A stretch of 64,000 bases of DNA from Candidatus Neomarinimicrobiota bacterium. GTDB taxonomy: Bacteria > Fidelibacterota > Marinisomatia > Marinisomatales > TCS55. Below are positions 1 through 64,000 of the stretch, one piece after another. The notes beneath the pieces are model-generated. The model saw only the letters and a list, made by a program, of their open reading frames with translations, was not told where the DNA came from and ran no database searches. Location of the stretch: positions 50,136-114,135 of the forward strand of contig JABIDL010000037.1 in NCBI GenBank assembly GCA_018651745.1, written 5' to 3'. The number at the start of each line of letters is the position of its first letter. Position 1 is the first letter of the stretch. Made by a program: the position numbers and the translations under genes.

Positions 1-1370
1 TTACCCATAAATAAATTTTTTACCACTTTTCCACGAATATCATAAACTGTAATGCTAACATCCGAAACATTATCCATGGAATAAGAAATGTTGGTTACCG
101 GGTTGAATGGGTTTGGATAATTTCCAATTAATTCAAATCCCTTAGGGTTTGCTTCATCTTCTGTTGCCAAAGTTCCAACAAGGTATGACTGCTTAGGTGT
201 GGTAGAGATATTTTCCTCCACATCTTCTGCAGAAACCCACCAATATATGGTGGTTCCGTTTGTATAGCCTTGAATGTCGGCCGTATAAACATATTCCTGT
301 ATTACAAGATTATAAAGCATTGTCATTGCTTCAGACGTTGTACTGGCTGTAAGGGAATTAACCTGCCAATTAAGAATAGCAATTTCAACGCCATCGGATC
401 CACCGGAGGGATTTTGATCATTTACGGTTGCAAATACTTTAATTTCTGTCCAGGATGGAATTGGATCTGGCAATCCGTCTGTGCTTGTAACTCCCACATG
501 ATATATTTCAATTTCAGGAGGTATATCTCCGAAAATATCAACCACATATTGAAATTTCCAAGCGTTAGGCATGATATGCCATCCATTTTCACCACTCGGG
601 CCGCTACAGTCACTTGCGTAATATGTAAGCCCAGGTGAGGGATAAAAGTAGGATGCATCGGAGGCGTTTAAAATAATCTTGGTTGCATCGTTTGCCGGAT
701 CACCTGCATCGTCTGGAAGGTAGGTTACCACAACGGCAATTAATTCATCTTTTACAAACTGGGCTCCTCCGTCAGACGTAAAATCAACAAAATAAACTCC
801 TGCGGATCCATCGGATGGCCTTTGGATTGTTACATCTGTTGGGCTAACCGGTAACACTTTGGTCCCCAAAACTGGTTGCCCATCTGCTATTTCCAGTTCT
901 GCGGAACAGATACCAATCCCAGTACTGAAATTATTCCAAACCAAGTTTGTCGCAGAACTAGTATCTGGATAAGCGATTGAATCATTATCTGCAGTATGAG
1001 CGTATCCAATCCATCCATTTTGAGTGGTATCTCCAATGCTATACATGGATCCGGTTGATGTAAATGGATAACCCCCACTCCCGGGCCTGTAAACTTCAAC
1101 CTTTAAATTTGGGGATGTTCCATCTGTATTCCATCCAAGCACATTCACGCCAATTCCATTTAAGGTTAAATCGCCTGGAGCATTGAAAACCTCCATCATG
1201 ATGTCACCGGGGGAAAATCCTATACTTACTGTATCATTTAGACCGATGTTTAAGGTATCAACCACATTCCGTGAAAGGACATTTTCTGAATTAGATGCAC
1301 CTTCTTGATTACCAATTAATGGTCTAAGCATAAAAACGCTAAATAACAAATAAGGTGTTATTTTTTTCAT
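1..1370 (-). CDS. T9SS type-A sorting domain protein, C-terminus cut by window edge
   Basis: Exported protein of unknown function, open from an ATG at 1370 to the window edge, so the last part of the sorting domain is missing. It starts with a signal peptide (MKKITPYLLFSVFMLRPLIG). The roughly 450 visible residues are beta-rich and Thr/Asp/Gly-rich, like the repeat-poor linker domains of surface proteins. Near the visible end it has NYPNPFNPVTNISY followed by ITVYDIRGKVVKNL, the typical start of a T9SS type-A C-terminal domain. By family knowledge, that domain directs the protein through the outer membrane, where it is attached or released. I recognise no catalytic domain. The gene stands alone, divergent from the beta-lactamase-like gene at 1531. 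Confidence 0.85.
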   Translation of the reverse strand, partial: MKKITPYLLFSVFMLRPLIGNQEGASNSENVLSRNVVDTLNIGLNDTVSIGFSPGDIMMEVFNAPGDLTLNGIGVNVLGWNTDGTSPNLKVEVYRPGSGGYPFTSTGSMYSIGDTTQNGWIGYAHTADNDSIAYPDTSSATNLVWNNFSTGIGICSAELEIADGQPVLGTKVLPVSPTDVTIQRPSDGSAGVYFVDFTSDGGAQFVKDELIAVVVTYLPDDAGDPANDATKIILNASDASYFYPSPGLTYYASDCSGPSGENGWHIMPNAWKFQYVVDIFGDIPPEIEIYHVGVTSTDGLPDPIPSWTEIKVFATVNDQNPSGGSDGVEIAILNWQVNSLTASTTSEAMTMLYNLVIQEYVYTADIQGYTNGTTIYWWVSAEDVEENISTTPKQSYLVGTLATEDEANPKGFELIGNYPNPFNPVTNISYSMDNVSDVSITVYDIRGKVVKNLFMG

Positions 1371-1530
1371 CAGAAGAATCCTCGTTGGTTAACTTAATTA
1401 TTGAAATTCTTAAAACGAATATAGGTTTTTAATTTCATCCTAAAAAGAGAACATTTCCATTTTGGACCTTCTTTGATTAATTTTAATTAATGTCTCGGCT
1501 CGCTAAAGATAATTATAGAAAATTAAGAAA

Positions 1531-2622
1531 ATGTTAAGTCGTCGCTCTATTTCTACCGCTATAACATCCTTAATCATTTTTTTATTCTCTTGCGATGATA
1601 GTAAAGTGAAGGCAGAGGATGAATTGGACAGAGTTGCGATTGATTTATTGCTTTCCGAATATGATTTAGTAAATGGACCGGGTGCGGCACTTTTAATCAT
1701 TAAGGAAGGGGATATTCTATATTCAAATGAATATGGGATGGCCAACTTGGAGGAAGATACCCCAATCACATTTGCAACAAATTTCAGGTTGGCTTCTGTG
1801 ACAAAACAATTCACAGCAATGTGCATTATGATTTTAAAGAGTCGAGGTCAGTTAGATTATGAACAAACGATTACAGATATTTTCCCAGATTTCCCCGATT
1901 ACGGAAATAACATTACCATTACACATCTCCTGCATCATACTTCAGGACTTATAGAGTACTTTTCTCTGATAACGGAGCAGGTAAAGGATCGGGATGTTTT
2001 GAATCTTATGATGCAGCAATCCTGGACTTATTTCCCACCAGGGACGGATTACCGTTATAATAATTCGGGGTATGCAATATTGGCAATGATAGTGGAGGAA
2101 GTGTCTGGCTTAAGTTTTGCTAATTTTTTAGAACAAAATATTTTTTTACCGCTCGGAATGTCAAACAGCATTGCTTTCGAGGATGGGATTTCAATTGTTA
2201 ACAATAGAGCATATGGATATTCTGTTAATACTATTTTAGAAGGCCCTGAATATTTTCGAGATGATCAAAGTCTTGCAAGCGCCGTACTTGGCGATGGTGG
2301 AATTTATACTTCTGCAGAAGACATGTTAAAATGGGATCAAAGTCTGTACACGAATACATTGGTTCCATATGCGATTCTGAATAAAGCTTTTACCAGTGGG
2401 AAATTATCCAGCGGTGAAGAAACAGGGTATGGTTTTGGTTGGGTGTTAGATACTTATTATTACCGGGAAAGAGTTTCTCACACCGGTAGTACTCGCGGAT
2501 TTCGGAATGTTTTTATGCGGTTCCCTAACGAAAGAATAAGTATTATAATTCTTACTAATCGAAATTCTGGCACCCCAAAAGACATTGCGAATCAAATTGC
2601 AGATTTATTATTTGATCCATAA
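1531..2622 (+). CDS. Serine beta-lactamase-family hydrolase, lipoprotein
   Basis: A 363-residue class C beta-lactamase/esterase-like serine hydrolase (Pfam Beta-lactamase type). The catalytic set is visible: SxxK is S89-V-T-K92, the Y-x-N motif is Y176-N-N178, and the third-box HTG is H317-T-G319. The N-terminus ends in a lipobox-like LFSC with Cys21, so the protein is probably lipid-anchored and periplasmic. Members of this family cleave D-Ala peptides, esters or beta-lactams, and sequence alone does not choose between these. The start is the ATG at 1531 because it gives a clean signal sequence. It lies near several peptidoglycan enzymes (6569-15175), so a role in wall peptides is plausible but not shown. 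Confidence 0.88.
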   Translation: MLSRRSISTAITSLIIFLFSCDDSKVKAEDELDRVAIDLLLSEYDLVNGPGAALLIIKEGDILYSNEYGMANLEEDTPITFATNFRLASVTKQFTAMCIMILKSRGQLDYEQTITDIFPDFPDYGNNITITHLLHHTSGLIEYFSLITEQVKDRDVLNLMMQQSWTYFPPGTDYRYNNSGYAILAMIVEEVSGLSFANFLEQNIFLPLGMSNSIAFEDGISIVNNRAYGYSVNTILEGPEYFRDDQSLASAVLGDGGIYTSAEDMLKWDQSLYTNTLVPYAILNKAFTSGKLSSGEETGYGFGWVLDTYYYRERVSHTGSTRGFRNVFMRFPNERISIIILTNRNSGTPKDIANQIADLLFDP

Positions 2623-2634
2623 AAAACCTAAGAG

Positions 2635-5600
2635 CTAATGGAGTTCATTCATTTTGAATTCTTTCAAAAAACCATCGGACCAACGGATTCGAATTCTATC
2701 CACCTTCCTTTGATTATTATTACCCCCAATAAATACAATCGGCGCTGATTGAGATAAATAACCTCCACCGGCTGAAATTTCATGAAGTTGAATTGTTTCA
2801 TCAGAAAAATCCACCCAAATTTTTGCTCCAACATAATTATGGTTTTCTGATAATTCTGTTAAATGAATAGCAGTCATTTTTGAATGCGTTAGGTTTATAA
2901 AAACTTTTACTACTGCATTGTTCACCCCGGCAATGAAATCAGGTTTTCCGTCACGATTGATATCGTTAATTGTCAAGCTGGTCCCATCTTTTGGAAGCAG
3001 GAGTCCGCTTATATCTGGTGTAATACTCTGAAAATTCCCCGATCCATCACCAAGAAGCAACAAGCTCACGCCTCCATCCATGTAGCCGGTTTCTCGTTGG
3101 GGTCCATAGAAATTTTGCACCACATAAAGATCTAAATTCCCATCACCATTTATATCGCAAATAGCAGAACCGAAAATTGGACTCGCTTGGGCTATTTGAG
3201 GTAAAGGGTGAAACTCGAATTGAGTATTTCCTTGAGTATCGGTTTCATTAATGAGGATTCCTGATGCTAAACTGTTAACCTCGAATTTTTCAGCGATCTC
3301 AAGCCGAGTTTCTGTATAAATGTCTTTTAGGGATGTAATCGCAAAATCATGATAGGATGGCAATTTTTGTTTTACCATTGGCATCGCATCACTTGAGCAC
3401 CCTAACCCACGGCGCGGTAGGCAAATCCCATTTTCGTATTTTGCCTCGATAATACGCTTGATACCGTTTCCTTCAAAGTCTCCGTAATATAATATTTCCG
3501 GTTTTGTGTTTGAAGCTTTGTACTTTGTATTAAAACCAAAATTGCCAACTAAATAATCTGTGTCACCATCATTGTCGATATCGCCTCCGCTGATACTATT
3601 GTACCAACCCATACGGGTTGCCAAGCCAACTTTAGAAGTGCGCTCAACGAGTCGACCATTTTCATTGTGAAAAAATCGTACCGGCCCCCATTCGTAAGTA
3701 ACCAACAAATCGGGATGATGATCTGCATCTACATCTGTAAACAGTGCACTTGTGACCATTCCTGCGTGCTTGATTCCCGGGGCAATCGTATTTGTTATAT
3801 CTTCATATTTTGTCCCGGTAAAGCGTAACACTGTTGAATTGGGTGATTCCGGATAATTCCCAGGAATTATCCTTCCACCAATAAACAACTCTAAAGATTT
3901 ATCGCCATCAATATCAGCCGCAATAATTACGCTACCACTATTCCGAATATCAGGTAGCAGATCTGATTTTGTAAAAGAACCCTCACCATCGTTGGTATAA
4001 AGACGATCCCGTAAAACATCATCACCCGGCTCACATTCTACGCCACCACTTACTACATACAAATCGAGGTCTCCATCGTGATCAAAATCAATGAATAGCG
4101 ATCCCATATCCTCTGATCTGATATCATCGTTGAAACTTATTTGCGACGTTTTAAGAAATGTTCCGTCTCCTTGATTGCGATGAATCGATCCAATAAAACC
4201 AGAAGACCCTCCAATGAAAAGATCGTCGTATCCATCTCCATCAATGTCACCCCATGCCAACCCCGGACCAAGTTGTGAAGATTTATTAGGTAGCAACTTT
4301 TGTCGTTCAAAATCATCGTATATTTTTTCCATGTGAATTGCGCTTGACAACACATTTTGGTTTTGCGAAAACATTGTCATTTTTATCGGTTTTGTATTTT
4401 CTTGTTTTATGTCCTCAACTACTGTTTTGGGCTCAATAATTGTATATAAATATCCAGTGGGAAGATCTTGCAAAATTTGTTGTTTACCTGTCGGCCAATA
4501 AATTGTTATTGTATCTGCTTTTTCTGTTTTAGCCAAACCAAAGTGTACAATGGATTCACTTGATGACATGAACCCTCTTGATGTTGCGATATATCGTGTT
4601 TGTTTGGTATCACCATCTGCCTTCAAAACAATTTTTGATCCTACGCCATTATAATTACTTGATCTGCCTTTGAGTTTGATACGAAGCGACCTTCCGGAAG
4701 AAACATCATTGCGATAAACACGGACAGGCTCATTAAATCCATTCACGACAAGGTCGAGATCTCCATCTCCATCCAAATCACCCATTGCAGATCCGGTACT
4801 AATACCAAGATGGTCTAATCCCCACTGTTTACTGAGATTTGTAAATTGCAAGTCGCCCCGATTTTTATACACTTGGTTCTTCAATTTGTATGGTTTTTGC
4901 TGCTCCCACCATTCTAATTCTTTTTCTGCAAAAGAATCATCCTTAGCTGCAATGTGTTGTGATTTGTCTTTTAAGTCTCCATTGAAAAAATCGCGAGACA
5001 TTCCATTTGTGAAATATACATCTTCAAATCCATCATTGTCTAAATCGCCAAATTTTACAGTCCAAGTCCAATCTGTTTTCGCCAACCCCGTAAGGTAGGC
5101 AACTTCCATAAACCGATCGGTGCCGGTATTTAGATAAAGTGCATTTCTCATGTATTGCGGCGGGTTTGGGAAATTCAAAAACCAAGCATCACTATTTGGC
5201 CCGCTCATAGAACCCATAGATAATTTATCTCGATAGTGGTTACTCCCAGCCATGTCAGAAGCAAGATAATCTATCCAGCCATCATTATTGATATCTGAAT
5301 AATCTGAACCCATAGAAAACCAGGGAGTGTGTGGAAATGCTTCGTTTGCAACATCAGTAAATGAAATGAATCCATTAGCGTCTGGACCATTATTACGATA
5401 TAGATGATCAGGACCCATGTAGTCATTTGCAACATACAAATCAGGCCAACTATCATCGTTATAATCCCACCAAGTTGCAGACAGCCCATAATATGGCAGC
5501 TTTCCAATTCCCGATTCAACCGAAACATCAACAAATGTGCCGTTGTCATTTCTATATAAATGATCAAATTGACCCGCCGGCACTAACATTTGCATACGAT

Positions 5601-6369
5601 TGGGAGGTTTTACGATATAGGCAAGTTCGCGGGAATCAGGATGTATAAGAATTCTTCTATTTTCCTGACGAATTATTTTTACGTTTTTAATATCAGAACT
5701 TGGCTGCAATCGATTGGTAAGCAGATAACCATCCAAATCTCCATCCCGATCATAATCGGCAAAGGACATTGTAACGCTTGCCCCGTTAAAATCGAGACCG
5801 TATTTACTTGCTTCCTCAGTGAATTTTCCCTGCTGATTAATATAAAGCCTGTTAGGGCAGTCAAAACCTGACACAAATAAATCAAGCCAACCATCATTGT
5901 TTAAATCCGCAAAGGTTGCACCGGTGCTCCACATTCCAGCCGGATTCATGCCCACTTTTTCCGTAACATCTTCAAATTGAAACCCACCAAGGTTTTGATA
6001 CAATCGTCCTCCATCCATTTGTCGTGTTAAGAATATATCAGCTAAGCCATCCCGATTGTAGTCTCCAATTGCTACTCCTGAGGCAATAAATGAATTGCGA
6101 ATTTGATCACGGTGTTTTTGGCTCGGATTCCAAGTATTGTGAAAGTCGATATCTGTCTCTCCGGATTTTAATAAAACGAATTGGTGGTTTGAATTTGTTG
6201 AATTATTAAAAGGTGTCGCAGATAAATCCGGATTTTTTTCTCCCAATTCCTGCACACGAAGTAATGATTGGGATGAAATCATCCAATTTTCATTCGCATC
6301 GATTTGCTTACTCTCTCCGCAACCGAAAAAATAAAATGAAAGAACCGATAAAATAATTTTATTAATCAT
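2635..6369 (-). CDS. CRTAC1-like FG-GAP/VCBS repeat lipoprotein with two ASPIC/UnbV domains
   Basis: A 1244-residue lipoprotein (lipobox ending FFGC, Cys17). It is built from many FG-GAP/VCBS beta-propeller blades with calcium-binding DxDxDG motifs, for example GDYNRDGLADIF and ADLNNDGWLDLF. Two ASPIC/UnbV-type segments are visible: one in the middle (NYNGVGSKIVLK to IYWPTGKQQ) and one at the C-terminus (NYVGAKIWVDF to IRWSDGFLKEF). The protein therefore reads as two consecutive CRTAC1-like halves, about twice the usual unit. Such proteins are cell-surface binding or adhesion proteins in FCB bacteria, and no enzymatic activity is established. It is convergent with the hydrolase at 1531, with 12 bases between the stops. 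Confidence 0.88.
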   Translation of the reverse strand: MINKIILSVLSFYFFGCGESKQIDANENWMISSQSLLRVQELGEKNPDLSATPFNNSTNSNHQFVLLKSGETDIDFHNTWNPSQKHRDQIRNSFIASGVAIGDYNRDGLADIFLTRQMDGGRLYQNLGGFQFEDVTEKVGMNPAGMWSTGATFADLNNDGWLDLFVSGFDCPNRLYINQQGKFTEEASKYGLDFNGASVTMSFADYDRDGDLDGYLLTNRLQPSSDIKNVKIIRQENRRILIHPDSRELAYIVKPPNRMQMLVPAGQFDHLYRNDNGTFVDVSVESGIGKLPYYGLSATWWDYNDDSWPDLYVANDYMGPDHLYRNNGPDANGFISFTDVANEAFPHTPWFSMGSDYSDINNDGWIDYLASDMAGSNHYRDKLSMGSMSGPNSDAWFLNFPNPPQYMRNALYLNTGTDRFMEVAYLTGLAKTDWTWTVKFGDLDNDGFEDVYFTNGMSRDFFNGDLKDKSQHIAAKDDSFAEKELEWWEQQKPYKLKNQVYKNRGDLQFTNLSKQWGLDHLGISTGSAMGDLDGDGDLDLVVNGFNEPVRVYRNDVSSGRSLRIKLKGRSSNYNGVGSKIVLKADGDTKQTRYIATSRGFMSSSESIVHFGLAKTEKADTITIYWPTGKQQILQDLPTGYLYTIIEPKTVVEDIKQENTKPIKMTMFSQNQNVLSSAIHMEKIYDDFERQKLLPNKSSQLGPGLAWGDIDGDGYDDLFIGGSSGFIGSIHRNQGDGTFLKTSQISFNDDIRSEDMGSLFIDFDHDGDLDLYVVSGGVECEPGDDVLRDRLYTNDGEGSFTKSDLLPDIRNSGSVIIAADIDGDKSLELFIGGRIIPGNYPESPNSTVLRFTGTKYEDITNTIAPGIKHAGMVTSALFTDVDADHHPDLLVTYEWGPVRFFHNENGRLVERTSKVGLATRMGWYNSISGGDIDNDGDTDYLVGNFGFNTKYKASNTKPEILYYGDFEGNGIKRIIEAKYENGICLPRRGLGCSSDAMPMVKQKLPSYHDFAITSLKDIYTETRLEIAEKFEVNSLASGILINETDTQGNTQFEFHPLPQIAQASPIFGSAICDINGDGNLDLYVVQNFYGPQRETGYMDGGVSLLLLGDGSGNFQSITPDISGLLLPKDGTSLTINDINRDGKPDFIAGVNNAVVKVFINLTHSKMTAIHLTELSENHNYVGAKIWVDFSDETIQLHEISAGGGYLSQSAPIVFIGGNNNQRKVDRIRIRWSDGFLKEFKMNELH

Positions 6370-6568
6370 TTATTTTGTGCAAATCTTAAAATGAAAAGAA
6401 TGTATCGAGATACTATTATTTTGGCAACGTAGCTATTTTTAGTATTTTTTCCCGCCCATCCTAAATCTGCAATGGTGAGATTTTGGCTAATAATTTTGTT
6501 CATGTATTGTAGTAAATTAACTATTAAATAATTATCTGGCTAAAAACTATGTATGTTATTTTTAACTT

Positions 6569-7990
6569 ATGAAGAGCAATTATCCAAAGCGATTAATACC
6601 AATGTATCTACCAATACTTTTGGGGTTTTGGGCGATATCCTGCTCTCATCACAAATCCCTATTTAGTAATACCGGCAAATTGGTTTTTAAAAAAAATATA
6701 AATGAATTGATTATGGATTCCGGGCTAAATGCAAATATGGGGATCAAAATTAAATCGTTGTCAACCGGAGAAACGTTATACGCTCTTAATAGCGAAAAAT
6801 TATTACTTCCGGCCAGCAATAATAAGCTATACACTTGTGCAACAGCACTGGGAGTTCTTGGATCGGACTTTGTGTTTGAAACTTCTATTTATGTTGAAAA
6901 AAACAATCTTTACCTAAAAGGCGGCGGTGATCCAGATTTTTCTATTGAGCAATTAGATTCACTCGCTCAAATTGTTTCGTCTTCACTCAATTCAATTGAT
7001 ACGATTTTTGTTGATGAAAGTTTAATGGATACACTTCATTACGGTGAAGGATGGATGTGGGATGAAGGATATTGGTGGTACGCAGCTCCAGTGAGCGCCT
7101 TATCTATGAACGATAATTGCGTGGATTTTTATTTCCATCCCGGGAAATTAGGAGAGCCGGCTGACATCACTGTTCATCCGCCAACACAATATATTCAAGT
7201 TAAGAACCAATCCGTTACTGTGAACGACACGATAGAATTCAAAAAGTTTAAAATTGAACGAGATTGGGTCGGGGAAACAAATCAGTTTATCATTTCCGGC
7301 GAATTACTGGATACCACGCCTAAAGATACTTTAATCCGAAATATTGTTCACCCTCCGCTGTTTGCCGGAACGGTCATGAAGGAAATGCTCGCAGAAAGAG
7401 GTATATCTGTTCTTGCGGTTTCTATTGGAACTCTACCAAAGAATGCTTCAAAACTTGTTTCTCATCGCTCCGATTCGCTGCTTTATTCTACCTCAAACCT
7501 GATGAATGAAAGTGACAATCTTACAGCTGAATTATTGATAAAAACTTTAGGAATTACTGAAGAAAACCCCGGGAATTGGGACGATGGAATAACTAGGGTT
7601 AAAACATTTTTAGCTGATTCTGCCGGAATTGATACTGGCACTATCCGAATGGCAGATGGATCCGGTGTTTCCCGATATAATCTCACCAGCGCAGATCATT
7701 TTATTCAATTGCTTTCCTATATGTATCAAAGCCCATACTCAGATGATTTTTTATACGTATTAGCAAATGGCGGGTCTAAAGGAACTTTAAACAACCGGCT
7801 CACAAAAAATGGACATAAAATAAAAGCAAAAACGGGGCATCTTTCCGGTGTGAGTTGTTTTTCCGGCTATGCTTTTTCTCCGCGTTTTGGACCGCTGGCT
7901 TTTTCTTTTATGATGAATGGTTATATTGGCTCAGCAAAAGATTATCAACGATTGCAGGACAATATTTTAGAAATGTTAGTTCATGATTAA
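6569..7990 (+). CDS. dacB: D-alanyl-D-alanine carboxypeptidase/endopeptidase, PBP4 (peptidase S13)
   Basis: A 473-residue PBP4-type enzyme that removes terminal D-Ala or cuts peptide cross-links in the periplasm. All three penicillin-binding motifs are present: SxxK as S83-N-N-K86, SxN as S315-D-N317, and KTG as K421-T-G423. The large insert between SxxK and SxN is typical of family S13. The N-terminus has a hydrophobic stretch ending in WAISC (Cys25), so it may be a lipoprotein, which is unusual because E. coli PBP4 is soluble. Its last codons overlap the LD-carboxypeptidase at 7983 by 8 bases. The two enzymes are therefore probably co-translated and act in sequence on released muropeptides. 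Confidence 0.92.
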   Translation: MKSNYPKRLIPMYLPILLGFWAISCSHHKSLFSNTGKLVFKKNINELIMDSGLNANMGIKIKSLSTGETLYALNSEKLLLPASNNKLYTCATALGVLGSDFVFETSIYVEKNNLYLKGGGDPDFSIEQLDSLAQIVSSSLNSIDTIFVDESLMDTLHYGEGWMWDEGYWWYAAPVSALSMNDNCVDFYFHPGKLGEPADITVHPPTQYIQVKNQSVTVNDTIEFKKFKIERDWVGETNQFIISGELLDTTPKDTLIRNIVHPPLFAGTVMKEMLAERGISVLAVSIGTLPKNASKLVSHRSDSLLYSTSNLMNESDNLTAELLIKTLGITEENPGNWDDGITRVKTFLADSAGIDTGTIRMADGSGVSRYNLTSADHFIQLLSYMYQSPYSDDFLYVLANGGSKGTLNNRLTKNGHKIKAKTGHLSGVSCFSGYAFSPRFGPLAFSFMMNGYIGSAKDYQRLQDNILEMLVHD

Positions 7991-8912
7991 ACCGCCGGTA
8001 CTTAATCCAAACGCAACCATTGGAATTGTGAGCCCATCATCTTGGATGAAGGAATCTGACTTAAAAACCAGCGTTTTTGTTTTTGAGAATAAAGGATATA
8101 AACTGGTTTTAGGGAAAAGTGTATTTTTGAAAGATAACACTTATGCGGGGACACCCCAAGAAAGAGCAGATGATATCAATGGCATGTTTGCAAATCCGGA
8201 TATTGATGCCATTATTTGTGCACGCGGCGGATATGGCGCCAACCGAGTTTTACCCCTTCTGGATTATGACCTCATCAAATCGAATCCGAAAATATTTATA
8301 GGTTACAGCGATATAACTGCTTTTCTAACATCCATTACCCAAACTACCGGACTTGTTACCTTTCATGGTCCCATGCTGTCTAGCTTTAATAAAGGGATGG
8401 TGGAATATAATTTTGATCTCATGGAAAAAACGCTATTTGGAAATGAATCTGTAACCATCTCGCCTCCACCAGAATTGCAAGCTCGTGTTTTAAAACCCGG
8501 TAAAGCAGAAGGCCCCATTTGGGGTGGAAATATGTGTCTTTTGATCAATCGATTGGGGACTGAAGATCAACTTGATACAGATGGTGCCATTCTATTTATT
8601 GAAGACGTTGATGAATATTTGTACGCATTCGATCGTATGCTCGTCCACATGAAAGAAGCCGGTATGTTTGACAATATTAAAGCACTCATTATAGGTGAAT
8701 TGCTTGACATGAAAGATTATGATGATCCATTTGGAAAATCCACAGATGAAATAGTTATAGATGTGTGTGGTGATTTGAATATTCCCATTATTTCTAATTT
8801 TCCCTGCGGACATGGCATTTTTCAAGCAACAATCCCCATTTCAGTTCCAGTTCAATTGGATGCGAAAACTGATATACCATCCTTAACGTTATTAGAATCG
8901 CCGGTTAAATAA
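7983..8912 (+). CDS. ldcA: LD-carboxypeptidase (peptidase S66, LdcA-like), cytoplasmic
   Basis: A 309-residue S66 peptidase. It cuts the terminal D-Ala from L,D-linked muropeptide tetrapeptides in the cytoplasm during wall recycling. The expected triad is visible: Ser109 in IGYSDITAF, Glu207 in LFIEDVDEY, and His277 in SNFPCGHG. There is no signal peptide, in contrast to the second S66 gene at 12710. It overlaps dacB by 8 bases and is followed 11 bases later by spmA, so dacB-ldcA-spmA-spmB form one likely operon. Length and motif spacing fit the family. Confidence 0.93.
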   Translation: MIKPPVLNPNATIGIVSPSSWMKESDLKTSVFVFENKGYKLVLGKSVFLKDNTYAGTPQERADDINGMFANPDIDAIICARGGYGANRVLPLLDYDLIKSNPKIFIGYSDITAFLTSITQTTGLVTFHGPMLSSFNKGMVEYNFDLMEKTLFGNESVTISPPPELQARVLKPGKAEGPIWGGNMCLLINRLGTEDQLDTDGAILFIEDVDEYLYAFDRMLVHMKEAGMFDNIKALIIGELLDMKDYDDPFGKSTDEIVIDVCGDLNIPIISNFPCGHGIFQATIPISVPVQLDAKTDIPSLTLLESPVK

Positions 8913-8923
8913 GGAAAAAATAA

Positions 8924-9520
8924 ATGCTGAATTACATTTGGTTTGGAATGATGCTAATCGCTGTTGTAATTGGCGCGTTCACAGGGAATATTGATGCAGT
9001 CACAGAAGCGGCAGTCAATATGGCAAAAGTGGCCGTGGAGTTGGCGATTGGATTGATTGGTATTATGGCGCTTTGGCTGGGTATCATGAAAATTGCAGAA
9101 GAATCTGGACTCATTCGTCTCATTGCCAAAGGATTGCGCCCCATCACCATTCGACTTTTCCCTGATGTGCCGGAAGATCATCCTGCGATTGGATCGATTG
9201 TATTAAATATGTCTGCCAATATTCTTGGGTTGGGAAATGCTGCCACGCCACTTGGTTTAAAAGCAATGGAAGAACTCCAAGAATTAAATCCAAACAAAGA
9301 AACCGCCACCAACGCAATGTGTATGTTTTTAGCCGTGAATACGTCCAGCGTTCAACTCATTTTACCGGCAACGGTAGTGGCGCTGATGGGTGCACAATCC
9401 AGTCAGATATTTATCACCACCATTATTGCAACAAGTATGTCCACCGTTGCGGCTATTGTTTCTATCAAATTTTTAGAGAAAAGAAAAAGATTTTCTTTTG
9501 AGCAAGGAAACGAACTATGA
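8924..9520 (+). CDS. spmA: SpmA-like nucleoside-recognition (Gate) domain membrane protein
   Basis: A 198-residue membrane protein of the SpmA family with a Gate/nucleoside-recognition domain. Several hydrophobic helices are visible, and it contains the characteristic segment around NMSANILGLGNAATPLG (residues about 90-106), known from SpmA. In Bacillus, SpmA/SpmB affect spore core dehydration. Homologues occur widely in non-sporulating bacteria, where their function is unknown. Nothing else in the window suggests sporulation. It overlaps spmB by 4 bases (ATGA) and follows two peptidoglycan-recycling genes, so a link to uptake or export of wall-derived compounds is conceivable but is inference. 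Confidence 0.88.
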   Translation: MLNYIWFGMMLIAVVIGAFTGNIDAVTEAAVNMAKVAVELAIGLIGIMALWLGIMKIAEESGLIRLIAKGLRPITIRLFPDVPEDHPAIGSIVLNMSANILGLGNAATPLGLKAMEELQELNPNKETATNAMCMFLAVNTSSVQLILPATVVALMGAQSSQIFITTIIATSMSTVAAIVSIKFLEKRKRFSFEQGNEL

Positions 9521-10065
9521 TTGATTCATTTGTAAACGGCGTAAACGAAATTTCAAAATACATTATTCCTTTTTTACTCGTAGGAATTCCGTTTTATGGT
9601 CTGGCAATTAAAAAGGTAAAAGTGTATGAATCTTTTGTAGAAGGCGCAAAGGACGGATTTACAATTGCTGTTAGAATTATTCCTTACCTTGTAGCAATTC
9701 TGGTTGCAATCGGAATGTTCCGAGCGTCCGGCGCACTGGATGTTTTACTAAATTTTCTAACGCCTGTTTTAACATTCATTGGTTTTCCACCTGAGAATCT
9801 TCCATTGGCATTAATGCGGCCTTTATCCGGAAGTGGATCATTGGGTCTTTTGACAGATTTGATTCATCAGCATGGCGCGGATTCTCTGATTGCAAAAATT
9901 GGCGCCACTATGTTTGGCTCTACTGAAACCACCTTTTATGTTTTGGCTGTTTATTTTGGATCTGTTGGTATTCGAAAAACGCGACATGCTTTGATTGCAG
10001 GACTCATTGCAGATGCGGTTGGTGTTTTAAGTGCCGTTTATGTGTGCAGATTCTTTTTTAGTTAA
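9517..10065 (+). CDS. spmB: SpmB-like nucleoside-recognition (Gate) domain membrane protein
   Basis: A 182-residue partner of the preceding SpmA-like protein. It has hydrophobic helices and the SpmB-type segment MRPLSGSGSLGLL (about residues 107-119), followed by GATMFGSTETTFYVLAVYFG. Start and stop overlap with spmA by 4 bases, the usual arrangement for this pair, which is thought to act as a heteromeric complex in the inner membrane. The transported or sensed substrate is unknown. It is the last gene of the plus-strand operon and converges on the T9SS protein ending at 10072. Confidence 0.88.
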   Translation: MIDSFVNGVNEISKYIIPFLLVGIPFYGLAIKKVKVYESFVEGAKDGFTIAVRIIPYLVAILVAIGMFRASGALDVLLNFLTPVLTFIGFPPENLPLALMRPLSGSGSLGLLTDLIHQHGADSLIAKIGATMFGSTETTFYVLAVYFGSVGIRKTRHALIAGLIADAVGVLSAVYVCRFFFS

Positions 10066-10071
10066 GGCAAT

Positions 10072-12702
10072 TTACTTCAGTAACATCATTTTTTGCACCA
10101 CACGAAATGAGCCACTAACCATTTCAACAAAATATACCCCACTGGCTTGCTTAGAACCGTTCCATTGGATCTCATGGATTCCAGGATTAAGCCACCCATC
10201 CACCAATGTTGCAACCAAACGACCGGCAATATCGTAAATGTTCAATTGTAGAGGCGAGTCATGTCTCGCCCCTACAGGAATATCAAATCGAATCGTGGTG
10301 GTTGGATTGAATGGGTTTGGAAAATTCGGATAAAGAGAGAACTGTTTTGGCTGCATGTTTGGTGTATCATTAGTTAACTGAACGTTAAATCCAAAGAAGC
10401 TCAAAATCCGCCCTGCCAAATTAATTTTTTCCTGATCATTATATATTGTTTCAAATGGAAAACCCATTAAAACCACACGTGCATTTTCCTGGCTCCCTGG
10501 GACAGGTCCGATAAACTGGGTTGCCGCAATCAATCCATTTGCATAAAGCAATGCAGATTCTGACCCTCCCATTAATGAAAAAGCATCCGGATAATTTTCA
10601 GGATACACGCCATAATTTCCATTATCATAATGAAGGGTTAGTCCATTAAAAACGGTACTTTCAGCGCCATGAACGGTATATGAATTGGCATCATCTACAT
10701 TGTAATCAGTTTTTAGATAATCATGAATGAAACTGCGATCTGAGGACGAGCCCTGTTCATCCAAATCCCAAGCTACTTCCGAACCTGAAATAAAAATCTG
10801 CCCACCTTGAGATAAATAATCTTTCACTTTATTTTGTTCAACAGCATTAAATGTTTCATGCTCCGTACTTTCATCACCCAAAAGCCAAAAAACTGCAGTA
10901 TAATTATTCAAATTAACTGAGTCCGAAATGATGGCATCATTATCTGCAGTGTCGAAAGAATATCCCCAGGGTTGGATCGCCAAACCCATCCGTTTAGAAA
11001 AATTGTGATACGGAAGTGCATAACTGCCATTCGTTCGGTCAAACCCGTCCACTATTAATATATTGCCCGATTCGCCAGATTGAAATGTGCCATAGATATC
11101 TGAAGAAAAACTTTCAGTTATACTATCATTTGCTGAAACGCTAGTTATTTTATAAAAAGCTGGAACCTCATTTTCATTGGAAAGAGTTAAATATGATTTA
11201 TCTGAGCTCATTTCATTGAGAATATTCCACAAATCTCCGCCATTTTGAGTATAAATATGAAACCCGAAAATTGATTCCGGGTCTTGAATATTCCATTGCA
11301 ATGCAATGCTATCTGTCCAAACGACTGAATGAATATCAGTTCGTGGAATTGTCGCCGGGTTGCCCTCCATGCCTACATAATATCTTGGTGTATAAGCTGT
11401 CAATTGACTCAAATTATAGGTTCGGTAGCTAACTTTCCAATCCGCTGCAGATGCCTCCACAGTTAAATAAGTCCCGTCTGTATTTCGCAAAATGACCATT
11501 CTGACATGCCCAACTTTATGGATGGCATCGCCCGGACCCAAATCGTTCCAATTGGTATAAGCGATCGTTATGCCATCGTCCATCATAGCTGTAGAATAAT
11601 GCGATGACAAATTCCAACATCGTGAAACAAAACCGGAGCAATCCACTCCAACAGCATAATCGCTAACACAATAATTCACAGAACAACTTGTTGCGTTGTC
11701 TCCTGCATATTTTCCATTACTTATTCCATTATTAAATCCGTCCAATGTATAAAACCCGCCCCATTGATAAGGCGCATGATAATTGGTACCAACTTGTATC
11801 CAGCTCGGCGTTTCTACTGTTACGCCATTTGGATCGGTAATAGGACCACCGGTAATGTTCTCTGCGACAGCATCCCAGCTATAACTCACATAAGCATCCG
11901 CCATTGCCAATGCTTCCGTCGGTGTTACTTGCGGATAAATAATAGACTCTCTATCATCTTCTTGAGGCGGTTCAGGCTCCGGGAACAGATTTGGCGATTT
12001 ATTATAATGAATCCCTTCCCATAAATAATCCGGGAATGAATAAATAGGGATATTTTCATATTCCTTCCCGTTTTGAATCCATCCATTGATGGTTACGCCA
12101 GATTCTCTTGTATTCATTATAAAAAGATTACCGGCACTGTCAATGTAAAATGGATTTTCAATGTGAGTAAAATCTACGTTTGGAATTTCAAAAATAGCGT
12201 GCGCCACTCCGTGAGAATTGTACAAGCCAATGGATCTTTTTACGTCTAATGGAATTTGTTTTGTGATGGTTTCTACGTAAATATAATGGAAACCTTCTGC
12301 ATTTTTACCAAGATAGTTTCCCGATCCAATGACGCTAGATTGAATAATCGAAAAAGAAAAATCTTTTCCTGTAATTTGGAGGGTATGATCATTATTTCTG
12401 ACAACCGTTCCTTGAGCATCTTTTTCAGGTGGTTGGAGAATTCGTGATTGTTTGAGCGGTTCGGTTTTAACAAGTTTAGTGTGTTTGAATATTTTTTGAA
12501 TTTTGGCAATAGGATCTATTATTGTAACGTCTTGACCAACTACAGAAAAGGATGTTGGCCCCATTCTAAACCCAGGTATATCCTTGATTTGAATTGTTGA
12601 ATCTTCAATCCCCCAAGGGACAAACAAGATTTCATCATAAGCATATTGGGCAATGATGGGGCTGGTGGCAACTGCCGTTATAAAAATAAGATTTTTCAAC
12701 AT
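10072..12702 (-). CDS. Exported NlpC/P60-like (C40) protein with T9SS type-A sorting domain
   Basis: An 876-residue exported protein with a signal peptide (cleavage near AQYA, residue about 20). The middle holds an NlpC/P60-like fold: Cys355 in VDCSGFVSRCW and His399 in KVGHVRMV are the likely catalytic Cys and His, with a YQWGG segment upstream as in lysins of this group. After this come a fibronectin-III-like segment and a region reading NILIVDGFDR to GGQIFISGSE. The C-terminus is a T9SS type-A domain (NFPNPFNPTTTIRF to VVQKMMLLK). Peptidoglycan peptide cleavage is the usual role of C40 enzymes, but T9SS targeting puts this one outside the cell. It may therefore attack other bacteria or shed wall. 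A palindromic element sits in frame in the sorting domain at 10247-10276. Confidence 0.82.
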   Translation of the reverse strand: MLKNLIFITAVATSPIIAQYAYDEILFVPWGIEDSTIQIKDIPGFRMGPTSFSVVGQDVTIIDPIAKIQKIFKHTKLVKTEPLKQSRILQPPEKDAQGTVVRNNDHTLQITGKDFSFSIIQSSVIGSGNYLGKNAEGFHYIYVETITKQIPLDVKRSIGLYNSHGVAHAIFEIPNVDFTHIENPFYIDSAGNLFIMNTRESGVTINGWIQNGKEYENIPIYSFPDYLWEGIHYNKSPNLFPEPEPPQEDDRESIIYPQVTPTEALAMADAYVSYSWDAVAENITGGPITDPNGVTVETPSWIQVGTNYHAPYQWGGFYTLDGFNNGISNGKYAGDNATSCSVNYCVSDYAVGVDCSGFVSRCWNLSSHYSTAMMDDGITIAYTNWNDLGPGDAIHKVGHVRMVILRNTDGTYLTVEASAADWKVSYRTYNLSQLTAYTPRYYVGMEGNPATIPRTDIHSVVWTDSIALQWNIQDPESIFGFHIYTQNGGDLWNILNEMSSDKSYLTLSNENEVPAFYKITSVSANDSITESFSSDIYGTFQSGESGNILIVDGFDRTNGSYALPYHNFSKRMGLAIQPWGYSFDTADNDAIISDSVNLNNYTAVFWLLGDESTEHETFNAVEQNKVKDYLSQGGQIFISGSEVAWDLDEQGSSSDRSFIHDYLKTDYNVDDANSYTVHGAESTVFNGLTLHYDNGNYGVYPENYPDAFSLMGGSESALLYANGLIAATQFIGPVPGSQENARVVLMGFPFETIYNDQEKINLAGRILSFFGFNVQLTNDTPNMQPKQFSLYPNFPNPFNPTTTIRFDIPVGARHDSPLQLNIYDIAGRLVATLVDGWLNPGIHEIQWNGSKQASGVYFVEMVSGSFRVVQKMMLLK
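10247..10276. repeat. Small palindromic element inserted in frame in a coding region
   Basis: Two 12-base arms, tgtagaggcgag (10247-10258) and ctcgcccctaca (10265-10276), form an inverted repeat with one G-U type mismatch around a 6-base centre. On the coding (minus) strand it adds roughly ARHDSPL between the DIPVG and QLNIYDIAGR parts of the T9SS sorting domain. Other sorting domains in this window run straight through here. GC-rich palindromes of the GTAGGGGCGA type are, from general knowledge, a common class of dispersed repeat in bacterial genomes. Confidence 0.6.
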
Positions 12703-12709
12703 AACAGAA

Positions 12710-13837
12710 ATGTACGAACTTTATTTGACCGAAATCCATATCATAATCATTTATTATACCTATTATTCATCTGTTTTGATTGAGGATTATTTATTAAAAT
12801 CACCTGTGCGGAATAATTTCTTAATTCTCAGTAAATATAAAGTAACTCTTGTTTTCCTTTTCTTATTTTGTTGTCTATTTGCAGAAGAAATTCCCAATCG
12901 ACTAACTCCCGGGGATACAATTATCTTCGTTGCTCCTTCTGGGGGATTAGATAATAAACGAATTTCGCGGGCAAAGCGAAGATTGGAAAAGCGTGGATAT
13001 ATTGTTTTGTATGCAGATGATTTATTGCGTTCTCATGGATATTTAGGTGGGACCGATGATCGTCGTGTAGAAGAATTTATGGACGCTTGGAAGAATCCGA
13101 ATGTAAAAGCAATTTTCCCCGGCACAGGAGGGTATGGGACAACTCGGATTTTAGATAAAATTGATTTTAATATGATCAAAGAAAATCCAAAAATCTTGGT
13201 CGGATTTAGTGACATTACCGGGCTGCATTTAGCGATTAACAAAATGGCAGAACTGATTACATTTCATACACCAAGTCCGATGTATGGTTTAGGGAGCATT
13301 GGAAACCTTTCACCGGTTTCAGATCATTATTTCTGGAAAGCTATTGAACAGGATAATCCAAATGGATACATAATCGATGTAAAACCATTTGATCTTGATG
13401 AATCCATTATCACACTTCACGGCGGGAAAGGAAGGGGAGAGCTTATTGGTGGGAATTTATCATTGATCAATACTTTAATGGGAACACCGTATGAAATTGA
13501 AACCGATGGAAAAATTCTATTTATCGAAGATGTGGGCGAAGCGCCGTATCGCATCGACAGGTATCTTTCTCAATTAAGATTAGCAGGAAAACTTGACAAT
13601 CTTAAAGGAGTTATCTTGGGGAAATTTACTAGAAGGGCAGATGAACCACCCGATGATAAAAATAGTTTTAGTATGATGGAAGTATTAGAACAATATTTTT
13701 CACATCTTGGAGTGCCGGTTCTTGCCAACTTCCCCATCGGGCATCATAAATACAATATTTCCCTACCGATAGGTATTCTGGCCGAACTTGATGCAGATAA
13801 ACAAATAATTCAAATTTTACATAATCCCACCAAATAA
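12710..13837 (+). CDS. LD-carboxypeptidase (peptidase S66), exported paralogue
   Basis: A second S66 peptidase. Family motifs are present: GTGGYGTTRIL, VGFSDITGLH with the nucleophile Ser, LFIEDVGEAPYRIDR with the Glu, and NFPIGHHK with the His. Unlike the gene at 7983 it has a hydrophobic N-terminal stretch (VTLFLFLFCCLFAEE-like) just before the catalytic domain, so it is likely periplasmic or membrane-anchored. The start is uncertain. An in-frame ATG at 12653 would lie inside the divergent neighbour's coding region. I use the ATG at 12710, and a TTG at 12776 would give an even tighter signal peptide. An exported S66 enzyme would trim wall peptides before uptake, which is inference. Confidence 0.85.
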   Translation: MYELYLTEIHIIIIYYTYYSSVLIEDYLLKSPVRNNFLILSKYKVTLVFLFLFCCLFAEEIPNRLTPGDTIIFVAPSGGLDNKRISRAKRRLEKRGYIVLYADDLLRSHGYLGGTDDRRVEEFMDAWKNPNVKAIFPGTGGYGTTRILDKIDFNMIKENPKILVGFSDITGLHLAINKMAELITFHTPSPMYGLGSIGNLSPVSDHYFWKAIEQDNPNGYIIDVKPFDLDESIITLHGGKGRGELIGGNLSLINTLMGTPYEIETDGKILFIEDVGEAPYRIDRYLSQLRLAGKLDNLKGVILGKFTRRADEPPDDKNSFSMMEVLEQYFSHLGVPVLANFPIGHHKYNISLPIGILAELDADKQIIQILHNPTK

Positions 13838-13858
13838 TTCCAGGTAATTAGTAAACCA

Positions 13859-15175
13859 TTACCAAAGTAGGATCATTTTTTTTGCTTGATACTGGTCGCT
13901 TGATCGGATGCGGTATAAATATAATCCCGAACTCATCCGTTTTCCATTTTCGTCTTTTCCATCCCATTTTATTTCATAGTTAAAGCTCGGTTCATAGGTG
14001 GAATTTGTTAGTGTTTTTATGGTGCGTCCTAAAATATCTACAATTTGAATTGTTACGTTTTCTTCTATAGATACATCAAATGGAATGGTGGTGTTGAGAT
14101 TAAAAGGATTGGGATAATTTTGATGAAGTACTAAAGACCTTGGCATATCACCGAATTCAAGATATAATGAGATTTCATCTCGAAGTTCCGGGAGAAGAAC
14201 CCAAATATTATCACCCGGGCATGCTGTGTGTTGATAATCGTAATAATCTCGGTGCCCTTTAAGAATATGTGGATTTTCGTAACCATACTGTTCTGAAATC
14301 CATGCATACAATTTTGTAATTGACTCACGGGTTGGGTCGCTCATTTCATCATAGCAAAAATAGGATGTTTCAGGTGGATGATAACACCCAAGCACGCACA
14401 CTCCGATATTCCCGGTATTTGCACCAGACGTGTGCGCGCCGAGCACAGTTTCTGGTCTTGCCTGATAAATATTACCGCCCTTATCCACAACAAAATGATA
14501 ACCGATATCTGACCAACCGCGAACATCCTGATGTAATTCTTGAATGGCTTGCATTTGGACGATTCCTTCTTCGATGTTTGTTGCTGAAAACCCTGCTGCG
14601 TGGTGAAGCGTTAGTTTATCATAATAAGGCATTGAAGAATAACCAAATTGAGGTGGCTTGGCATTCCATTCTTCTCGCGATATGATGCTCGGTTTTAGGA
14701 TATGAGATATCGTAGTTTTGTGTAAAAGTTTTAAAGAATCAATTATTTCTTCCTGTTCCGGAATCAAAAACCCGGTGCTTAAAATTTGGAATTCAAAATC
14801 AGAAATTATTGTGATTTCAATGTGTTTGGATTTAGAGAATTCTATTCCTTTATACACGGCTAATAATCGATCTGAAAATGGCTCCGGATAAATAATAGCA
14901 GTTTTTTCAGATGACAAAAGATCGTTAGAATTCATAAATTTCATTTGGACGGTCAGAAATTTTGATCCCTGAAGTTTAATGAGAATTCCATTTGTACCAG
15001 GATCAATATTTTCGATTGAAATATCGAATTTTCGGTTTAGCGTTGAACCCAAACGTTGATCAAAAGTTTTGACTAATTTCACATCCACCACGTCTGCCAT
15101 GTCTAAAAATTGTCCAGACATTGAGTCAGAAAAGGCAAATAGGATTAATAGGCATTTGCTTAAGCGTAAATTCAT
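13859..15175 (-). CDS. N-acetylmuramoyl-L-alanine amidase (PGRP/Amidase_2) with T9SS sorting domain
   Basis: A 438-residue exported amidase. A signal peptide leads a roughly 140-residue beta-rich N-domain, then an Amidase_2/PGRP catalytic domain (about residues 165-335). Likely zinc ligands are His191 or His192 (LTLHHAAG), His308 (KGHRDYY) and Cys319 (HTACPG). The YHFVVDKGGNIYQ segment is also typical. The C-terminus is a T9SS type-A domain with NYPNPFNLNTTIPF. Enzymes of this fold cut the bond between MurNAc and L-Ala. T9SS targeting suggests a surface or secreted lysin or scavenging enzyme rather than a division amidase. It converges on the exported LD-carboxypeptidase. Confidence 0.9.
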   Translation of the reverse strand: MNLRLSKCLLILFAFSDSMSGQFLDMADVVDVKLVKTFDQRLGSTLNRKFDISIENIDPGTNGILIKLQGSKFLTVQMKFMNSNDLLSSEKTAIIYPEPFSDRLLAVYKGIEFSKSKHIEITIISDFEFQILSTGFLIPEQEEIIDSLKLLHKTTISHILKPSIISREEWNAKPPQFGYSSMPYYDKLTLHHAAGFSATNIEEGIVQMQAIQELHQDVRGWSDIGYHFVVDKGGNIYQARPETVLGAHTSGANTGNIGVCVLGCYHPPETSYFCYDEMSDPTRESITKLYAWISEQYGYENPHILKGHRDYYDYQHTACPGDNIWVLLPELRDEISLYLEFGDMPRSLVLHQNYPNPFNLNTTIPFDVSIEENVTIQIVDILGRTIKTLTNSTYEPSFNYEIKWDGKDENGKRMSSGLYLYRIRSSDQYQAKKMILLW

Positions 15176-15224
15176 TATTCTTCCATATTAGTATAGAAAA
15201 AATATAGGCTTAAATATAGGGTAG

Positions 15225-15297
15225 TGAGCCCGGAGCGACTCGAACGCTCGGCCAACGGCTTAAAAGGCCGCTGCTCTACCAACTGAGCTACGGGCTC
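15225..15297 (-). tRNA. tRNA-Lys (anticodon UUU)
   Basis: A 73-base cloverleaf on the minus strand. Acceptor arms GAGCCCG and CGGGCTC pair perfectly. The D-arm TAGCTCAGTTGGTAGAGC and T-arm GTTCGAGTC are canonical, and the anticodon loop CTTTTAA gives TTT. The 3' CCA is not encoded. It lies just downstream of the amidase start and is followed on the same strand by no close gene. Confidence 0.97.
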
Positions 15298-15364
15298 TGA
15301 TTCTGGTTCCAAAATCGGGGCGAAAGTTACAGTAATTTATTCTCAGAATAGATTAAAATTTTGA

Positions 15365-15754
15365 CTATTCTAAGCCTCCTTCAATGCAGGTTGTGTCGAA
15401 TCCCCCTCTTGTATTGTAAATCGTTGTAACTTGTAATTTGTCGGTCCCTAAAGCTGATGTTAAATCAACATAAATCCGTTTGGTTACAGCTTCCTGATAA
15501 ATCCCCACATTTCGAAAACTAATAAAATAATATTTTAATGATTTTAACTCGATGCATTTCCCACCAGTTGGAAAATATTCAATAATAACATCTGCCAAGT
15601 CGGGTAGTCCACTAAATGGACACACTGCACTGAATTCACTGTTTTCAGTACAGATATACTGATCTTCGCTTTCAAAATCAAATGTTTCAAGATAATCGGG
15701 ACGGATTTGATCTTCGCTTTCAAAATCAAATGTACGCCCTTCGGGTTTAGTCAT
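15365..15754 (-). CDS. queF: NADPH-dependent 7-cyano-7-deazaguanine reductase QueF
   Basis: A 129-residue type I QueF that reduces preQ0 to preQ1 in queuosine synthesis. The catalytic Cys45 lies in [11 protein letters not shown], with Asp52 as the proton donor position. The substrate/NADPH segment [14 protein letters not shown] follows at about residues 70-83. The N-terminus is odd: TFDFESEDQ occurs twice (residues 8-16 and 24-32) through a 26-base direct repeat, where type I QueF normally has a single short lead-in. The core is intact, so activity is expected. It is the last gene of the queC-queE-queD-queF operon, 3 bases after queD. Confidence 0.93.
15660..15733. repeat. 26-base direct repeat inside queF
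   Basis: The sequence starting tgatcttcgctttcaaaatc occurs exactly at 15660-15685 and again at 15708-15733, a 48-base (16-codon) offset that keeps frame. It encodes the doubled FDFESEDQ of QueF. The bases between the copies and after the second copy are not alike, so this is not a simple full tandem unit. Confidence 0.9.
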
Positions 15755-15757
15755 GGT

Positions 15758-16114
15758 TTATTCTCCTCGGTAAATACATCCGGTTGAACAGGTTTCTTTC
15801 ACTTCAATCCCGGATAATAATGGAAGTTTTGGTTTTAAATTATTCCAAATCCAAACTGCCAAATTTTCACTAGATGGATTTTCTAAGCCGTCAATATCAT
15901 TTAAACAGCTATGGTCAAGTTGATTTAAAATTGGGTCAAACACTTTCTTGATATCGGCAAAATCCATTACCCAGCCGGAATGTTTTTCAATAGGGCCATT
16001 AATGGAAATTCGAATTTTAAACGAATGTCCATGCATCCGCCGGCACTTATGATCTTCCGGCAAATTCGGTAAAAAATGCGCAGCCTCAAATCTGACTTCT
16101 TTATATACTTCCAT
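15758..16114 (-). CDS. queD: 6-carboxy-5,6,7,8-tetrahydropterin synthase QueD
   Basis: A 118-residue PTPS-family enzyme converting 7,8-dihydroneopterin triphosphate to 6-carboxytetrahydropterin, the second step of preQ0 synthesis. The zinc ligands His13 (AAHFLP), His28 and His30 (MHGHSF) and the catalytic Cys24 (CRRMHGH) are visible. Asp67-His68 in QLDHSCLND completes the usual set. The gene sits between queE (8 bases upstream) and queF (3 bases downstream), which together with the CxxxHxH motif supports QueD rather than eukaryote-type PTPS. Confidence 0.95.
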   Translation of the reverse strand: MEVYKEVRFEAAHFLPNLPEDHKCRRMHGHSFKIRISINGPIEKHSGWVMDFADIKKVFDPILNQLDHSCLNDIDGLENPSSENLAVWIWNNLKPKLPLLSGIEVKETCSTGCIYRGE

Positions 16115-16122
16115 TTTAATCC

Positions 16123-16758
16123 TTAAGAAATGCCTATGAATTTATGAGTTTGAAGGCTCAACCGCCAATGGGGATGATTTAGGCAAAATTCTACAGCAAG
16201 ATCAATATTTTGTTCCAAGTTTGGACCGTCCATCGGTTGAATGGAAAAATATTCAAAATCTAGTTTTTCGAAATCTTTGGGATTCATATCTGCTTGAGGA
16301 AACACTATTTTTAATTCGTTTCCCCTTCTTAAAATAAATTTTGCATTGATTTTTGGGCTGACACAAATCCAGTCGATGCCAAGAGGTGGCACTAAGGTGC
16401 CGTTTGTTTCAACCGCAATGTTAAAGCCGGAATCATGAAAAGCATTCACCAATGCATCATCCATTTGCAATAATGGCTCTCCGCCGGTGCAAACGACAAA
16501 CGGTTTCGTTGATTTTTTTGTGGGCCATTTATTTTGTACAGATTTGACAAGGTCCTCAGCAGATTCAAACACGCCACCACCCGGCCCGGATGTTCCGATA
16601 AAATCTGTATCACAAAAATCGCACATTGCATCCTTTCTGTCTTTCTCATGTCCATTCCACAGATTGCAGCCAGAAAATCGGCAGAATACAGCCGTTCGAC
16701 CAGTATGAAAACCCTCTCCCTGAATTGTATAGTAAATTTCTTTAACCTTGTAACTCAT
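16123..16758 (-). CDS. queE: 7-carboxy-7-deazaguanine synthase QueE (radical SAM)
   Basis: A 211-residue radical SAM enzyme that contracts the pterin ring to 7-carboxy-7-deazaguanine. The cluster motif is the QueE type CX14CX2C: Cys31, Cys46 and Cys49 (CNLWNG to CDFCDTDF), with an additional Cys26. The SAM-binding GGEP segment follows (CTGGEPLLQ). The 14-residue insert in the cysteine motif separates it from ordinary radical SAM activases. It lies 4 bases after queC in the same operon. Confidence 0.95.
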   Translation of the reverse strand: MSYKVKEIYYTIQGEGFHTGRTAVFCRFSGCNLWNGHEKDRKDAMCDFCDTDFIGTSGPGGGVFESAEDLVKSVQNKWPTKKSTKPFVVCTGGEPLLQMDDALVNAFHDSGFNIAVETNGTLVPPLGIDWICVSPKINAKFILRRGNELKIVFPQADMNPKDFEKLDFEYFSIQPMDGPNLEQNIDLAVEFCLNHPHWRLSLQTHKFIGIS

Positions 16759-16762
16759 CTTA

Positions 16763-17458
16763 TCAGGACTGATAGGATATTGGATCGGATAATCCGGCTT
16801 CTTTAAATCCCTTTAGGCGCAAAATGCATGCATCGCATTTTCTGCAGGACGTTCCGGATTCGTCAGGATTGTAACAGGAAAAAGTGAGCCTGTAGTCCAC
16901 GCCGAGTTTGATTCCATTTTGGATGATTTGTGCTTTTGTGAGATGGAGAAGGGGAGTGTGGATTTGTATGGATTCACTTCCTTCTACTCCAGATTTTGTT
17001 GCAAGGTTTGCCATTGTCTGAAATGCATCTATGTATTCAGGTCTGCAATCGGGATAGCCGCTATAATCCAGTGCATTGACGCCAATGAAAATGTTATAAC
17101 ATTCCAGCACTTCTGCCCAGGCGAGAGCATAAGAAAGAAAAATTGTATTGCGAGCGGGAACGTAGGTTACAGGGATGTCATTTGTTATATCATCAACCAT
17201 TTCATGTTGTGGGACTTCGATATCATCTGTTAAAGCAGATCCTCCAAAGGTAGTCAAATCTATATCAATTATTTTATGTTTCTCTATAGCGTATTTGCTT
17301 GCAATACGTTTCGCAGAAGTTATTTCAAATTTATGCCTTTGACCATAATTGAATGAAAGCGCATACACAGAATATTTGTTATTCATTGCCATTGCTAAAC
17401 AGGTGGCGGAGTCTAACCCACCACTTAAAAGGACGATTGTTTTTTTAAGGGTATTCAT
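16763..17458 (-). CDS. queC: 7-cyano-7-deazaguanine synthase QueC
   Basis: A 231-residue ATP-dependent enzyme making preQ0 from 7-carboxy-7-deazaguanine and ammonia. The PP-loop SGGLDS is at residues 12-17. The zinc site is Cys195, Cys205, Cys208 and Cys211 in [18 protein letters not shown]. It is the first gene of the queC-queE-queD-queF operon. The 67 bases between its start and the upstream tRNA-Lys are too short for much regulation, and I could not see a preQ1 riboswitch there. Read-through from the tRNA promoter is possible. Confidence 0.96.
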
Positions 17459-17525
17459 AAAACGTAGCAGAGAAATTACATCTATACTAGAAAATCATTT
17501 GAAAAGAATATAGGGAATTCAATTG

Positions 17526-17598
17526 TGCCCGCGGAAGGATTTGAACCCTCGGCCAAGTGATTAAGAGTCACCTGCTCTACCAACTGAGCTACACGGGC
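17526..17598 (-). tRNA. tRNA-Lys (anticodon CUU)
   Basis: A 73-base cloverleaf on the minus strand. Acceptor GCCCGTG pairs with CGCGGGC (one G-U). The D-arm TAGCTCAGTTGGTAGAGC and T-arm GTTCAAATC are canonical, and the anticodon loop CTCTTAA gives CTT. No encoded CCA. It lies directly upstream of queC on the same strand. Confidence 0.97.
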
Positions 17599-17701
17599 TT
17601 TTTAAGGGTTTGGAAATTAGTTTGTATTAAAAAATAAACAGAACTCAAATTTTTTGTTTTTTTTATTCTTTTGCACTTGCTCCAAATGACTCCGGCTCTT
17701 A

Positions 17702-17855
17702 CTTTTGTTATGCCTCACTTATGCATATCATAAAGAGTTGCATAACAAAAGAGGTTGGTATTTGAAAAAAAGAAGGCTCTTGGTTGGCGTTGAGAGCCTC
17801 CAATTTGAACCAAGCCGCAGGATGCATTTCAATTTGAAACGTAGTCTGTGGCTTG
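17702..17855. other. Hairpin-rich non-coding stretch between tRNA-Lys and ssrA
   Basis: The 295 bases between the tRNA and tmRNA hold no credible gene but three inverted repeats in a row. Hairpin 1 pairs cttttgttatgc (17702-17713) with gcataacaaaag (17740-17751), continuing inward through ctc/gag and ttatg/cataa to a 5-base loop. Hairpin 2 pairs aggctct (17774-17780) with agagcct (17793-17799). Hairpin 3 pairs caagccgcag (17811-17820) with ctgtggcttg (17846-17855) with one G-U. A T-rich tract precedes them at about 17650-17672. This could be an unknown structured RNA, a 5' part of the ssrA transcript or a decayed mobile element. I cannot assign it. Confidence 0.45.
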
Positions 17856-17882
17856 ATTCGTTTTTGGTTGTAAATTTATTTG
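17853..17882 (+). promoter_or_regulatory. Possible ssrA promoter
   Basis: TTGATT at 17853-17858 and TATTTG at 17877-17882, 18 bases apart, end 11 bases before the mature tmRNA 5' end. TTTATTTG also resembles the TAnnTTTG element of Bacteroidota-type promoters. This is a weak match in AT-rich sequence. Confidence 0.3.
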
Positions 17883-17893
17883 TTTTTTGACAT

Positions 17894-18256
17894 GGGGGCG
17901 ACCGGTTTCGACGGGACAGGAGTTCTTTAGAACGGCATGCAGAGGTCCCAGGGTCCTCTTAAATCAACCTGGAAATACCATAAATGCCGATTACGGCTAC
18001 ATGGCAGCAGCTTAAGTAATTAAGCAATAAAGTTGCCCGTCCTGAGTCAGTTCCGCCTGTGGGCAGGCTCAAGGGCGTCGATTACACGGGCTGGGTATGT
18101 TGAGCGCCTGATCCGACATACTGAGAATTCTTCAGGCTTCGGTTGAAATGCGTGGGTCCCTGGATCGCATTTCAGCAACACTTAACCAGGCGACTAAGCA
18201 TGTAGAAGATCTTTTGAAACTTGTTTCGGACGGGAGTTCGAATCTCCCCGCCTCCA
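17894..18256 (+). ncRNA. ssrA: tmRNA (SsrA)
   Basis: Transfer-messenger RNA that rescues stalled ribosomes and tags the nascent peptide for degradation. The 5' end GGGGGCGACCGGTTTCGACG and the 3' end with a tRNA-like T-arm (GGGAGTTCGAATCTCCC) and CGCCTCC are diagnostic. GGGGGCG pairs with CGCCTCC to form the acceptor stem. The CCA is not encoded (discriminator A at 18256). The likely tag frame runs from 17971 to the TAA at 18013-18015 and reads GNTINADYGYMAAA; the resume codon is inferred. Several pseudoknot-like inverted repeats follow, for example GCCTG/CAGGC at 18055-18068. SmpB is not in this window. Confidence 0.95.
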
Positions 18257-18264
18257 CTTCATTC

Positions 18265-18310
18265 AAGCGAACATGTTCGCTTTCATTCCGTTCCGGCGGG
18301 CAAGCCCGCC
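18265..18310. repeat. Two palindromes just after the tmRNA 3' end
   Basis: aagcgaacatgttcgctt (18265-18282) is a perfect 18-base palindrome. Twelve bases on, ggcggg-caag-cccgcc (18295-18310) forms a second hairpin. Neither is followed by a clear T-run, so these are either an unusual ssrA terminator or dispersed palindromic repeats left by insertion at the tmRNA end. Confidence 0.6.
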
Positions 18311-18327
18311 TCCCGTAGGCTAATTAG

Positions 18328-18549
18328 ATGAAAATTAGTTTGGTTATATTGAGAAGTAGATTGATCCCGAAACGATATATTGGTATTACCAATAACTTAA
18401 CCACCCGTTTAAAAAAGCATCGTACTCCAAATTCAAGAGTGTATCGAATGCTTGGGGATTTTGACTTAATTAATACTGAAAATCACCCGGATTATAATTC
18501 GGCGCGAAAAAGAGAACTTTTAAGTTTGGATTATTATGAATTGAATTAG
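18328..18549 (+). pseudogene. GIY-YIG nuclease-family ORF, probably decaying
   Basis: A 73-codon ORF whose core RYIGITNNLTTRLKKH and later NHPDYNSARKRE are typical of the short GIY-YIG (UPF0213/Slx1-like) proteins. The first half of the motif is damaged. In this frame the start reads LVILRS where family members have WYVYILRS, and the missing W-L-Y lies one frame over (tgg tta tat at about 18339-18347) before a stop, consistent with a small deletion. The C-terminus also ends early compared with the usual 80-95 residues. It sits 71 bases after the tmRNA. Short GIY-YIG ORFs are often found at the ends of RNA genes in FCB bacteria (general knowledge). Function is probably lost. Confidence 0.6.
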
Positions 18550-18587
18550 GGTTTCATTATTTTCTTTGAACAATCGGAGCATATTTT

Positions 18588-19547
18588 ATGAGAAAACTGT
18601 TTATGTTAAGTATTTTCATTTCATTCCTATTTGCAAGCGAGGGAGAAACTATCACTTTTACCAGCGCAAATCCTTTTGGGTTTAAGGATGTTATTTCTAC
18701 TCTAGATCAGCAAGAGCCTCAGGAAGTCTATGGTATTCTCAAAATGCCGAAACAAATGGAGAATTCAAAAATTCCTCTAATTATCGGAGTGGCAGGCAGT
18801 TTAGGATGGTCTGATCATCATTATAAATTTCTTCAGATGTACCGCGACATGGGAATAGCAACATTCGAAGTCAAAAGTTTTGCCAGCCGAGATATTGAAT
18901 CTACGGTGGGCTCACAGGTTGAGGTTACCATCGCAGCTATGATGCTTGATGTTTATCGTGCATTTGAAACATTGGCAAATGATCCACGAATTGATAAGGA
19001 TCGAGTAGCCATTACCGGATGGAGCCTTGGAGGTGGTGTTACTCTTTTTTCTGGATGGCTACCAGCAAAAAATGTAATGAATTCAACTTTAACGTTTGCA
19101 GCTCATTTGGCTTTTTATCCGCCGTGTTTTATTGTGCCGGAAAATTTAGATTTTACTGATGCGCCCATGCATATTCTTATTGGAGACCTAGATAACTGGA
19201 CTCCTGCCGCCGCCTGCGAAGAATTGATTCCTGAAATGTTGGCGAACGGTGCCAATATTGGCCTGACGGTATATAAAGATTCTCATCATTCGTTCGATAG
19301 TGCAAAAGAGCCGGTGGTGAATGAAGTGGGCTACAGTTTTACGGATTGTAGATTGAAAATGCAGGCAGATGGAGCTGTTGTTATGAATTTTCTAGATATT
19401 CCAATGACAAATCCTACACTCCAAAAAATTGGTCTGGCATTCTGTGCCGAACGAGGACCTACTCACGGTGGAAATCCTGAAAGTCGGGAAGCTGCATTTA
19501 TTTTTGCAAAAGAATTTATGGGGGAACATCTCCTGAATAAAAAATAG
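18588..19547 (+). CDS. Exported dienelactone-hydrolase-like alpha/beta hydrolase
   Basis: A 319-residue alpha/beta hydrolase with a signal peptide (about residues 1-17, ending LFAS). The nucleophile elbow is GWSLGGG with Ser146. The acid is probably Asp200 or Asp202 (LIGDLDNWTP), and the base His233 or His234 (DSHHSFDS). This order and the segment NDPRIDKDRVAITGWS are typical of the dienelactone hydrolase family (DLH), which cleaves esters and lactones. The natural substrate cannot be read from the sequence. It is monocistronic, divergent from nothing close, and converges on marC. Confidence 0.85.
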   Translation: MRKLFMLSIFISFLFASEGETITFTSANPFGFKDVISTLDQQEPQEVYGILKMPKQMENSKIPLIIGVAGSLGWSDHHYKFLQMYRDMGIATFEVKSFASRDIESTVGSQVEVTIAAMMLDVYRAFETLANDPRIDKDRVAITGWSLGGGVTLFSGWLPAKNVMNSTLTFAAHLAFYPPCFIVPENLDFTDAPMHILIGDLDNWTPAAACEELIPEMLANGANIGLTVYKDSHHSFDSAKEPVVNEVGYSFTDCRLKMQADGAVVMNFLDIPMTNPTLQKIGLAFCAERGPTHGGNPESREAAFIFAKEFMGEHLLNKK

Positions 19548-19592
19548 CGATTACTTAACACCAGCAATCCCAATATAACCGCCTCTCTTATT

Positions 19593-20237
19593 TTATAATA
19601 TTTTACTTACGACGACAGTAATGCCATTAATAACAAATTGTACTGCGATGACCATCAAAATTAGTCCCATGATTCGCTGAATAATTCTCATGCCGGTTAC
19701 ACCAAACCGTTGAGTAATTTTTTCTCCTCCCAAAAAAATGAATAGAACGGTAGCCATTACAAGTATAATTGCAAAAATTAAAGTACCAAAATTATAGGGT
19801 GTTTGTGTTTGTCCGGACAACAGCATTGCGCCGGTTATGGCACCGGGACCTGTGATGAGCGGGATTCCTACCGGTGTATAGGCAATTTCACTTGCAGTGA
19901 TAGATTCTTTTTGTTCCTGCACAGTAGTTCTTGTTCTACCTACTTTAGCATCTAACATATGTAATCCGGTGCGAAAGAAAATGATGCCCCCCATAATTTG
20001 AAATGCTTCGATCGTGATTCCAAAAAAGGTGAAAATAACAGATCCGAATAACGCAAAAACAATCAAGGTAATGGAACCGGTCATTGCACCTTTTTTAGCA
20101 ATGGAAATTTTATCGGTGTGATTATATCCTTCTGTCATTGATAAAAAAATGGGTGTAATTCCCAAAGGATTGACAAGAGGAAATAACGTTGACAAACAAA
20201 GTAGGAAAAATTCGAGTTCAGTATTAAATAAATTCAT
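19593..20237 (-). CDS. MarC-family inner-membrane protein
   Basis: A 214-residue MarC/UPF0056 integral membrane protein with about six hydrophobic helices. The family signatures are visible: FPLVNPLGITPIFLSMT near the N-terminus, and TPVGIPLITGPGAITGAMLL in the middle. MarC proteins were once linked to multiple antibiotic resistance and are also called NAAT transporters, but their substrate is uncertain. It is 3 bases downstream of argS on the same strand and probably co-transcribed with the argS operon. Confidence 0.9.
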   Translation of the reverse strand: MNLFNTELEFFLLCLSTLFPLVNPLGITPIFLSMTEGYNHTDKISIAKKGAMTGSITLIVFALFGSVIFTFFGITIEAFQIMGGIIFFRTGLHMLDAKVGRTRTTVQEQKESITASEIAYTPVGIPLITGPGAITGAMLLSGQTQTPYNFGTLIFAIILVMATVLFIFLGGEKITQRFGVTGMRIIQRIMGLILMVIAVQFVINGITVVVSKIL

Positions 20238-20240
20238 CGG

Positions 20241-21869
20241 TTACATTCGTTCCGGAGTTGATACCCCAAGAATTTGCATCCCAGCCGCTAAGATAATTTT
20301 TACGGATTCTATAAGTCCTAACCGGGCTTCAGATAGATTTTTATCATCTGTAATCACTCGACATTCTGCATAAAATTTATGAAAACATCCTGCGAGTTCC
20401 TGAAGGTAATTAACAACAATTTGGGGTTCGAGTGTTTCGTAAGCAGACTGCATGATATGTCGATATTGATCCAGTTTTCGAATTAATTCCTTTTCTCCGC
20501 CTATGGTTAGCAAGCTGAAATCAGCATCACGTTTGGTCGTGATTTCTTCAGCATTTCCTCTTTTAATGATATTACAAATCCTAGCGTGGGCGTATTGCAA
20601 ATAAAAAACTGGATTTTTTTCAGATTGATCTTGCGCAAGATCCAAATCAAAATTCAGATGAGAATTCATTCCGCGCATTATAAAAAAATACCGTACAACG
20701 TCAGATCCATACGAATTGGTTAACTCCTCCAACGTTACAAAATCACCTTTCCGTGTGGACATTTTAACTATCTCGTCATTTTTTAATAGGGTAACAAATT
20801 GATGAATAAGAATTTTAATAAGAGAAATATCATACCCAAGCGCTTCAACCGCTGAAAGCACATCTGGATATGTGTCCATGTGGTCTGAACCAAAAATATC
20901 CACAAGTAAATCAAATTTGCGGTCGAGTTTGTTGCAATGATAAGCAATATCGGGAAGGCGATACGTTGGCTCACCACTGCTTTTGATTAGAACTCGATCT
21001 TGATCTTTTCCAAACGATGTTGTTTTCAACCAAGTGGCATCATCTTTTTCATACACGAGATTTTTATCCCGCAATGCTTCAACTGTTTTTTTAATTGCAC
21101 CTGAATCATAAAATGATTTTTCATTTGAGAAAATATCGTGACTTATTCCAATAGATTTCAAAGATGATTTTATATCTTTAAAAATATACTTTTCAGGTAC
21201 AACTCGAAATTCCGAAGAATTTTTCTCTAAATTATTTCCATGATCATCAATAATTAATTGAGCAATTTCTTTAATATAAGATCCTTGATAGCCATCTTCC
21301 GGGAAGACAAATGGTTGATCTAAAAGTTCGAAATATCGCGCTTGTACGGACTCTGATAAAATCCTCATTTGACGCCCTGCATCGTTAAAATAATATTCTC
21401 TTGTTACATCGTATCCGTGCCATTCAAGAATATTTGATATAGTATCACCGAGGACTGCTTGCCGACCGTGCCCCACTGTTAGCGGACCGGTTGGGTTTGC
21501 ACTTACAAATTCTACATTAGCTCTTTTCTTTTTTTCAGAATGATTTTTTCCATAAGCAGAACCCTGCGTTATAATAGATTGAAGAACGGATTGCGAGTAA
21601 GATTCACTCTGAAAAAAATTGATAAATCCCGGTGGCGTCACCGTAACAGACGAAACCATTTCCGGATCCATAGAAAGCGCTGTCTTTATTTCTTCTGCAA
21701 ATTCTATCGGTGGTTTATTAACCTGTTTTGCAAAACTCATTGCAATTGAGGTCGAATAATCGCCAAGTGCGGGATCTTTGGTTGGAAGAAGGGGAATATC
21801 GTCACTTTTCAACCCAAAGGTTTCGAGCGCGTCCTTTAGGTTATGTAATAGATATGTTCTCAGGTTCAT
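20241..21869 (-). CDS. argS: Arginyl-tRNA synthetase
   Basis: A 542-residue class I aminoacyl-tRNA synthetase charging tRNA-Arg. The N-terminal additional domain (about residues 1-90) and the HIGH-type motif VGHGRQ (His134), preceded by SANPTGPLT, are ArgS-specific. The KMSK-type motif is KMSTRKGDFV. The C-terminal DALR anticodon-binding domain ends the protein. The start overlaps the end of rsfS by 29 bases in another frame, pointing to translational coupling. The downstream gene is marC. Confidence 0.97.
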   Translation of the reverse strand: MNLRTYLLHNLKDALETFGLKSDDIPLLPTKDPALGDYSTSIAMSFAKQVNKPPIEFAEEIKTALSMDPEMVSSVTVTPPGFINFFQSESYSQSVLQSIITQGSAYGKNHSEKKKRANVEFVSANPTGPLTVGHGRQAVLGDTISNILEWHGYDVTREYYFNDAGRQMRILSESVQARYFELLDQPFVFPEDGYQGSYIKEIAQLIIDDHGNNLEKNSSEFRVVPEKYIFKDIKSSLKSIGISHDIFSNEKSFYDSGAIKKTVEALRDKNLVYEKDDATWLKTTSFGKDQDRVLIKSSGEPTYRLPDIAYHCNKLDRKFDLLVDIFGSDHMDTYPDVLSAVEALGYDISLIKILIHQFVTLLKNDEIVKMSTRKGDFVTLEELTNSYGSDVVRYFFIMRGMNSHLNFDLDLAQDQSEKNPVFYLQYAHARICNIIKRGNAEEITTKRDADFSLLTIGGEKELIRKLDQYRHIMQSAYETLEPQIVVNYLQELAGCFHKFYAECRVITDDKNLSEARLGLIESVKIILAAGMQILGVSTPERM

Positions 21870-22227
21870 CCAAAAATTCCTTTAGTGGCGCATCGGCCCA
21901 CAGGCGCTCTAAATTGTAATAATCTCTTTCCGTGGTGGTGAAAACATGGGCTACTACATCAATATAATCCATGAGAATCCATCGAGAATGTTCATACCCT
22001 TCAACGCGCCAGGGCTTTGAAGCAGTTCCACGTTGGATTGCATTAGCAATGGCTTTTACTTGAACTTCTGAGTCGGCAGAACAGATGAGAAAAAAATCCG
22101 TAATGCTGGTTAAACCGCGCACATCAATAAGTTTGATATTAGAAGCCTTTTTACTAAGGGCTAACGTGGCGATTGTTTCAGCGAGTTCGTCTGCTTTTAT
22201 AGATATTGAGTCAGAGGTAGTTGGCAA
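21841..22227 (-). CDS. rsfS: Ribosome silencing factor RsfS
   Basis: A 128-residue RsfS/Iojap protein that binds ribosomal protein uL14 and blocks subunit joining when nutrients are low. The family signature ITDFFLICSADSEVQVKAIA is visible at residues about 46-65, followed by EGYEHSRWILMDYIDVVAHVF. The C-terminus overlaps argS by 29 bases. Upstream, 2 bases away, is a LytR_C-domain protein, an order seen in other FCB-type genomes. Confidence 0.95.
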   Translation of the reverse strand: MPTTSDSISIKADELAETIATLALSKKASNIKLIDVRGLTSITDFFLICSADSEVQVKAIANAIQRGTASKPWRVEGYEHSRWILMDYIDVVAHVFTTTERDYYNLERLWADAPLKEFLDEPENISIT

Positions 22228-22229
22228 GA

Positions 22230-22796
22230 TTAAAAGGCAGTGTCCGAATTATTCAGGAACGGTTCTAGAGATGAAAAATCTCCTCCAATGATCAGAGTGA
22301 TAGATACATCGGAACTTTCATCGGGTTGTATTTTGACCCTTGGATCATCCAACCCTAACCCGAGTGTTTCAACAACTTTTTTTAAATGGGATTGTTGCTC
22401 GTTTCTAAGAATAACTAGTGTTTCTGTGTAGTCAAAATGTTCAGCATTTTCAGATCTTACAACGTCAATTTTATTCTCTCTCAAATAGTCTGAAAGTTTA
22501 TTTGCTAATCCCGATTTCCCGCACCCGTTTAGCACTTCTATTTCAATATCCTGAACTGGAGGAACATAGATTTCGAGTGGTGTTTTTGGCTCTGGAAGAG
22601 CAGGGAAAGTAACATTTATTGAAACTCCATTTTGAGCTGTTCTCTGAGAAAATGAAAAAATGAATGCAATTAAGAATAATGAAAGAACAGCGATTGCAGA
22701 ATTGATAACCGCACCTTGCTTAGATTTTCCCTTAATCCTTTTTGATGGTTTTTTAGAGAAAAGTTTGGATTTTTTACGACGGGATCGAGGTGTCAC
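22230..22796 (-). CDS. LytR_C-domain membrane-anchored protein
   Basis: A 188-residue protein with a basic N-terminus (residues 1-27), one membrane helix (about 31-49) and a periplasmic LytR_C domain (about 82-180). The domain is recognisable from IEVLNGCGKSGLANKLSDYL and the following VVRSENAEHFDY. LytR_C domains often accompany LytR-CpsA-Psr wall ligases, but here the catalytic part is absent, so only a binding or scaffold role can be suggested. It sits between a small exported protein (4-base overlap) and rsfS. Confidence 0.82.
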   Translation of the reverse strand: MTPRSRRKKSKLFSKKPSKRIKGKSKQGAVINSAIAVLSLFLIAFIFSFSQRTAQNGVSINVTFPALPEPKTPLEIYVPPVQDIEIEVLNGCGKSGLANKLSDYLRENKIDVVRSENAEHFDYTETLVILRNEQQSHLKKVVETLGLGLDDPRVKIQPDESSDVSITLIIGGDFSSLEPFLNNSDTAF

Positions 22797-23266
22797 CAGA
22801 CTGGTCTGTGGAATGGATTGAGGATGTAGTTTGGTTTGTTCTGGTATGTTGGCATTCTTTCAATACTTAGATTGAACTGTAGGTTTTCAAAGGGTTGATA
22901 TCCAAGAGATGCTCGGTAAAATAAATTTTGCTGTAATGACTGATTTGGCAAAGAAGTCGGAGATCCGTTTGGCAATACAAATGCAATGTCTGTTTGTATC
23001 CAAGTTTTATCAGAAATCATGTAGGTCATCTGATTTGTATACGTATTCATATTCAACGGTTTTCCACCCATCGACATCAAAGACATTGAAAATCCGTGAT
23101 GCATAGAAAATCGTGAAGGATCTAATAAACTTGAATTGTTGGTTTGTCCTGCAACTTCGCGGTTGGGCATGACCGGTTTTGCTAGATCGTGTTTGTATTG
23201 CCCTACTCCAATGCTAAAACAAACCAGCATAGTGATAAAGACCTTTGAGATTGTGTGATTAATCAT
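22793..23266 (-). CDS. Small exported protein of unknown function
   Basis: A 157-residue protein with a signal peptide (about residues 1-22, MINHTISKVFITMLVCFSIG). I do not recognise a family. The mature part is rich in Met, Asn and Gln and has short alternating beta-like stretches (TWIQTDIAFVLP, LFYRASLGYQP, LQFNLSIERMP), as in small outer-membrane barrels or barrel fragments. It overlaps the LytR_C gene by 4 bases and may be the first gene of the rsfS-argS-marC operon. Confidence 0.65.
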   Translation of the reverse strand: MINHTISKVFITMLVCFSIGVGQYKHDLAKPVMPNREVAGQTNNSSLLDPSRFSMHHGFSMSLMSMGGKPLNMNTYTNQMTYMISDKTWIQTDIAFVLPNGSPTSLPNQSLQQNLFYRASLGYQPFENLQFNLSIERMPTYQNKPNYILNPFHRPVW

Positions 23267-23341
23267 GGGTAAAAGTACAACGATTTACAGATAAAAGTTC
23301 CAGTGATTTTCATTAAAAATAGATTCCAATATTTAAGATAT

Positions 23342-24415
23342 TTATTGAATGATTCCACCGCCAAGGCAAACATCATGATTATAAAAAACTACGGATTGAC
23401 CTGGAGTAACAGCGAAAATTGGTTGGTCGAAGGAAACGTTAGCAACACCATCTTTTATAGAATTAATTGTACATTTTTCATCTTGCTGGCGGTACCGAAC
23501 TTTCGCATAAATGGTTATCGGAATTTTTGGGGCACTTCCTGAAATCCAATGCAATTGATCTGCTGTTAATTGTTTTGAATAAAGTGAAGGGTGATCTCGT
23601 CCTTGTACCACAATCAATTCATTGGATTCTATTATTTTTTTGGCAACATACCACGGGGAATCATCTGTTCCGAATCCACCACCAATTCCCAGCCCTTTTC
23701 TCTGCCCGATTGTGTAAAAGAGTAGTCCATCGTGAGTACCGCAACTCTTTCCGTCAATGGTTCTGATATCCCCAGGGTTTTCCGGAAAATAATTTTTTAA
23801 GAATGAAATAAAATGCTTTTGTTCACCTATAAAGCAAATGCCGGTACTATCTTTTTTATCATGGGTGTGTAAATTATGTTTTTCAGCTAAAGCTCTTACA
23901 TTTTGTTTTGTCAATGATCCCAATGGAAAGGATGCCTTTGAAAGTTGTCTTTGGTTTAAGGCATAAAGGAAATAGCTTTGGTCTTTGTTTGTATCAAATC
24001 CTTTTAATAATTGATTTCCTTCATCCGATTTAGTTGAATTTGCATAATGTCCTGTCGCCATGAAATCAGCCCCCAATTCCATAGCGTATTCTAAAAAAGC
24101 TTTAAATTTAATTTCTCGATTGCAAAGTATATCCGGGTTGGGGGTGCGCCCTGCGTCGTATTCTTCTAAAAAGTAAGAAAATACATTTTCACGATATTCT
24201 TTTACGAAATTGACTGTATGGAGAGGAAGGTTTAACGCGTCTGAAACTCGAACTGCATCTTTATAATCCTGTTCAGTAGTGCAGTATTCTGCGTCCGGGT
24301 CATCCCAGTTTTTCATAAACAAGCATTCAACATCATAACCCCATTCCTTGAGTAAAAGTGCTGCCACAGAACTGTCAACCCCGCCACTAAGACCAACAAT
24401 GACTCGTTCAGACAT
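23342..24415 (-). CDS. mnmA: tRNA-specific 2-thiouridylase MnmA
   Basis: A 357-residue enzyme that 2-thiolates U34 of tRNA-Lys, -Glu and -Gln. The PP-loop SGGVDSS is at residues 10-16. The catalytic Cys98 (NPDILCNREIKF) and Cys194 (STGICFIGE) are both present, as is the MnmA C-terminal beta-barrel. The start codon overlaps the end of the cysteine desulfurase by 1 base, so the sulfur donor and acceptor enzymes are probably co-translated. One of its likely substrates, tRNA-Lys(UUU), is encoded at 15225. Confidence 0.96.
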   Translation of the reverse strand: MSERVIVGLSGGVDSSVAALLLKEWGYDVECLFMKNWDDPDAEYCTTEQDYKDAVRVSDALNLPLHTVNFVKEYRENVFSYFLEEYDAGRTPNPDILCNREIKFKAFLEYAMELGADFMATGHYANSTKSDEGNQLLKGFDTNKDQSYFLYALNQRQLSKASFPLGSLTKQNVRALAEKHNLHTHDKKDSTGICFIGEQKHFISFLKNYFPENPGDIRTIDGKSCGTHDGLLFYTIGQRKGLGIGGGFGTDDSPWYVAKKIIESNELIVVQGRDHPSLYSKQLTADQLHWISGSAPKIPITIYAKVRYRQQDEKCTINSIKDGVANVSFDQPIFAVTPGQSVVFYNHDVCLGGGIIQ

Positions 24416-25536
24416 TATTCGGAACCGTCTAAAATTTCTAAGATGGTTTGAATTAGGTCATTCACCTCTTTGGCAGTATTATCTTTTCCGAAGCTAATCC
24501 GGAGAGTATTCAGATTTAGACTTTCTTTTATACCCATGGCTTCCAAAACAGGAGATGGTTTAATATCGCCTGAACCGCAAGCAGATCCTGCTGAAACTTC
24601 CATGGATTTTCGATCTAAATAAACCATCATTTTATCACTTCTCATATTTGGGAAAGAGACACTAACAATGCCGGGAATATGATGATCTGGGTCCCCATTA
24701 AAAACTACATTTTTACAGGTTTCAGTTAATCCTGTTATTAATTGATTTTCAAGGGTTTTCAAATGGATAGCAGTCTTTTTTAGTGATTGTTGTGCAAGTT
24801 TTACCGCCAGCCCAAATCCTGCAATTCCTGCAACATTTTCCGTCCCGGCTCGCAGATTTCGCTCTTGCCCACCTCCAATCAGTAAAGGATGAAGATTGGA
24901 TCCTTGTTTGCAGAATAAGGCCCCAACACCTTTTGGACCATAACATTTATGAGAAGCTAAACTCATGAAATTTACTCCGAGAGTATTTACATCAATTGGA
25001 ATTTTCCCCAATGCTTGTACTGCATCCGTATGCAGGGGAATGTTTCTTTTTTTGGCAATAAGAGAAATGTCTTCTACCGGCTGCATTGTACCCATTTCAT
25101 TATTTCCAAGTATAATGGAAATCAACCCGGATTCATTTTGAATTGCAGAGCCAATGTCCTCCGAGCTAACCATTCCCATTGAATTTACAGGGATAGCAGA
25201 ATGGGTTATTCCAAATTTGGTCAGTTTGTTCAGGACATTTAATACGGCTGGATGTTCAACTTGGGTTGTGATTACGTGTTTTTTAACAAGTTGTATTACA
25301 CTCCAAAGAACCATATTGTTGGCTTCGGTTCCCCCTGCTGTAAAAATTATTTCATGAGATTTTGATCCGATAGCGTTTGCTATACCTGATCTTGCTTCTT
25401 CTATAGCTGCTCTTGCAGCGCGCCCGGACGAATGCACACTGGATGGATTCCCAATAGCATTATGAGTGATTTCCAGCATTTTATCTTGCACCTCAGGTCT
25501 GACTGGCGTCGTTGCAGAATGATCAAAATAGGGCAT
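24415..25536 (-). CDS. Cysteine desulfurase (IscS/NifS family)
   Basis: A 373-residue PLP enzyme that takes sulfur from cysteine for tRNA thiolation or Fe-S clusters. The PLP lysine is Lys197 in SHKCYGPKG, and the catalytic persulfide Cys is Cys320 in SAGSACGSGD. The short loop around Cys320 resembles the class I (NifS/IscS) type. Because it directly precedes mnmA with a 1-base overlap, the likely main job is delivering sulfur to MnmA. No isc or suf scaffold genes are nearby. Confidence 0.94.
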   Translation of the reverse strand: MPYFDHSATTPVRPEVQDKMLEITHNAIGNPSSVHSSGRAARAAIEEARSGIANAIGSKSHEIIFTAGGTEANNMVLWSVIQLVKKHVITTQVEHPAVLNVLNKLTKFGITHSAIPVNSMGMVSSEDIGSAIQNESGLISIILGNNEMGTMQPVEDISLIAKKRNIPLHTDAVQALGKIPIDVNTLGVNFMSLASHKCYGPKGVGALFCKQGSNLHPLLIGGGQERNLRAGTENVAGIAGFGLAVKLAQQSLKKTAIHLKTLENQLITGLTETCKNVVFNGDPDHHIPGIVSVSFPNMRSDKMMVYLDRKSMEVSAGSACGSGDIKPSPVLEAMGIKESLNLNTLRISFGKDNTAKEVNDLIQTILEILDGSE

Positions 25537-25582
25537 AGGAATGGTTATGAATTAAAACAGCTAACAGAGGATGGAGACAGTA

Positions 25583-26356
25583 CTAGATGTCGTTCCGAAT
25601 TTCTGCGTAACTAATAGTATTCTGAAGATTGGCATAAAATGGAGGTTTTCGATTTTCGAGCATATTAATTGTTACATCTTTATCATAATTGTAACGCACT
25701 ACATCCCAATGAACACCATCGTTTACAGTTAAAAACCCAACCGCTCCGCGTGAATCTTTATCAAAAGGTAATCCGGTAGCACCTTGGCAAAAGACAGTTA
25801 AATTTCCATCAGTTTCTTCCCGCGGAAGGTGTGAATGACCGTGGATCAATACAAAACGATCTAGCATCGGGTTTGCTTCCTGCTCTTTTTTTCGCCATTC
25901 TTTCAATTCGTCCATAACGGGAGGTTCATCGTCACGCTCAAACCAGGCATGGGTGAATTCAATTAAAGTAGATCCAATTATTTCTTTGTGTGAAATATCA
26001 AGAGATTTAATAAAATCCAAACCCCGTTTTCCAATTTGCTCAGCTGTCCATTTTTCATTCAAAACAATTTCTTTAGTAACGGGATCGTTGGGATCCATTC
26101 CTTCTAAAGTAGGATTTTCTTGTTCCCATAATCGATCCTCAATATATCGTTCATGGTTTCCACGAAGCTTAATAATATCATCTAATTGAAGAATGGTATC
26201 AAGTGTCTCGACTGGCGCAGGGCCTAAAGAAAAATAATCACCCATAAGCATGAGCTGATCGACGCCACCGCGATTTTCGACAATGGACAATGCTGTCTCT
26301 AATGACTCAAGATTTGAGTGAATATCGGTAAGGATTGCAAACGTTTTTATACTCAT
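25583..26356 (-). CDS. Calcineurin-like metallophosphoesterase
   Basis: A 257-residue phosphoesterase. The metal-binding motifs are in order: TDIHSN (D-x-H), MGDYFSLGP (GD), RGNHERY (GNH), a later THAWFERDD, and HGHSHLPRE (GHxH). The order and spacing fit the YfcE/MPP-like group of cytoplasmic phosphodiesterases. The substrate is not evident. It is 46 bases upstream of the cysteine desulfurase on the same strand and may share a transcript with it. Confidence 0.9.
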   Translation of the reverse strand: MSIKTFAILTDIHSNLESLETALSIVENRGGVDQLMLMGDYFSLGPAPVETLDTILQLDDIIKLRGNHERYIEDRLWEQENPTLEGMDPNDPVTKEIVLNEKWTAEQIGKRGLDFIKSLDISHKEIIGSTLIEFTHAWFERDDEPPVMDELKEWRKKEQEANPMLDRFVLIHGHSHLPREETDGNLTVFCQGATGLPFDKDSRGAVGFLTVNDGVHWDVVRYNYDKDVTINMLENRKPPFYANLQNTISYAEIRNDI

Positions 26357-26477
26357 AGGAATATAATTTACAGATATTAAAATGCAGTTTCCAACACTTT
26401 AACTATTGTGGATTTAATTAAGAAGTATTCTCACTTGCGGGATGGGAAAAATTCGAGTAAAATACTGGACAATAATC

Positions 26478-27371
26478 ATGCATAATTCACTTCTAATAGC
26501 AGGATCCATTGCAATTGATTTGATTGAAACACCACAGGATAAAAGGAATGCTATTCTCGGTGGTTCGATTACCCATGCGCTTATTCCAAGCGGGAAAAGA
26601 GTTTCTGTATTTCCGGTTGGAATTATTGGTTCTGATTTCCCGGATGAGGGAATGGATATATATAATTCGTATTCCGAATCGTTGGAAAATATTCAGCAAG
26701 TTGTAGGTCAAACGTTTAGGTGGGGTGGGCGATATCATGAAAACTGGGATAAAAGAGATACGCTTTTTACAGAATTGGGTGTGTTTGAAGATTATCAGCC
26801 GGTTATTTCTAAGTCTGCATGCGATGCGGATGTTATATTTTTAGCCAATATCCACCCGGCACTTCAACTCTCGGTATTGAAGCAATGTAGCAAAGCTCAA
26901 ACGGTCATTACCGATTCTATGAATCTATGGATTGATATTGCGAAAGATGAACTTTTGACTGTATTGCAACAAACGAATATTTTACTTATCAATGAAGAAG
27001 AAGCGCAACAATTAACCAGTCAAAAGAATTTGAACAAGGCAGCTTCTCACATGTTGGAATTGGGTCCGGATACAGTCATAATTAAAAAAGGAAGTAGAGG
27101 ATCTGCCATTTTTACAACGGAAGATTGTACCTGTATTCCGGCAGTGTCTGGAGTGTCGGTGGTAGATCCAACGGGCGCCGGTGACACATTTGGAGGCGGG
27201 ATGGCAGCGTCTCTTGTTTTAGGCGAATCATTAGTAAACGCTGTTTCGGATGGAACGGCATGGGCCTCTACATGTGTAGAAGGTTTTGGAATTGCAAATA
27301 CATTGCTCGCAAAAAGAGAAGAAATAAATCAAAGAAAAAGAAACGTGCTGTCTGGTGTAAGCACTTGTTGA
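26478..27371 (+). CDS. PfkB-family carbohydrate/nucleoside kinase
   Basis: A ribokinase-fold kinase of about 297 residues. The C-terminal signature DPTGAGDTFGGGM carries the catalytic Asp and the anion hole. The N-terminal LIAGSIAIDLIETP and GGSITHA segments fit the group that includes adenosine- and sugar-kinase-like enzymes. I chose the ATG at 26478 because family members begin directly with this strand. An ATG at 26442 would add 12 unmatched residues. The substrate cannot be fixed from sequence. It is divergent from the phosphoesterase gene at 26356. Confidence 0.88.
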   Translation: MHNSLLIAGSIAIDLIETPQDKRNAILGGSITHALIPSGKRVSVFPVGIIGSDFPDEGMDIYNSYSESLENIQQVVGQTFRWGGRYHENWDKRDTLFTELGVFEDYQPVISKSACDADVIFLANIHPALQLSVLKQCSKAQTVITDSMNLWIDIAKDELLTVLQQTNILLINEEEAQQLTSQKNLNKAASHMLELGPDTVIIKKGSRGSAIFTTEDCTCIPAVSGVSVVDPTGAGDTFGGGMAASLVLGESLVNAVSDGTAWASTCVEGFGIANTLLAKREEINQRKRNVLSGVSTC

Positions 27372-27427
27372 AAAAATAGAATCCCATTACATTCTAATGT
27401 CCTTTTAAGGTAACTATTGAGGAAACT

Positions 27428-28507
27428 ATGTTAAAAAAATACCAATTATCATTAATAACTCTTTTGTCATCCGCTGTGATATTCTTGGGTTGTCCTCCCG
27501 CCGAGCTTACATCGGCTAGGGTATATTTAAATGAAGAGAACTTTGAAAGGGCTGAGGAATTTCTTCTGAAAACCATGGAAATCGCCCCCGAAAATGCCGA
27601 AGCTCCCGCGCTACTGGGAAATGAGATTTACGGGAAACGACAAGAATGGAATAAGATGAACGAAATGTTTGAAAAGGCGCTGTCAATCAATTCGCAGGAA
27701 ACAATGCCCGATGGAATGACAATCGAACAATATGTCAAAAATAGTAGGTATTTCAATTGGACAACCTCATTTAACGTAGCCATTACAGAATATAATAAGG
27801 TTATTCATCTTATCGGCGAAGACCGAAAATCAGCAATGATTGAAGTGCTTCCATTATTTTTAGCCTCAAAAAATATTCATCCGGGAGAATCTCAAACATA
27901 TCCGGTTCTTGCTACGGTATTTTTTGAAACAGGAGATACTTCTCAGGCAGTTGCGTCTTTAGAAATGGGCTATGAACTCGGTCCGGATGAAATTGGTATT
28001 AATCACACAAGCGGACAGATTTATCTCCGCTTAGGCGAAAAAGAAAAGGCTGTCACATTTTTGAGGAAAGCGTCAGAGCTTGATCCGAGTAATTCACAAA
28101 TCACTCGTCAGTTAGCCACGGTGTATTATGATCTAGGGAGAACTGAAGAATCAATTAAAACGTTTGAGGATGCCATCGAGAAAGAAGAAGATAAAATCAT
28201 TAAAGCAGATTTGTATTACAATCTAGGAATTTTGAATATGCAATTAGGTGAGTTCGATACCGCAGAGGATAATTTTTTCTGGGCGAATGATTTAAATCCT
28301 GATGATACGGAAGCGCTGTTGAGAATGGCTCAAACATTTGAACGTGCAGAAAAATGGCGGAAAGCAGGAAAATTTTACAGAGAACTCATTGCTGAAGATC
28401 CGGATGTAAAGGAATATTATTTGGGTATGGTGCGCGTGCTGACCCAGCAGGGAAAACCGCAGGATGCTCAGCGGTATTATGATAAAGCCCAAAGGGCCGG
28501 GAATTAG
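27428..28507 (+). CDS. TPR-repeat lipoprotein
   Basis: A 359-residue lipoprotein (lipobox IFLGC, Cys22) made almost entirely of tetratricopeptide repeats. Helical pairs such as FERAEEFLLKTMEIAPENAEA and TAEDNFFWANDLNPDD are visible. TPR arrays mount protein-protein interactions, here at the periplasmic face of a membrane. No enzymatic domain. It lies 56 bases after the PfkB gene on the same strand and converges on the DUF58 gene. TPR lipoproteins often accompany MoxR/DUF58 systems, so a functional link to the genes at 28517-30408 is possible. Confidence 0.87.
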   Translation: MLKKYQLSLITLLSSAVIFLGCPPAELTSARVYLNEENFERAEEFLLKTMEIAPENAEAPALLGNEIYGKRQEWNKMNEMFEKALSINSQETMPDGMTIEQYVKNSRYFNWTTSFNVAITEYNKVIHLIGEDRKSAMIEVLPLFLASKNIHPGESQTYPVLATVFFETGDTSQAVASLEMGYELGPDEIGINHTSGQIYLRLGEKEKAVTFLRKASELDPSNSQITRQLATVYYDLGRTEESIKTFEDAIEKEEDKIIKADLYYNLGILNMQLGEFDTAEDNFFWANDLNPDDTEALLRMAQTFERAEKWRKAGKFYRELIAEDPDVKEYYLGMVRVLTQQGKPQDAQRYYDKAQRAGN

Positions 28508-28516
28508 CAGATTTTC

Positions 28517-29416
28517 TTACCCTACCCTTTGCCGTTTTCTTAAATATTCATTCAGAGCCAAATCGAGACTCTGGTCGGTAAATAGAGGGACATAATCAAT
28601 TTTACGATTTTGACATTCTTTTCTGTATTTATTTTGAACATCTTTTATCAATTCTTTATATGCTGTTCTGATTTGCCAGGGTTCGGTCGTAATCGTTTCG
28701 CCGGTTTCTAAATCCAAAAATTTTGACCGTGTATTAAATTGGAATTGTTCTTCTTGCCTATCCAATATATGAAAAACAATAACTTCTTGATTGTTATGCC
28801 GGAAATGTTTTAACCCGGAAATAACCGAATCAAAATTATCGAATAAATCAGAAATGACGATTACCAATCCCCTTTTGGATATGCGATCTGCCATTTCATG
28901 GAGAACATTCCCCAATTGAGTTTGTTTGCCTGGTTTAGCATGTTCCAGTTTCCCCAATATCGCATTCAATTGAGATTGAGTTGATTTTGGTGAAATAAGC
29001 GATTGAATTTCTTCATCAAATAGCACAAGCCCAACGCCATCTCGTTGGCGAACCATCAAGTAGGATAGAGCTGCAGCGAGGTAACCACTATAATCCAACT
29101 TGGATACGGTTCCACTGGAAAACGCCATTGATTTGCTCGTATCCATAAGAATGAATGACCGAAGATTGGTTTCTTCCTCAAATCGTTTGATATAATACCG
29201 ATCAGTTTTACCATATAGTTTCCAATCAACATGACGAATGTTATCGCCGGGATTGTACGCCATATGATCTGCAAACTCAACGCTGAATCCATGGAATGGA
29301 CTTTTATGCTGGCCGATAAGATACCCTTCAACGACCAACCTTGCCCGCAGGCCCATTGAATTAAGTCTGGCAACCATTTCCGGTTGGAGAAATTTCCTTT
29401 TATCAACGTTGTTCAA
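28517..29416 (-). CDS. DUF58 (von Willebrand-like) protein
   Basis: A 299-residue DUF58 protein. The family core GDNIRHVDWKLYGKTDRYYIKRFEEE is visible at about residues 56-81, followed by a vWA-like metal site DTSKSMAFSS (DxSxS, MIDAS). DUF58 proteins almost always pair with a MoxR ATPase and are thought to work as substrate adaptors or inhibitors in protein-complex assembly. Here the start overlaps the upstream moxR gene by 4 bases. The BatA/BatB/BatD partners that often follow are not in the window. Confidence 0.93.
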   Translation of the reverse strand: MNNVDKRKFLQPEMVARLNSMGLRARLVVEGYLIGQHKSPFHGFSVEFADHMAYNPGDNIRHVDWKLYGKTDRYYIKRFEEETNLRSFILMDTSKSMAFSSGTVSKLDYSGYLAAALSYLMVRQRDGVGLVLFDEEIQSLISPKSTQSQLNAILGKLEHAKPGKQTQLGNVLHEMADRISKRGLVIVISDLFDNFDSVISGLKHFRHNNQEVIVFHILDRQEEQFQFNTRSKFLDLETGETITTEPWQIRTAYKELIKDVQNKYRKECQNRKIDYVPLFTDQSLDLALNEYLRKRQRVG

Positions 29417-30408
29417 TCTTGATTCCCGGCTGTAACAAGTTTAGTTAAAATGGAATCGACGGTCATTCCTTCGGCCTCAGCATTAAAATTGGGGATTACA
29501 CGATGGCGTAAAACAGGAAGTGCAAGCGCCTCTACGTCTTTAATACTGGGAGATGGGCGGCCATCCAAAACAGCTTTTGCTTTTGCACCCAGAATTAGAT
29601 ATTGAGATGCTCTTGGTCCCGCCCCCCATTCAATCCATTCTTGGATAAAGGTTGGTGCTTGATCTGCGTAAGGTCGCGTTGCAGATGCAAGGTCCACCGC
29701 AAATTCCACAACATTATCTGCAACAGGAACTCTAAGAACCAAATCCTGAAATGCCAACATTTCATTTTTTGAAATAACTTTAGAGAGCGGGTTTTCATGC
29801 GAACCGGTTGTCATTTGTACAATAGAAACCTCTTCATCCCGTGAGGGATAATCAATATTGATTGTAAACATGAATCTGTCCAACTGAGCTTCCGGAAGCG
29901 GATAGGTGCCTTCTTGTTCAATTGGGTTTTGTGTAGCGAGGACAAAGAAGGGTTCATCCAGTTTGTAAGTTTGTCCAGAAGCCGTTACGCTATGTTCCTG
30001 CATACTTTCTAAAAGGGCAGCCTGTGTTTTGGGTGGCGTTCGATTAATTTCGTCAGCTAAAACCATATTACCGAAAATGGGACCTTTAAAGAATCGAAAT
30101 TCACGTTTTCCTGTGTTTTGATCTTCCTCGATGATTTCAGTCCCAGTAATATCACTTGGCATAAGATCAGGAGTAAACTGAATACGGCTGAATTTGAGAT
30201 CAAGCAATTCGGATAAAGACTTAATCATAAGTGTTTTGGCTAATCCCGGGACACCGACAATTAGTGTATGTCCGCGTGATAATAATGCAATCAAAATATG
30301 GTCTAACACAACTGTCTGCCCAATAATGCGTTTACTGATTTCCTGGTGAAACTGTTTCCTAATTTCAGAAAGGCGCTCTACCAGTTTTGTATCGTTATTT
30401 TCTGTCAT
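29413..30408 (-). CDS. MoxR-family AAA+ ATPase
   Basis: A 331-residue AAA+ ATPase. Walker A is GVPGLAKT (about residues 57-64), Walker B LADEINRTPPKTQAALLESMQE, and sensor 1 LATQNPIEQEGTYPLPEAQLDRF, all in MoxR form. MoxR proteins are chaperone-like ATPases for metal-cofactor insertion, cell-envelope stress and related assembly. Operon with DUF58 downstream (4-base overlap). Its upstream side borders the decayed region 30475-30792. Confidence 0.95.
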   Translation of the reverse strand: MTENNDTKLVERLSEIRKQFHQEISKRIIGQTVVLDHILIALLSRGHTLIVGVPGLAKTLMIKSLSELLDLKFSRIQFTPDLMPSDITGTEIIEEDQNTGKREFRFFKGPIFGNMVLADEINRTPPKTQAALLESMQEHSVTASGQTYKLDEPFFVLATQNPIEQEGTYPLPEAQLDRFMFTINIDYPSRDEEVSIVQMTTGSHENPLSKVISKNEMLAFQDLVLRVPVADNVVEFAVDLASATRPYADQAPTFIQEWIEWGAGPRASQYLILGAKAKAVLDGRPSPSIKDVEALALPVLRHRVIPNFNAEAEGMTVDSILTKLVTAGNQD

Positions 30409-30474
30409 AATTTATTTCCTCTTTAAAAAAATGAACCAAAACTTACACGGGCTTTAACCCTGAATCAATCTTAA

Positions 30475-30792
30475 TGTCTTGCGCTATGGCTTGTTCCATC
30501 AAATATTCCAGCCACTTCAATTATAACGAATACAGCGCTTAAAAGACCATCACATCGCCTCATTGCAGACTTGAAAGAACAGGTTAGCGATAGAACGGGA
30601 TTTTCCGGACAAACTGCGATTATTCTCGGATGAGTATTTAACACCTTATCAGAATCTTTAACGGATAAACAATCCATGCCGTATTCAGAATTAAATGTGT
30701 TTCCGGTATCCACAGTAGAAGGCTATACCGGCGAATCATTTACAGTATTAATTTCAACCATCATTGAAGGTATGAAAATAGAAAAGAATTGA
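30475..30792 (+). pseudogene. Decayed ORF of unknown family with an internal TGA
   Basis: The 422-base gap between moxR and the beta-helix gene contains one plus-strand frame that reads like a protein for 105 codons. It is broken only by a TGA at 30631-30633 and lacks a usable start. The first part reads LWLVPSNIPATSIITNTALK to DRTGFSGQTAIILG. After the TGA it reads VFNTLSESLTDKQSMPYSEL to STIIEGMKIEKN. I do not recognise the family. The composition is much more protein-like than the 80-codon minus-strand ORF over the same bases. It could be a gene that lost its start and gained a stop. Confidence 0.35.
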
Positions 30793-30830
30793 GCCGATGA
30801 ATAAACAAAACCGACCGGTAGTGGAAGCGG

Positions 30831-33080
30831 CTATTTAAGCAGAACTATTTTACGTGAATCTAATCTTTTTCCGTCGCTTATTTGTAAAAAGTACGTTCCT
30901 GATGCAAGATTGTTACCGTCCAATGAGAAACTATGCTGACCTGTGCCTAACCATGCATTTAATTGTTCCTTTATTAACCGGCCTTTTATATCATACAATT
31001 TGATTGATAAGACAGCGGGAAAAGGCACTTCAAATTTAATGGTGATATTCGAATTGAATGGATTTGGGTAGGCAGACTGAAGTCGCAGTTTTTTGGGTAA
31101 GATTGCTTCCGGTGTAATTTTTAGCCTTTGGTATTCAAGGGCTCCGATATCAGGCGCTTCCCCAACATAGTTATTTGGAGAAAGATTTACAATTGTATCT
31201 CCGTCCCACACAAAAAATGCTGTACCGGCATCAATCGCCGCCGAGGATGCTGATAAAGAATAATCATTGGAGTCAAGTAGACTGAATTGGGGATCGGAAC
31301 TCATATTCCCATCAAGCAACGTTACATTTTGGGATATATTATCCAAATCTTGTACAATGTTGTGAGAAAAAATAACTTCATTTGTCGTCATTCCACCCCA
31401 AACAGTCATTTGGGAAGGGGCGTTCCCCCAAAATATGCAGTTTGCAAAGCGTGTACTTCCTCCGTCATGTCCGTCCACAATCACAGCGCCATACGAATTG
31501 GAATTTGCTATGAAGTTGTCCGCGAATGTACAGTTCACAAAATCTACGTTTTTCTTTGATTCCACATATACAATAGTTTGACTCCCACCTCCACCCGACA
31601 AGTTCACCTCATTCAAATTATTGGTAAATACGCAGTTTTCTATTCGCCTGCTTTGTGCAGAAGTAGCGAAGGAATGATGATTGACACGTAATGCAAGTGC
31701 GCCTGTCGAGCCGGTAATTCCGTAATAATAAGGTACACCATTCATAAAGCGACAATTTTCAATGGTAATGAAATAGTAATAAAAGGTACTGATATATCCA
31801 GAATTATTAATGAAGTCACAATCTCTTATGGTTATACTGGTTGAATCCGGGCATAATGAACCAGAGTAATATGTGGATTTAATAATATAATGCATGGAGT
31901 TTTGGGTGAATAAAAGGTCTTCTAACAATACATTTATATTTTGGTTCAATACCAAAACGCCTTCCATGTCGTATTGGTCCCGTCTTCCTGCATTCCTGAT
32001 TTGGAATGAAGAAAGAGTAAAGTCTCTTTTATTTTCCAAATAAGCACTCATAGCAGGATCCAGCGACCCATCTAAATCAAATATCGTTTCTTCTTTTCCT
32101 GCGCCAACAATAGAGACGTAACTGCGAAGGTTGAGAGGCAAGAATTCCCCACTGCCGGAAAATGAGTACGTCCCCGGCGCTAAGTGAATGGTTCCGCGGT
32201 TTTCAGTATCAGCCGCAACAAGCGCGAGTGCATAATGAACATTTTTCAAAGGTTCATTTAAGGATGCGCCGGAGTTTTTATTACGTCCGGTTTCCGGATC
32301 AACATACAGGTTTGAATATTTTTGATCTATCTTTCCATGTTTGATATCTAAAACATCATTACGCCCTGTTCGGAAAAAATATCTGGACGGGTATTTCACA
32401 GTAGCAGTATCAAGATATATATCAATCGGATACCGAGGATTAAACCCGCCGTGACTTATATCGTTGTACCCTCCGGACCAATTCAAATAAACATTGCACC
32501 GGTTTACCGGATCAAAGGCAGCATTCCCTTGGTGGTAAATCGAAATTCCGCCTCCTGCCTTATCCGCATTAAAATTCTGTGTTACTGTTAGATTCGAAAG
32601 GAATGGGAAGGTGCCCTCAGCGATAGTAATTCCTCCACCGTTATTAAAACCCTCACCCATGGAATAGTTTTTGGTAATATAACAATTCTTAATGGTGGGG
32701 CTGCTGTTTCGTATAATAATTCCACTCCCGTTGGTGATAGTGAACCCGTTTAAGATGGCAGACCGAGTTTCGTAGGAATCAAATTTGACCACACTGCCAC
32801 TCTTATTCCCGTCAATAATGGTGTTGTAAATAAATGAATCATCTTCATCAAAAATGTAATGAGAACAAACAAGGATATTTTTCCCATTGTAATCAAGATT
32901 TTCAATATACCTACCCGGTGACACTAAAATCGTGTCACTCGCCTGTGCCGAATCTATGGCTGTCTGTATAGAAACATAATCACTGCTTGAATCAGGATTT
33001 ACCTTTATGATTGCACTTTGTAACATCCCTGAAAAAAGAGTAAAAATAATGGGTTTTACAATAGTCATCAGAAATACCAC
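30831..33080 (-). CDS. Exported parallel beta-helix (PbH1) protein with T9SS sorting domain
   Basis: A 749-residue exported protein. After the signal peptide comes a DUF1565/pectate-lyase-like right-handed beta-helix: VNPDSSSDYVSIQTAIDSAQ leads it in, and PbH1-type strands such as SPTIKNCYITKN and SITIRDCDFINN follow to about residue 640. The C-terminus is a T9SS type-A domain with SAYPNPFNSNITIKF. Beta-helices of this type bind or cleave polysaccharides, and no catalytic residues can be assigned here. It lies 3 bases downstream of the amidotransferase-like gene, so both are likely co-expressed surface proteins. Confidence 0.87.
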   Translation of the reverse strand: MVFLMTIVKPIIFTLFSGMLQSAIIKVNPDSSSDYVSIQTAIDSAQASDTILVSPGRYIENLDYNGKNILVCSHYIFDEDDSFIYNTIIDGNKSGSVVKFDSYETRSAILNGFTITNGSGIIIRNSSPTIKNCYITKNYSMGEGFNNGGGITIAEGTFPFLSNLTVTQNFNADKAGGGISIYHQGNAAFDPVNRCNVYLNWSGGYNDISHGGFNPRYPIDIYLDTATVKYPSRYFFRTGRNDVLDIKHGKIDQKYSNLYVDPETGRNKNSGASLNEPLKNVHYALALVAADTENRGTIHLAPGTYSFSGSGEFLPLNLRSYVSIVGAGKEETIFDLDGSLDPAMSAYLENKRDFTLSSFQIRNAGRRDQYDMEGVLVLNQNINVLLEDLLFTQNSMHYIIKSTYYSGSLCPDSTSITIRDCDFINNSGYISTFYYYFITIENCRFMNGVPYYYGITGSTGALALRVNHHSFATSAQSRRIENCVFTNNLNEVNLSGGGGSQTIVYVESKKNVDFVNCTFADNFIANSNSYGAVIVDGHDGGSTRFANCIFWGNAPSQMTVWGGMTTNEVIFSHNIVQDLDNISQNVTLLDGNMSSDPQFSLLDSNDYSLSASSAAIDAGTAFFVWDGDTIVNLSPNNYVGEAPDIGALEYQRLKITPEAILPKKLRLQSAYPNPFNSNITIKFEVPFPAVLSIKLYDIKGRLIKEQLNAWLGTGQHSFSLDGNNLASGTYFLQISDGKRLDSRKIVLLK

Positions 33081-33083
33081 ATG

Positions 33084-35327
33084 TTATTTAAGCAGTAAAA
33101 GTTTACCCTTTTTATGTTCACGGATTCCGTTAAGGTGATAGAAATACATTCCGGAGGAAACAGAGTCACCCCAATGGTTTTTCCCATTCCAGTCAATCGC
33201 GTAGGATCCTTTTTGGAAATTCCCTTCCGCTAATGATGCTATTTTTCTCCCCCTAATATCAAAAATCGAAAGTGAAAGCCATGTATCTTTTTCCAATCCA
33301 AATTGAATGGTTGTTTTTAGATTGAAAGGATTGGGAGCCGTTTGTACATAACTGAAAGCATTTGGTGAATGGTCATTTTTCTTTTTTTCATCAACCATTT
33401 TAAGCGTAACAAAAGCAGTGCCATTTTCCCTTCGGACATGGCTCGTAACGGGAATCTGTTTTACCATGGAAAACCCATTCTGGTTTGTGGTTGTCCGCCC
33501 TCGTAGATTTTGTGTTATGACATCGTAAGTAAGATTGGGGATATCTTCAATCTTTGCGTACAATTTTAGATTGATAGGGCACCCTTCAACCCGCTCCGAT
33601 CCCACACACTTCCCATCTTTAAAAGCACCCAATTCAATAATGTTGGCCCCATTTTCAATACTTTCAATTATTACAGGCTGGTAATATTCTTTTTCTTCAT
33701 ACGTAAAATGAGGAGTGTAAGTGATTTCAGAAGGCTCGGTTTCAGACGTTTCATTCGGGGTATTCCAAGTAAATGTTATTTCATCTTCAATATCCAATTC
33801 AATGTCCAGTAAGTACGTGTTCCCGTATTCCATTTTCAGACTGCAGTCTTCGGGATCTTCACTTCCGCATCCCATATACGGAAGAAATTCACCGTCTTCC
33901 ACCGCCATAAACCAATGCTGTCCTTTTAAGAGTGTTAGGTGGTTTTTTACTTCTTGCGGTAGCGCATCAAGAGGTGATTGTGCTGTCGGCAAAAAATAAT
34001 TTATCCAGTTTTCACCGTCTTCAAGGGTGATGGGGGTTCCAGAATCAACCACTTCTCCCTGAACCGGTAATAAATAGGCGGAAGCACTATCAGACATCTT
34101 CATTTTATAACCTCGGGTACTATTGAAATTCCCCAGCCCGTTATTATCCCATGTTGAATCAATTGGATCCCATGCCATAATGCCCGATTCTGTATATCTG
34201 ACTTCTTCAACAAAGGGCACTAAAGTTTCCAAGACCAGTTCGGACGATGTTGAATCGTTATCGAGAAGCCGGGGAAAGCCTATCCAATTCCACCCTTTAT
34301 TGAGGGTTTTAGATTCAATACCAGTTATGGTATCAAAATTCTCAAGAAGTATTACATCTTGGATTGGATGCAAGATGACAAATGAGTGATCATCCATATC
34401 ATTTTGCCAGCTGTATGGGTCACTTGAAATTGTCATGATGGACTTATAAGCACCTTTAAAATCCTGGGATTCAGGAAAAGCAACAGTGTAAACAAGAGGA
34501 TGATTGGTATTGTTGTTGTCAATTCGTCGGAATCCATAGAGTTGCTCTCCATCAGAAAAGATGAAATTCTTGTCTCCAGATCCCTGGAAAAAATTTGGAT
34601 TACTAAGAGCTTGATTTATCCCGCTTAATACATCGTAATCATTTATAGCTATGTGTAACATTAACCAAGAGAAATAAATTTCAGAATCTACCACACATTG
34701 CCAACCACCGGTGGACGATTCATCTTCCCAATCGCTGCCGCACGCATTACCCGAAGAGGTTATGTAACCTTCGAACGTTTGCGGAGGATGCTCGTTTAGC
34801 CAATTGGGGTCAATCCCTAGTATAAGATCCCTAACAATCTCTTTTTCAATCGTGCCGTTATGTGCAAAAGAATAGTCTCGTCCGTCTTCACCGTTCCAAA
34901 TAAATGGATGAGGATTAGGTATACCTTGGGATCCTGTAGTTGCGCGCCTAACGTGACCTAAAGCTAGGTTAGCAATTTCATCATTAATAGCATATAATAT
35001 AGAATCTTGAGCATTGTTATAATTCCAACTATTCCATGCTGGTTCTACACCTCTAAAAATCTGGTTTTCAAGCAATATTAAAGGGTTTTTGTTACTATAG
35101 AAGAGTAGTCCCCATCCATCGTCACTATTATACTCCCAAGACGAACCTGAGCCCCCCTGCAATTTTAATCGATTAAGTTGGGCATCAATAAAAGTCATTA
35201 CATTATTATGATATGGACCGCTACTGTCATAACCATTTTTCATAATAACTCCCCATAGTTTTGAACCTTGTAGCGATTGCATTGGAGATAGGCAAATAGT
35301 AATAGTAATTATTACTTTGAAAACCAT
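33084..35327 (-). CDS. Exported class-II glutamine-amidotransferase-like protein with T9SS sorting domain
   Basis: A 747-residue exported protein. The N-terminal part (about residues 22-260) matches the Ntn-type class II amidotransferase fold (GATase_4/YafJ-like): KLWGVIMKN, DGWGLLFY (70-77), GHVRRATTG (124-132), NPHPF (138-142) and FAHNGTI (154-160). In known members the nucleophile is an N-terminal Cys at the position before R/K-L-W-G. Here that residue is Ser22 (codon TCA). If signal peptidase cuts after Gly21, Ser22 becomes the N-terminus. The rest is beta-rich linkers and a T9SS type-A C-terminus (TAPNPFNLKTTIQF). Amidotransferases are normally cytoplasmic, so secretion is striking. Activity is uncertain. 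Confidence 0.82.
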   Translation of the reverse strand: MVFKVIITITICLSPMQSLQGSKLWGVIMKNGYDSSGPYHNNVMTFIDAQLNRLKLQGGSGSSWEYNSDDGWGLLFYSNKNPLILLENQIFRGVEPAWNSWNYNNAQDSILYAINDEIANLALGHVRRATTGSQGIPNPHPFIWNGEDGRDYSFAHNGTIEKEIVRDLILGIDPNWLNEHPPQTFEGYITSSGNACGSDWEDESSTGGWQCVVDSEIYFSWLMLHIAINDYDVLSGINQALSNPNFFQGSGDKNFIFSDGEQLYGFRRIDNNNTNHPLVYTVAFPESQDFKGAYKSIMTISSDPYSWQNDMDDHSFVILHPIQDVILLENFDTITGIESKTLNKGWNWIGFPRLLDNDSTSSELVLETLVPFVEEVRYTESGIMAWDPIDSTWDNNGLGNFNSTRGYKMKMSDSASAYLLPVQGEVVDSGTPITLEDGENWINYFLPTAQSPLDALPQEVKNHLTLLKGQHWFMAVEDGEFLPYMGCGSEDPEDCSLKMEYGNTYLLDIELDIEDEITFTWNTPNETSETEPSEITYTPHFTYEEKEYYQPVIIESIENGANIIELGAFKDGKCVGSERVEGCPINLKLYAKIEDIPNLTYDVITQNLRGRTTTNQNGFSMVKQIPVTSHVRRENGTAFVTLKMVDEKKKNDHSPNAFSYVQTAPNPFNLKTTIQFGLEKDTWLSLSIFDIRGRKIASLAEGNFQKGSYAIDWNGKNHWGDSVSSGMYFYHLNGIREHKKGKLLLLK

Positions 35328-35613
35328 TGTTCATATCCTTTTTGCATGCCTTTTTCTTACTTTTTACCTTTCTGGATAGAAATTATACTGAAGGCGATCT
35401 AGATACAAGTAGTAATCGAAACAGTTGCAATTACTCCAAAAAATACATCATTGGGTGTTTTATACCAAAGTCTATATCCATAGAATAATTAACTAAGAGT
35501 CATGAGTAGAATGCATACGATTATAAGCTGTAAGTTCCTATATGATACTGAGAAACAAATAAGTTAAGCTAGTGCTAAAATAATTGTATTTGGAATATTG
35601 ATACAATTTTTTT
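35328..35613. other. Intergenic stretch with a possible decayed minus-strand membrane ORF
   Basis: No intact gene. On the minus strand one frame from about 35560 down to a stop at 35399-35401 reads like a small membrane protein (SYRNLQLIIVCILLMTLS, then after a stop LFYGYRLWYKTPNDVFFGVI). It has at least two internal stops. The family is not recognised and the reading is weak. Confidence 0.25.
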
Positions 35614-35785
35614 TCAGATGGATTAAGAGGTTACAACGGGTTGGTTGATTTTGGATACAAAAACATTTTAGAGTACATTCTAGCAAGACCAGAATTTGCA
35701 AGAGGAAGGGCACATATTAATGGGATTTAAAGCTTTTGGAGGATATGCTAAAACCCAGCTTTTCAAACATCGCGGAATCCATTAA
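35614..35785 (+). mobile_element. IS1595-type (ISXO2-like DDE) transposase remnant
   Basis: About 57 codons match the end of IS1595-family transposases. The first frame reads SDGLRGYNGLVDFGYKNILE and then EFARGRAHINGI. A stop follows, then SFW. After a frameshift it continues GYAKTQLFKHRGIH. In intact relatives these pieces are continuous (GLVDFGYK, EFARGxxHINGIESFWSYAK, KHRGI). The N-terminal two thirds and terminal inverted repeats were not found, so this is an inactive relic. It marks the right side of the T9SS two-gene island. Confidence 0.8.
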
Positions 35786-35809
35786 CTAATACAAAATAAG
35801 TGGGCTTTT

Positions 35810-36991
35810 ATGAAAATAAATATTCTAAACAAAATCGAACTAATTAAAAATGAAATCATTACTACGCGCCGCGATATTCACAAACATCCTGAACTCGGAT
35901 TTCAAGAAATCCGAACCGCCGGACTGGTTGCTAAAAGACTACAATCGCTGGGCATGGATGTAAAAACAGGTGTAGGAAAAACCGGCGTTGTCGGAGACTT
36001 AAAAGGGAAAGGAGAGGGTCCTACAATTGCGCTTAGAGCAGACATGGACGCCCTACCCATTCAGGAAACAGGAGAGAAAGAATATATTTCAGTTAATGAT
36101 GGCGTGATGCATGCCTGCGGGCATGATGGTCACGTGGCCATGCTCTTAGGCGCCGCCAAAGTGTTGGCGGAAAAAAGGGATGAACTAAATGGAAATGTAC
36201 GTTTCATTTTTCAGCCGGCGGAAGAAGGAGAAGGAGGCGCTCGTTATATGATTGAAGACGGTTGCCTAGAGGATGTGGATGAGATTTACGGAATTCATTT
36301 ATGGACCTATCAAAACACGGGAGAAATTGGAATCAAGCCCGGTCCGATTTTGGCGTATGCTGATAAGTTTACCATTACGGTTAAAGGAATCGGTGGTCAT
36401 GGCGCCGCACCGCACGGGTCGGTGGATGCTGTTCTTGTTGCATCTCATTTGGTAATAGCGCTGCAAACCATTGTTAGCCGAAATACCGATCCGCTAAAAA
36501 GTTCGGTAGTTTCGATTGGGAAAATAAATGGAGGTTACAATTTTAACGTGATTGCAGATGAAATTGTGTTATTGGGAACAGCAAGAGCCTACGAAGAAGA
36601 TATTCAAGCCATGATTAAAAAACGGATGGGAGATATTATTGATGGAGTTGCTCAAACGTTTGGCGCAAAGATTAAGTTTGACTATCAGGAAGGTTATCCT
36701 GCCACGATTAATGATGAAGTTGCGTATGAAAAGTTATTAAGCTCAGCGAAAAAGATTGTGGGTGAAGGTGCAGATTTTCCTTATCTCTCAATGGGTGGGG
36801 AAGACTTCAGTTATTATGCGCAAAAAGTTCCGGGATGCTTCTTTTTTGTAGGTGCAGCGCCAAAGAATCAACCATTTCAGAGTGTACCACACCATTGTTC
36901 TCATTTTGATATTGATGAAGAAGCACTTTTGGTTGGCGCTTCAGTATTTGTTCAGGTTGTGGAGGATTTAATAGGGAAAAATTCTCAGTAG
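35810..36991 (+). CDS. M20-family amidohydrolase (N-acyl-amino-acid / IAA-type)
   Basis: A 393-residue M20D metallopeptidase that hydrolyses N-acyl or N-carbamoyl amino acids or related amides. Metal ligands are visible: Cys103 and His105 in HACGHDGH, Glu138-Glu139 in QPAEEGEGGA, a later His in IYGIHLW, and the C-terminal SMGGEDFSYY to HHCSHFD. The RRDIHKHPELGFQE opening is the family's hallmark. Length is normal. It probably acts in the cytoplasm because there is no signal peptide. Its 3' end overlaps the convergent gamma-glutamyltransferase by 7 bases. Confidence 0.93.
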   Translation: MKINILNKIELIKNEIITTRRDIHKHPELGFQEIRTAGLVAKRLQSLGMDVKTGVGKTGVVGDLKGKGEGPTIALRADMDALPIQETGEKEYISVNDGVMHACGHDGHVAMLLGAAKVLAEKRDELNGNVRFIFQPAEEGEGGARYMIEDGCLEDVDEIYGIHLWTYQNTGEIGIKPGPILAYADKFTITVKGIGGHGAAPHGSVDAVLVASHLVIALQTIVSRNTDPLKSSVVSIGKINGGYNFNVIADEIVLLGTARAYEEDIQAMIKKRMGDIIDGVAQTFGAKIKFDYQEGYPATINDEVAYEKLLSSAKKIVGEGADFPYLSMGGEDFSYYAQKVPGCFFFVGAAPKNQPFQSVPHHCSHFDIDEEALLVGASVFVQVVEDLIGKNSQ

Positions 36992-38679
36992 CCGACAACG
37001 GAATTTTCACCACGCGGATCGGCACCACCATTGAACCCGGTGGAGTCAGCAGCAATCGCATTTACATTCCCGATGCTTCCACTTCCGTAAATGGCAATCT
37101 CGTGCCCTTTTTGTTTTAGATTATTTTCAACATCTTTCGATATTGCGCGAGTTTCAATAAAAATCATATCTGGCAGCCATTGCGAGTGAATGCGTGGCAC
37201 GGAAACGGCCGTTTGTATATCCATTCCAAATACAACCCTATTTAAAATCGTTTGAAACACAGTAGTAATTATTTTTCCTCCTCCTGGCGAGCCGACAACT
37301 ATAACCGGTTTTTCATCCTTTAAAAGAATTGTCGGTGTCATCGAACTCAGTGGCCGTTTCATGGGTTCAATGGAATTGGATTCTTTTCCTACAAGGCCGA
37401 AATAGTTAGGCGATCCCGGTTTTGCGGAAAAGTCATCCATTTCATTGTTTAGAAAAAACCCTGCACCTTCCACCACAACACCTGAGCCGAAACCAGTATT
37501 TATGGTGGTAGTTACGGAAACGGCATTGCCGTTGGCGTCCATCACAGAATAATGGGTTGTTTCGGGGCTTTCGTACGGTAGCGGATCACCGGCGAAAACC
37601 ATAGCGCTTGGTGTAGCTTTTTCCATGGTAATTGTTTTTGCGCGCTCTTCAGCATACGTTTCGGAAGCAATCATACTGAGCGGAACCTTCCAAAAATCCA
37701 TATCGCCCATATGCTCAGCGCGGTCGGCATACGCGCGCCTTTCAATTTCAGTCAGCACATGAATGTAATTAGAAGAATTCCACCCAAGGGAATCTAATTC
37801 AAAATGTTTGGTCATATTTAGCATGTGGATGAGCAATGCGCCTCCGGAGCTGGGTGGACCCATTGAAACAACATCAAAACCATGAAATTTCCCTATGACC
37901 GGTTTGCGATATTTTGATTCATAATTTTCCAGATCAGCGTGAGAGATAATCCCACCACCTTCTCTCATTTCTGCTACTATTAAATTTGCTACAGCGCCGG
38001 AATAAAACCCATCACGCCCATATTTTGAAATTCGCTTCAGGGTTCTTGCAAGATCACGCTGGACGAGATAATCGCCTTCCTGCCATGGATGCCCATCTTG
38101 CCTAATAAATATTTCTGAAGCGCCGTCATCTCTTGCAAAAAAATCATTAAACCAGTTTAATAACGCTGCATATCTACGGGTGATTGGGAAACCATTTTGT
38201 GCTAGATTAATAGCGGATGTCAAAATTTGTTGTCGGGATACTTTCCCGGATCCATAATCTTCAAACACTTTTAAGAGGCCGTCTACAGATCCCGGGACAC
38301 CCGATGATAAATGAGAATGAAGCGCAAGCTCACGGTTTACTCCACCGGTGTCATCAATGAACATGTCGCGGTGCGCAGCTTTTGGCGCCATTTCTCTGTA
38401 ATCGAGCGTGAGCTCGGCGCCGTCTTCCAAATGCACCACCATAAATCCTCCACCGCCAATATTTCCCGCTTGCGGAAGTGTGACCGCCAGCGCGAATCCA
38501 GTTGCAACAGCAGCGTCTATAGCATTACCGCCTTTCTTAAGAATGTTCACACCAGCCTCAGAAGCCCACACGCTGGATGAAACGACCATTCCATTTTCTG
38601 CGTGAACGGGTCGTGGGTTGGCACTTTGCGCAAGTGTTGAGAATAAGAAAATTAATATGGTTCGTCGAATTGAATTCAT
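36985..38679 (-). CDS. ggt: Gamma-glutamyltransferase
   Basis: A 564-residue periplasmic Ntn-hydrolase that removes gamma-glutamyl groups from glutathione and similar peptides. It carries a signal peptide (about residues 1-20, ending LAQSA). The self-processing site is the second Thr of ETTHYSVMD, which becomes the N-terminus of the small subunit. SSMTPTILLKD and GSPGGGKIITT are the conserved small-subunit binding loops, and GNIGGGGFMVVH the large-subunit one. Together with the M20 enzyme and the aminotransferase next door it fits amino-acid scavenging from peptides. Confidence 0.95.
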   Translation of the reverse strand: MNSIRRTILIFLFSTLAQSANPRPVHAENGMVVSSSVWASEAGVNILKKGGNAIDAAVATGFALAVTLPQAGNIGGGGFMVVHLEDGAELTLDYREMAPKAAHRDMFIDDTGGVNRELALHSHLSSGVPGSVDGLLKVFEDYGSGKVSRQQILTSAINLAQNGFPITRRYAALLNWFNDFFARDDGASEIFIRQDGHPWQEGDYLVQRDLARTLKRISKYGRDGFYSGAVANLIVAEMREGGGIISHADLENYESKYRKPVIGKFHGFDVVSMGPPSSGGALLIHMLNMTKHFELDSLGWNSSNYIHVLTEIERRAYADRAEHMGDMDFWKVPLSMIASETYAEERAKTITMEKATPSAMVFAGDPLPYESPETTHYSVMDANGNAVSVTTTINTGFGSGVVVEGAGFFLNNEMDDFSAKPGSPNYFGLVGKESNSIEPMKRPLSSMTPTILLKDEKPVIVVGSPGGGKIITTVFQTILNRVVFGMDIQTAVSVPRIHSQWLPDMIFIETRAISKDVENNLKQKGHEIAIYGSGSIGNVNAIAADSTGFNGGADPRGENSVVGY

Positions 38680-38686
38680 AAGATAT

Positions 38687-39958
38687 TTATTGATGAATCC
38701 AATCTATAATTCGATCGATACCTTCCACAACGCGATTGCATGTTGGGTTTAAATGGTCAAACGAAAATCCGTCGGAAGGTTGTTTAGCGCTTTTTTGAAG
38801 TGCTTTAGCACCATCAAATGTGACATAAGCAAGACGAGCTGTAAGTTCTAAGCGATTCCTAAAAAAAGCTGAACCGGGGAGAAGGGCAACTCCTGTATCT
38901 TCCAGTAACTTCTTACAAAGCGTAGGACTATCAGAAATCCCTCTTGTTGAAAATGAATCCTTGATGTCAGAAAAATCAGGAAAAAGATAGAATCCACCTG
39001 TAGGGGCAACTGTTTTAATGCCACCTTCATTCAGTTTTTTTGTGGAATATTGACCTATGAGTTTCAATACACGCCTTGTATGAAACTGGTAATTCTTGAT
39101 AGAATCGTCTGCCTGGTATGCCCGCACCGCAGCAAATTGTATCGGAGCAGAAACGCATGAAAAAGTTTCGCTGGCTGCCGCCGCCATGGATTGCATCAGC
39201 TGTTTCATTTTTTTCGGAAAAAGAAAATGTCCAAGTCGCCATCCGCCCGCACCGCACCACTTTGAAAGACCGGAACTGATAATGGTACCTTCCGGATAGA
39301 ATTCTGCAATGGATCTATGATTTCCTTCGTGATTTAAGCGCCCATAAATTTCATCAGATAAAATGAGAATTTTATGTTTTCTAGCAGTCTCTGCCAACGC
39401 AATCAAATCTTTTTCTTTATAAGATGTTCCGGACGGGTTCCCGGGATAATTGAGGATCAAAAGCTTAGGCACGGAGGAAAATTTCTTTAGTTCATCGTCA
39501 AGTTGACTAGCAGATAAAAGCCAGTCTGAATCCGATGAAGTGTGAATATAAGACACCTTTCTTTTAAGCATGGAAGCTTGTGGAGAATAGGATACCCATG
39601 AGGGTGTAGAAATAATCGTTTCCCCATCATGGATCATTTGAAGCAAAAACATCAACTCTTTTGTTCCGGGACCAATAAAAACTTGAGAACCATCACATTC
39701 AGTGCCTAGTTCTTTGGAATAGGTACCAGCTATCGTGCTCCGTAATTCCGGAAGACCTTCTACAGAAATATATTCTTTTCTATGTGCATAAACTTTAAGA
39801 GTGTCCACGACGGTTTCTGGAACAGGAAAAGGTGATTGCCCAAACCCAAATTTGATAATGTCCTGCCCATCTTGTTCCAATGCAGAACTTTGTTCATTGA
39901 TAGCAAGTGTTGCAGATTTCTCAAGGTTTTGAAATTGTAATTGAATATCATCTTCCAT
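38687..39958 (-). CDS. Class I/II aminotransferase (PLP)
   Basis: A 423-residue fold-type I aminotransferase. The PLP lysine is in SSGLSKWCGAGGWRLGHF, with the phosphate-binding Arg three residues after the GGW. Other aspartate-aminotransferase-type landmarks are NYPGNPSGTSY and DEIYGRLNH. The amino-acid substrate cannot be assigned. Its start is followed downstream by ggt, 7 bases away on the same strand, so the two are likely co-transcribed. A hairpin terminator at 40001-40033 separates it from the TonB receptor transcript. Confidence 0.92.
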   Translation of the reverse strand: MEDDIQLQFQNLEKSATLAINEQSSALEQDGQDIIKFGFGQSPFPVPETVVDTLKVYAHRKEYISVEGLPELRSTIAGTYSKELGTECDGSQVFIGPGTKELMFLLQMIHDGETIISTPSWVSYSPQASMLKRKVSYIHTSSDSDWLLSASQLDDELKKFSSVPKLLILNYPGNPSGTSYKEKDLIALAETARKHKILILSDEIYGRLNHEGNHRSIAEFYPEGTIISSGLSKWCGAGGWRLGHFLFPKKMKQLMQSMAAAASETFSCVSAPIQFAAVRAYQADDSIKNYQFHTRRVLKLIGQYSTKKLNEGGIKTVAPTGGFYLFPDFSDIKDSFSTRGISDSPTLCKKLLEDTGVALLPGSAFFRNRLELTARLAYVTFDGAKALQKSAKQPSDGFSFDHLNPTCNRVVEGIDRIIDWIHQ

Positions 39959-40000
39959 AATAGACTATGAAATTAAGGTCTTAATTAAAAATGAAGAATA

Positions 40001-40033
40001 AAAAAAGGCGGTGAGTTTCCTCACCGCCTTTTT
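40001..40033. terminator. Rho-independent terminator
   Basis: ggcggtgag (40007-40015) pairs perfectly with ctcaccgcc (40020-40028) around the loop tttc. It is flanked by A6 on the left and T5 on the right, so it can work on both strands. It lies just after the stop of the TonB-dependent receptor (minus strand). Confidence 0.9.
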
Positions 40034-40051
40034 CACTTAATTGCGAAGCAA

Positions 40052-42736
40052 TTAGAAGTTATACATTAACCTTAGGTATGTCATACCACCGTGGTAGCCG
40101 ATTGGCGTACGACGAGGATAAGGCATCCCTTGAGATACACGCCCAGTAGTTTCTGATGGGTACGTGTTCAATATGTTGGCAGCACCCAAGATTACGCTCA
40201 GGTTATTGCTTACAACACAACTCATTTCAAGGTCTAGCAGCATAGCTGGATCAACTTTTTTACGGTCGCCTTGTTCATCAATAGTTTCGCCGTAATAATT
40301 AAGACGAGCCATTGCTGAAAGTTTTTGACTGAGCCTATGATCAGCGGTCAACGATAACCGGATTTTCGGCAGATTGTTCTGCATATTGAAAATCGTACTG
40401 CTGGATACCGGCCAGGCATCTTTGATACCATCGTCGTCTGTATCAATCTCTGTAGAGTCGGTTACAGTCGTCGAGTTGTAATTCATCGCCATACTGAGGT
40501 TCGTTTTACCCATGTTGTACACGGCAACAACATCGAGACCGGTGGTATTGGTACTGAGGTTGTTGGTGTAAAATGCGAGCTTCGAAAATTCCGTGCTTCC
40601 TGTAACAGCAAGAGATCTCGATTTAATGATGCGATCTGTAACATTAATGATGTATGCATCAATTGTCAGATTCAGGCTCGGAATAATATTCGTAGTCAAG
40701 CCAACACTGATATTGGTCGCTTTTTCAGGAGTAAGAGCCACTCCGCCCATGGTAACAGTCAAGGAATCAGTCGGCCTAAGAGTTCCTTCCTGAACCTGTT
40801 TCCCTGTTGGGCCATCGAATGACGTTACAATACCGGTATAGTTGGACTGTCCGGGAGTCGGTGCGCGGAACCCCGTGGAGAAGTTTCCGCGAAGTGTCGC
40901 GAGGTTTCCAAGTATAAAACGACCGGCAACTTTAAAGTTGGTTGTCGTTCCAAAATCGGAAAAATCCTCAAAGCGTCCGGCTGCCTGTACCAGTAATGCA
41001 CCCATGTCCATTTCTGCATCAGCATACATTGAGTAGTTTGTGCGTGCAAAAACACCGGCTGCATCCGGGCTTGTTCCTGGCATACCGTTGGCCGCCAAAC
41101 CTGGCGCTGTGTAATACGTTGAATCCCCAGCAATGGTTGGATCCTTGATCAAGGCTACATTTGCCCAGGGTCCGGGCATCCAGGATTCTTTCTGTCCTTG
41201 ATACATGGTGTATTCCTCTTCACGCCATTCTCCGCCAAATGCAAGATTCAAAGCATCTGAAAGTGCATAGGAGAAGTCAGCATTCAAGTTGGTTTCTGCC
41301 TGCTGAAGATCCCCGATGTCAAAATTGTGCGGTGAGTACGGTCCCCAGGAAAGATTCAGAGTATTTTTCAGGTAGTAACGGATATAATTGGATCCATAGC
41401 TTGCGCTGAAGTCATACTCTAATCCATTTGCTAAGTCACCCTTAATTCCAACAACAGAACTTATGTCATTTCCATGCCCTTCAAGGCGAGGAGTAAACCC
41501 CAATGGATACGTGTCGGCCCAGGAAAAATTTCCTTCGGACGAATCTGCAGGATTTAAGGGAATGTCCGTCAAAGCGCCGGATTTTCCTGCCGCTCTAAGG
41601 AAGAAACTGTATTCACCAAATGTATCGGCAAAGTTACCAAATGAATATGCCTGCACATGATCATTGATTTGCAGACCTGCATTCCAAACAGACCGAAAGC
41701 CGTAGCTCTTTGGCCGTCCCCAGTTCATGGCTGTCTGCCAATTATCTGTATTGGACTTATCATCAACTCCCCAGCTCGAATCCCATCCTTTGTAACCGTC
41801 AGATGCGGAAGCGTGCTGTTGCCCGCGTGAAAGCTCCGGGTTATTGATCCATTCGGTAGTGATATTGAGGAAGCCTTTTTCTGTAAGCTTCATACCAACA
41901 TTGGTCGCGATTTTAAGATCAAATTCACCGCCTCTGCCGTTCGGTGCGGGAAGCCACATTCCGGATTGAACATCTACTTCAATTCCTTCTGAACGTTCTT
42001 TCAAGATAAAGTTCATCACACCTGCAATGGCGTCAGATCCGTACTGTGCCGAGGCACCGTCACGGAGAACTTCGAGACGCTTGAGTGCGATTCCCGGAAT
42101 CATTCCGACATCAACAGCGTGGGCGCCTACATTCATTGCCGCGCCAAAATGTGAAATCAAGGCTGAGCGATGTCTGCGTTTTGAGTTAACGAGAACAAGG
42201 ATATTGTCCGGTGGTAAACCTCTCATTGAGGTCGGGCGCACGAATGCTGCTCCATCACCTGTCAGAGGTGTCGCATTGAAGGACGGTACCTGGTTCTTAA
42301 GAGTTTCAGTAAAGTCACCGTTGCCTTGTCTGCGCAGCGCCATATCGTCAAATCCATCAATCGGCGTTGGGGATTTCATGGCAGTACGGCTCGCAGCGCG
42401 GGAACCGGTTACCATAACTCCGCCCATCGCAATGGCTTCTCCAGCGAGCTCAAAGTTAACGGTTGTTGCTGTGCCTCCTACGTGAACGGCCTGACTTGCA
42501 GATTCATGTCCAATGTAAGACGCCGTTATGGTATAGGAACCAAACGGTACATTAGAAATGCTGTAAGAACCATTCGCGTCTGAGGCTGTTCCTAAGGATG
42601 TTCCATCCAGAACCACATTTGCACCGGCAAGGCCGTTACCATCTGTGTCTGAAATTGTACCGGAAACTGAACCCGATTGGGCCCAAAGACCAGCTACCAT
42701 CCCAAGAATTGCTACTAATCGCATTGGTGTTTTCAT
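40052..42736 (-). CDS. TonB-dependent outer-membrane receptor
   Basis: An 894-residue TonB-dependent receptor. After the signal peptide (ending LWAQ) comes a carboxypeptidase-regulatory-like domain (about residues 20-95, GSVSGTISDTDGNGLAGANV), then the plug (ALRRQGNGDFTETLKNQVPS to KRLEVLRDGASAQYGSDAIA, residues about 125-250) and a 22-strand-type barrel ending in an aromatic residue (LRLMYNF). The GASAQYGSDAIAGVMNF plug segment is typical of the FCB group's receptors for larger substrates. There is no SusD partner beside it, so it is not a classical SusC pair. The ligand is unknown. Confidence 0.93.
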   Translation of the reverse strand: MKTPMRLVAILGMVAGLWAQSGSVSGTISDTDGNGLAGANVVLDGTSLGTASDANGSYSISNVPFGSYTITASYIGHESASQAVHVGGTATTVNFELAGEAIAMGGVMVTGSRAASRTAMKSPTPIDGFDDMALRRQGNGDFTETLKNQVPSFNATPLTGDGAAFVRPTSMRGLPPDNILVLVNSKRRHRSALISHFGAAMNVGAHAVDVGMIPGIALKRLEVLRDGASAQYGSDAIAGVMNFILKERSEGIEVDVQSGMWLPAPNGRGGEFDLKIATNVGMKLTEKGFLNITTEWINNPELSRGQQHASASDGYKGWDSSWGVDDKSNTDNWQTAMNWGRPKSYGFRSVWNAGLQINDHVQAYSFGNFADTFGEYSFFLRAAGKSGALTDIPLNPADSSEGNFSWADTYPLGFTPRLEGHGNDISSVVGIKGDLANGLEYDFSASYGSNYIRYYLKNTLNLSWGPYSPHNFDIGDLQQAETNLNADFSYALSDALNLAFGGEWREEEYTMYQGQKESWMPGPWANVALIKDPTIAGDSTYYTAPGLAANGMPGTSPDAAGVFARTNYSMYADAEMDMGALLVQAAGRFEDFSDFGTTTNFKVAGRFILGNLATLRGNFSTGFRAPTPGQSNYTGIVTSFDGPTGKQVQEGTLRPTDSLTVTMGGVALTPEKATNISVGLTTNIIPSLNLTIDAYIINVTDRIIKSRSLAVTGSTEFSKLAFYTNNLSTNTTGLDVVAVYNMGKTNLSMAMNYNSTTVTDSTEIDTDDDGIKDAWPVSSSTIFNMQNNLPKIRLSLTADHRLSQKLSAMARLNYYGETIDEQGDRKKVDPAMLLDLEMSCVVSNNLSVILGAANILNTYPSETTGRVSQGMPYPRRTPIGYHGGMTYLRLMYNF

Positions 42737-42787
42737 GTTGCTTTCTCCTTGGTTGTGTTTATCACTATTATGAAATTTCCGGGTATG

Positions 42788-42801
42788 TGGTATGTATACC
42801 A
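42788..42801. promoter_or_regulatory. Short palindrome upstream of the TonB receptor
   Basis: tggtat-gt-atacca is an inverted repeat 52-65 bases before the receptor start, a position suitable for an operator. Nothing identifies the regulator. Confidence 0.3.
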
Positions 42802-42866
42802 GAAATCATACAAGTATAGATGTAGTATTGAATAACTGCAAGTAGTTTATTTTATTGGGGAATAGG

Positions 42867-42899
42867 GAGGTAATTAACAAACAAATGGTTGATTACCTC
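42867..42899. other. Inverted repeat after glyS
   Basis: gaggtaat (42867-42874) pairs with attacctc (42892-42899) around a 17-base loop, 35 bases after the glyS stop on the minus strand. No T-run follows, so it is at best a weak terminator or RNA-stabilising hairpin. Confidence 0.3.
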
Positions 42900-42933
42900 G
42901 TCGGAACAACCATAAATATAATTCTGGGGTAAA

Positions 42934-44277
42934 TTAGGTGCTGTAGGTTCCGATTTTAGACATTAATGCTTCGGTTAGGCTATCCAAGCCAATACGATCT
43001 TGCTTTTGTGTATCCCGATGGCGAAGCGTTACGGTCTGATCTTCTGATGTTTGATGATCAACTGTAATACAAAATGGTGTTCCCATTTCATCCTGGCGGT
43101 AGTAGCGTTTTCCGATGGAACCGGCCTGATCATAGAGCACCTTAAAATGGCATTTTAAATCATCCACAATTTTGCGAGCAATTTCAGGAAGACCCTCTTT
43201 TTTAACGAGTGGACAAACCACTGCTTTTACTGGAGCCAGAGACGGATGCAGTTTTAATACAATGCGGTCATTTTCGGTGTCATCCCAGTATGCATCGGCG
43301 AGAACTGCAAGTAACATTCTATTTAATCCGGCGGATGTTTCTATAATATAGGGAAAGTACTTTTCATTCGCTTCCTGATCAAAAATTTTCATATTTTTCC
43401 CTGAATATTCTTGGTGCTGTCGCAAATCAAAATCGGTTCTATTGTGTATTCCTTCAATCTCTGACCATCCAAACGGGAATTCATATTCAATGTCCCACGC
43501 TTCTTTTGCGTAATGGGCAAGTTCGCCTTCTCTATGCTGATGAAACCTGAGTTTGGTGCTGTCAATTCCCAAAATATCAGTATAAAAGTTCAACCTTTCT
43601 TCTTTCCATGCTTGTAAAGAATTTTCATCGTTGCCCGGCTTAACAAAATACTGCATTTCCATTTGTTCGAATTCCCGTGTGCGAAAAATGAAATTCCTGG
43701 CAACAATCTCATTCCGGAATGCTTTACCGATTTGCGCAATTCCAAAAGGGATTTTTAATCTCATGGCACCTTGTACCAAAAGATAATTCACATAAATTCC
43801 CTGCGCTGTTTCCGGGCGGAGATATGCGACAGCAGCATCATCTTCCACAGGGCCGACATGTGTCTTGAACATCAAATTAAACTGACGCGGTTCTGTTAAT
43901 TGTCCTGTTGTCCCGCAGGATGGGCATTGAATATCTTCCCAGGTCCCATCATCAGGATTACCGTCAAATAATTCATCGGCCCGATAACGCGCGTTACAAT
44001 GCTTACAGTCCACAAGCGGATCGTTGAATGCGCCCACATGTCCCGAAGCTTCCCAAATTTTTGGGTGCATTAAAATTCCACTATCTAATCCAACAATATT
44101 CTCATGTAATTGAGTCATTGCTGTCATCCAACCTTGTGAAATAGCATTTTTAAGTGCTGTTCCGAGTGGGCCATAATCATAAACGGCGCCAAATCCGCCA
44201 TAGATTTCCGAACTCTGGAAAATGAATCCGCGGCGTTTGCAGAGGGAAACGATATTATCTATGGAAGTTTTTTTCAT
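42934..44277 (-). CDS. glyS: Glycyl-tRNA synthetase (single-chain type)
   Basis: A 447-residue class II synthetase of the homodimeric GlyRS type (as in Thermus and eukaryotes, not the alpha2-beta2 bacterial form). Landmarks are IYGGFGAVYDYGPLGTALKN near the N-terminus, motif 2 RNEIVARNFIFRTREFEQMEMQ-like sequence, motif 3 with GLNRMLLAVLADAY, and the C-terminal anticodon-binding domain. A Cys-x2-Cys pair (CKHC to CPSC) lies in the insert. It is 4 bases after the CcmH-like gene, the last gene of topA-ccmH-glyS. Confidence 0.96.
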   Translation of the reverse strand: MKKTSIDNIVSLCKRRGFIFQSSEIYGGFGAVYDYGPLGTALKNAISQGWMTAMTQLHENIVGLDSGILMHPKIWEASGHVGAFNDPLVDCKHCNARYRADELFDGNPDDGTWEDIQCPSCGTTGQLTEPRQFNLMFKTHVGPVEDDAAVAYLRPETAQGIYVNYLLVQGAMRLKIPFGIAQIGKAFRNEIVARNFIFRTREFEQMEMQYFVKPGNDENSLQAWKEERLNFYTDILGIDSTKLRFHQHREGELAHYAKEAWDIEYEFPFGWSEIEGIHNRTDFDLRQHQEYSGKNMKIFDQEANEKYFPYIIETSAGLNRMLLAVLADAYWDDTENDRIVLKLHPSLAPVKAVVCPLVKKEGLPEIARKIVDDLKCHFKVLYDQAGSIGKRYYRQDEMGTPFCITVDHQTSEDQTVTLRHRDTQKQDRIGLDSLTEALMSKIGTYST

Positions 44278-44281
44278 AAAA

Positions 44282-44746
44282 TTAATCTAATTCTTTGAGC
44301 TCTTTTTCAATGGTATCATTGAATGGGATGTCACTTTGTTTTGGTTGCTTGACAGTGATGGCGGGGTGGGGGCGTTTTTTCATTGTAAAGCCAATTATAA
44401 GAATCGCGGCAATCCCGAGTGTTGCGGGCATCAGCCATGCTAACAAATTAAAACCAGAAGCAGTCGGTACAGCAAGAATTCTTTCTCCATATCCAAAGGT
44501 TCTTCTGCCATCAGACATAACAATTTGCTTTTCATTAACAAAATAATTTAAAATTTCTTCCCTGGGTTTTCCTTTTAGGACCAAGGCTTCAATTTCCTTT
44601 TCCATTTCAGAATTGCCATGATCATAAACTGTCCCGCTCCAGCAACATGGTGCCATCAGGCTTTTCTCCAAATCTAGTATCAATTGTTCTGAATTGGCAA
44701 AAAGTAGGGTGCAAAACAATACGGAAATAAGAGATGTTAATTTCAT
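44282..44746 (-). CDS. CcmH-like cytochrome c biogenesis protein, variant CC motif
   Basis: A 154-residue exported or membrane protein with a signal peptide (about residues 1-18) and one C-terminal transmembrane helix (about 108-127). The middle resembles the CcmH/CycL thiol-reductase domain: the segment starting SLMAPCCWSGTV, EMEKEIEALVLKGKPREEIL, and FGYGERILAVP. Canonical CcmH has LRCxxCQ, in which the two Cys are separated. Here Cys34-Cys35 are adjacent. No other ccm genes lie in the window. It may reduce apocytochromes in a different way or have a different partner. It sits between topA (4-base overlap) and glyS. Confidence 0.72.
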   Translation of the reverse strand: MKLTSLISVLFCTLLFANSEQLILDLEKSLMAPCCWSGTVYDHGNSEMEKEIEALVLKGKPREEILNYFVNEKQIVMSDGRRTFGYGERILAVPTASGFNLLAWLMPATLGIAAILIIGFTMKKRPHPAITVKQPKQSDIPFNDTIEKELKELD

Positions 44747-47259
44747 GATTTTTTTCGTTTCCTTCGTCGTTTTTTAGGAGGATTTAATCTGCGATTGTCA
44801 ATTAATTCCACAGCTGTGTCCAAGGTAACATCATTGGGCTCAACGCCTTTGGGAAGGGACGCATTAATTTTTCCGTCAGAAATAAACGGACCATAGCGCC
44901 CAGCTTTTACAGTCAGCTCTTCTCCTGTTTTAGGATGTTTGCCTAATGTTTTTAATGCTTCAGATCTCCCAGAAGTTGCTTGTGCGAGTAATTCTATCGC
45001 ACGATCAAGGGAAATGTCTAATGGATTGTCAGGATTTTTAAGACTCCGTGTTTTTTTAACCATTCTAAGGTAAGGACCATATCGGCCGTAGTCAGCTGTA
45101 ATTTCCTCTCCGGTTTCCGGATGAGAGCCAACGACTCTCGGAAGATTCAAGAGCGCCAAAGCTGTTTCCAAATCAATAGATGATGGATCAATATGTTTAG
45201 GGATACTTTTTCTTTCGGTTGTTTCACCGCGCTGAACATAAGGTCCATAGGGGCCAACTTTACTCACAATGTCGTCATTTGATTTTGGGTCTTTTCCTAT
45301 GATTACCGGACCGTCGCTTTGCGCTAACAATTCCATCGCCTTTTCAATTGTAATATCTCCTAAAGCAAGGTCCAACGGGATATTTCGTCGTTCTTCGCCT
45401 TGCTGGACGTAAGGTCCGAATTTCCCGATTCGAATAATCAATTCATTTTTATCCGTTCCATTCAGCGGAATAATGCACGCTTTCGGAATATCTACAGGAT
45501 CATCTAGCATGCCTTGCAGTCCGGCATCTTCGTTATTTCCAAAATAGAAATCATTCATAAACGGCAACGCTTTCATTTCACCTCGCGCAATTGAATCTAA
45601 ATCGTTTTCCATTTGGGCAGTAAATTGTGTATTTACCAGATGCTCAAAATGGTTTTCTAATAGTTGGGTAACGGCAACTCCCAAAAAGGTTGGAACGAGC
45701 GCACCTTTGGTTTTTGTCACATATTCCCGAAAGAGAATCGTGTCAATTATATTTGCAAACGTGGAGGGTCTTCCAATTCCATCCGATTCCAATTCTTTAA
45801 CAAGAGACGCTTCTGTAAAGCGAGCTGGCGGTTTGGTATTATGTTCTTCTGCATCCAGAGAAATACAATCGAGTGTGTCGCCTTTTTTCATATTCGGTAA
45901 AACAGATTCCCGGTCTGCCAAACCTTTCGAGGAATCGTCCCTTCCTTCCACATAAATCTTCATGTAACCGGGGAAAATAATCACTCTTCCTGTAGCTCGA
46001 AATGTTGCGGAATTATTTTCTATTGTTACCGTTGTCTGTTTCAATTTGGCCGATGCCATTTGGGATCCGATGGTACGTTTCCAAATCAAATCGTAAAGTT
46101 TTCCCTCGTCGTCACCCAGTTTGGTTTTTGCACTTTCAACCGATGCGAATGTTGATCCGGATGGGCGGATAGCTTCGTGCGCTTCCTGAGCGTTTTTTAC
46201 CTTGGTCTTATAAATGTTGGGCGTTTTGGGAGCATACTTCTTCCCGAATGTATCTATGATATAATCGCGTGAAGCTTTCAAAGCTTCGTCGGATAAATGG
46301 GTTGAGTCAGTTCGCATATATGTGATAAATCCATTTTCATACAATTTCTGAGCAGTTCGCATGGTTCGGCGTGCCGGGAAATGTAATTTTCGAGCGGCTT
46401 CCTGTTGCAGTGTGCTTGTGGTAAATGGAGGCTTTGGATTAGAAGTGCGCGGTTTTTCAACAATATCTTCGACTATCCAAGGTCCCGATTGTAGTTCATC
46501 CACAAGCGCATCTGCTTTTGGCTTATCCAGGAGTAAAGCATCCTGCCGTTTTAAATCGCCGGTTGTACTATCAAAATCTTTCCCGGTAATTAAAGTCTTT
46601 TGATCGACGGAATGGAGGTTGGCAGGGAACCCACTTGACGTACCGGATTTGAGTTCCGCTTTTATTCCATAATACGAAGCAGAATTAAACATCGCTCTTA
46701 GGCGCTCACGGTTAACCAAAATTCGCAATGCAGCAGATTGAACTCTGCCAGCGGATAATGTTTTATTTACAAAATTCATATTATTCTGAAGCGTGCTCCA
46801 CAGTACTCTAGAAACTTTATATCCGACTAACCTATCAATAATTCTTCGTGCTTTTCGAGCTTCCACAAGATTGGTGTCAATGTCTCTGGGCTCGGTTAAT
46901 CCTTTTTCAATTGCAGTTTTTGTGATTTCCGTAAATTGAATACGCTCGATCATAGAGTCACTCAATTCTTCTGCAATGTGCATAGCAATGGCTTCGCCTT
47001 CACGATCCGGGTCAGTTGCTATTATCACTTTCTCCGCAGACTTGGCTAGTTTTTTCAGTTCTTTAAAAAACTGATTCTTTTCTTCAAGAATTTCTTCTTC
47101 CATGGAAAAATCCTGATCAACATCTACGCCTAGCGACTTTCTTGGTAGGTCTTTAACATGTCCTACACAGGATATTATTTCAAAATTATCACCAAGGAGT
47201 TTGGATAATGTTTTCACTTTTGTTGGCGATTCAACGATGAGTATAGATTTGGTGCTCAT
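44743..47259 (-). CDS. topA: DNA topoisomerase I
   Basis: An 838-residue type IA topoisomerase that relaxes negative supercoils. The TOPRIM domain has Glu10 and DPDREGE (residues 83-89). The active tyrosine is Tyr314 in GFITYMRTDSTHLS. The C-terminal part (after about residue 590) carries several topoisomerase C-terminal repeats that lack zinc-binding cysteines (for example KVGPYGPYVQRGE and DYGRYGPYLRM), a form common outside Proteobacteria. It ends in a basic tail (PKKRRRKRKKS). First gene of the topA-ccmH-glyS operon. Confidence 0.97.
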   Translation of the reverse strand: MSTKSILIVESPTKVKTLSKLLGDNFEIISCVGHVKDLPRKSLGVDVDQDFSMEEEILEEKNQFFKELKKLAKSAEKVIIATDPDREGEAIAMHIAEELSDSMIERIQFTEITKTAIEKGLTEPRDIDTNLVEARKARRIIDRLVGYKVSRVLWSTLQNNMNFVNKTLSAGRVQSAALRILVNRERLRAMFNSASYYGIKAELKSGTSSGFPANLHSVDQKTLITGKDFDSTTGDLKRQDALLLDKPKADALVDELQSGPWIVEDIVEKPRTSNPKPPFTTSTLQQEAARKLHFPARRTMRTAQKLYENGFITYMRTDSTHLSDEALKASRDYIIDTFGKKYAPKTPNIYKTKVKNAQEAHEAIRPSGSTFASVESAKTKLGDDEGKLYDLIWKRTIGSQMASAKLKQTTVTIENNSATFRATGRVIIFPGYMKIYVEGRDDSSKGLADRESVLPNMKKGDTLDCISLDAEEHNTKPPARFTEASLVKELESDGIGRPSTFANIIDTILFREYVTKTKGALVPTFLGVAVTQLLENHFEHLVNTQFTAQMENDLDSIARGEMKALPFMNDFYFGNNEDAGLQGMLDDPVDIPKACIIPLNGTDKNELIIRIGKFGPYVQQGEERRNIPLDLALGDITIEKAMELLAQSDGPVIIGKDPKSNDDIVSKVGPYGPYVQRGETTERKSIPKHIDPSSIDLETALALLNLPRVVGSHPETGEEITADYGRYGPYLRMVKKTRSLKNPDNPLDISLDRAIELLAQATSGRSEALKTLGKHPKTGEELTVKAGRYGPFISDGKINASLPKGVEPNDVTLDTAVELIDNRRLNPPKKRRRKRKKS

Positions 47260-47333
47260 AGATTCCTTTAATTAATTTTTTGTTTCAAAATGGCGTTTTT
47301 CATGCGTCTGTATTTTAATGTATAAAAGAAAGT

Positions 47334-48599
47334 TTATATTTGCAAAGAGGCAAGATAACCGCCCAGATCATCAAATTTGATTGACATTTGATCCCCTGTT
47401 TCCAAATTTTTTATCTGTGCTTCTTTTGCTTGAATTTCTGAATCCCCAATAATCACTGCAAACTCGGCGCCGATTCGATTTGCTTCTCTGAACTGAGCTT
47501 TTAAGCTACGCCTTATAGGGTCAAAATCTGACTGTACACCTATTTGCCTACTGGCATGGATTAGTGGGATCACAATTTCCCGAGCCACATCTCCATGTGC
47601 AATAAAATACACTTGAATTTGGCTATCCGCTGTAGATTCATTTTTGGATTCTAAACACAATAATATCCTTTCAATCCCAGCTGCAAATCCAATCGCTGGC
47701 GTGGAAGGACCGCCGAGGGTTTCCACAAGTCCATCGTATCTTCCGCCACCACAAACCGCATCCTGTGCACCCAAGGCGGTGGAGGTAATTTCAAAAGTAG
47801 TGCGAGTATAATAATCCAAACCGCGCACCAAAGTGGAATCAAGTTCAAATGGAATTCCACATTGTGTAAGTCCTTCGCAAACATCTGAAAAATGTGCCTT
47901 ATCATTATCGTCTAAAAATTCAGAAATGTTGGGAGCGTCTTGTAATAATTTTTGTTCTTCAAGGTTTTTGGAATCCAAAATTCGAAGCGGATTAACTTCG
48001 AATCTTTTTTGGCTAGCCTCTGAAAGTTCGTTGAAATGCGGCTGTAAAAACGTTTTTAATGCTTTACGGAATTTTTTTCGGCTTTTCGTTTCGCCAATAG
48101 AATTCAACTTGAGTGTGAGCCCATCAAGGCCAAGTGCAATCAAGGATTCGGTTGCGAGCGAAATAACTTCAACATCCATTTCCGGTTGGTGTGAACCGAT
48201 GGCTTCCACACCATATTGGTGAAATTGCCTAAATCTTCCGGCTTGGGGGCGTTCTTGACGAAAGGCATGATCAATGTAATACAATTTTGTCATGGGTGAC
48301 TTTTTCCCAAGATTATGTTGAATAAAAGATCGGATGACCGGCGCAGTAATTTCCGGTTTTAAGGTTAAACTTGTATCGCCTTTATCCGAAAAAGTGTACA
48401 TTTCTTTAGACACGATATCCGACGTTTCGCCAACACCACGAGCAAACAATTCAGATTTTTCAAATACAGGTGTACGGATTTCTCCATATCCAAAAATATC
48501 CATCATCTTCCGAATGGATTCTTCAGCAACCTGCCAGCGTCTTGCTTCAGGAGGAAGAATGTCATGCGTTCCCTTGGGTGATTGAATTTTATCTGGCAT
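47334..48599 (-). CDS. hisS: Histidyl-tRNA synthetase
   Basis: A 421-residue class II synthetase. Motif 1 and 2 regions (PEITAPVIRSFIQ, FRQERPQAGRFRQFHQYGVE) and the His-specific ALVRGLDYYTRTTFE-type segment (here STLVRGLDYYTRTTFE) and GGGRYDGLVETLGG are present, followed by the HGTP anticodon-binding domain. The start overlaps the stop of the DUF2007 gene by 1 base, and topA follows 74 bases later on the same strand. Confidence 0.97.
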   Translation of the reverse strand: MPDKIQSPKGTHDILPPEARRWQVAEESIRKMMDIFGYGEIRTPVFEKSELFARGVGETSDIVSKEMYTFSDKGDTSLTLKPEITAPVIRSFIQHNLGKKSPMTKLYYIDHAFRQERPQAGRFRQFHQYGVEAIGSHQPEMDVEVISLATESLIALGLDGLTLKLNSIGETKSRKKFRKALKTFLQPHFNELSEASQKRFEVNPLRILDSKNLEEQKLLQDAPNISEFLDDNDKAHFSDVCEGLTQCGIPFELDSTLVRGLDYYTRTTFEITSTALGAQDAVCGGGRYDGLVETLGGPSTPAIGFAAGIERILLCLESKNESTADSQIQVYFIAHGDVAREIVIPLIHASRQIGVQSDFDPIRRSLKAQFREANRIGAEFAVIIGDSEIQAKEAQIKNLETGDQMSIKFDDLGGYLASLQI

Positions 48600-48844
48600 T
48601 ATCCTACAACCGTGTGTAAAAGTGATTCAGCTTTTTCTTTATATTTTTCAGGAACAAATAGTTTTATTAAGCCTCCCGTTGCTTCACTTGATGAGATGGA
48701 GAAAGTGGTTGTCATAACATCTGATTTTACAAAATGCGGAATATCGTTTTGTTCAAGCAATTCGGTTATCATGTCTGCGTACATTTTTCCGGAAAGTTCG
48801 CCGACTTTTATCCAAGTGTGTTCATTTTGTTTAGAAGTTGTCAT
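48599..48844 (-). CDS. DUF2007-like small protein (putative signal-transducing protein)
   Basis: An 81-residue cytoplasmic protein. The helix MYADMITELLEQNDIPHFVKSD and the strand LIKLFVPEKYKEKAESLLH fit DUF2007 (putative signal transducing protein), whose role is unknown. It overlaps hisS by 1 base and is therefore probably its co-translated partner. Confidence 0.78.
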   Translation of the reverse strand: MTTSKQNEHTWIKVGELSGKMYADMITELLEQNDIPHFVKSDVMTTTFSISSSEATGGLIKLFVPEKYKEKAESLLHTVVG

Positions 48845-48911
48845 TCATTCATTAATAGCTAGCATGAATTTGCACCAAATCAGGCAGAGAATAAAACCCT
48901 GAAATATAATG

Positions 48912-51900
48912 TTACCAGTTTGGCTGCGATCGAAACCTTCCGCCTCTTTGTTCAACTTTTAAATCTTTTAAGGTCGGCGATTTTACGTGTAATAAAAGGT
49001 GAAAACCTGAACCATAACCAGATGGAGTCCATGTGATTGACATTGTCCAGCAATGGAGATCACGGTTGATAGAAAAATTGTGGCTGACTAACTCGCGGTT
49101 AATTAAATCAAACCGAGCGCTATAACCGACATTCCAGTTTTTAGTTAACTTAAAATTTGAATTTGTTGAAAGCCAAAATGTTTCTTGGGTTAATTCCGGA
49201 TTAGATCGGTTTTGGGAATAACGAATGCTCAAAGTTGTGCTCCATAGATTTCCAGATCCTGATGGCCTTTCGGAAGATGGTATTCCGGTATCCAATCTGC
49301 CATCGGTGGTGATGCTATCAGCCCCCGACGCTTCACTTGATTGAATGGCAATTCTTTTCCCGGAAAATTTGAACCCGGTTGATAAACTCATATTCATCAG
49401 TCGAGGATAAGGAATACCGGTTTCTGTTACACGATACCGATCGATCCGAGCACCGGTTTGTGGATTAAAATCGTAGAAATCGTGCTTCATGGAAAGATCA
49501 AGATTGAGTATGCCTGCAATGTTGGATCGCACCGAAGATTGTAATTGAGAAAGCTTAAATGTTTCCGCCACAAAATTATATCCGGAAGACATTCCCCATG
49601 TGAATAAGTTCACTTTTTTGGTTTGATCGCCATCTTTCATTTTTGCCTGAAAAGAATGATTTAATGAAAAATTCATAGATTGACGTTCACCGGAGGATGT
49701 TCCACCTGCCATTGTGCCGGAGAATCGGTCAAAAGTTTGACTGAGAGAATCCTGAGTAATTGTTTTGAAATAGCCGAGATCTTGACCAAAGACCGGTTTA
49801 GAAAAATCGGGCGTATAGGAATAACCAATAGAGGTTGACATTACATGGCGGATAGATTTCAGAGAACCAATGCCAATCGGAAACAATCCGTAAAATTGGG
49901 TAGATGCACTGAGCCCCATTGAGCCGGTTGTGCGCTGTGCAAATCCGACAATTTCATCTTTAATAAAAACGCCGCTGGTATCAAAATGTCCGCTGTAAGA
50001 TTTATTTACCCAGACAGATCGTAAACTCATATTTGGATTTAATGTGATGTATTGAAACACTTTTTGGGGCGCACTTAGTCCCATACTGTGATTGGTAACA
50101 TAATCGTTGAAAGATTGCACAATGCCGGCACTGTCAGAATCTGTTATCCAGCGGTAAATCGAGGTAGAATCATCAAGTGAATAAGATTCGCTTTCATAAT
50201 AAGTGCGGTGCTTGTTGGTAAAATTTGAAGAATAATTATACGCGATATTATGATACCATTTTCGCGATCCGCCAATGTGTTTAATGAGTTTTCTCTGACC
50301 ATGTCGAAAGGCAATTTTTGGAAAAGTGCTGGATGTAATGTCCATTTGGGTTCCACTTCGGATTGGACTGGAATAGAAAGCAGAAGTTGGATCAATTTTT
50401 TGTTCCACCATAAGATCGGTATTGGATGATAAGTTGATACTGATTGAGTTATTAGACTTCCTCCAGTTTTTGGTGTATGTCGCATTGGATCGTGCCTGTT
50501 GGTTCAGCCGTGTTACAGGATTTATTCCGGTAAGTCGGTTGTATTGCCCATTGCTGTAGTAGCTGGCATTCACTCTAAATGTTTGGTCATTTCTTAGGAC
50601 TTGATTATGATTCCAGTTTACCACATAATCACTTTGCCGGTTATTCAAAAGTTGCGTGATATCGCGCTCACTTTGTCCCAATCCGGATGGGAAATTTTGT
50701 CTGTTTTCAAGGTTCAGATTTCCGCTGAAGGCATATCGCTTTTCATACGCATTATTAAGCCGTATCGTGATTCCCTGTCGATCTGCAAAGCTCATGGTAA
50801 ATTTTGAACCCCAATAATCGCTTGGAGCCCAATAATAACCGAGTCCGTCAAGGTATTGTCCACGTGTGCTACTTTCGCCATATCCCGGCATAATCCAACC
50901 AGAGTGTCTTCTACCGCGCTGATGCGGAAATACACCTAACGGAAGCCCCATTATCGGAATGCCGGAAATATACAGGACGATGGGCCGGGCAACTACTTTG
51001 TCTTCTGAAATCATTTTCATCCGAGAGCTTTCGAAATGGAAATGAGGTACAGGAAGATCGCATGTAGAGTATATACTTTCATCAATATAAAAATCGTCAT
51101 TTTCACGGTTTCGGATTTCATCCCCTTGGAAATAGCCATCATCTATTTTTGTTCTGCCTTCAATCACTTTTCCTCTTTGAGATTCAAGATTATACAGAAG
51201 CGTGTCGCCTTCCATAGGACTCCGACCATCCTCGGTAAGTGTTGGTTTCATTGGAATATAGGTAGTATCGTGATATCCCTGCGGTAGTGCACGAAGAACA
51301 TTGGTTGACCACAATACATTTATAAATCCTGCACTAAGGTGAACATTGGTATAATCAATGTTTGCGTTTCCATGCAGATCGGTTTCTTCTTCGGGAATTT
51401 TATAGTTGATAACATTCGATGTGTATTCCAAAGGTGCTTCGATATTGGTTGAAACGGTATCAGGAGTATAGGTTCCTCTGGCGCCGCCCGAAACTAAAAT
51501 CTGATTCAAATTCCCTTCTTGGAATTTCATCCAAACGGTATCGCCGGATGCGAGATTTTTTCCCTGATAAACGGAATCATCAAAATTATGATATAAGGTT
51601 GTGGCCATTCCCTCCAACCGCATTGAATCCATTGAACCATTAACAAAATATGCTTTCATAACTCGACTCGTCATATCATCTAAATAATCGCCTTGTTCTT
51701 TCTGGATAACAACAGAATCTTTCTCCTGAGTTTTAATTTCACGATAACCTGAATTGTGGTAAATAGCATGCGCTTGTTCGGGAATATAAACGAATTCTAA
51801 TTCTCCGTTGTTGTATTGTAGGGAAATTTCTTTACCGGAAATTGTTTGCCCTTCTTGGATAATTTTTGGATTAAGGATTAGTTGTGTTTTTTCTGACTCT

Positions 51901-52454
51901 CTGTTGTATATAGCACGTCCACAGTTTGCGGTGCGAAGGCTATCTTGAATGATTACTTTTTTATGAGCAGAGTACGAAACGCCATCAGTTACCTGAGATT
52001 GAACGTAAGAAAGTTCCTCAGCCATAATGGTTTGTCCTTCCTGGATCAATTTCACATTTCCCAAAGCCAATCCGCTGTCTTGTTTTGAATAATACACAAG
52101 CGTGTCAGATTTTAAATCATATGTTTCGGTCCATGCGCGTGTGTTACCATAACCGGTTAGGATATCTTTTGGTGAATTGATATGCAGTGAATCGCAAGTC
52201 AATGTTTGATTGTTTCGAACTACTTTTACAGATCCGACGAGCATTCCAAGCCCCACCTTTTGGTGGTAGCGCGCGTGATCGCAACGAAGCGTCATATCTT
52301 CTTTTTGGAAGATTACATTTCCCGTCAGGATTTGAACTGCTTCACCATTAAGGGTGATATTTTCCAGCACATCGGCGCGTTTCAGTCGCAGACGGTTATC
52401 GGCTGAAAAAAGAAATCCCAAGAGGAAGCACAGTGAAAGGATGCGCAAATTCAT
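48912..52454 (-). CDS. lptD: LPS-assembly protein LptD (OstA)
   Basis: An 1180-residue outer-membrane protein for lipopolysaccharide insertion. After a signal peptide (about residues 1-18) come OstA-like beta-jellyroll repeats (IQTGNVIFQKEDMTLRCDHARYH-type strands, residues about 25-450), then a long C-terminal beta-barrel (about 480-1180) beginning PLGVFPHQRGRRHSGWIMPGYG, which is the conserved LptD_C lead-in. It is larger than the E. coli protein (784 residues) as usual for FCB-group LptD. The presence of LptD implies an LPS-bearing outer membrane. Confidence 0.9.
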   Translation of the reverse strand: MNLRILSLCFLLGFLFSADNRLRLKRADVLENITLNGEAVQILTGNVIFQKEDMTLRCDHARYHQKVGLGMLVGSVKVVRNNQTLTCDSLHINSPKDILTGYGNTRAWTETYDLKSDTLVYYSKQDSGLALGNVKLIQEGQTIMAEELSYVQSQVTDGVSYSAHKKVIIQDSLRTANCGRAIYNRESEKTQLILNPKIIQEGQTISGKEISLQYNNGELEFVYIPEQAHAIYHNSGYREIKTQEKDSVVIQKEQGDYLDDMTSRVMKAYFVNGSMDSMRLEGMATTLYHNFDDSVYQGKNLASGDTVWMKFQEGNLNQILVSGGARGTYTPDTVSTNIEAPLEYTSNVINYKIPEEETDLHGNANIDYTNVHLSAGFINVLWSTNVLRALPQGYHDTTYIPMKPTLTEDGRSPMEGDTLLYNLESQRGKVIEGRTKIDDGYFQGDEIRNRENDDFYIDESIYSTCDLPVPHFHFESSRMKMISEDKVVARPIVLYISGIPIMGLPLGVFPHQRGRRHSGWIMPGYGESSTRGQYLDGLGYYWAPSDYWGSKFTMSFADRQGITIRLNNAYEKRYAFSGNLNLENRQNFPSGLGQSERDITQLLNNRQSDYVVNWNHNQVLRNDQTFRVNASYYSNGQYNRLTGINPVTRLNQQARSNATYTKNWRKSNNSISINLSSNTDLMVEQKIDPTSAFYSSPIRSGTQMDITSSTFPKIAFRHGQRKLIKHIGGSRKWYHNIAYNYSSNFTNKHRTYYESESYSLDDSTSIYRWITDSDSAGIVQSFNDYVTNHSMGLSAPQKVFQYITLNPNMSLRSVWVNKSYSGHFDTSGVFIKDEIVGFAQRTTGSMGLSASTQFYGLFPIGIGSLKSIRHVMSTSIGYSYTPDFSKPVFGQDLGYFKTITQDSLSQTFDRFSGTMAGGTSSGERQSMNFSLNHSFQAKMKDGDQTKKVNLFTWGMSSGYNFVAETFKLSQLQSSVRSNIAGILNLDLSMKHDFYDFNPQTGARIDRYRVTETGIPYPRLMNMSLSTGFKFSGKRIAIQSSEASGADSITTDGRLDTGIPSSERPSGSGNLWSTTLSIRYSQNRSNPELTQETFWLSTNSNFKLTKNWNVGYSARFDLINRELVSHNFSINRDLHCWTMSITWTPSGYGSGFHLLLHVKSPTLKDLKVEQRGGRFRSQPNW

Positions 52455-52595
52455 AAGCGTAGCTCGTTAATGCACATTTTGTTACAGGGTTCCGGAATAT
52501 TAAGTTTGGTCGTATTTGGATTATTGATGGACGAATTTACGAGTAAAAATTTTCAGTCTTCTGATGTAAACTCACCGATTTCAAAGGAGAAATGA

Positions 52596-53006
52596 ATGCG
52601 AGATTTTAAACAGATATCCTTTTTAATCCTTCTTTTAGGATTAATAGGATGTGGCAACCAAAAGGTGGTAACAATGGACAATGGACTTATCATTGAGAAC
52701 ATAATTGAAGGTGAGGGAACTGAAGCTAAAGATCAAAGTATTGTGATGGTACATTATACTGGATGGTTGGAAGACGGGACCAAATTTGATTCATCCCTAA
52801 ATCCCGGTCGAGACCCGTTTAGGTTTACGGTAGGTGCCCGACAAGTTATTTTAGGCTGGGATCAAGGTTTGCTCGGAATGAAAATAGGCGGAAAAAGAAA
52901 GTTAACCATTCCACCGGAATTGGCCTATGGAGATCGCGGTGCTGGAGGAGTGATTCCACCGGGATCAACATTGATTTTTGAAATAGAATTGTTGGGAGTG
53001 GAGTAA
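52596..53006 (+). CDS. FKBP-type peptidyl-prolyl isomerase lipoprotein
   Basis: A 136-residue lipoprotein (lipobox GLIGC, Cys19) with a single FKBP domain (about residues 45-136). Landmarks are [42 protein letters not shown], and [17 protein letters not shown]. The short N-terminal spacer means the domain sits close to the membrane. It helps proline isomerisation in periplasmic proteins. Monocistronic and divergent from lptD. Confidence 0.94.
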
Positions 53007-53086
53007 TCCGGCTGATGAATCATTTGCGCTGGAACATCTTATAAGATTAGAAATTGGAAATAAAAGAGTAGGAGAATCGACGATTA

Positions 53087-54766
53087 TTAATGTATTGACT
53101 CTTTTATCAATAAAAATTCCCAATCCTTAATTTGAATTGTAGCATGTTCGGGGACTTTAATGGTCAATATTTCTGATGTTGGGAAAAGCCGAATTTCTTC
53201 CCCGTTCACTAATATATCTACCGGCATATCAAAATCGGATCGAACATTTTTCCAACGGTAATGGAACGTATTTTCGGATTGTTTATATTCTAGCGTTGGC
53301 GGTCGGCGGTCAAAAAGATACTGACGGAAAAATGGTTCGTAATCTTTACCGGATTTTTCAGTAACAAATTGAATAATGTCTTCGGTGCAGACAATAGATT
53401 TTGCATTCTCAACTGCGAATGATTTTAAGATATCAAAAAAGAGAGATTCATTATCCATCACATTTCTGAGGGTGTGAAGTATCCAAGCCCCTTTGTAATA
53501 CGCATCTTCAAATCCCCAGTAATACTCTCCCCGCGGACCGACCATAGCTTTTCGGTTTCGAATGTATTTCCGTTTTGTCAACAAATAATCGACACTGAGG
53601 TCGTAATCCCAGCGGTCTTCCACATACAAGGCTTCGCAGTAGGTTGTAAACCCTTCCTGAATCCACACATCGGCTCCATCGCAGGCAGTGATGCTGTTTC
53701 CCCACCATTCGTGAAAAGATTCATGCAGAGTGATGTAATCCAAGCTCCCATATATACTTCGGTTAGATTTATCGAATATTTTAAATGAACTTCCGTACGC
53801 AATCGCAGATTGATGTTCCATGCCAAGATACGGCGCTTCAACTAATTTGTAGCCGTCATTCCAAAAGGGATATGTTCCAAAACGCTTTTCCATAAATTGG
53901 ATAACGTCCCGTGCTTCCTTTAAATGCTCCGTTGCAATAGCTTCGTTGTAATCCAATACCCAATAACTGAGCGGATGCACGATTCCCAATGAGTTGACGC
54001 TGTCTTGAATTTCTATATAATGCCCGATGTTAAATGTAACATTGTAATTATTGATCGGATTGGAAACAAACCATTGCCAAGTTTTAGTATTACCGTTTTC
54101 CAATACATTTCGGAGCGTTCCATTCATCACACAAACCAAGGATGAATCCACAGTAATATTCATCGCCATACTATCCGGTTCTTCGGTTGGATGATCTTTG
54201 TTGGGCCACCAAAGGCTTGCGCCATCACCTTCACATGAAACCCCTAAAAACGGTCGACCTGCTTTATCAGTTTCGATGACGACTCCGCCGTCCCAGGGTG
54301 GTCGTTTGGCAATCTGCGGACTTCCACTGTATTTTACTCGAAATGTGAAATGTTGATCTTTGGATATCGGGGGGAATTCAACAAAAACAGCATCTTCTTT
54401 CCGCGTCCAATTGAGTGCGGTATCTTCGAAAATAATTTGGTCAAGCATCATTGCTTTTGCTAAGTCGATCTGCAGTTTTTCGAAATTGTCAACTGCCTCC
54501 GCATGAATATCAACATATCCGTTTATTTGTAGATTTTCATCCAGGCGTTCTATGGTGATATTCATATCATAAAAATGGACGTCATAGCAAGTTCTGAGCG
54601 GAGTCAGTTCGCCGATAAGACGATTTCGATCTGACACCGTTGGATAGGTACTTTCTTTTTCCGGGATGACCATTCCGGACCCAAAATGTCCACGCAGATT
54701 TGAGACTTGAGAACATCCCGTCAGAATTAAGGATAAAAGAACGATGGTTGTTGTAAGAAATTTCAT
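53087..54766 (-). CDS. M1-family zinc aminopeptidase, lipoprotein
   Basis: A 559-residue gluzincin lipoprotein (lipobox LTGC, Cys18). The zinc motif is H348-E-S-F-H352 followed by Glu371 in IQEGFTTYCE. A GxMEN-like loop reads GMEHQS (315-320), with His instead of the usual Asn. The C-terminal ERAP1-like domain is missing, so this is the short form of M1. It probably trims peptides in the periplasm. Its upstream neighbour is tRNA-Thr. Its 3' end converges on the FKBP gene. Confidence 0.93.
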   Translation of the reverse strand: MKFLTTTIVLLSLILTGCSQVSNLRGHFGSGMVIPEKESTYPTVSDRNRLIGELTPLRTCYDVHFYDMNITIERLDENLQINGYVDIHAEAVDNFEKLQIDLAKAMMLDQIIFEDTALNWTRKEDAVFVEFPPISKDQHFTFRVKYSGSPQIAKRPPWDGGVVIETDKAGRPFLGVSCEGDGASLWWPNKDHPTEEPDSMAMNITVDSSLVCVMNGTLRNVLENGNTKTWQWFVSNPINNYNVTFNIGHYIEIQDSVNSLGIVHPLSYWVLDYNEAIATEHLKEARDVIQFMEKRFGTYPFWNDGYKLVEAPYLGMEHQSAIAYGSSFKIFDKSNRSIYGSLDYITLHESFHEWWGNSITACDGADVWIQEGFTTYCEALYVEDRWDYDLSVDYLLTKRKYIRNRKAMVGPRGEYYWGFEDAYYKGAWILHTLRNVMDNESLFFDILKSFAVENAKSIVCTEDIIQFVTEKSGKDYEPFFRQYLFDRRPPTLEYKQSENTFHYRWKNVRSDFDMPVDILVNGEEIRLFPTSEILTIKVPEHATIQIKDWEFLLIKESIH

Positions 54767-54875
54767 TTATAGCCTAGTTTTAATGTGGATTTGTTAATTT
54801 AATTTTTGATTTTTTTATCTTTTAAGTGTAAGTCGTTTTTAATTTTGTGTGTCTCATAATTTATGTAGAGAAAAG

Positions 54876-54948
54876 AGCCACCTCGCGGATTTGAACCGCG
54901 GACCTACTCATTACGAATGAGTTGCTCTACCAACTGAGCTAAGGTGGC
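54876..54948 (-). tRNA. tRNA-Thr (anticodon CGU)
   Basis: A 73-base cloverleaf on the minus strand. Acceptor GCCACCT pairs with AGGTGGC. The D-arm TAGCTCAGTTGGTAGAGC and T-arm GTTCAAATC are canonical. The anticodon loop TTCGTAA gives CGT. CCA is not encoded and the discriminator base is U. Confidence 0.96.
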
Positions 54949-55000
54949 AAATACTAGCGAGTGAAATTATGGTTTTCAATGATAGAAAACCAAGCCTGCC

Positions 55001-55642
55001 TTACTCAACTTTTTGGTAATATTTAGCTGTTCGCCATGCGCCGTAAATTTCTCCACCATAAAAAATAGCGGTCACAATTGCATAGATAGAAAAAGCGGCA
55101 GAATCGGTATTGTCCCGCATTCGATACGCCGATGAGGCCGGCATGGCAAACATCATGAAGCCGAAAATCCCGTCCCAAGAACGCTCCGCGTAGATTCGCC
55201 CGGCACCCGGAATCATCGCTGACATCATTGCGGCCACAAACGGGGATTTCTCGGAATTTCGTTCCATCGGTTTTACCGGGTCAAGTATCCGAAAATCTTC
55301 TGCTAAAAATTCGTTCCCTAATTTTGCGTGGTACTCAAGCGCCATCGGATTGCATCGCGCAATCCGGTCAGCCGCCATCACGGGACCAAGCATTATACCG
55401 TGTTTTGCAATGGCGTGTGCGCCATAATTACTGCAGCTTGGAGAAAATTGGCAATCCAGCCCATTGGATTTGTATGATAATCGTTGCCATCCTGCAATCG
55501 GAAAAATAAGTGATTTCCGAATCAGCGATACCGATCGACTAGATAATAGTGAATCTGCCGGGTAAAAAACATTTGTCTGCGCCTTGAGAAACATCAAAGG
55601 CAGCAAAACAAAATGGGCAATAATTATAAATCTTGGCAGCAT
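55001..55642 (-). CDS. YidD-like domain fused to a membrane tail
   Basis: A 213-residue protein with a signal peptide (about residues 1-22), then a YidD-like (DUF37) domain. The three conserved cysteines are Cys64 and Cys70 in CQFSPSCSNYGAHAIAKHG and Cys97 in RIARCNP. The C-terminal half (about 135-213) is hydrophobic and resembles DUF5683/TM2-type segments (MIPGAGRIYAERSWDGIFGFM). Normal YidD is about 70-90 residues, cytoplasmic-side, and sits beside yidC. This is a longer, exported relative with no yidC nearby. I infer an envelope role different from classical YidD. Confidence 0.75.
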   Translation of the reverse strand: MLPRFIIIAHFVLLPLMFLKAQTNVFYPADSLLSSRSVSLIRKSLIFPIAGWQRLSYKSNGLDCQFSPSCSNYGAHAIAKHGIMLGPVMAADRIARCNPMALEYHAKLGNEFLAEDFRILDPVKPMERNSEKSPFVAAMMSAMIPGAGRIYAERSWDGIFGFMMFAMPASSAYRMRDNTDSAAFSIYAIVTAIFYGGEIYGAWRTAKYYQKVE

Positions 55643-55702
55643 AAGTGTGAAGTTAAATTTAACTTGAATTCTATTCAGAGTAACGTCAATTTATCTACCG
55701 TA

Positions 55703-56632
55703 ATGAACGCTATCTTTCGATCGATCTTCTTATTAATTGTGCTGTTGACATCTCGGCTGAATGCTGAGAAAAAATCTTTGTTTATCCTGCATACGAACAA
55801 TACCAATGGTGCGCTCGAAAATTGCTATTGTCCGGACCACCCATACGGTTCGGTGGAAAAACGGGTTCTGTTTGTAAAAGATTTTATTCGAAAAAACCCC
55901 AATACACTTTTGTTTGATGCCGGTGATTTCTTCCCGGTGAGTCATCGCACCTATCTTGATAGTCTTGTTTGTGTTGCCTACAGTGAATTGCCTTACGATG
56001 GTATTTTATTAGGCGATCAGGAATTCGCCCGGGATCCGAATGAATTGAACTTGATTCTTCCCATAATGAACGCATCCTTGATTGGCACCAATATATCAGC
56101 ACCGGATATTAATGGGATGGTCGCTTTCAAACGCATTGAAAAAGGTGGGTTTAGCATTCTGGTGCTGGGAATAATTGATCCGGCTGTATTTAAATACTAT
56201 CCAGAACCGGTGCGAGCCAGAATGGTTGTAACCGATCCGATTGAAGCTCTTACATCTGCAATTAAAACGCATAAAAATGATACTAATTTGGTTGTGGTTT
56301 TAAGCCATCAAGGATATGCAAAAGATTTGGAACTTGTTGAAAGGGTTAATGACATTGATGTTGTTATTGGATCTCACAGCCAATCGGTTATCGCAAACCC
56401 GTTCTCATCATCCGCTCCGATTGTAGCGCAGGCAGGGAAAGAGGGTTATCATGTGGGCGTTATTGTTTTGAATATGGATGACAAAGGCACATTATCTCAT
56501 TCCGGATATGCGCAAACTATGACCCAAAAAATGCCTGATTCCGATCGTATTATGGATTTGATTCTTGAGTACGAAGAAAAAACAGGTCACATTAATCGCA
56601 ATAAATTAAAACAAAATAGGAAGTCAGAATAA
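55703..56632 (+). CDS. 5'-nucleotidase/metallophosphatase-like exported protein with altered metal motifs
   Basis: A 309-residue exported protein. A signal peptide (MNAIFRSIFLLIVLLTSRLN) supports the start at 55703; the ATG at 55613 would overlap the divergent gene and add 30 unlikely residues. The fold matches the UshA-type metallophosphatase core, but usual metal ligands are replaced. HTND-H-G becomes HTNNTNGALENCYCP, GNHEFD becomes GDQEFARD, and GHxH becomes GSHSQ. LLFDAGDFF and VVLSHQGYAKD remain. The Cys-x-Cys after NG recurs in related proteins next to multihaem cytochromes (general knowledge). The reaction is uncertain. It overlaps the next gene by 1 base. Confidence 0.75.
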   Translation: MNAIFRSIFLLIVLLTSRLNAEKKSLFILHTNNTNGALENCYCPDHPYGSVEKRVLFVKDFIRKNPNTLLFDAGDFFPVSHRTYLDSLVCVAYSELPYDGILLGDQEFARDPNELNLILPIMNASLIGTNISAPDINGMVAFKRIEKGGFSILVLGIIDPAVFKYYPEPVRARMVVTDPIEALTSAIKTHKNDTNLVVVLSHQGYAKDLELVERVNDIDVVIGSHSQSVIANPFSSSAPIVAQAGKEGYHVGVIVLNMDDKGTLSHSGYAQTMTQKMPDSDRIMDLILEYEEKTGHINRNKLKQNRKSE

Positions 56633-56943
56633 TGGAAGATCTTGTAAAGATATTTGCTGATAATCCCGTTTACCTTGGCATTGCCGTTGTTCTAGCGGGT
56701 GTCATTTTATTTGGTATTATTAAAAAGCTAATCAAATTAGCGTTGGTTGTCGCTGCCGTCCTTGTGATATATGTAGCCTATTTGGTTTGGACCGGTGAAG
56801 AAGTAAATGTGGATCGAATAAAGGAAGGTGTTCAATCAGCCGGAGATGCCATTTCAGAAAAAGTGGACGAAATAACAAAATCAGCAAAAGAAAAAGCAGT
56901 AGAAAAATCCCAAGAAGCGGTGGGCGATATTCTAGATAAGTAA
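56632..56943 (+). CDS. Small membrane protein with amphipathic C-terminal helix
   Basis: A 103-residue protein of unknown function. It has one or two hydrophobic helices in residues about 15-50 and then a charged, repeat-like amphipathic helix (RIKEGVQSAGDAISEKVDEI and onward to ILDK) of the kind seen in YtxH-like stress proteins. No catalytic residues. The start overlaps the preceding metallophosphatase stop by 1 base, so both are co-translated. Confidence 0.7.
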   Translation: MEDLVKIFADNPVYLGIAVVLAGVILFGIIKKLIKLALVVAAVLVIYVAYLVWTGEEVNVDRIKEGVQSAGDAISEKVDEITKSAKEKAVEKSQEAVGDILDK

Positions 56944-56945
56944 AT

Positions 56946-59900
56946 TTATTGAATAGCCGATCGCAGGCGGCTGGTCAGCAGTTTGACGATGCCTTGCATG
57001 ATATCCATATTTCCACTCATAATTTCGTAAAACGCATCTCCTGAAATTTTCAAGAGAATCACATTTTCTTCCACGGTTGCGTCGGCGGAACGCGGATCTT
57101 GATCCAGTAGCGCCATTTCCCCCAAACATTCACCTTTGTCCAATGTGGCGATAGGTTGGTCTTCCAAATGAATTTTAACACTTCCGTTCATGATGATGTA
57201 CATGGAATCACCAAATTCACCTGCTTTGAAAATGGATTCACCTGAATCAAAATGAACCTCTTCTGCAATTTGTGCAATTCGGGACAAATCTTCACTCGGG
57301 ATGGACTGAAACAAACTTACGCTTTTCAGCAGGATGGTTTTTTCGATGGTGGAATACATAGGTAGTTCCTCCTTTTTCAATACTAATGATTCCGGAATTT
57401 TTCCGGAGTAATCTTTTCCGTTTTTAATTGAATGCAAACTGATGACTTCTTTAATAAGATTTGACGGGTTTACTTTTTCCCAATCGATTTCTGATAATAT
57501 TTTATCATCCCCAGAATTGAAAATTAGATTCAAATAAAGCGCGGCAGTCCAATCATTCCCCGAATGAATTCCTTTTATAATAAAATAATTTTTATCTTTG
57601 GGTAAATCGGGAAAGAAATTTCTGCCGATTAAAACGCGGTCCGAAATATCCATTGGTTCGATCAGTGGATTGATTATTTCTCGTTCTTCCACGGTAAAAA
57701 TCTGTTCCAAAAGTTCAAGCACAAATCCGAGTCGTCCCGAGTCGTTGGATTGTAATGTATGAATATAGGTTTCAACTCGGGTTTCAGGTTGATCCAGAAC
57801 GCCCAATTTTAAAAGTACCGGGCGCAAAAGAGCCAGCTTATGATTCAAATGGTCCTCCATTAAACTAGACTTGGAATCATCGTGGAAAAAATCAAGTGCA
57901 ATTGAATGTTGATATGCCAATTCTGCAATAAATCGAGTTTCATCTTCAAGGTCCTCTAACAAAGCATTTGGCAAGGGAGTGTTCCTGGCAATCGATAGCA
58001 AGGTATCCACACTTTCTCGATAAATCTGTGGATTGGATCGATCCATCATTTCAGAAGTAACCATTGCACTTCCTGCTCCCGGATAATGCTTAAGAGTATT
58101 TAAAATGGCACAAGAAAGATCTTCCGGAATCCCGCTTCTAGATTTTTCTGCCAGTGCCGAAATGGCTTCCGTTTCATCAAAATGTTTTAAAGCAGATCTA
58201 GCTTTCAATACTGTTTTAGAATCTGCCAAATTTTCAACAATAAAGGGTAATAGCGATTTTTCGCCACCGGATTGAATGAGGTCCAAAGCAGCCGCTCGCA
58301 CATCCACTGAGTCATGAGAAAGCAGTTGAGAGATTTGATCAGCAGAAATTAAATCTGGTGCTTCAATTAGACTTTGCAGAGCTACGGTAGTTGTGTATGG
58401 ATCAGGCCCATGGATTTGGTTTTGTAAAATAGAAATCGCCTTCGTTGTATTTCCTGAATCAAGCGTTAAGAGTGCCGCTGCAGCCGCAGCACTTTCATCC
58501 GGATTTTCACTGCTTAATCTTGATTCTAAATCCGAAGTTAACTCTTCTAGTTTGCGGTGTCCGGCTACAACAGCCGCTTTATTTCCAAGCAATCCGCCTT
58601 GCTTAAAAGCACTTATGATTTCTTCATTCGGAATGACATCTTCATCATCAATAGTAAGGAAAAGGATGGCGCTTTGAACTTCGAATGATCCTGTTTTAAA
58701 CATTTCCCGAATAGTTCTTTTCCATGGAGAAAGTGGAATGTCTTTGACCAAATCCAGAACAAATAATTGCTGATTGGTGTCCTCTACATCCAGCGCTTTT
58801 TGGATGGTATCAACCAAGGCGGAATCGGTAACATCTAGCGTTAGTTCATCAAAATTGAGCTGACGTTTTTCAACAGCATTTTGCAGTTCAGCAACATATT
58901 GTTTTTTCAGTCTGAAGGAAGTCCATATCCATAAAGAAAGGGCGCCGATTGAAATAATGCTCAGGAATTGCAATGGGATGTATTTTGTTAAAATAAAGGT
59001 AATGAGTCCACCCACGCCAATCATGATAGCGGTAATACTGCCTGTCACCATCGGTCTTCCGATTTTTTTTCGATGCGGTGGAACCGGAAGCCAAAGGATT
59101 TCCCACACCGATTGATTTACTGTAAATTTGATTGTTTGGTCTGCGAATTTAGCGAATGTTCCGGCCCACAATACGGGCGCAAGAAGAATGGCGGACGCTC
59201 CTAACATCAATGCAATGGGAAGAATGAGCAGTCCGATTAACATACCGAACCGAGTCAGAATTTTCCCGGTAAAGCCAAATTGTATAATGAGCATTAGAAA
59301 CCCTGCTGCTGCAAAAAATGACCCAAAAAAACTAGCCAGCGATGCTTCGTCAGTTAAAGTTGTACTTGCTATCATTTTGAATTGGTAATCCACCAATAGA
59401 GAAACAATTGATGATAAACCAATGACGATAGCAATTGACTTTAAATACGGGTTAAAAACTTTTTTCTGTTTCGGTTGTGATTGTTGATCCATTTGATTTT
59501 GACTAATTTTTTGTCTAAATCTCATTGCAATAGGCACAAGCAATAACACCAATCCAAGTAGCCCGGCAACGACAAACAGAAGTTCATCGGTTCCAAATTT
59601 TCCAATAAATGGTTTTAAACTCATTCCGGCCACCATAGGCGCCAGAGAACCGCCTCCACCAATAACGCCAAATAATCGTTTAGCTTCTCTTGGTCCAAAA
59701 AATTGTCCGGCAATCGTCCAGAATTGAATCATAGGAATGGTGCAGACTATATCCATCCATACAAATAGGACGGGGATCAGAATCGGCTTTCCCCTAAAGG
59801 TGATGTGTAAATTGAATTGCAGGAAAACTAAACTTAGGATAAACAACACCAAGCATGATAAAACAATTGTTGACAAGTTAATTTTTTTATTGATCTTATT

Positions 59901-60110
59901 ATAAATTGTAATGATTATAGTCATCACAATTGCTGTTATAACAAACATGATAGGAAGAAGCTCGCGCTCATACCGGCTCAGGAAATACGTATCGCGGGTT
60001 GTTTTTCCGATGATGACAACGCTGACTAAAAGGAAAAAATATGTAAATAAAGTCAGAACTTTTTTGCCTTCCCCGGGGCGAATATTCAATGCGTTCAAAA
60101 ATATTTTCAT
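56946..60110 (-). CDS. Nucleotide-transporter-like MFS protein fused to HEAT repeats and a cNMP-binding domain
   Basis: A 1054-residue protein in three parts. The first 420 residues hold about 10-12 transmembrane helices with ATP/ADP-carrier-like landmarks (KVLTLFTYFFLLVSVVIIGK, TRDTYFLSRY and WEILWLPVPPHRKK). The middle (about 430-830) is HEAT-like helical repeats. The end (about 925-1054) is a cyclic-nucleotide-binding domain with FGDSMYIIMNG and LGEMALLDQDPRSADA, keeping the Glu and Arg that bind the cyclic phosphate. Nucleotide carriers are best known from Rickettsia and Chlamydia, but free-living bacteria have MFS relatives with HEAT and cNMP parts. Ligand and transport are unproven. Confidence 0.82.
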   Translation of the reverse strand: MKIFLNALNIRPGEGKKVLTLFTYFFLLVSVVIIGKTTRDTYFLSRYERELLPIMFVITAIVMTIIITIYNKINKKINLSTIVLSCLVLFILSLVFLQFNLHITFRGKPILIPVLFVWMDIVCTIPMIQFWTIAGQFFGPREAKRLFGVIGGGGSLAPMVAGMSLKPFIGKFGTDELLFVVAGLLGLVLLLVPIAMRFRQKISQNQMDQQSQPKQKKVFNPYLKSIAIVIGLSSIVSLLVDYQFKMIASTTLTDEASLASFFGSFFAAAGFLMLIIQFGFTGKILTRFGMLIGLLILPIALMLGASAILLAPVLWAGTFAKFADQTIKFTVNQSVWEILWLPVPPHRKKIGRPMVTGSITAIMIGVGGLITFILTKYIPLQFLSIISIGALSLWIWTSFRLKKQYVAELQNAVEKRQLNFDELTLDVTDSALVDTIQKALDVEDTNQQLFVLDLVKDIPLSPWKRTIREMFKTGSFEVQSAILFLTIDDEDVIPNEEIISAFKQGGLLGNKAAVVAGHRKLEELTSDLESRLSSENPDESAAAAAALLTLDSGNTTKAISILQNQIHGPDPYTTTVALQSLIEAPDLISADQISQLLSHDSVDVRAAALDLIQSGGEKSLLPFIVENLADSKTVLKARSALKHFDETEAISALAEKSRSGIPEDLSCAILNTLKHYPGAGSAMVTSEMMDRSNPQIYRESVDTLLSIARNTPLPNALLEDLEDETRFIAELAYQHSIALDFFHDDSKSSLMEDHLNHKLALLRPVLLKLGVLDQPETRVETYIHTLQSNDSGRLGFVLELLEQIFTVEEREIINPLIEPMDISDRVLIGRNFFPDLPKDKNYFIIKGIHSGNDWTAALYLNLIFNSGDDKILSEIDWEKVNPSNLIKEVISLHSIKNGKDYSGKIPESLVLKKEELPMYSTIEKTILLKSVSLFQSIPSEDLSRIAQIAEEVHFDSGESIFKAGEFGDSMYIIMNGSVKIHLEDQPIATLDKGECLGEMALLDQDPRSADATVEENVILLKISGDAFYEIMSGNMDIMQGIVKLLTSRLRSAIQ

Positions 60111-60149
60111 AGTAGGAAAAGAATCAATATTTGATGTTGAGTCATCAGT

Positions 60150-60590
60150 CTAAACCGTATAGTCAAATCCGGGATCACTGATAAAATCAAACAATGCAAT
60201 CCCGAAAACAAAAACCATGATCAAAATCAGGATGAAAAATAGTAAACCGATCAAGTACATAATTCCTGTTAATGTCATAAAACTCCGGATCTGATCTAAA
60301 GCTCTGGAAAAGCTGACATTGTCTTGCGCCGATAATGCATAACGAAGGTGTCTGCTGGCATTAATAAGCTTTTTGCCAAGAAGAATCATAATGATACCTA
60401 TTAGAAAGGTAGGAATGCTAAAAAAAATGATGGACAAGGCATAGCAAACACCAAAAAAGATATTCATGATGCCAACGAATTTGCTCCATGAGGCGAGTTT
60501 GGTGATTGTTTCATATCCCAAAGCATCCAGCGGTTGGGTTAAAGCCGGCCCGGGATTTTGAATGGGCTGAGAGGGTTCTAAGGCAGACAT
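60150..60590 (-). CDS. DUF5362-like small membrane protein
   Basis: A 146-residue membrane protein. It has two N-terminal helices in ITKLASWSKFVGIMNIFFGV and onward (about residues 30-75), a charged amphipathic middle, and a last hydrophobic helix (about 105-137). This matches the DUF5362 layout. The function is unknown. It lies 39 bases before the transporter fusion on the same strand. Confidence 0.65.
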   Translation of the reverse strand: MSALEPSQPIQNPGPALTQPLDALGYETITKLASWSKFVGIMNIFFGVCYALSIIFFSIPTFLIGIIMILLGKKLINASRHLRYALSAQDNVSFSRALDQIRSFMTLTGIMYLIGLLFFILILIMVFVFGIALFDFISDPGFDYTV

Positions 60591-60691
60591 TGTATCAAAA
60601 AATATACTTCAGCAACCATGATAAAAGAAGTGTAAAGCCGTCATGTCTAATTCTTATATTTACCATTGAAAAATGAATAAAAGGAAACTCT

Positions 60692-61540
60692 ATGTTTGAA
60701 CCCGGATTACTAAAAGGTAAAACTGTTATTATAACCGGCGGGGGAACGGGCCTTGGAAAATCCATGGCTCACCGCTTTGGATCCTTAGGCGCCAATCTTC
60801 TTATTGCGAGCAGAAAAGAAGATGTATTAAAGGCTGCTTCAGATGAATTAAAGGAAACAGGTGCGGATGTTGCTTGGGCTGTATGTGACGTTCGAAAACC
60901 GGACGAAGTTTCTGCCATGGTGCAAGTGGCAAAAGAAAAATTTGGGGCCATTGATGTTTTGCTTAACAATGCGGCAGGAAATTTTATCTGCCCTACTGAA
61001 AATCTGACAGAAGGCGGTTTTAAAGTCATTGTGGATATTGTACTGAATGGCACATTTAATTGTTCACTCGCCGTCGGAAAAGAAATGATCAAACAAGAAT
61101 CCGGCACGATATTGAATATTGTTACAACGTATGCGTGGACCGGTTCGGGATATGTGATTCCTTCTGCCTCAGCGAAAGCAGGAGTGTTAGCGATGACGCG
61201 ATCTCTTGCAGTAGAATGGGGGAAGTATGGAATTCGAACCAATGCGATTGCACCAGGACCTTTTCCTACTGAAGGCGCTTGGTCAAGGCTTGCGCCTCCG
61301 GGATTTGGAATAGAAAAAGCGATGAAAAAAAGAATTCCATTAAAGAGATTTGGCGAACATGAGGAATTAGCAAATCTTGCATCGTATTTGATAAGTGATC
61401 AGGCAGGATATATAAATGGAGAGGTAGTAACCATTGATGGGGGAGAATGGCTGAAGGGCGCCGGTCAATTCAATGATTTAGACAAAGTTCCAAATATAGC
61501 CTGGAAAGCCATATCAGCAATGAGAAAGGGAAAAAAATAA
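60692..61540 (+). CDS. SDR-family 2,4-dienoyl-CoA reductase-like enzyme
   Basis: A 282-residue short-chain dehydrogenase. The Rossmann motif is TGGGTGLG (15-22) and NNAAG (92-96). It has no YxxxK. Instead Tyr147 (TYAWTGSG), Ser158 and Lys162 (VIPSASAKAGV) stand exactly where human mitochondrial DECR1 has Tyr199, Ser210 and Lys214, and the sequence around them (SAKAGV, EWGKYGIR, PGPF to GAWSRL) is DECR1-like. The role would be NADPH-dependent reduction of unsaturated fatty acyl-CoA intermediates. No other fatty-acid oxidation genes are nearby. Well-placed ribosome site (aaggaaa) 7 bases upstream. Confidence 0.9.
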   Translation: MFEPGLLKGKTVIITGGGTGLGKSMAHRFGSLGANLLIASRKEDVLKAASDELKETGADVAWAVCDVRKPDEVSAMVQVAKEKFGAIDVLLNNAAGNFICPTENLTEGGFKVIVDIVLNGTFNCSLAVGKEMIKQESGTILNIVTTYAWTGSGYVIPSASAKAGVLAMTRSLAVEWGKYGIRTNAIAPGPFPTEGAWSRLAPPGFGIEKAMKKRIPLKRFGEHEELANLASYLISDQAGYINGEVVTIDGGEWLKGAGQFNDLDKVPNIAWKAISAMRKGKK

Positions 61541-61550
61541 TTTTCTTTTT

Positions 61551-61811
61551 CTAGCCGGCACTAAAAAGACCAATCAATAAAGAACCAATTAATCTGTAAA
61601 TAATTATCGTATAAAAAATTGCAATCCCCAAGAGGGAGAAGGGTGTAATCCGAAATTTTTTGGCATATTTATGATTTCCTTGATTATTGCTATACCATGT
61701 TTTCATAGAAGTCAGTGTAACCCAAGAAAGAAAACAGGATAAAGCAAAAAATAAGAATATGACAACATGATCCAGCCAGGTTAGTGAGTTAAGCCATTTC
61801 CCCAAATTCAT
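61551..61811 (-). CDS. Small membrane protein of unknown function
   Basis: An 86-residue protein with two hydrophobic helices (about residues 13-31 and 54-80), a basic stretch between them (KYAKKFR), and no recognised family. Its start overlaps the ROK kinase stop by 4 bases, so it is probably translated with it. Confidence 0.6.
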   Translation of the reverse strand: MNLGKWLNSLTWLDHVVIFLFFALSCFLSWVTLTSMKTWYSNNQGNHKYAKKFRITPFSLLGIAIFYTIIIYRLIGSLLIGLFSAG

Positions 61812-62671
61812 GATGAATCACCAAGCCAAGCCGCACCAATAACCCCTGCAGAATCTCCCAAAGTGTGCTTTACAATCGGTGTATCGGCATTCGGACTGAA
61901 CACATAATTGTGAACAGAATTCGCACCATCTGAGTATAAAAATTCACATTTTGATACACCGCCGCCAAGCACAATGACATCCGGATCCAAAATGTTTATT
62001 ACATTGGAAAGTGCAATTCCAAAGTTTTGAGTGAATTCATTTTTCCAATTTGATGGTGGATTTAGCGCAATATCGGTAACGATTTTTTGGTCACCGGTAA
62101 TTTCCTTATATCGAGATTCTAACGCCGGCCCGCTGATGTAGGCCTCCACACATCCTTTTTGCCCGCAATAACAATTTTTTCCATTTGGGTAAAGAGTATG
62201 GTGTCCCCATTCGCCTGCGATGTGCGAACGTCCGTGATGGATTTTTCCATCAATAACAATCCCACCACCCACACCTGTTCCGAGGATGACACCGAATACG
62301 ATTGAATGTTTTTTACCAGCTCCCATTTTTGCTTCTGCAAGGGCAAAACAGTTTGCATCATTTTCCATGATTATTGGCTGACCAATTTTTGATTCAATGT
62401 TTTGTTTTAATGGTTTGTCAATCAGGCAAACGGTATTGCTATTTTTTAATTTTTCAGTTTTTGGATCAATTGATCCAGGCGTACAAATTCCAATGGTTGT
62501 TTCATTGACACCTTTCAGTTCATAAACCAAACTGCAGATGCGATCTACAATGGCATCATAACCATCGTCCCTTTGTGTAGGAATTCGTTTTCGATTTATT
62601 TCCCTACCTTTCTCATCAAGTAGGATTCCCTCGATTTTAGTTCCGCCTAAATCAATTCCAAGTTTTAGCAT
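61808..62671 (-). CDS. ROK-family sugar kinase
   Basis: A 287-residue ROK kinase (glucokinase/fructokinase type). The ATP-binding GIDLGGTKIEG opens the protein (residues 5-15). The zinc-binding region GEWGHHTLYPNGKNCYCGQK and the CVEAYISGPAL segment are typical, and ENDANCFALAEA holds the catalytic Asp. The specific sugar is not certain. It overlaps the Nudix gene by 20 bases, an operon of CoA pyrophosphatase, kinase and a small membrane protein. Confidence 0.93.
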   Translation of the reverse strand: MLKLGIDLGGTKIEGILLDEKGREINRKRIPTQRDDGYDAIVDRICSLVYELKGVNETTIGICTPGSIDPKTEKLKNSNTVCLIDKPLKQNIESKIGQPIIMENDANCFALAEAKMGAGKKHSIVFGVILGTGVGGGIVIDGKIHHGRSHIAGEWGHHTLYPNGKNCYCGQKGCVEAYISGPALESRYKEITGDQKIVTDIALNPPSNWKNEFTQNFGIALSNVINILDPDVIVLGGGVSKCEFLYSDGANSVHNYVFSPNADTPIVKHTLGDSAGVIGAAWLGDSS

Positions 62672-63296
62672 GAATCACCTCGTTTAGCACACATTTAAAT
62701 TCGGACAGAATCATAGCCGTGACACCCCAAACTCGAACGGATTTGAATTGGAAAAAAGGAATTTCAGCTGAGATATTATTTATGGTTCGGTTTTCTTTTT
62801 TTTCACAAGAATCATTCAAAAGTTCTTCCAAAGATACAGAATGGAGTGAATCCACTTCATTTTTCTGAATCAGAGTTTCGGGCTCGTAATCTGAAAATGC
62901 AATAAAAGGATGGATCATAAATCCGGTGACGGGAGTAAAAAGAGGCGTTAGACTTCCTAAGATTTCAAACGAGATTGGAGAAACTCCAATTTCTTCGTGT
63001 GTTTCCCTAATGGCGGTTAATTCAAGTGTCTCATTATTTTCCTGCATTCCTCCCGGAAGAGAAATCTGTCCTTTATGTAATTCCACAGTCTGCGATCGTT
63101 TTGTCAGAAAAAAATGAATACTTTCATTTTTTGGAAATAGTAAAATTAAAACAGCAGACGGAGTTGATTCTTCGATGGTATTCGGCGAATTAATAGGAGA
63201 ACGGGAACGGGTTTTAAACTTATTTTGTGCATTTTCACCCGGAAGATTGTCTTCCAATCTTTGTTTTAATTGAGGAATGAGGTCGTCTGGATTCAT
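62652..63296 (-). CDS. Nudix hydrolase, CoA pyrophosphatase type
   Basis: A 214-residue Nudix protein. The Nudix box reads GGMQENNETLELTAIRETHE followed by EIGV (G-x5-E-x7-R-E-U-x-E-E-x-G-U). LLFPKNESIHFFLTKRSQTVELHKGQISLPGG before it is the CoA-hydrolase (YeaB/NudL) type lead-in. It would split CoA into phosphopantetheine and 3',5'-ADP. The stop overlaps the ROK gene's start by 20 bases. Confidence 0.9.
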   Translation of the reverse strand: MNPDDLIPQLKQRLEDNLPGENAQNKFKTRSRSPINSPNTIEESTPSAVLILLFPKNESIHFFLTKRSQTVELHKGQISLPGGMQENNETLELTAIRETHEEIGVSPISFEILGSLTPLFTPVTGFMIHPFIAFSDYEPETLIQKNEVDSLHSVSLEELLNDSCEKKENRTINNISAEIPFFQFKSVRVWGVTAMILSEFKCVLNEVIHAKTWN

Positions 63297-63365
63297 GGGA
63301 TAGGAAATTTCTTACGAAAAGTTATCAATTATATTCGATTTATTCTCCATGTTTGGAATAGTATT

Positions 63366-64000
63366 ATGAGATTCAAACACATTATTTGGGATTGGAATGG
63401 GACTTTGCTCGATGATCGATGGCTTACGGTTGAGTCAATGAATCTTCTGCTCGATAGGCGGAAGATGAAACGCATTACAGAAAAGTCGTATCGAGATGTA
63501 TTCAGATTTCCGGTGAAGGATTATTATGTCAAACTCGGATTTGATTTTAAAAAAGAGCCCTTTTCAATATCCGGGACAGAATTCATTGTTGAATACAATA
63601 AGCGCGCTCACGAGCCAAAGCTGCATGGCGGCGTAAGTGAGTCACTTAAAACTTTAAAAGAGAAGGGAATCCGCCATTCAATTTTGTCTGCGAGCAAACA
63701 GGATATTTTGAATACACTGATGGTTGAATATGGATTATCAGAATTGTTTGATCATGTTATTGGACAAAATAATCATTATGCACACGGCAAAACAGAAGCC
63801 GGAAAGGAATTAATCTCGATGATTGATGAAGATCAGAATCAGATTTTATTTGTTGGTGATACCATTCATGATTATGAAGTGGCATCTGCTTTAAATATCG
63901 ATTGCGCTTTACTTACCTGCGGGCATACGAGTACAAATAGATTGAAAGAAACATCTGCACATTGTTTTTCCGGTTTTCAAGACCTAATGCAGTTTATTAA
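63366..64000 (+). CDS. HAD-family phosphatase (phosphoglycolate phosphatase-like), cut by window edge
   Basis: A HAD hydrolase open to the right edge (about 211 residues seen). Motif I is WDWNGTLLDD: the nucleophile Asp is kept, but the second Asp of DxDGT is Asn. Motif II is ILSASKQ, the Lys of motif III is in HGKTEAG, and motif IV is FVGDTIHD. The alpha-helical cap lies at about residues 15-95. Typical relatives dephosphorylate phosphoglycolate or similar small molecules. The C-terminus is probably nearly complete. Confidence 0.87.
   Translation, partial: MRFKHIIWDWNGTLLDDRWLTVESMNLLLDRRKMKRITEKSYRDVFRFPVKDYYVKLGFDFKKEPFSISGTEFIVEYNKRAHEPKLHGGVSESLKTLKEKGIRHSILSASKQDILNTLMVEYGLSELFDHVIGQNNHYAHGKTEAGKELISMIDEDQNQILFVGDTIHDYEVASALNIDCALLTCGHTSTNRLKETSAHCFSGFQDLMQFI

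Follow-up and report, generated by a model that had tools for sequence, protein, structure and literature searches.

Analysis of a 64,000-nucleotide window from a Candidatus Neomarinimicrobiota genome identified a 747-residue predicted secreted protein that is a Ser variant of the class II amidotransferase fold family rather than a standard member of it, since it possesses Ser22 at the position where class II amidotransferases have their defining Cys nucleophile. Among its relatives, Cys and Ser have replaced each other repeatedly at this position while the rest of the active site has been preserved, and the versions of the protein that have a middle domain are, with one exception, directly followed by a gene for a β-helix partner. 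We tentatively suggest that it could represent a natural Ser-type class II enzyme whose nucleophile would be bared by signal peptidase, leaving it free to swap Cys and Ser while remaining active, and that, together with its partner, it may make up a T9SS surface module of two proteins that has not been described before and occurs in three phyla.

The protein displays a signal peptide, a class II glutamine amidotransferase (Ntn) domain, a middle β domain (MID) and a T9SS tail (Table 1). The ATG one codon below an upstream stop is the sole start codon ahead of the signal peptide (MVFKVIITITICLSPMQSLQG, directly followed by the residues SKLWGV); thus, no longer N-terminus is possible for this protein. 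The preliminary description had placed a Ser, encoded by TCA, at the nucleophile position right after Gly21, and we recovered precisely this arrangement, with LQG↓S constituting a permitted cleavage site. The Ntn core motifs that it listed (D70-GWG, H125-VRRATTG, N138-PHPF and A155-HNG) were likewise all found in the reading frame. The Pfam GATase_4 model matches the protein at E 3e-10, above the Pfam cut-off, and a genome-wide search found no second GATase_4 match in the window's own genome.

Table 1. Features of the Ser-variant protein, its partner and its neighbours, in positions of the window
Feature	Residues	Position	Strand	Evidence or remark
Secreted class II amidotransferase-fold (Ntn) protein, 747 aa		33084..35327	-	ORF; GATase_4 and T9SS tail matches
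Predicted signal peptide, permitted -3/-1 site LQG↓S	1-21	35265..35327	-	Sequence; predicted by the -3,-1 rule
Predicted N-terminal nucleophile Ser22 (codon TCA); most relatives have Cys	22	35262..35264	-	Alignment; structural alignment
Mature Ntn catalytic domain	22-336	34320..35264	-	AlphaFold2 pLDDT 90.1, pTM 0.91; VIA-align Z 21-22
Arg127, equivalent of PurF Arg73	127	34947..34949	-	Invariant in alignment; on the PurF/GFAT HxR motif
His156-Asn157-Gly158 (HNG), oxyanion-hole motif	156-158	34854..34862	-	Aligned to HNG of GFAT/PurF
Asp214-Ser215-Glu216 (DSE), substrate amino-group motif of class II amidotransferases	214-216	34680..34688	-	Aligned to DSE of 3mdn (SPO2029)
Middle β domain (MID)	333-655	33363..34331	-	AlphaFold2 pLDDT 79.8; presence predicts partner gene
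C-terminal T9SS sorting tail	656-747	33087..33362	-	Por_Secre_tail/TIGR04183
Partner: DUF1565 parallel-β-helix protein with T9SS tail, 749 aa		30831..33080	-	DUF1565 E 3e-11; Por_Secre_tail E 3e-12
M20 hydrolase/amidohydrolase gene		35810..36991	+	
Gamma-glutamyltranspeptidase-like (secreted) gene		36985..38679	-	

Residues 22–336 are confidently predicted to adopt the class II glutamine amidotransferase fold (SCOPe d.153.1.1, the α-β-β-α Ntn fold): VIA-align superposed the AlphaFold2 model on PurF (Z 22.2), EgtC (Z 21.9) and GlmS (Z 21.0) over 216–234 residues, with residue 1 of the model, i.e., Ser22, aligned onto the catalytic Cys (Cys1/Cys2) of all three. The Arg of HxR, the HNG motif and the Asp of DSE, which make up the glutamine site, are all present and conserved in the family; the DSE motif is an addition to those listed in the preliminary description. 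The invariant or near-invariant columns of the alignment (H125, R127, G132, H140, H156-N157-G158 and D214-S215-E216) correspond to this site: HNG is kept in 100% of the Ser rows and its Asn in 97% of the Cys rows, whereas across the relatives the D and S of DSE are invariant and the E is retained in 97–100%. In three Cys relatives (L066, L049 and L098), the oxyanion Asn is lost, with HGG or HHG in place of HNG; hence, activity may be lower in some of the Cys members than in those with Ser. One point that speaks against an active enzyme is that Arg26, a functional residue of GlmS, corresponds to a Gln in the 747-residue protein when the two are aligned by eye. In PurF, the Arg equivalent to Arg127 (Arg73) binds the α-carboxylate of a glutamine analogue (PMC7953260). 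The likely substrate would be glutamine or another γ-glutamyl amide, as in PurF, EgtC and DUG3, a proposal we make because Arg127 and Asp214 are kept.

Among characterized proteins, EgtC (PDB 4zfj/4zfk/4zfl) and yeast DUG3 may provide the closest model of action, namely the hydrolysis of a γ-glutamyl amide in the absence of a synthase domain. They resemble the 747-residue protein in the fold, the N-terminal position of the nucleophile and the Arg and Asp motifs of the glutamyl site, but the latter differs in its predicted export, its Ser, the middle domain, the T9SS tail and the β-helix partner; to our knowledge, neither EgtC nor DUG3 is exported, and both have a Cys nucleophile. The glutaminase domains of PurF and GlmS share the fold (Z 21–22) and the HxR (Arg73), HNG and DSE-type motifs, but they are cytosolic, use Cys1 as the nucleophile and are fused to an ammonia-fed synthase domain. 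No known synthase or acceptor domain was found in the 747-residue protein, the remainder of which comprises a β-rich domain without a family or PDB match followed by the sorting tail. The nearest solved structures by sequence, the YafJ/GATase_4 proteins 1te5 (profile E 1e-12) and 3mdn (SPO2029; E 9e-14), have a Cys nucleophile, differ in having neither a sorting tail nor a partner, and bear no signal peptide that we know of. Finally, the Ser-type Ntn hydrolases penicillin G acylase and PvdQ are likewise exported and possess an N-terminal Ser nucleophile, but they belong to a different Ntn family, in which autoproteolysis at the junction of two subunits exposes the Ser (PMC5474475). A literature search of limited reach, and hence of little weight, found neither a secreted class II amidotransferase in T9SS bacteria nor a Ser class II nucleophile.

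The sorting-domain matches of the tail are borderline, with the Pfam model scoring 23.7 bits, just under its cut-off of 27, and NCBIfam TIGR04183 scoring just over its own. About 50 further tails of a similar T9SS kind were found in the window's own genome, which also codes for the T9SS core components SprA (SprA_N E 7e-34) and PorU (E 3e-175, over the cut-off). The earlier assignment of the protein to the T9SS thus finds support in the signal peptide, the borderline tail matches and the presence of SprA and PorU. As a protein with a signal peptide and a sorting domain encoded by a genome with a T9SS, it has the makings of a T9SS substrate, and its sequence points to a probable location at the surface.

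To understand the substitution, we turned to the relatives of the protein. A scan of genome contigs with the single protein found none; whole-genome searches and a profile scan did yield relatives, the best named ones in the latter being mostly from Candidatus Neomarinimicrobiota genomes. We searched 245 genomes of Neomarinimicrobiota and obtained matches in 65, the loci of which were fetched and aligned, and matches were also found in 51 of 124 genomes of Cloacimonadota; the family spans three phyla, namely Neomarinimicrobiota, Cloacimonadota and Delongbacteria. Position 22 is occupied only by Cys or Ser in about 100 relatives, and the 71-row set used for the tree features 63 Cys, 8 Ser and nothing else. 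The Ser members are the window protein and those of genomes G180, G177, G237, G241, G238, G128 and G124, while all relatives read from Cloacimonadota and Delongbacteria have Cys. One Cys relative, that of G025, shares 44% identity with the window protein across the catalytic domain. The Ser codons at this position come from both boxes, AGY and TCN; this, along with the seven relatives that share the residue, indicates that Ser22 is not a stray error.

We then examined how often the exchange has occurred. First, we left the nucleophile column out of the alignment of the 71 catalytic domains, and on the resulting tree the Cys/Ser label needs 7 changes by parsimony, at least 3 of which are forced by well-supported branches. 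Second, in a whole-protein tree of 15 enzymes paired with a partner, there are 4 changes between Cys and Ser, all of them forced, and every change found is between these two residues. A single origin for Ser is ruled out by the two trees; Ser arose repeatedly, with at least 4 well-supported switches among the 15 paired enzymes. Third, only 2 of the 7 amino-acid-changing single mutations of a Cys codon yield Ser, giving a chance of ~0.007 for 4 out of 4 switches to Ser under mutation alone, a value that would go up with tolerance of Ser at +1 by signal peptidase. In our sample, Ser is confined to the long forms (7/7 of the complete Ser members are long versus 11/61 of the Cys members; p 3e-5), an association confounded by descent.

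The preliminary description had proposed that export would bare the N-terminal nucleophile and had suggested aligning homologues to see if a Ser or Cys is found there with a cut just before it. The alignment gave the 63 Cys and 8 Ser; a signal peptide could be read in 64 relatives, and in 48 of these the nucleophile immediately follows a site that the -3/-1 positions permit for signal peptidase. Other nearby positions rarely qualify as often under the -3,-1 rule; the shifts of +5 and +8 do, but these fall inside the conserved mature domain. The idea fits the sequences of the Ser members, all eight of which have the permitted site right before Ser, but it does not extend to the whole family, as Pro, Asp or Glu occupies -1 in some Cys relatives. 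The association of Ser with an exact site, which every Ser member has, is weak and suggestive only (p 0.05 with all relatives counted and 0.18 in Neomarinimicrobiota alone; the relatives are not independent).

The Cys relatives that depart from this pattern fall into three sets. Pro is found at -1 in 14 of them, nearly all from one genus: in the corresponding loci (L013–L028 and L077, mostly of one genus, G223–G241), most Cys relatives have LFPC, with Pro right before the nucleophile, where signal peptidase I should not cut. Asp or Glu is found at -1 in 18 of the 34 Cloacimonadota/Delongbacteria relatives (loci L161–L195); about half of the relatives from these two phyla show one such residue between a good cut site and the Cys (FA↓D-C, YA↓E-C in Cloacimonadota), like a one-residue propeptide. 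In a distant relative from Phycisphaerae (L127:292-2916), ~16 residues separate the likely signal-peptide cut from the Cys, and propeptide cleavage would be needed. On account of the Pro or Asp/Glu at -1 and this longer stretch, some members of the wider family, all of them with Cys, are likely to be processed in another way. The same relatives would fit a more general explanation, in which self-cleavage or a protease other than signal peptidase exposes the nucleophile, as in PurF-type propeptides, with the signal-peptidase fit being secondary; moreover, class II amidotransferases are reported to trim off their first few residues on their own (PMC9140057). However, the exact placement of a permitted site in every Ser member, including the window protein, speaks against it, and we consider this explanation improbable.

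We also considered whether the Cys of the relatives might be a lipoprotein Cys, with the Ser forms being non-lipidated secreted versions. A strict lipobox is indeed present in 9 of the 56 Cys relatives, but the remaining 47, among them the Pro-Cys forms, have none, most of the proteins bear T9SS-type tails, and the position falls on the catalytic Cys of PurF, GlmS and EgtC in the fold. The window protein itself has Ser22 in place of a lipobox Cys. We rejected this explanation as very improbable.

Under the reading that we prefer, Sec-dependent export would be followed by a signal peptidase I cut after Gly21, which would leave Ser22 as the N-terminus and make autoproteolysis unneeded, and the T9SS tail would then direct the protein to the cell surface or the medium. 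The exchange of Cys and Ser, itself seen several times, would be possible because export, not self-cleavage, bares the nucleophile.

The Ser forms could instead be pseudoenzymes that have lost hydrolysis, with the Ntn domain reduced to a binding or structural role in a surface pair and the Cys forms remaining active. Cys-to-Ser changes usually hurt Cys-type Ntn enzymes, and the class II fold has dead relatives, e.g., β-lactam synthetase (Z 11.6 in the match list), which is not known to have glutaminase activity. Further, genomes G238 and G241 each code for one Ser pair and one Cys pair, in tandem in G241, as would be expected if the copies divide labour. Class II amidotransferases use Cys, and self-cleavage at the nucleophile has been called universal in Ntn enzymes; Secernin-1 (SCRN1), which naturally has Ser, has lost self-cleavage and probably acts other than by hydrolysis, and self-cleavage is also lost when the Cys of PLBD2 is mutated to Ser (PMC9140057). 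SCRN1 resembles the present proteins in that a naturally occurring Ser takes the place of the Cys typical of its Ntn family, but it is a cytosolic member of the PVA-type subfamily and a single human paralogue, whereas in this family the switch recurs, in proteins predicted to be exported and with the active sites kept. The self-cleavage constraint seen in SCRN1 would not apply to an enzyme if signal peptidase exposed its nucleophile.

Several observations weigh against the pseudoenzyme explanation. Ser is the sole replacement in several independent switches, and the other active-site residues are invariant in the Ser forms: the preliminary description had named their loss in homologues as an outcome that would speak against its proposal, and when we looked for it, we found H125, R127, G132, H140, N157, G158, D214, S215 and E216 kept in 7/7 complete Ser members. 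Conservation stands at 91% in the Ser forms (29 conserved columns), no worse than the 79% of the paired Cys forms (39 columns). Finally, the one close Ser pair has a dN/dS of 0.23 for the domain and 0.18 for the protein, close to the 0.18 found for two Cys members that have diverged about as much, which would argue against decay while stopping short of proving catalysis. We regard inactive Ser forms, the main rival explanation, as rather unlikely, and return to the active, export-bared enzyme in what follows.

The middle domain ties this enzyme to a second gene. Pfam gave no family for the MID, and nothing in the PDB matched its fold at E below 0.001, the top hits having a TM of about 0.15 and not being usable. 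Directly downstream of the enzyme, after a 3-base gap, lies the gene for the β-helix partner, which has a signal-peptide-like start of its own. A comparison of ten relatives' loci with the window proteins showed that it is this partner, rather than the other neighbours in general, that accompanies the enzyme. The preliminary description, whose coordinates end short of the partner gene, had noted neither this association nor the Cys that most relatives have at position 22. Among loci with readable flanks, a full-length partner homologue directly follows 29 of the 30 MID-bearing enzymes on the same strand in all three phyla (14/14 in Neomarinimicrobiota, 14/15 in Cloacimonadota and 1/1 in Delongbacteria); the G124 enzyme is split over two contigs, and its adjacency was read from the C-terminal part. 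In contrast, none of the 17 MID-less enzymes, as tallied by hand from the locus tables, is followed by the partner (p 7e-12, if the relatives are treated as independent). The only full-length partner seen without an adjoining enzyme gene is L154:5199-7577 (G224:C239).

A 1112-residue Ser form from G180 (L129:7769-11104) lacks the MID and has β-helix segments similar to the partner, making it a possible fusion; a Rosetta-stone reading of it is weak, since β-helix repeats are common in such genomes. The window also features a γ-glutamyltranspeptidase-like gene and an M20 hydrolase/amidohydrolase gene next to the enzyme, and a functional link was considered because of their chemistry; we discarded it, as the ten loci of 10–20 kb that we inspected around the genes of relatives yielded no homologue of either.

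Overall, we lean, by a little, towards the protein being a surface amidase that acts on glutamine or γ-glutamyl amides through a Ser at its N-terminus and that forms a module with the β-helix protein. The enzyme would act together with the downstream protein, whose gene order is directly observed, and would probably be docked to it via the MID.

The conserved partner offers a first handle on function: by gene order, 29 of 30 cases point to a probable module of two surface proteins, in marine and anaerobic phyla that have received little study. The interchange of Cys and Ser with the rest of the site fixed amounts to a natural experiment on the requirement for the nucleophile, and makes it testable whether it is self-cleavage, rather than catalysis, that binds class II amidotransferases to Cys.
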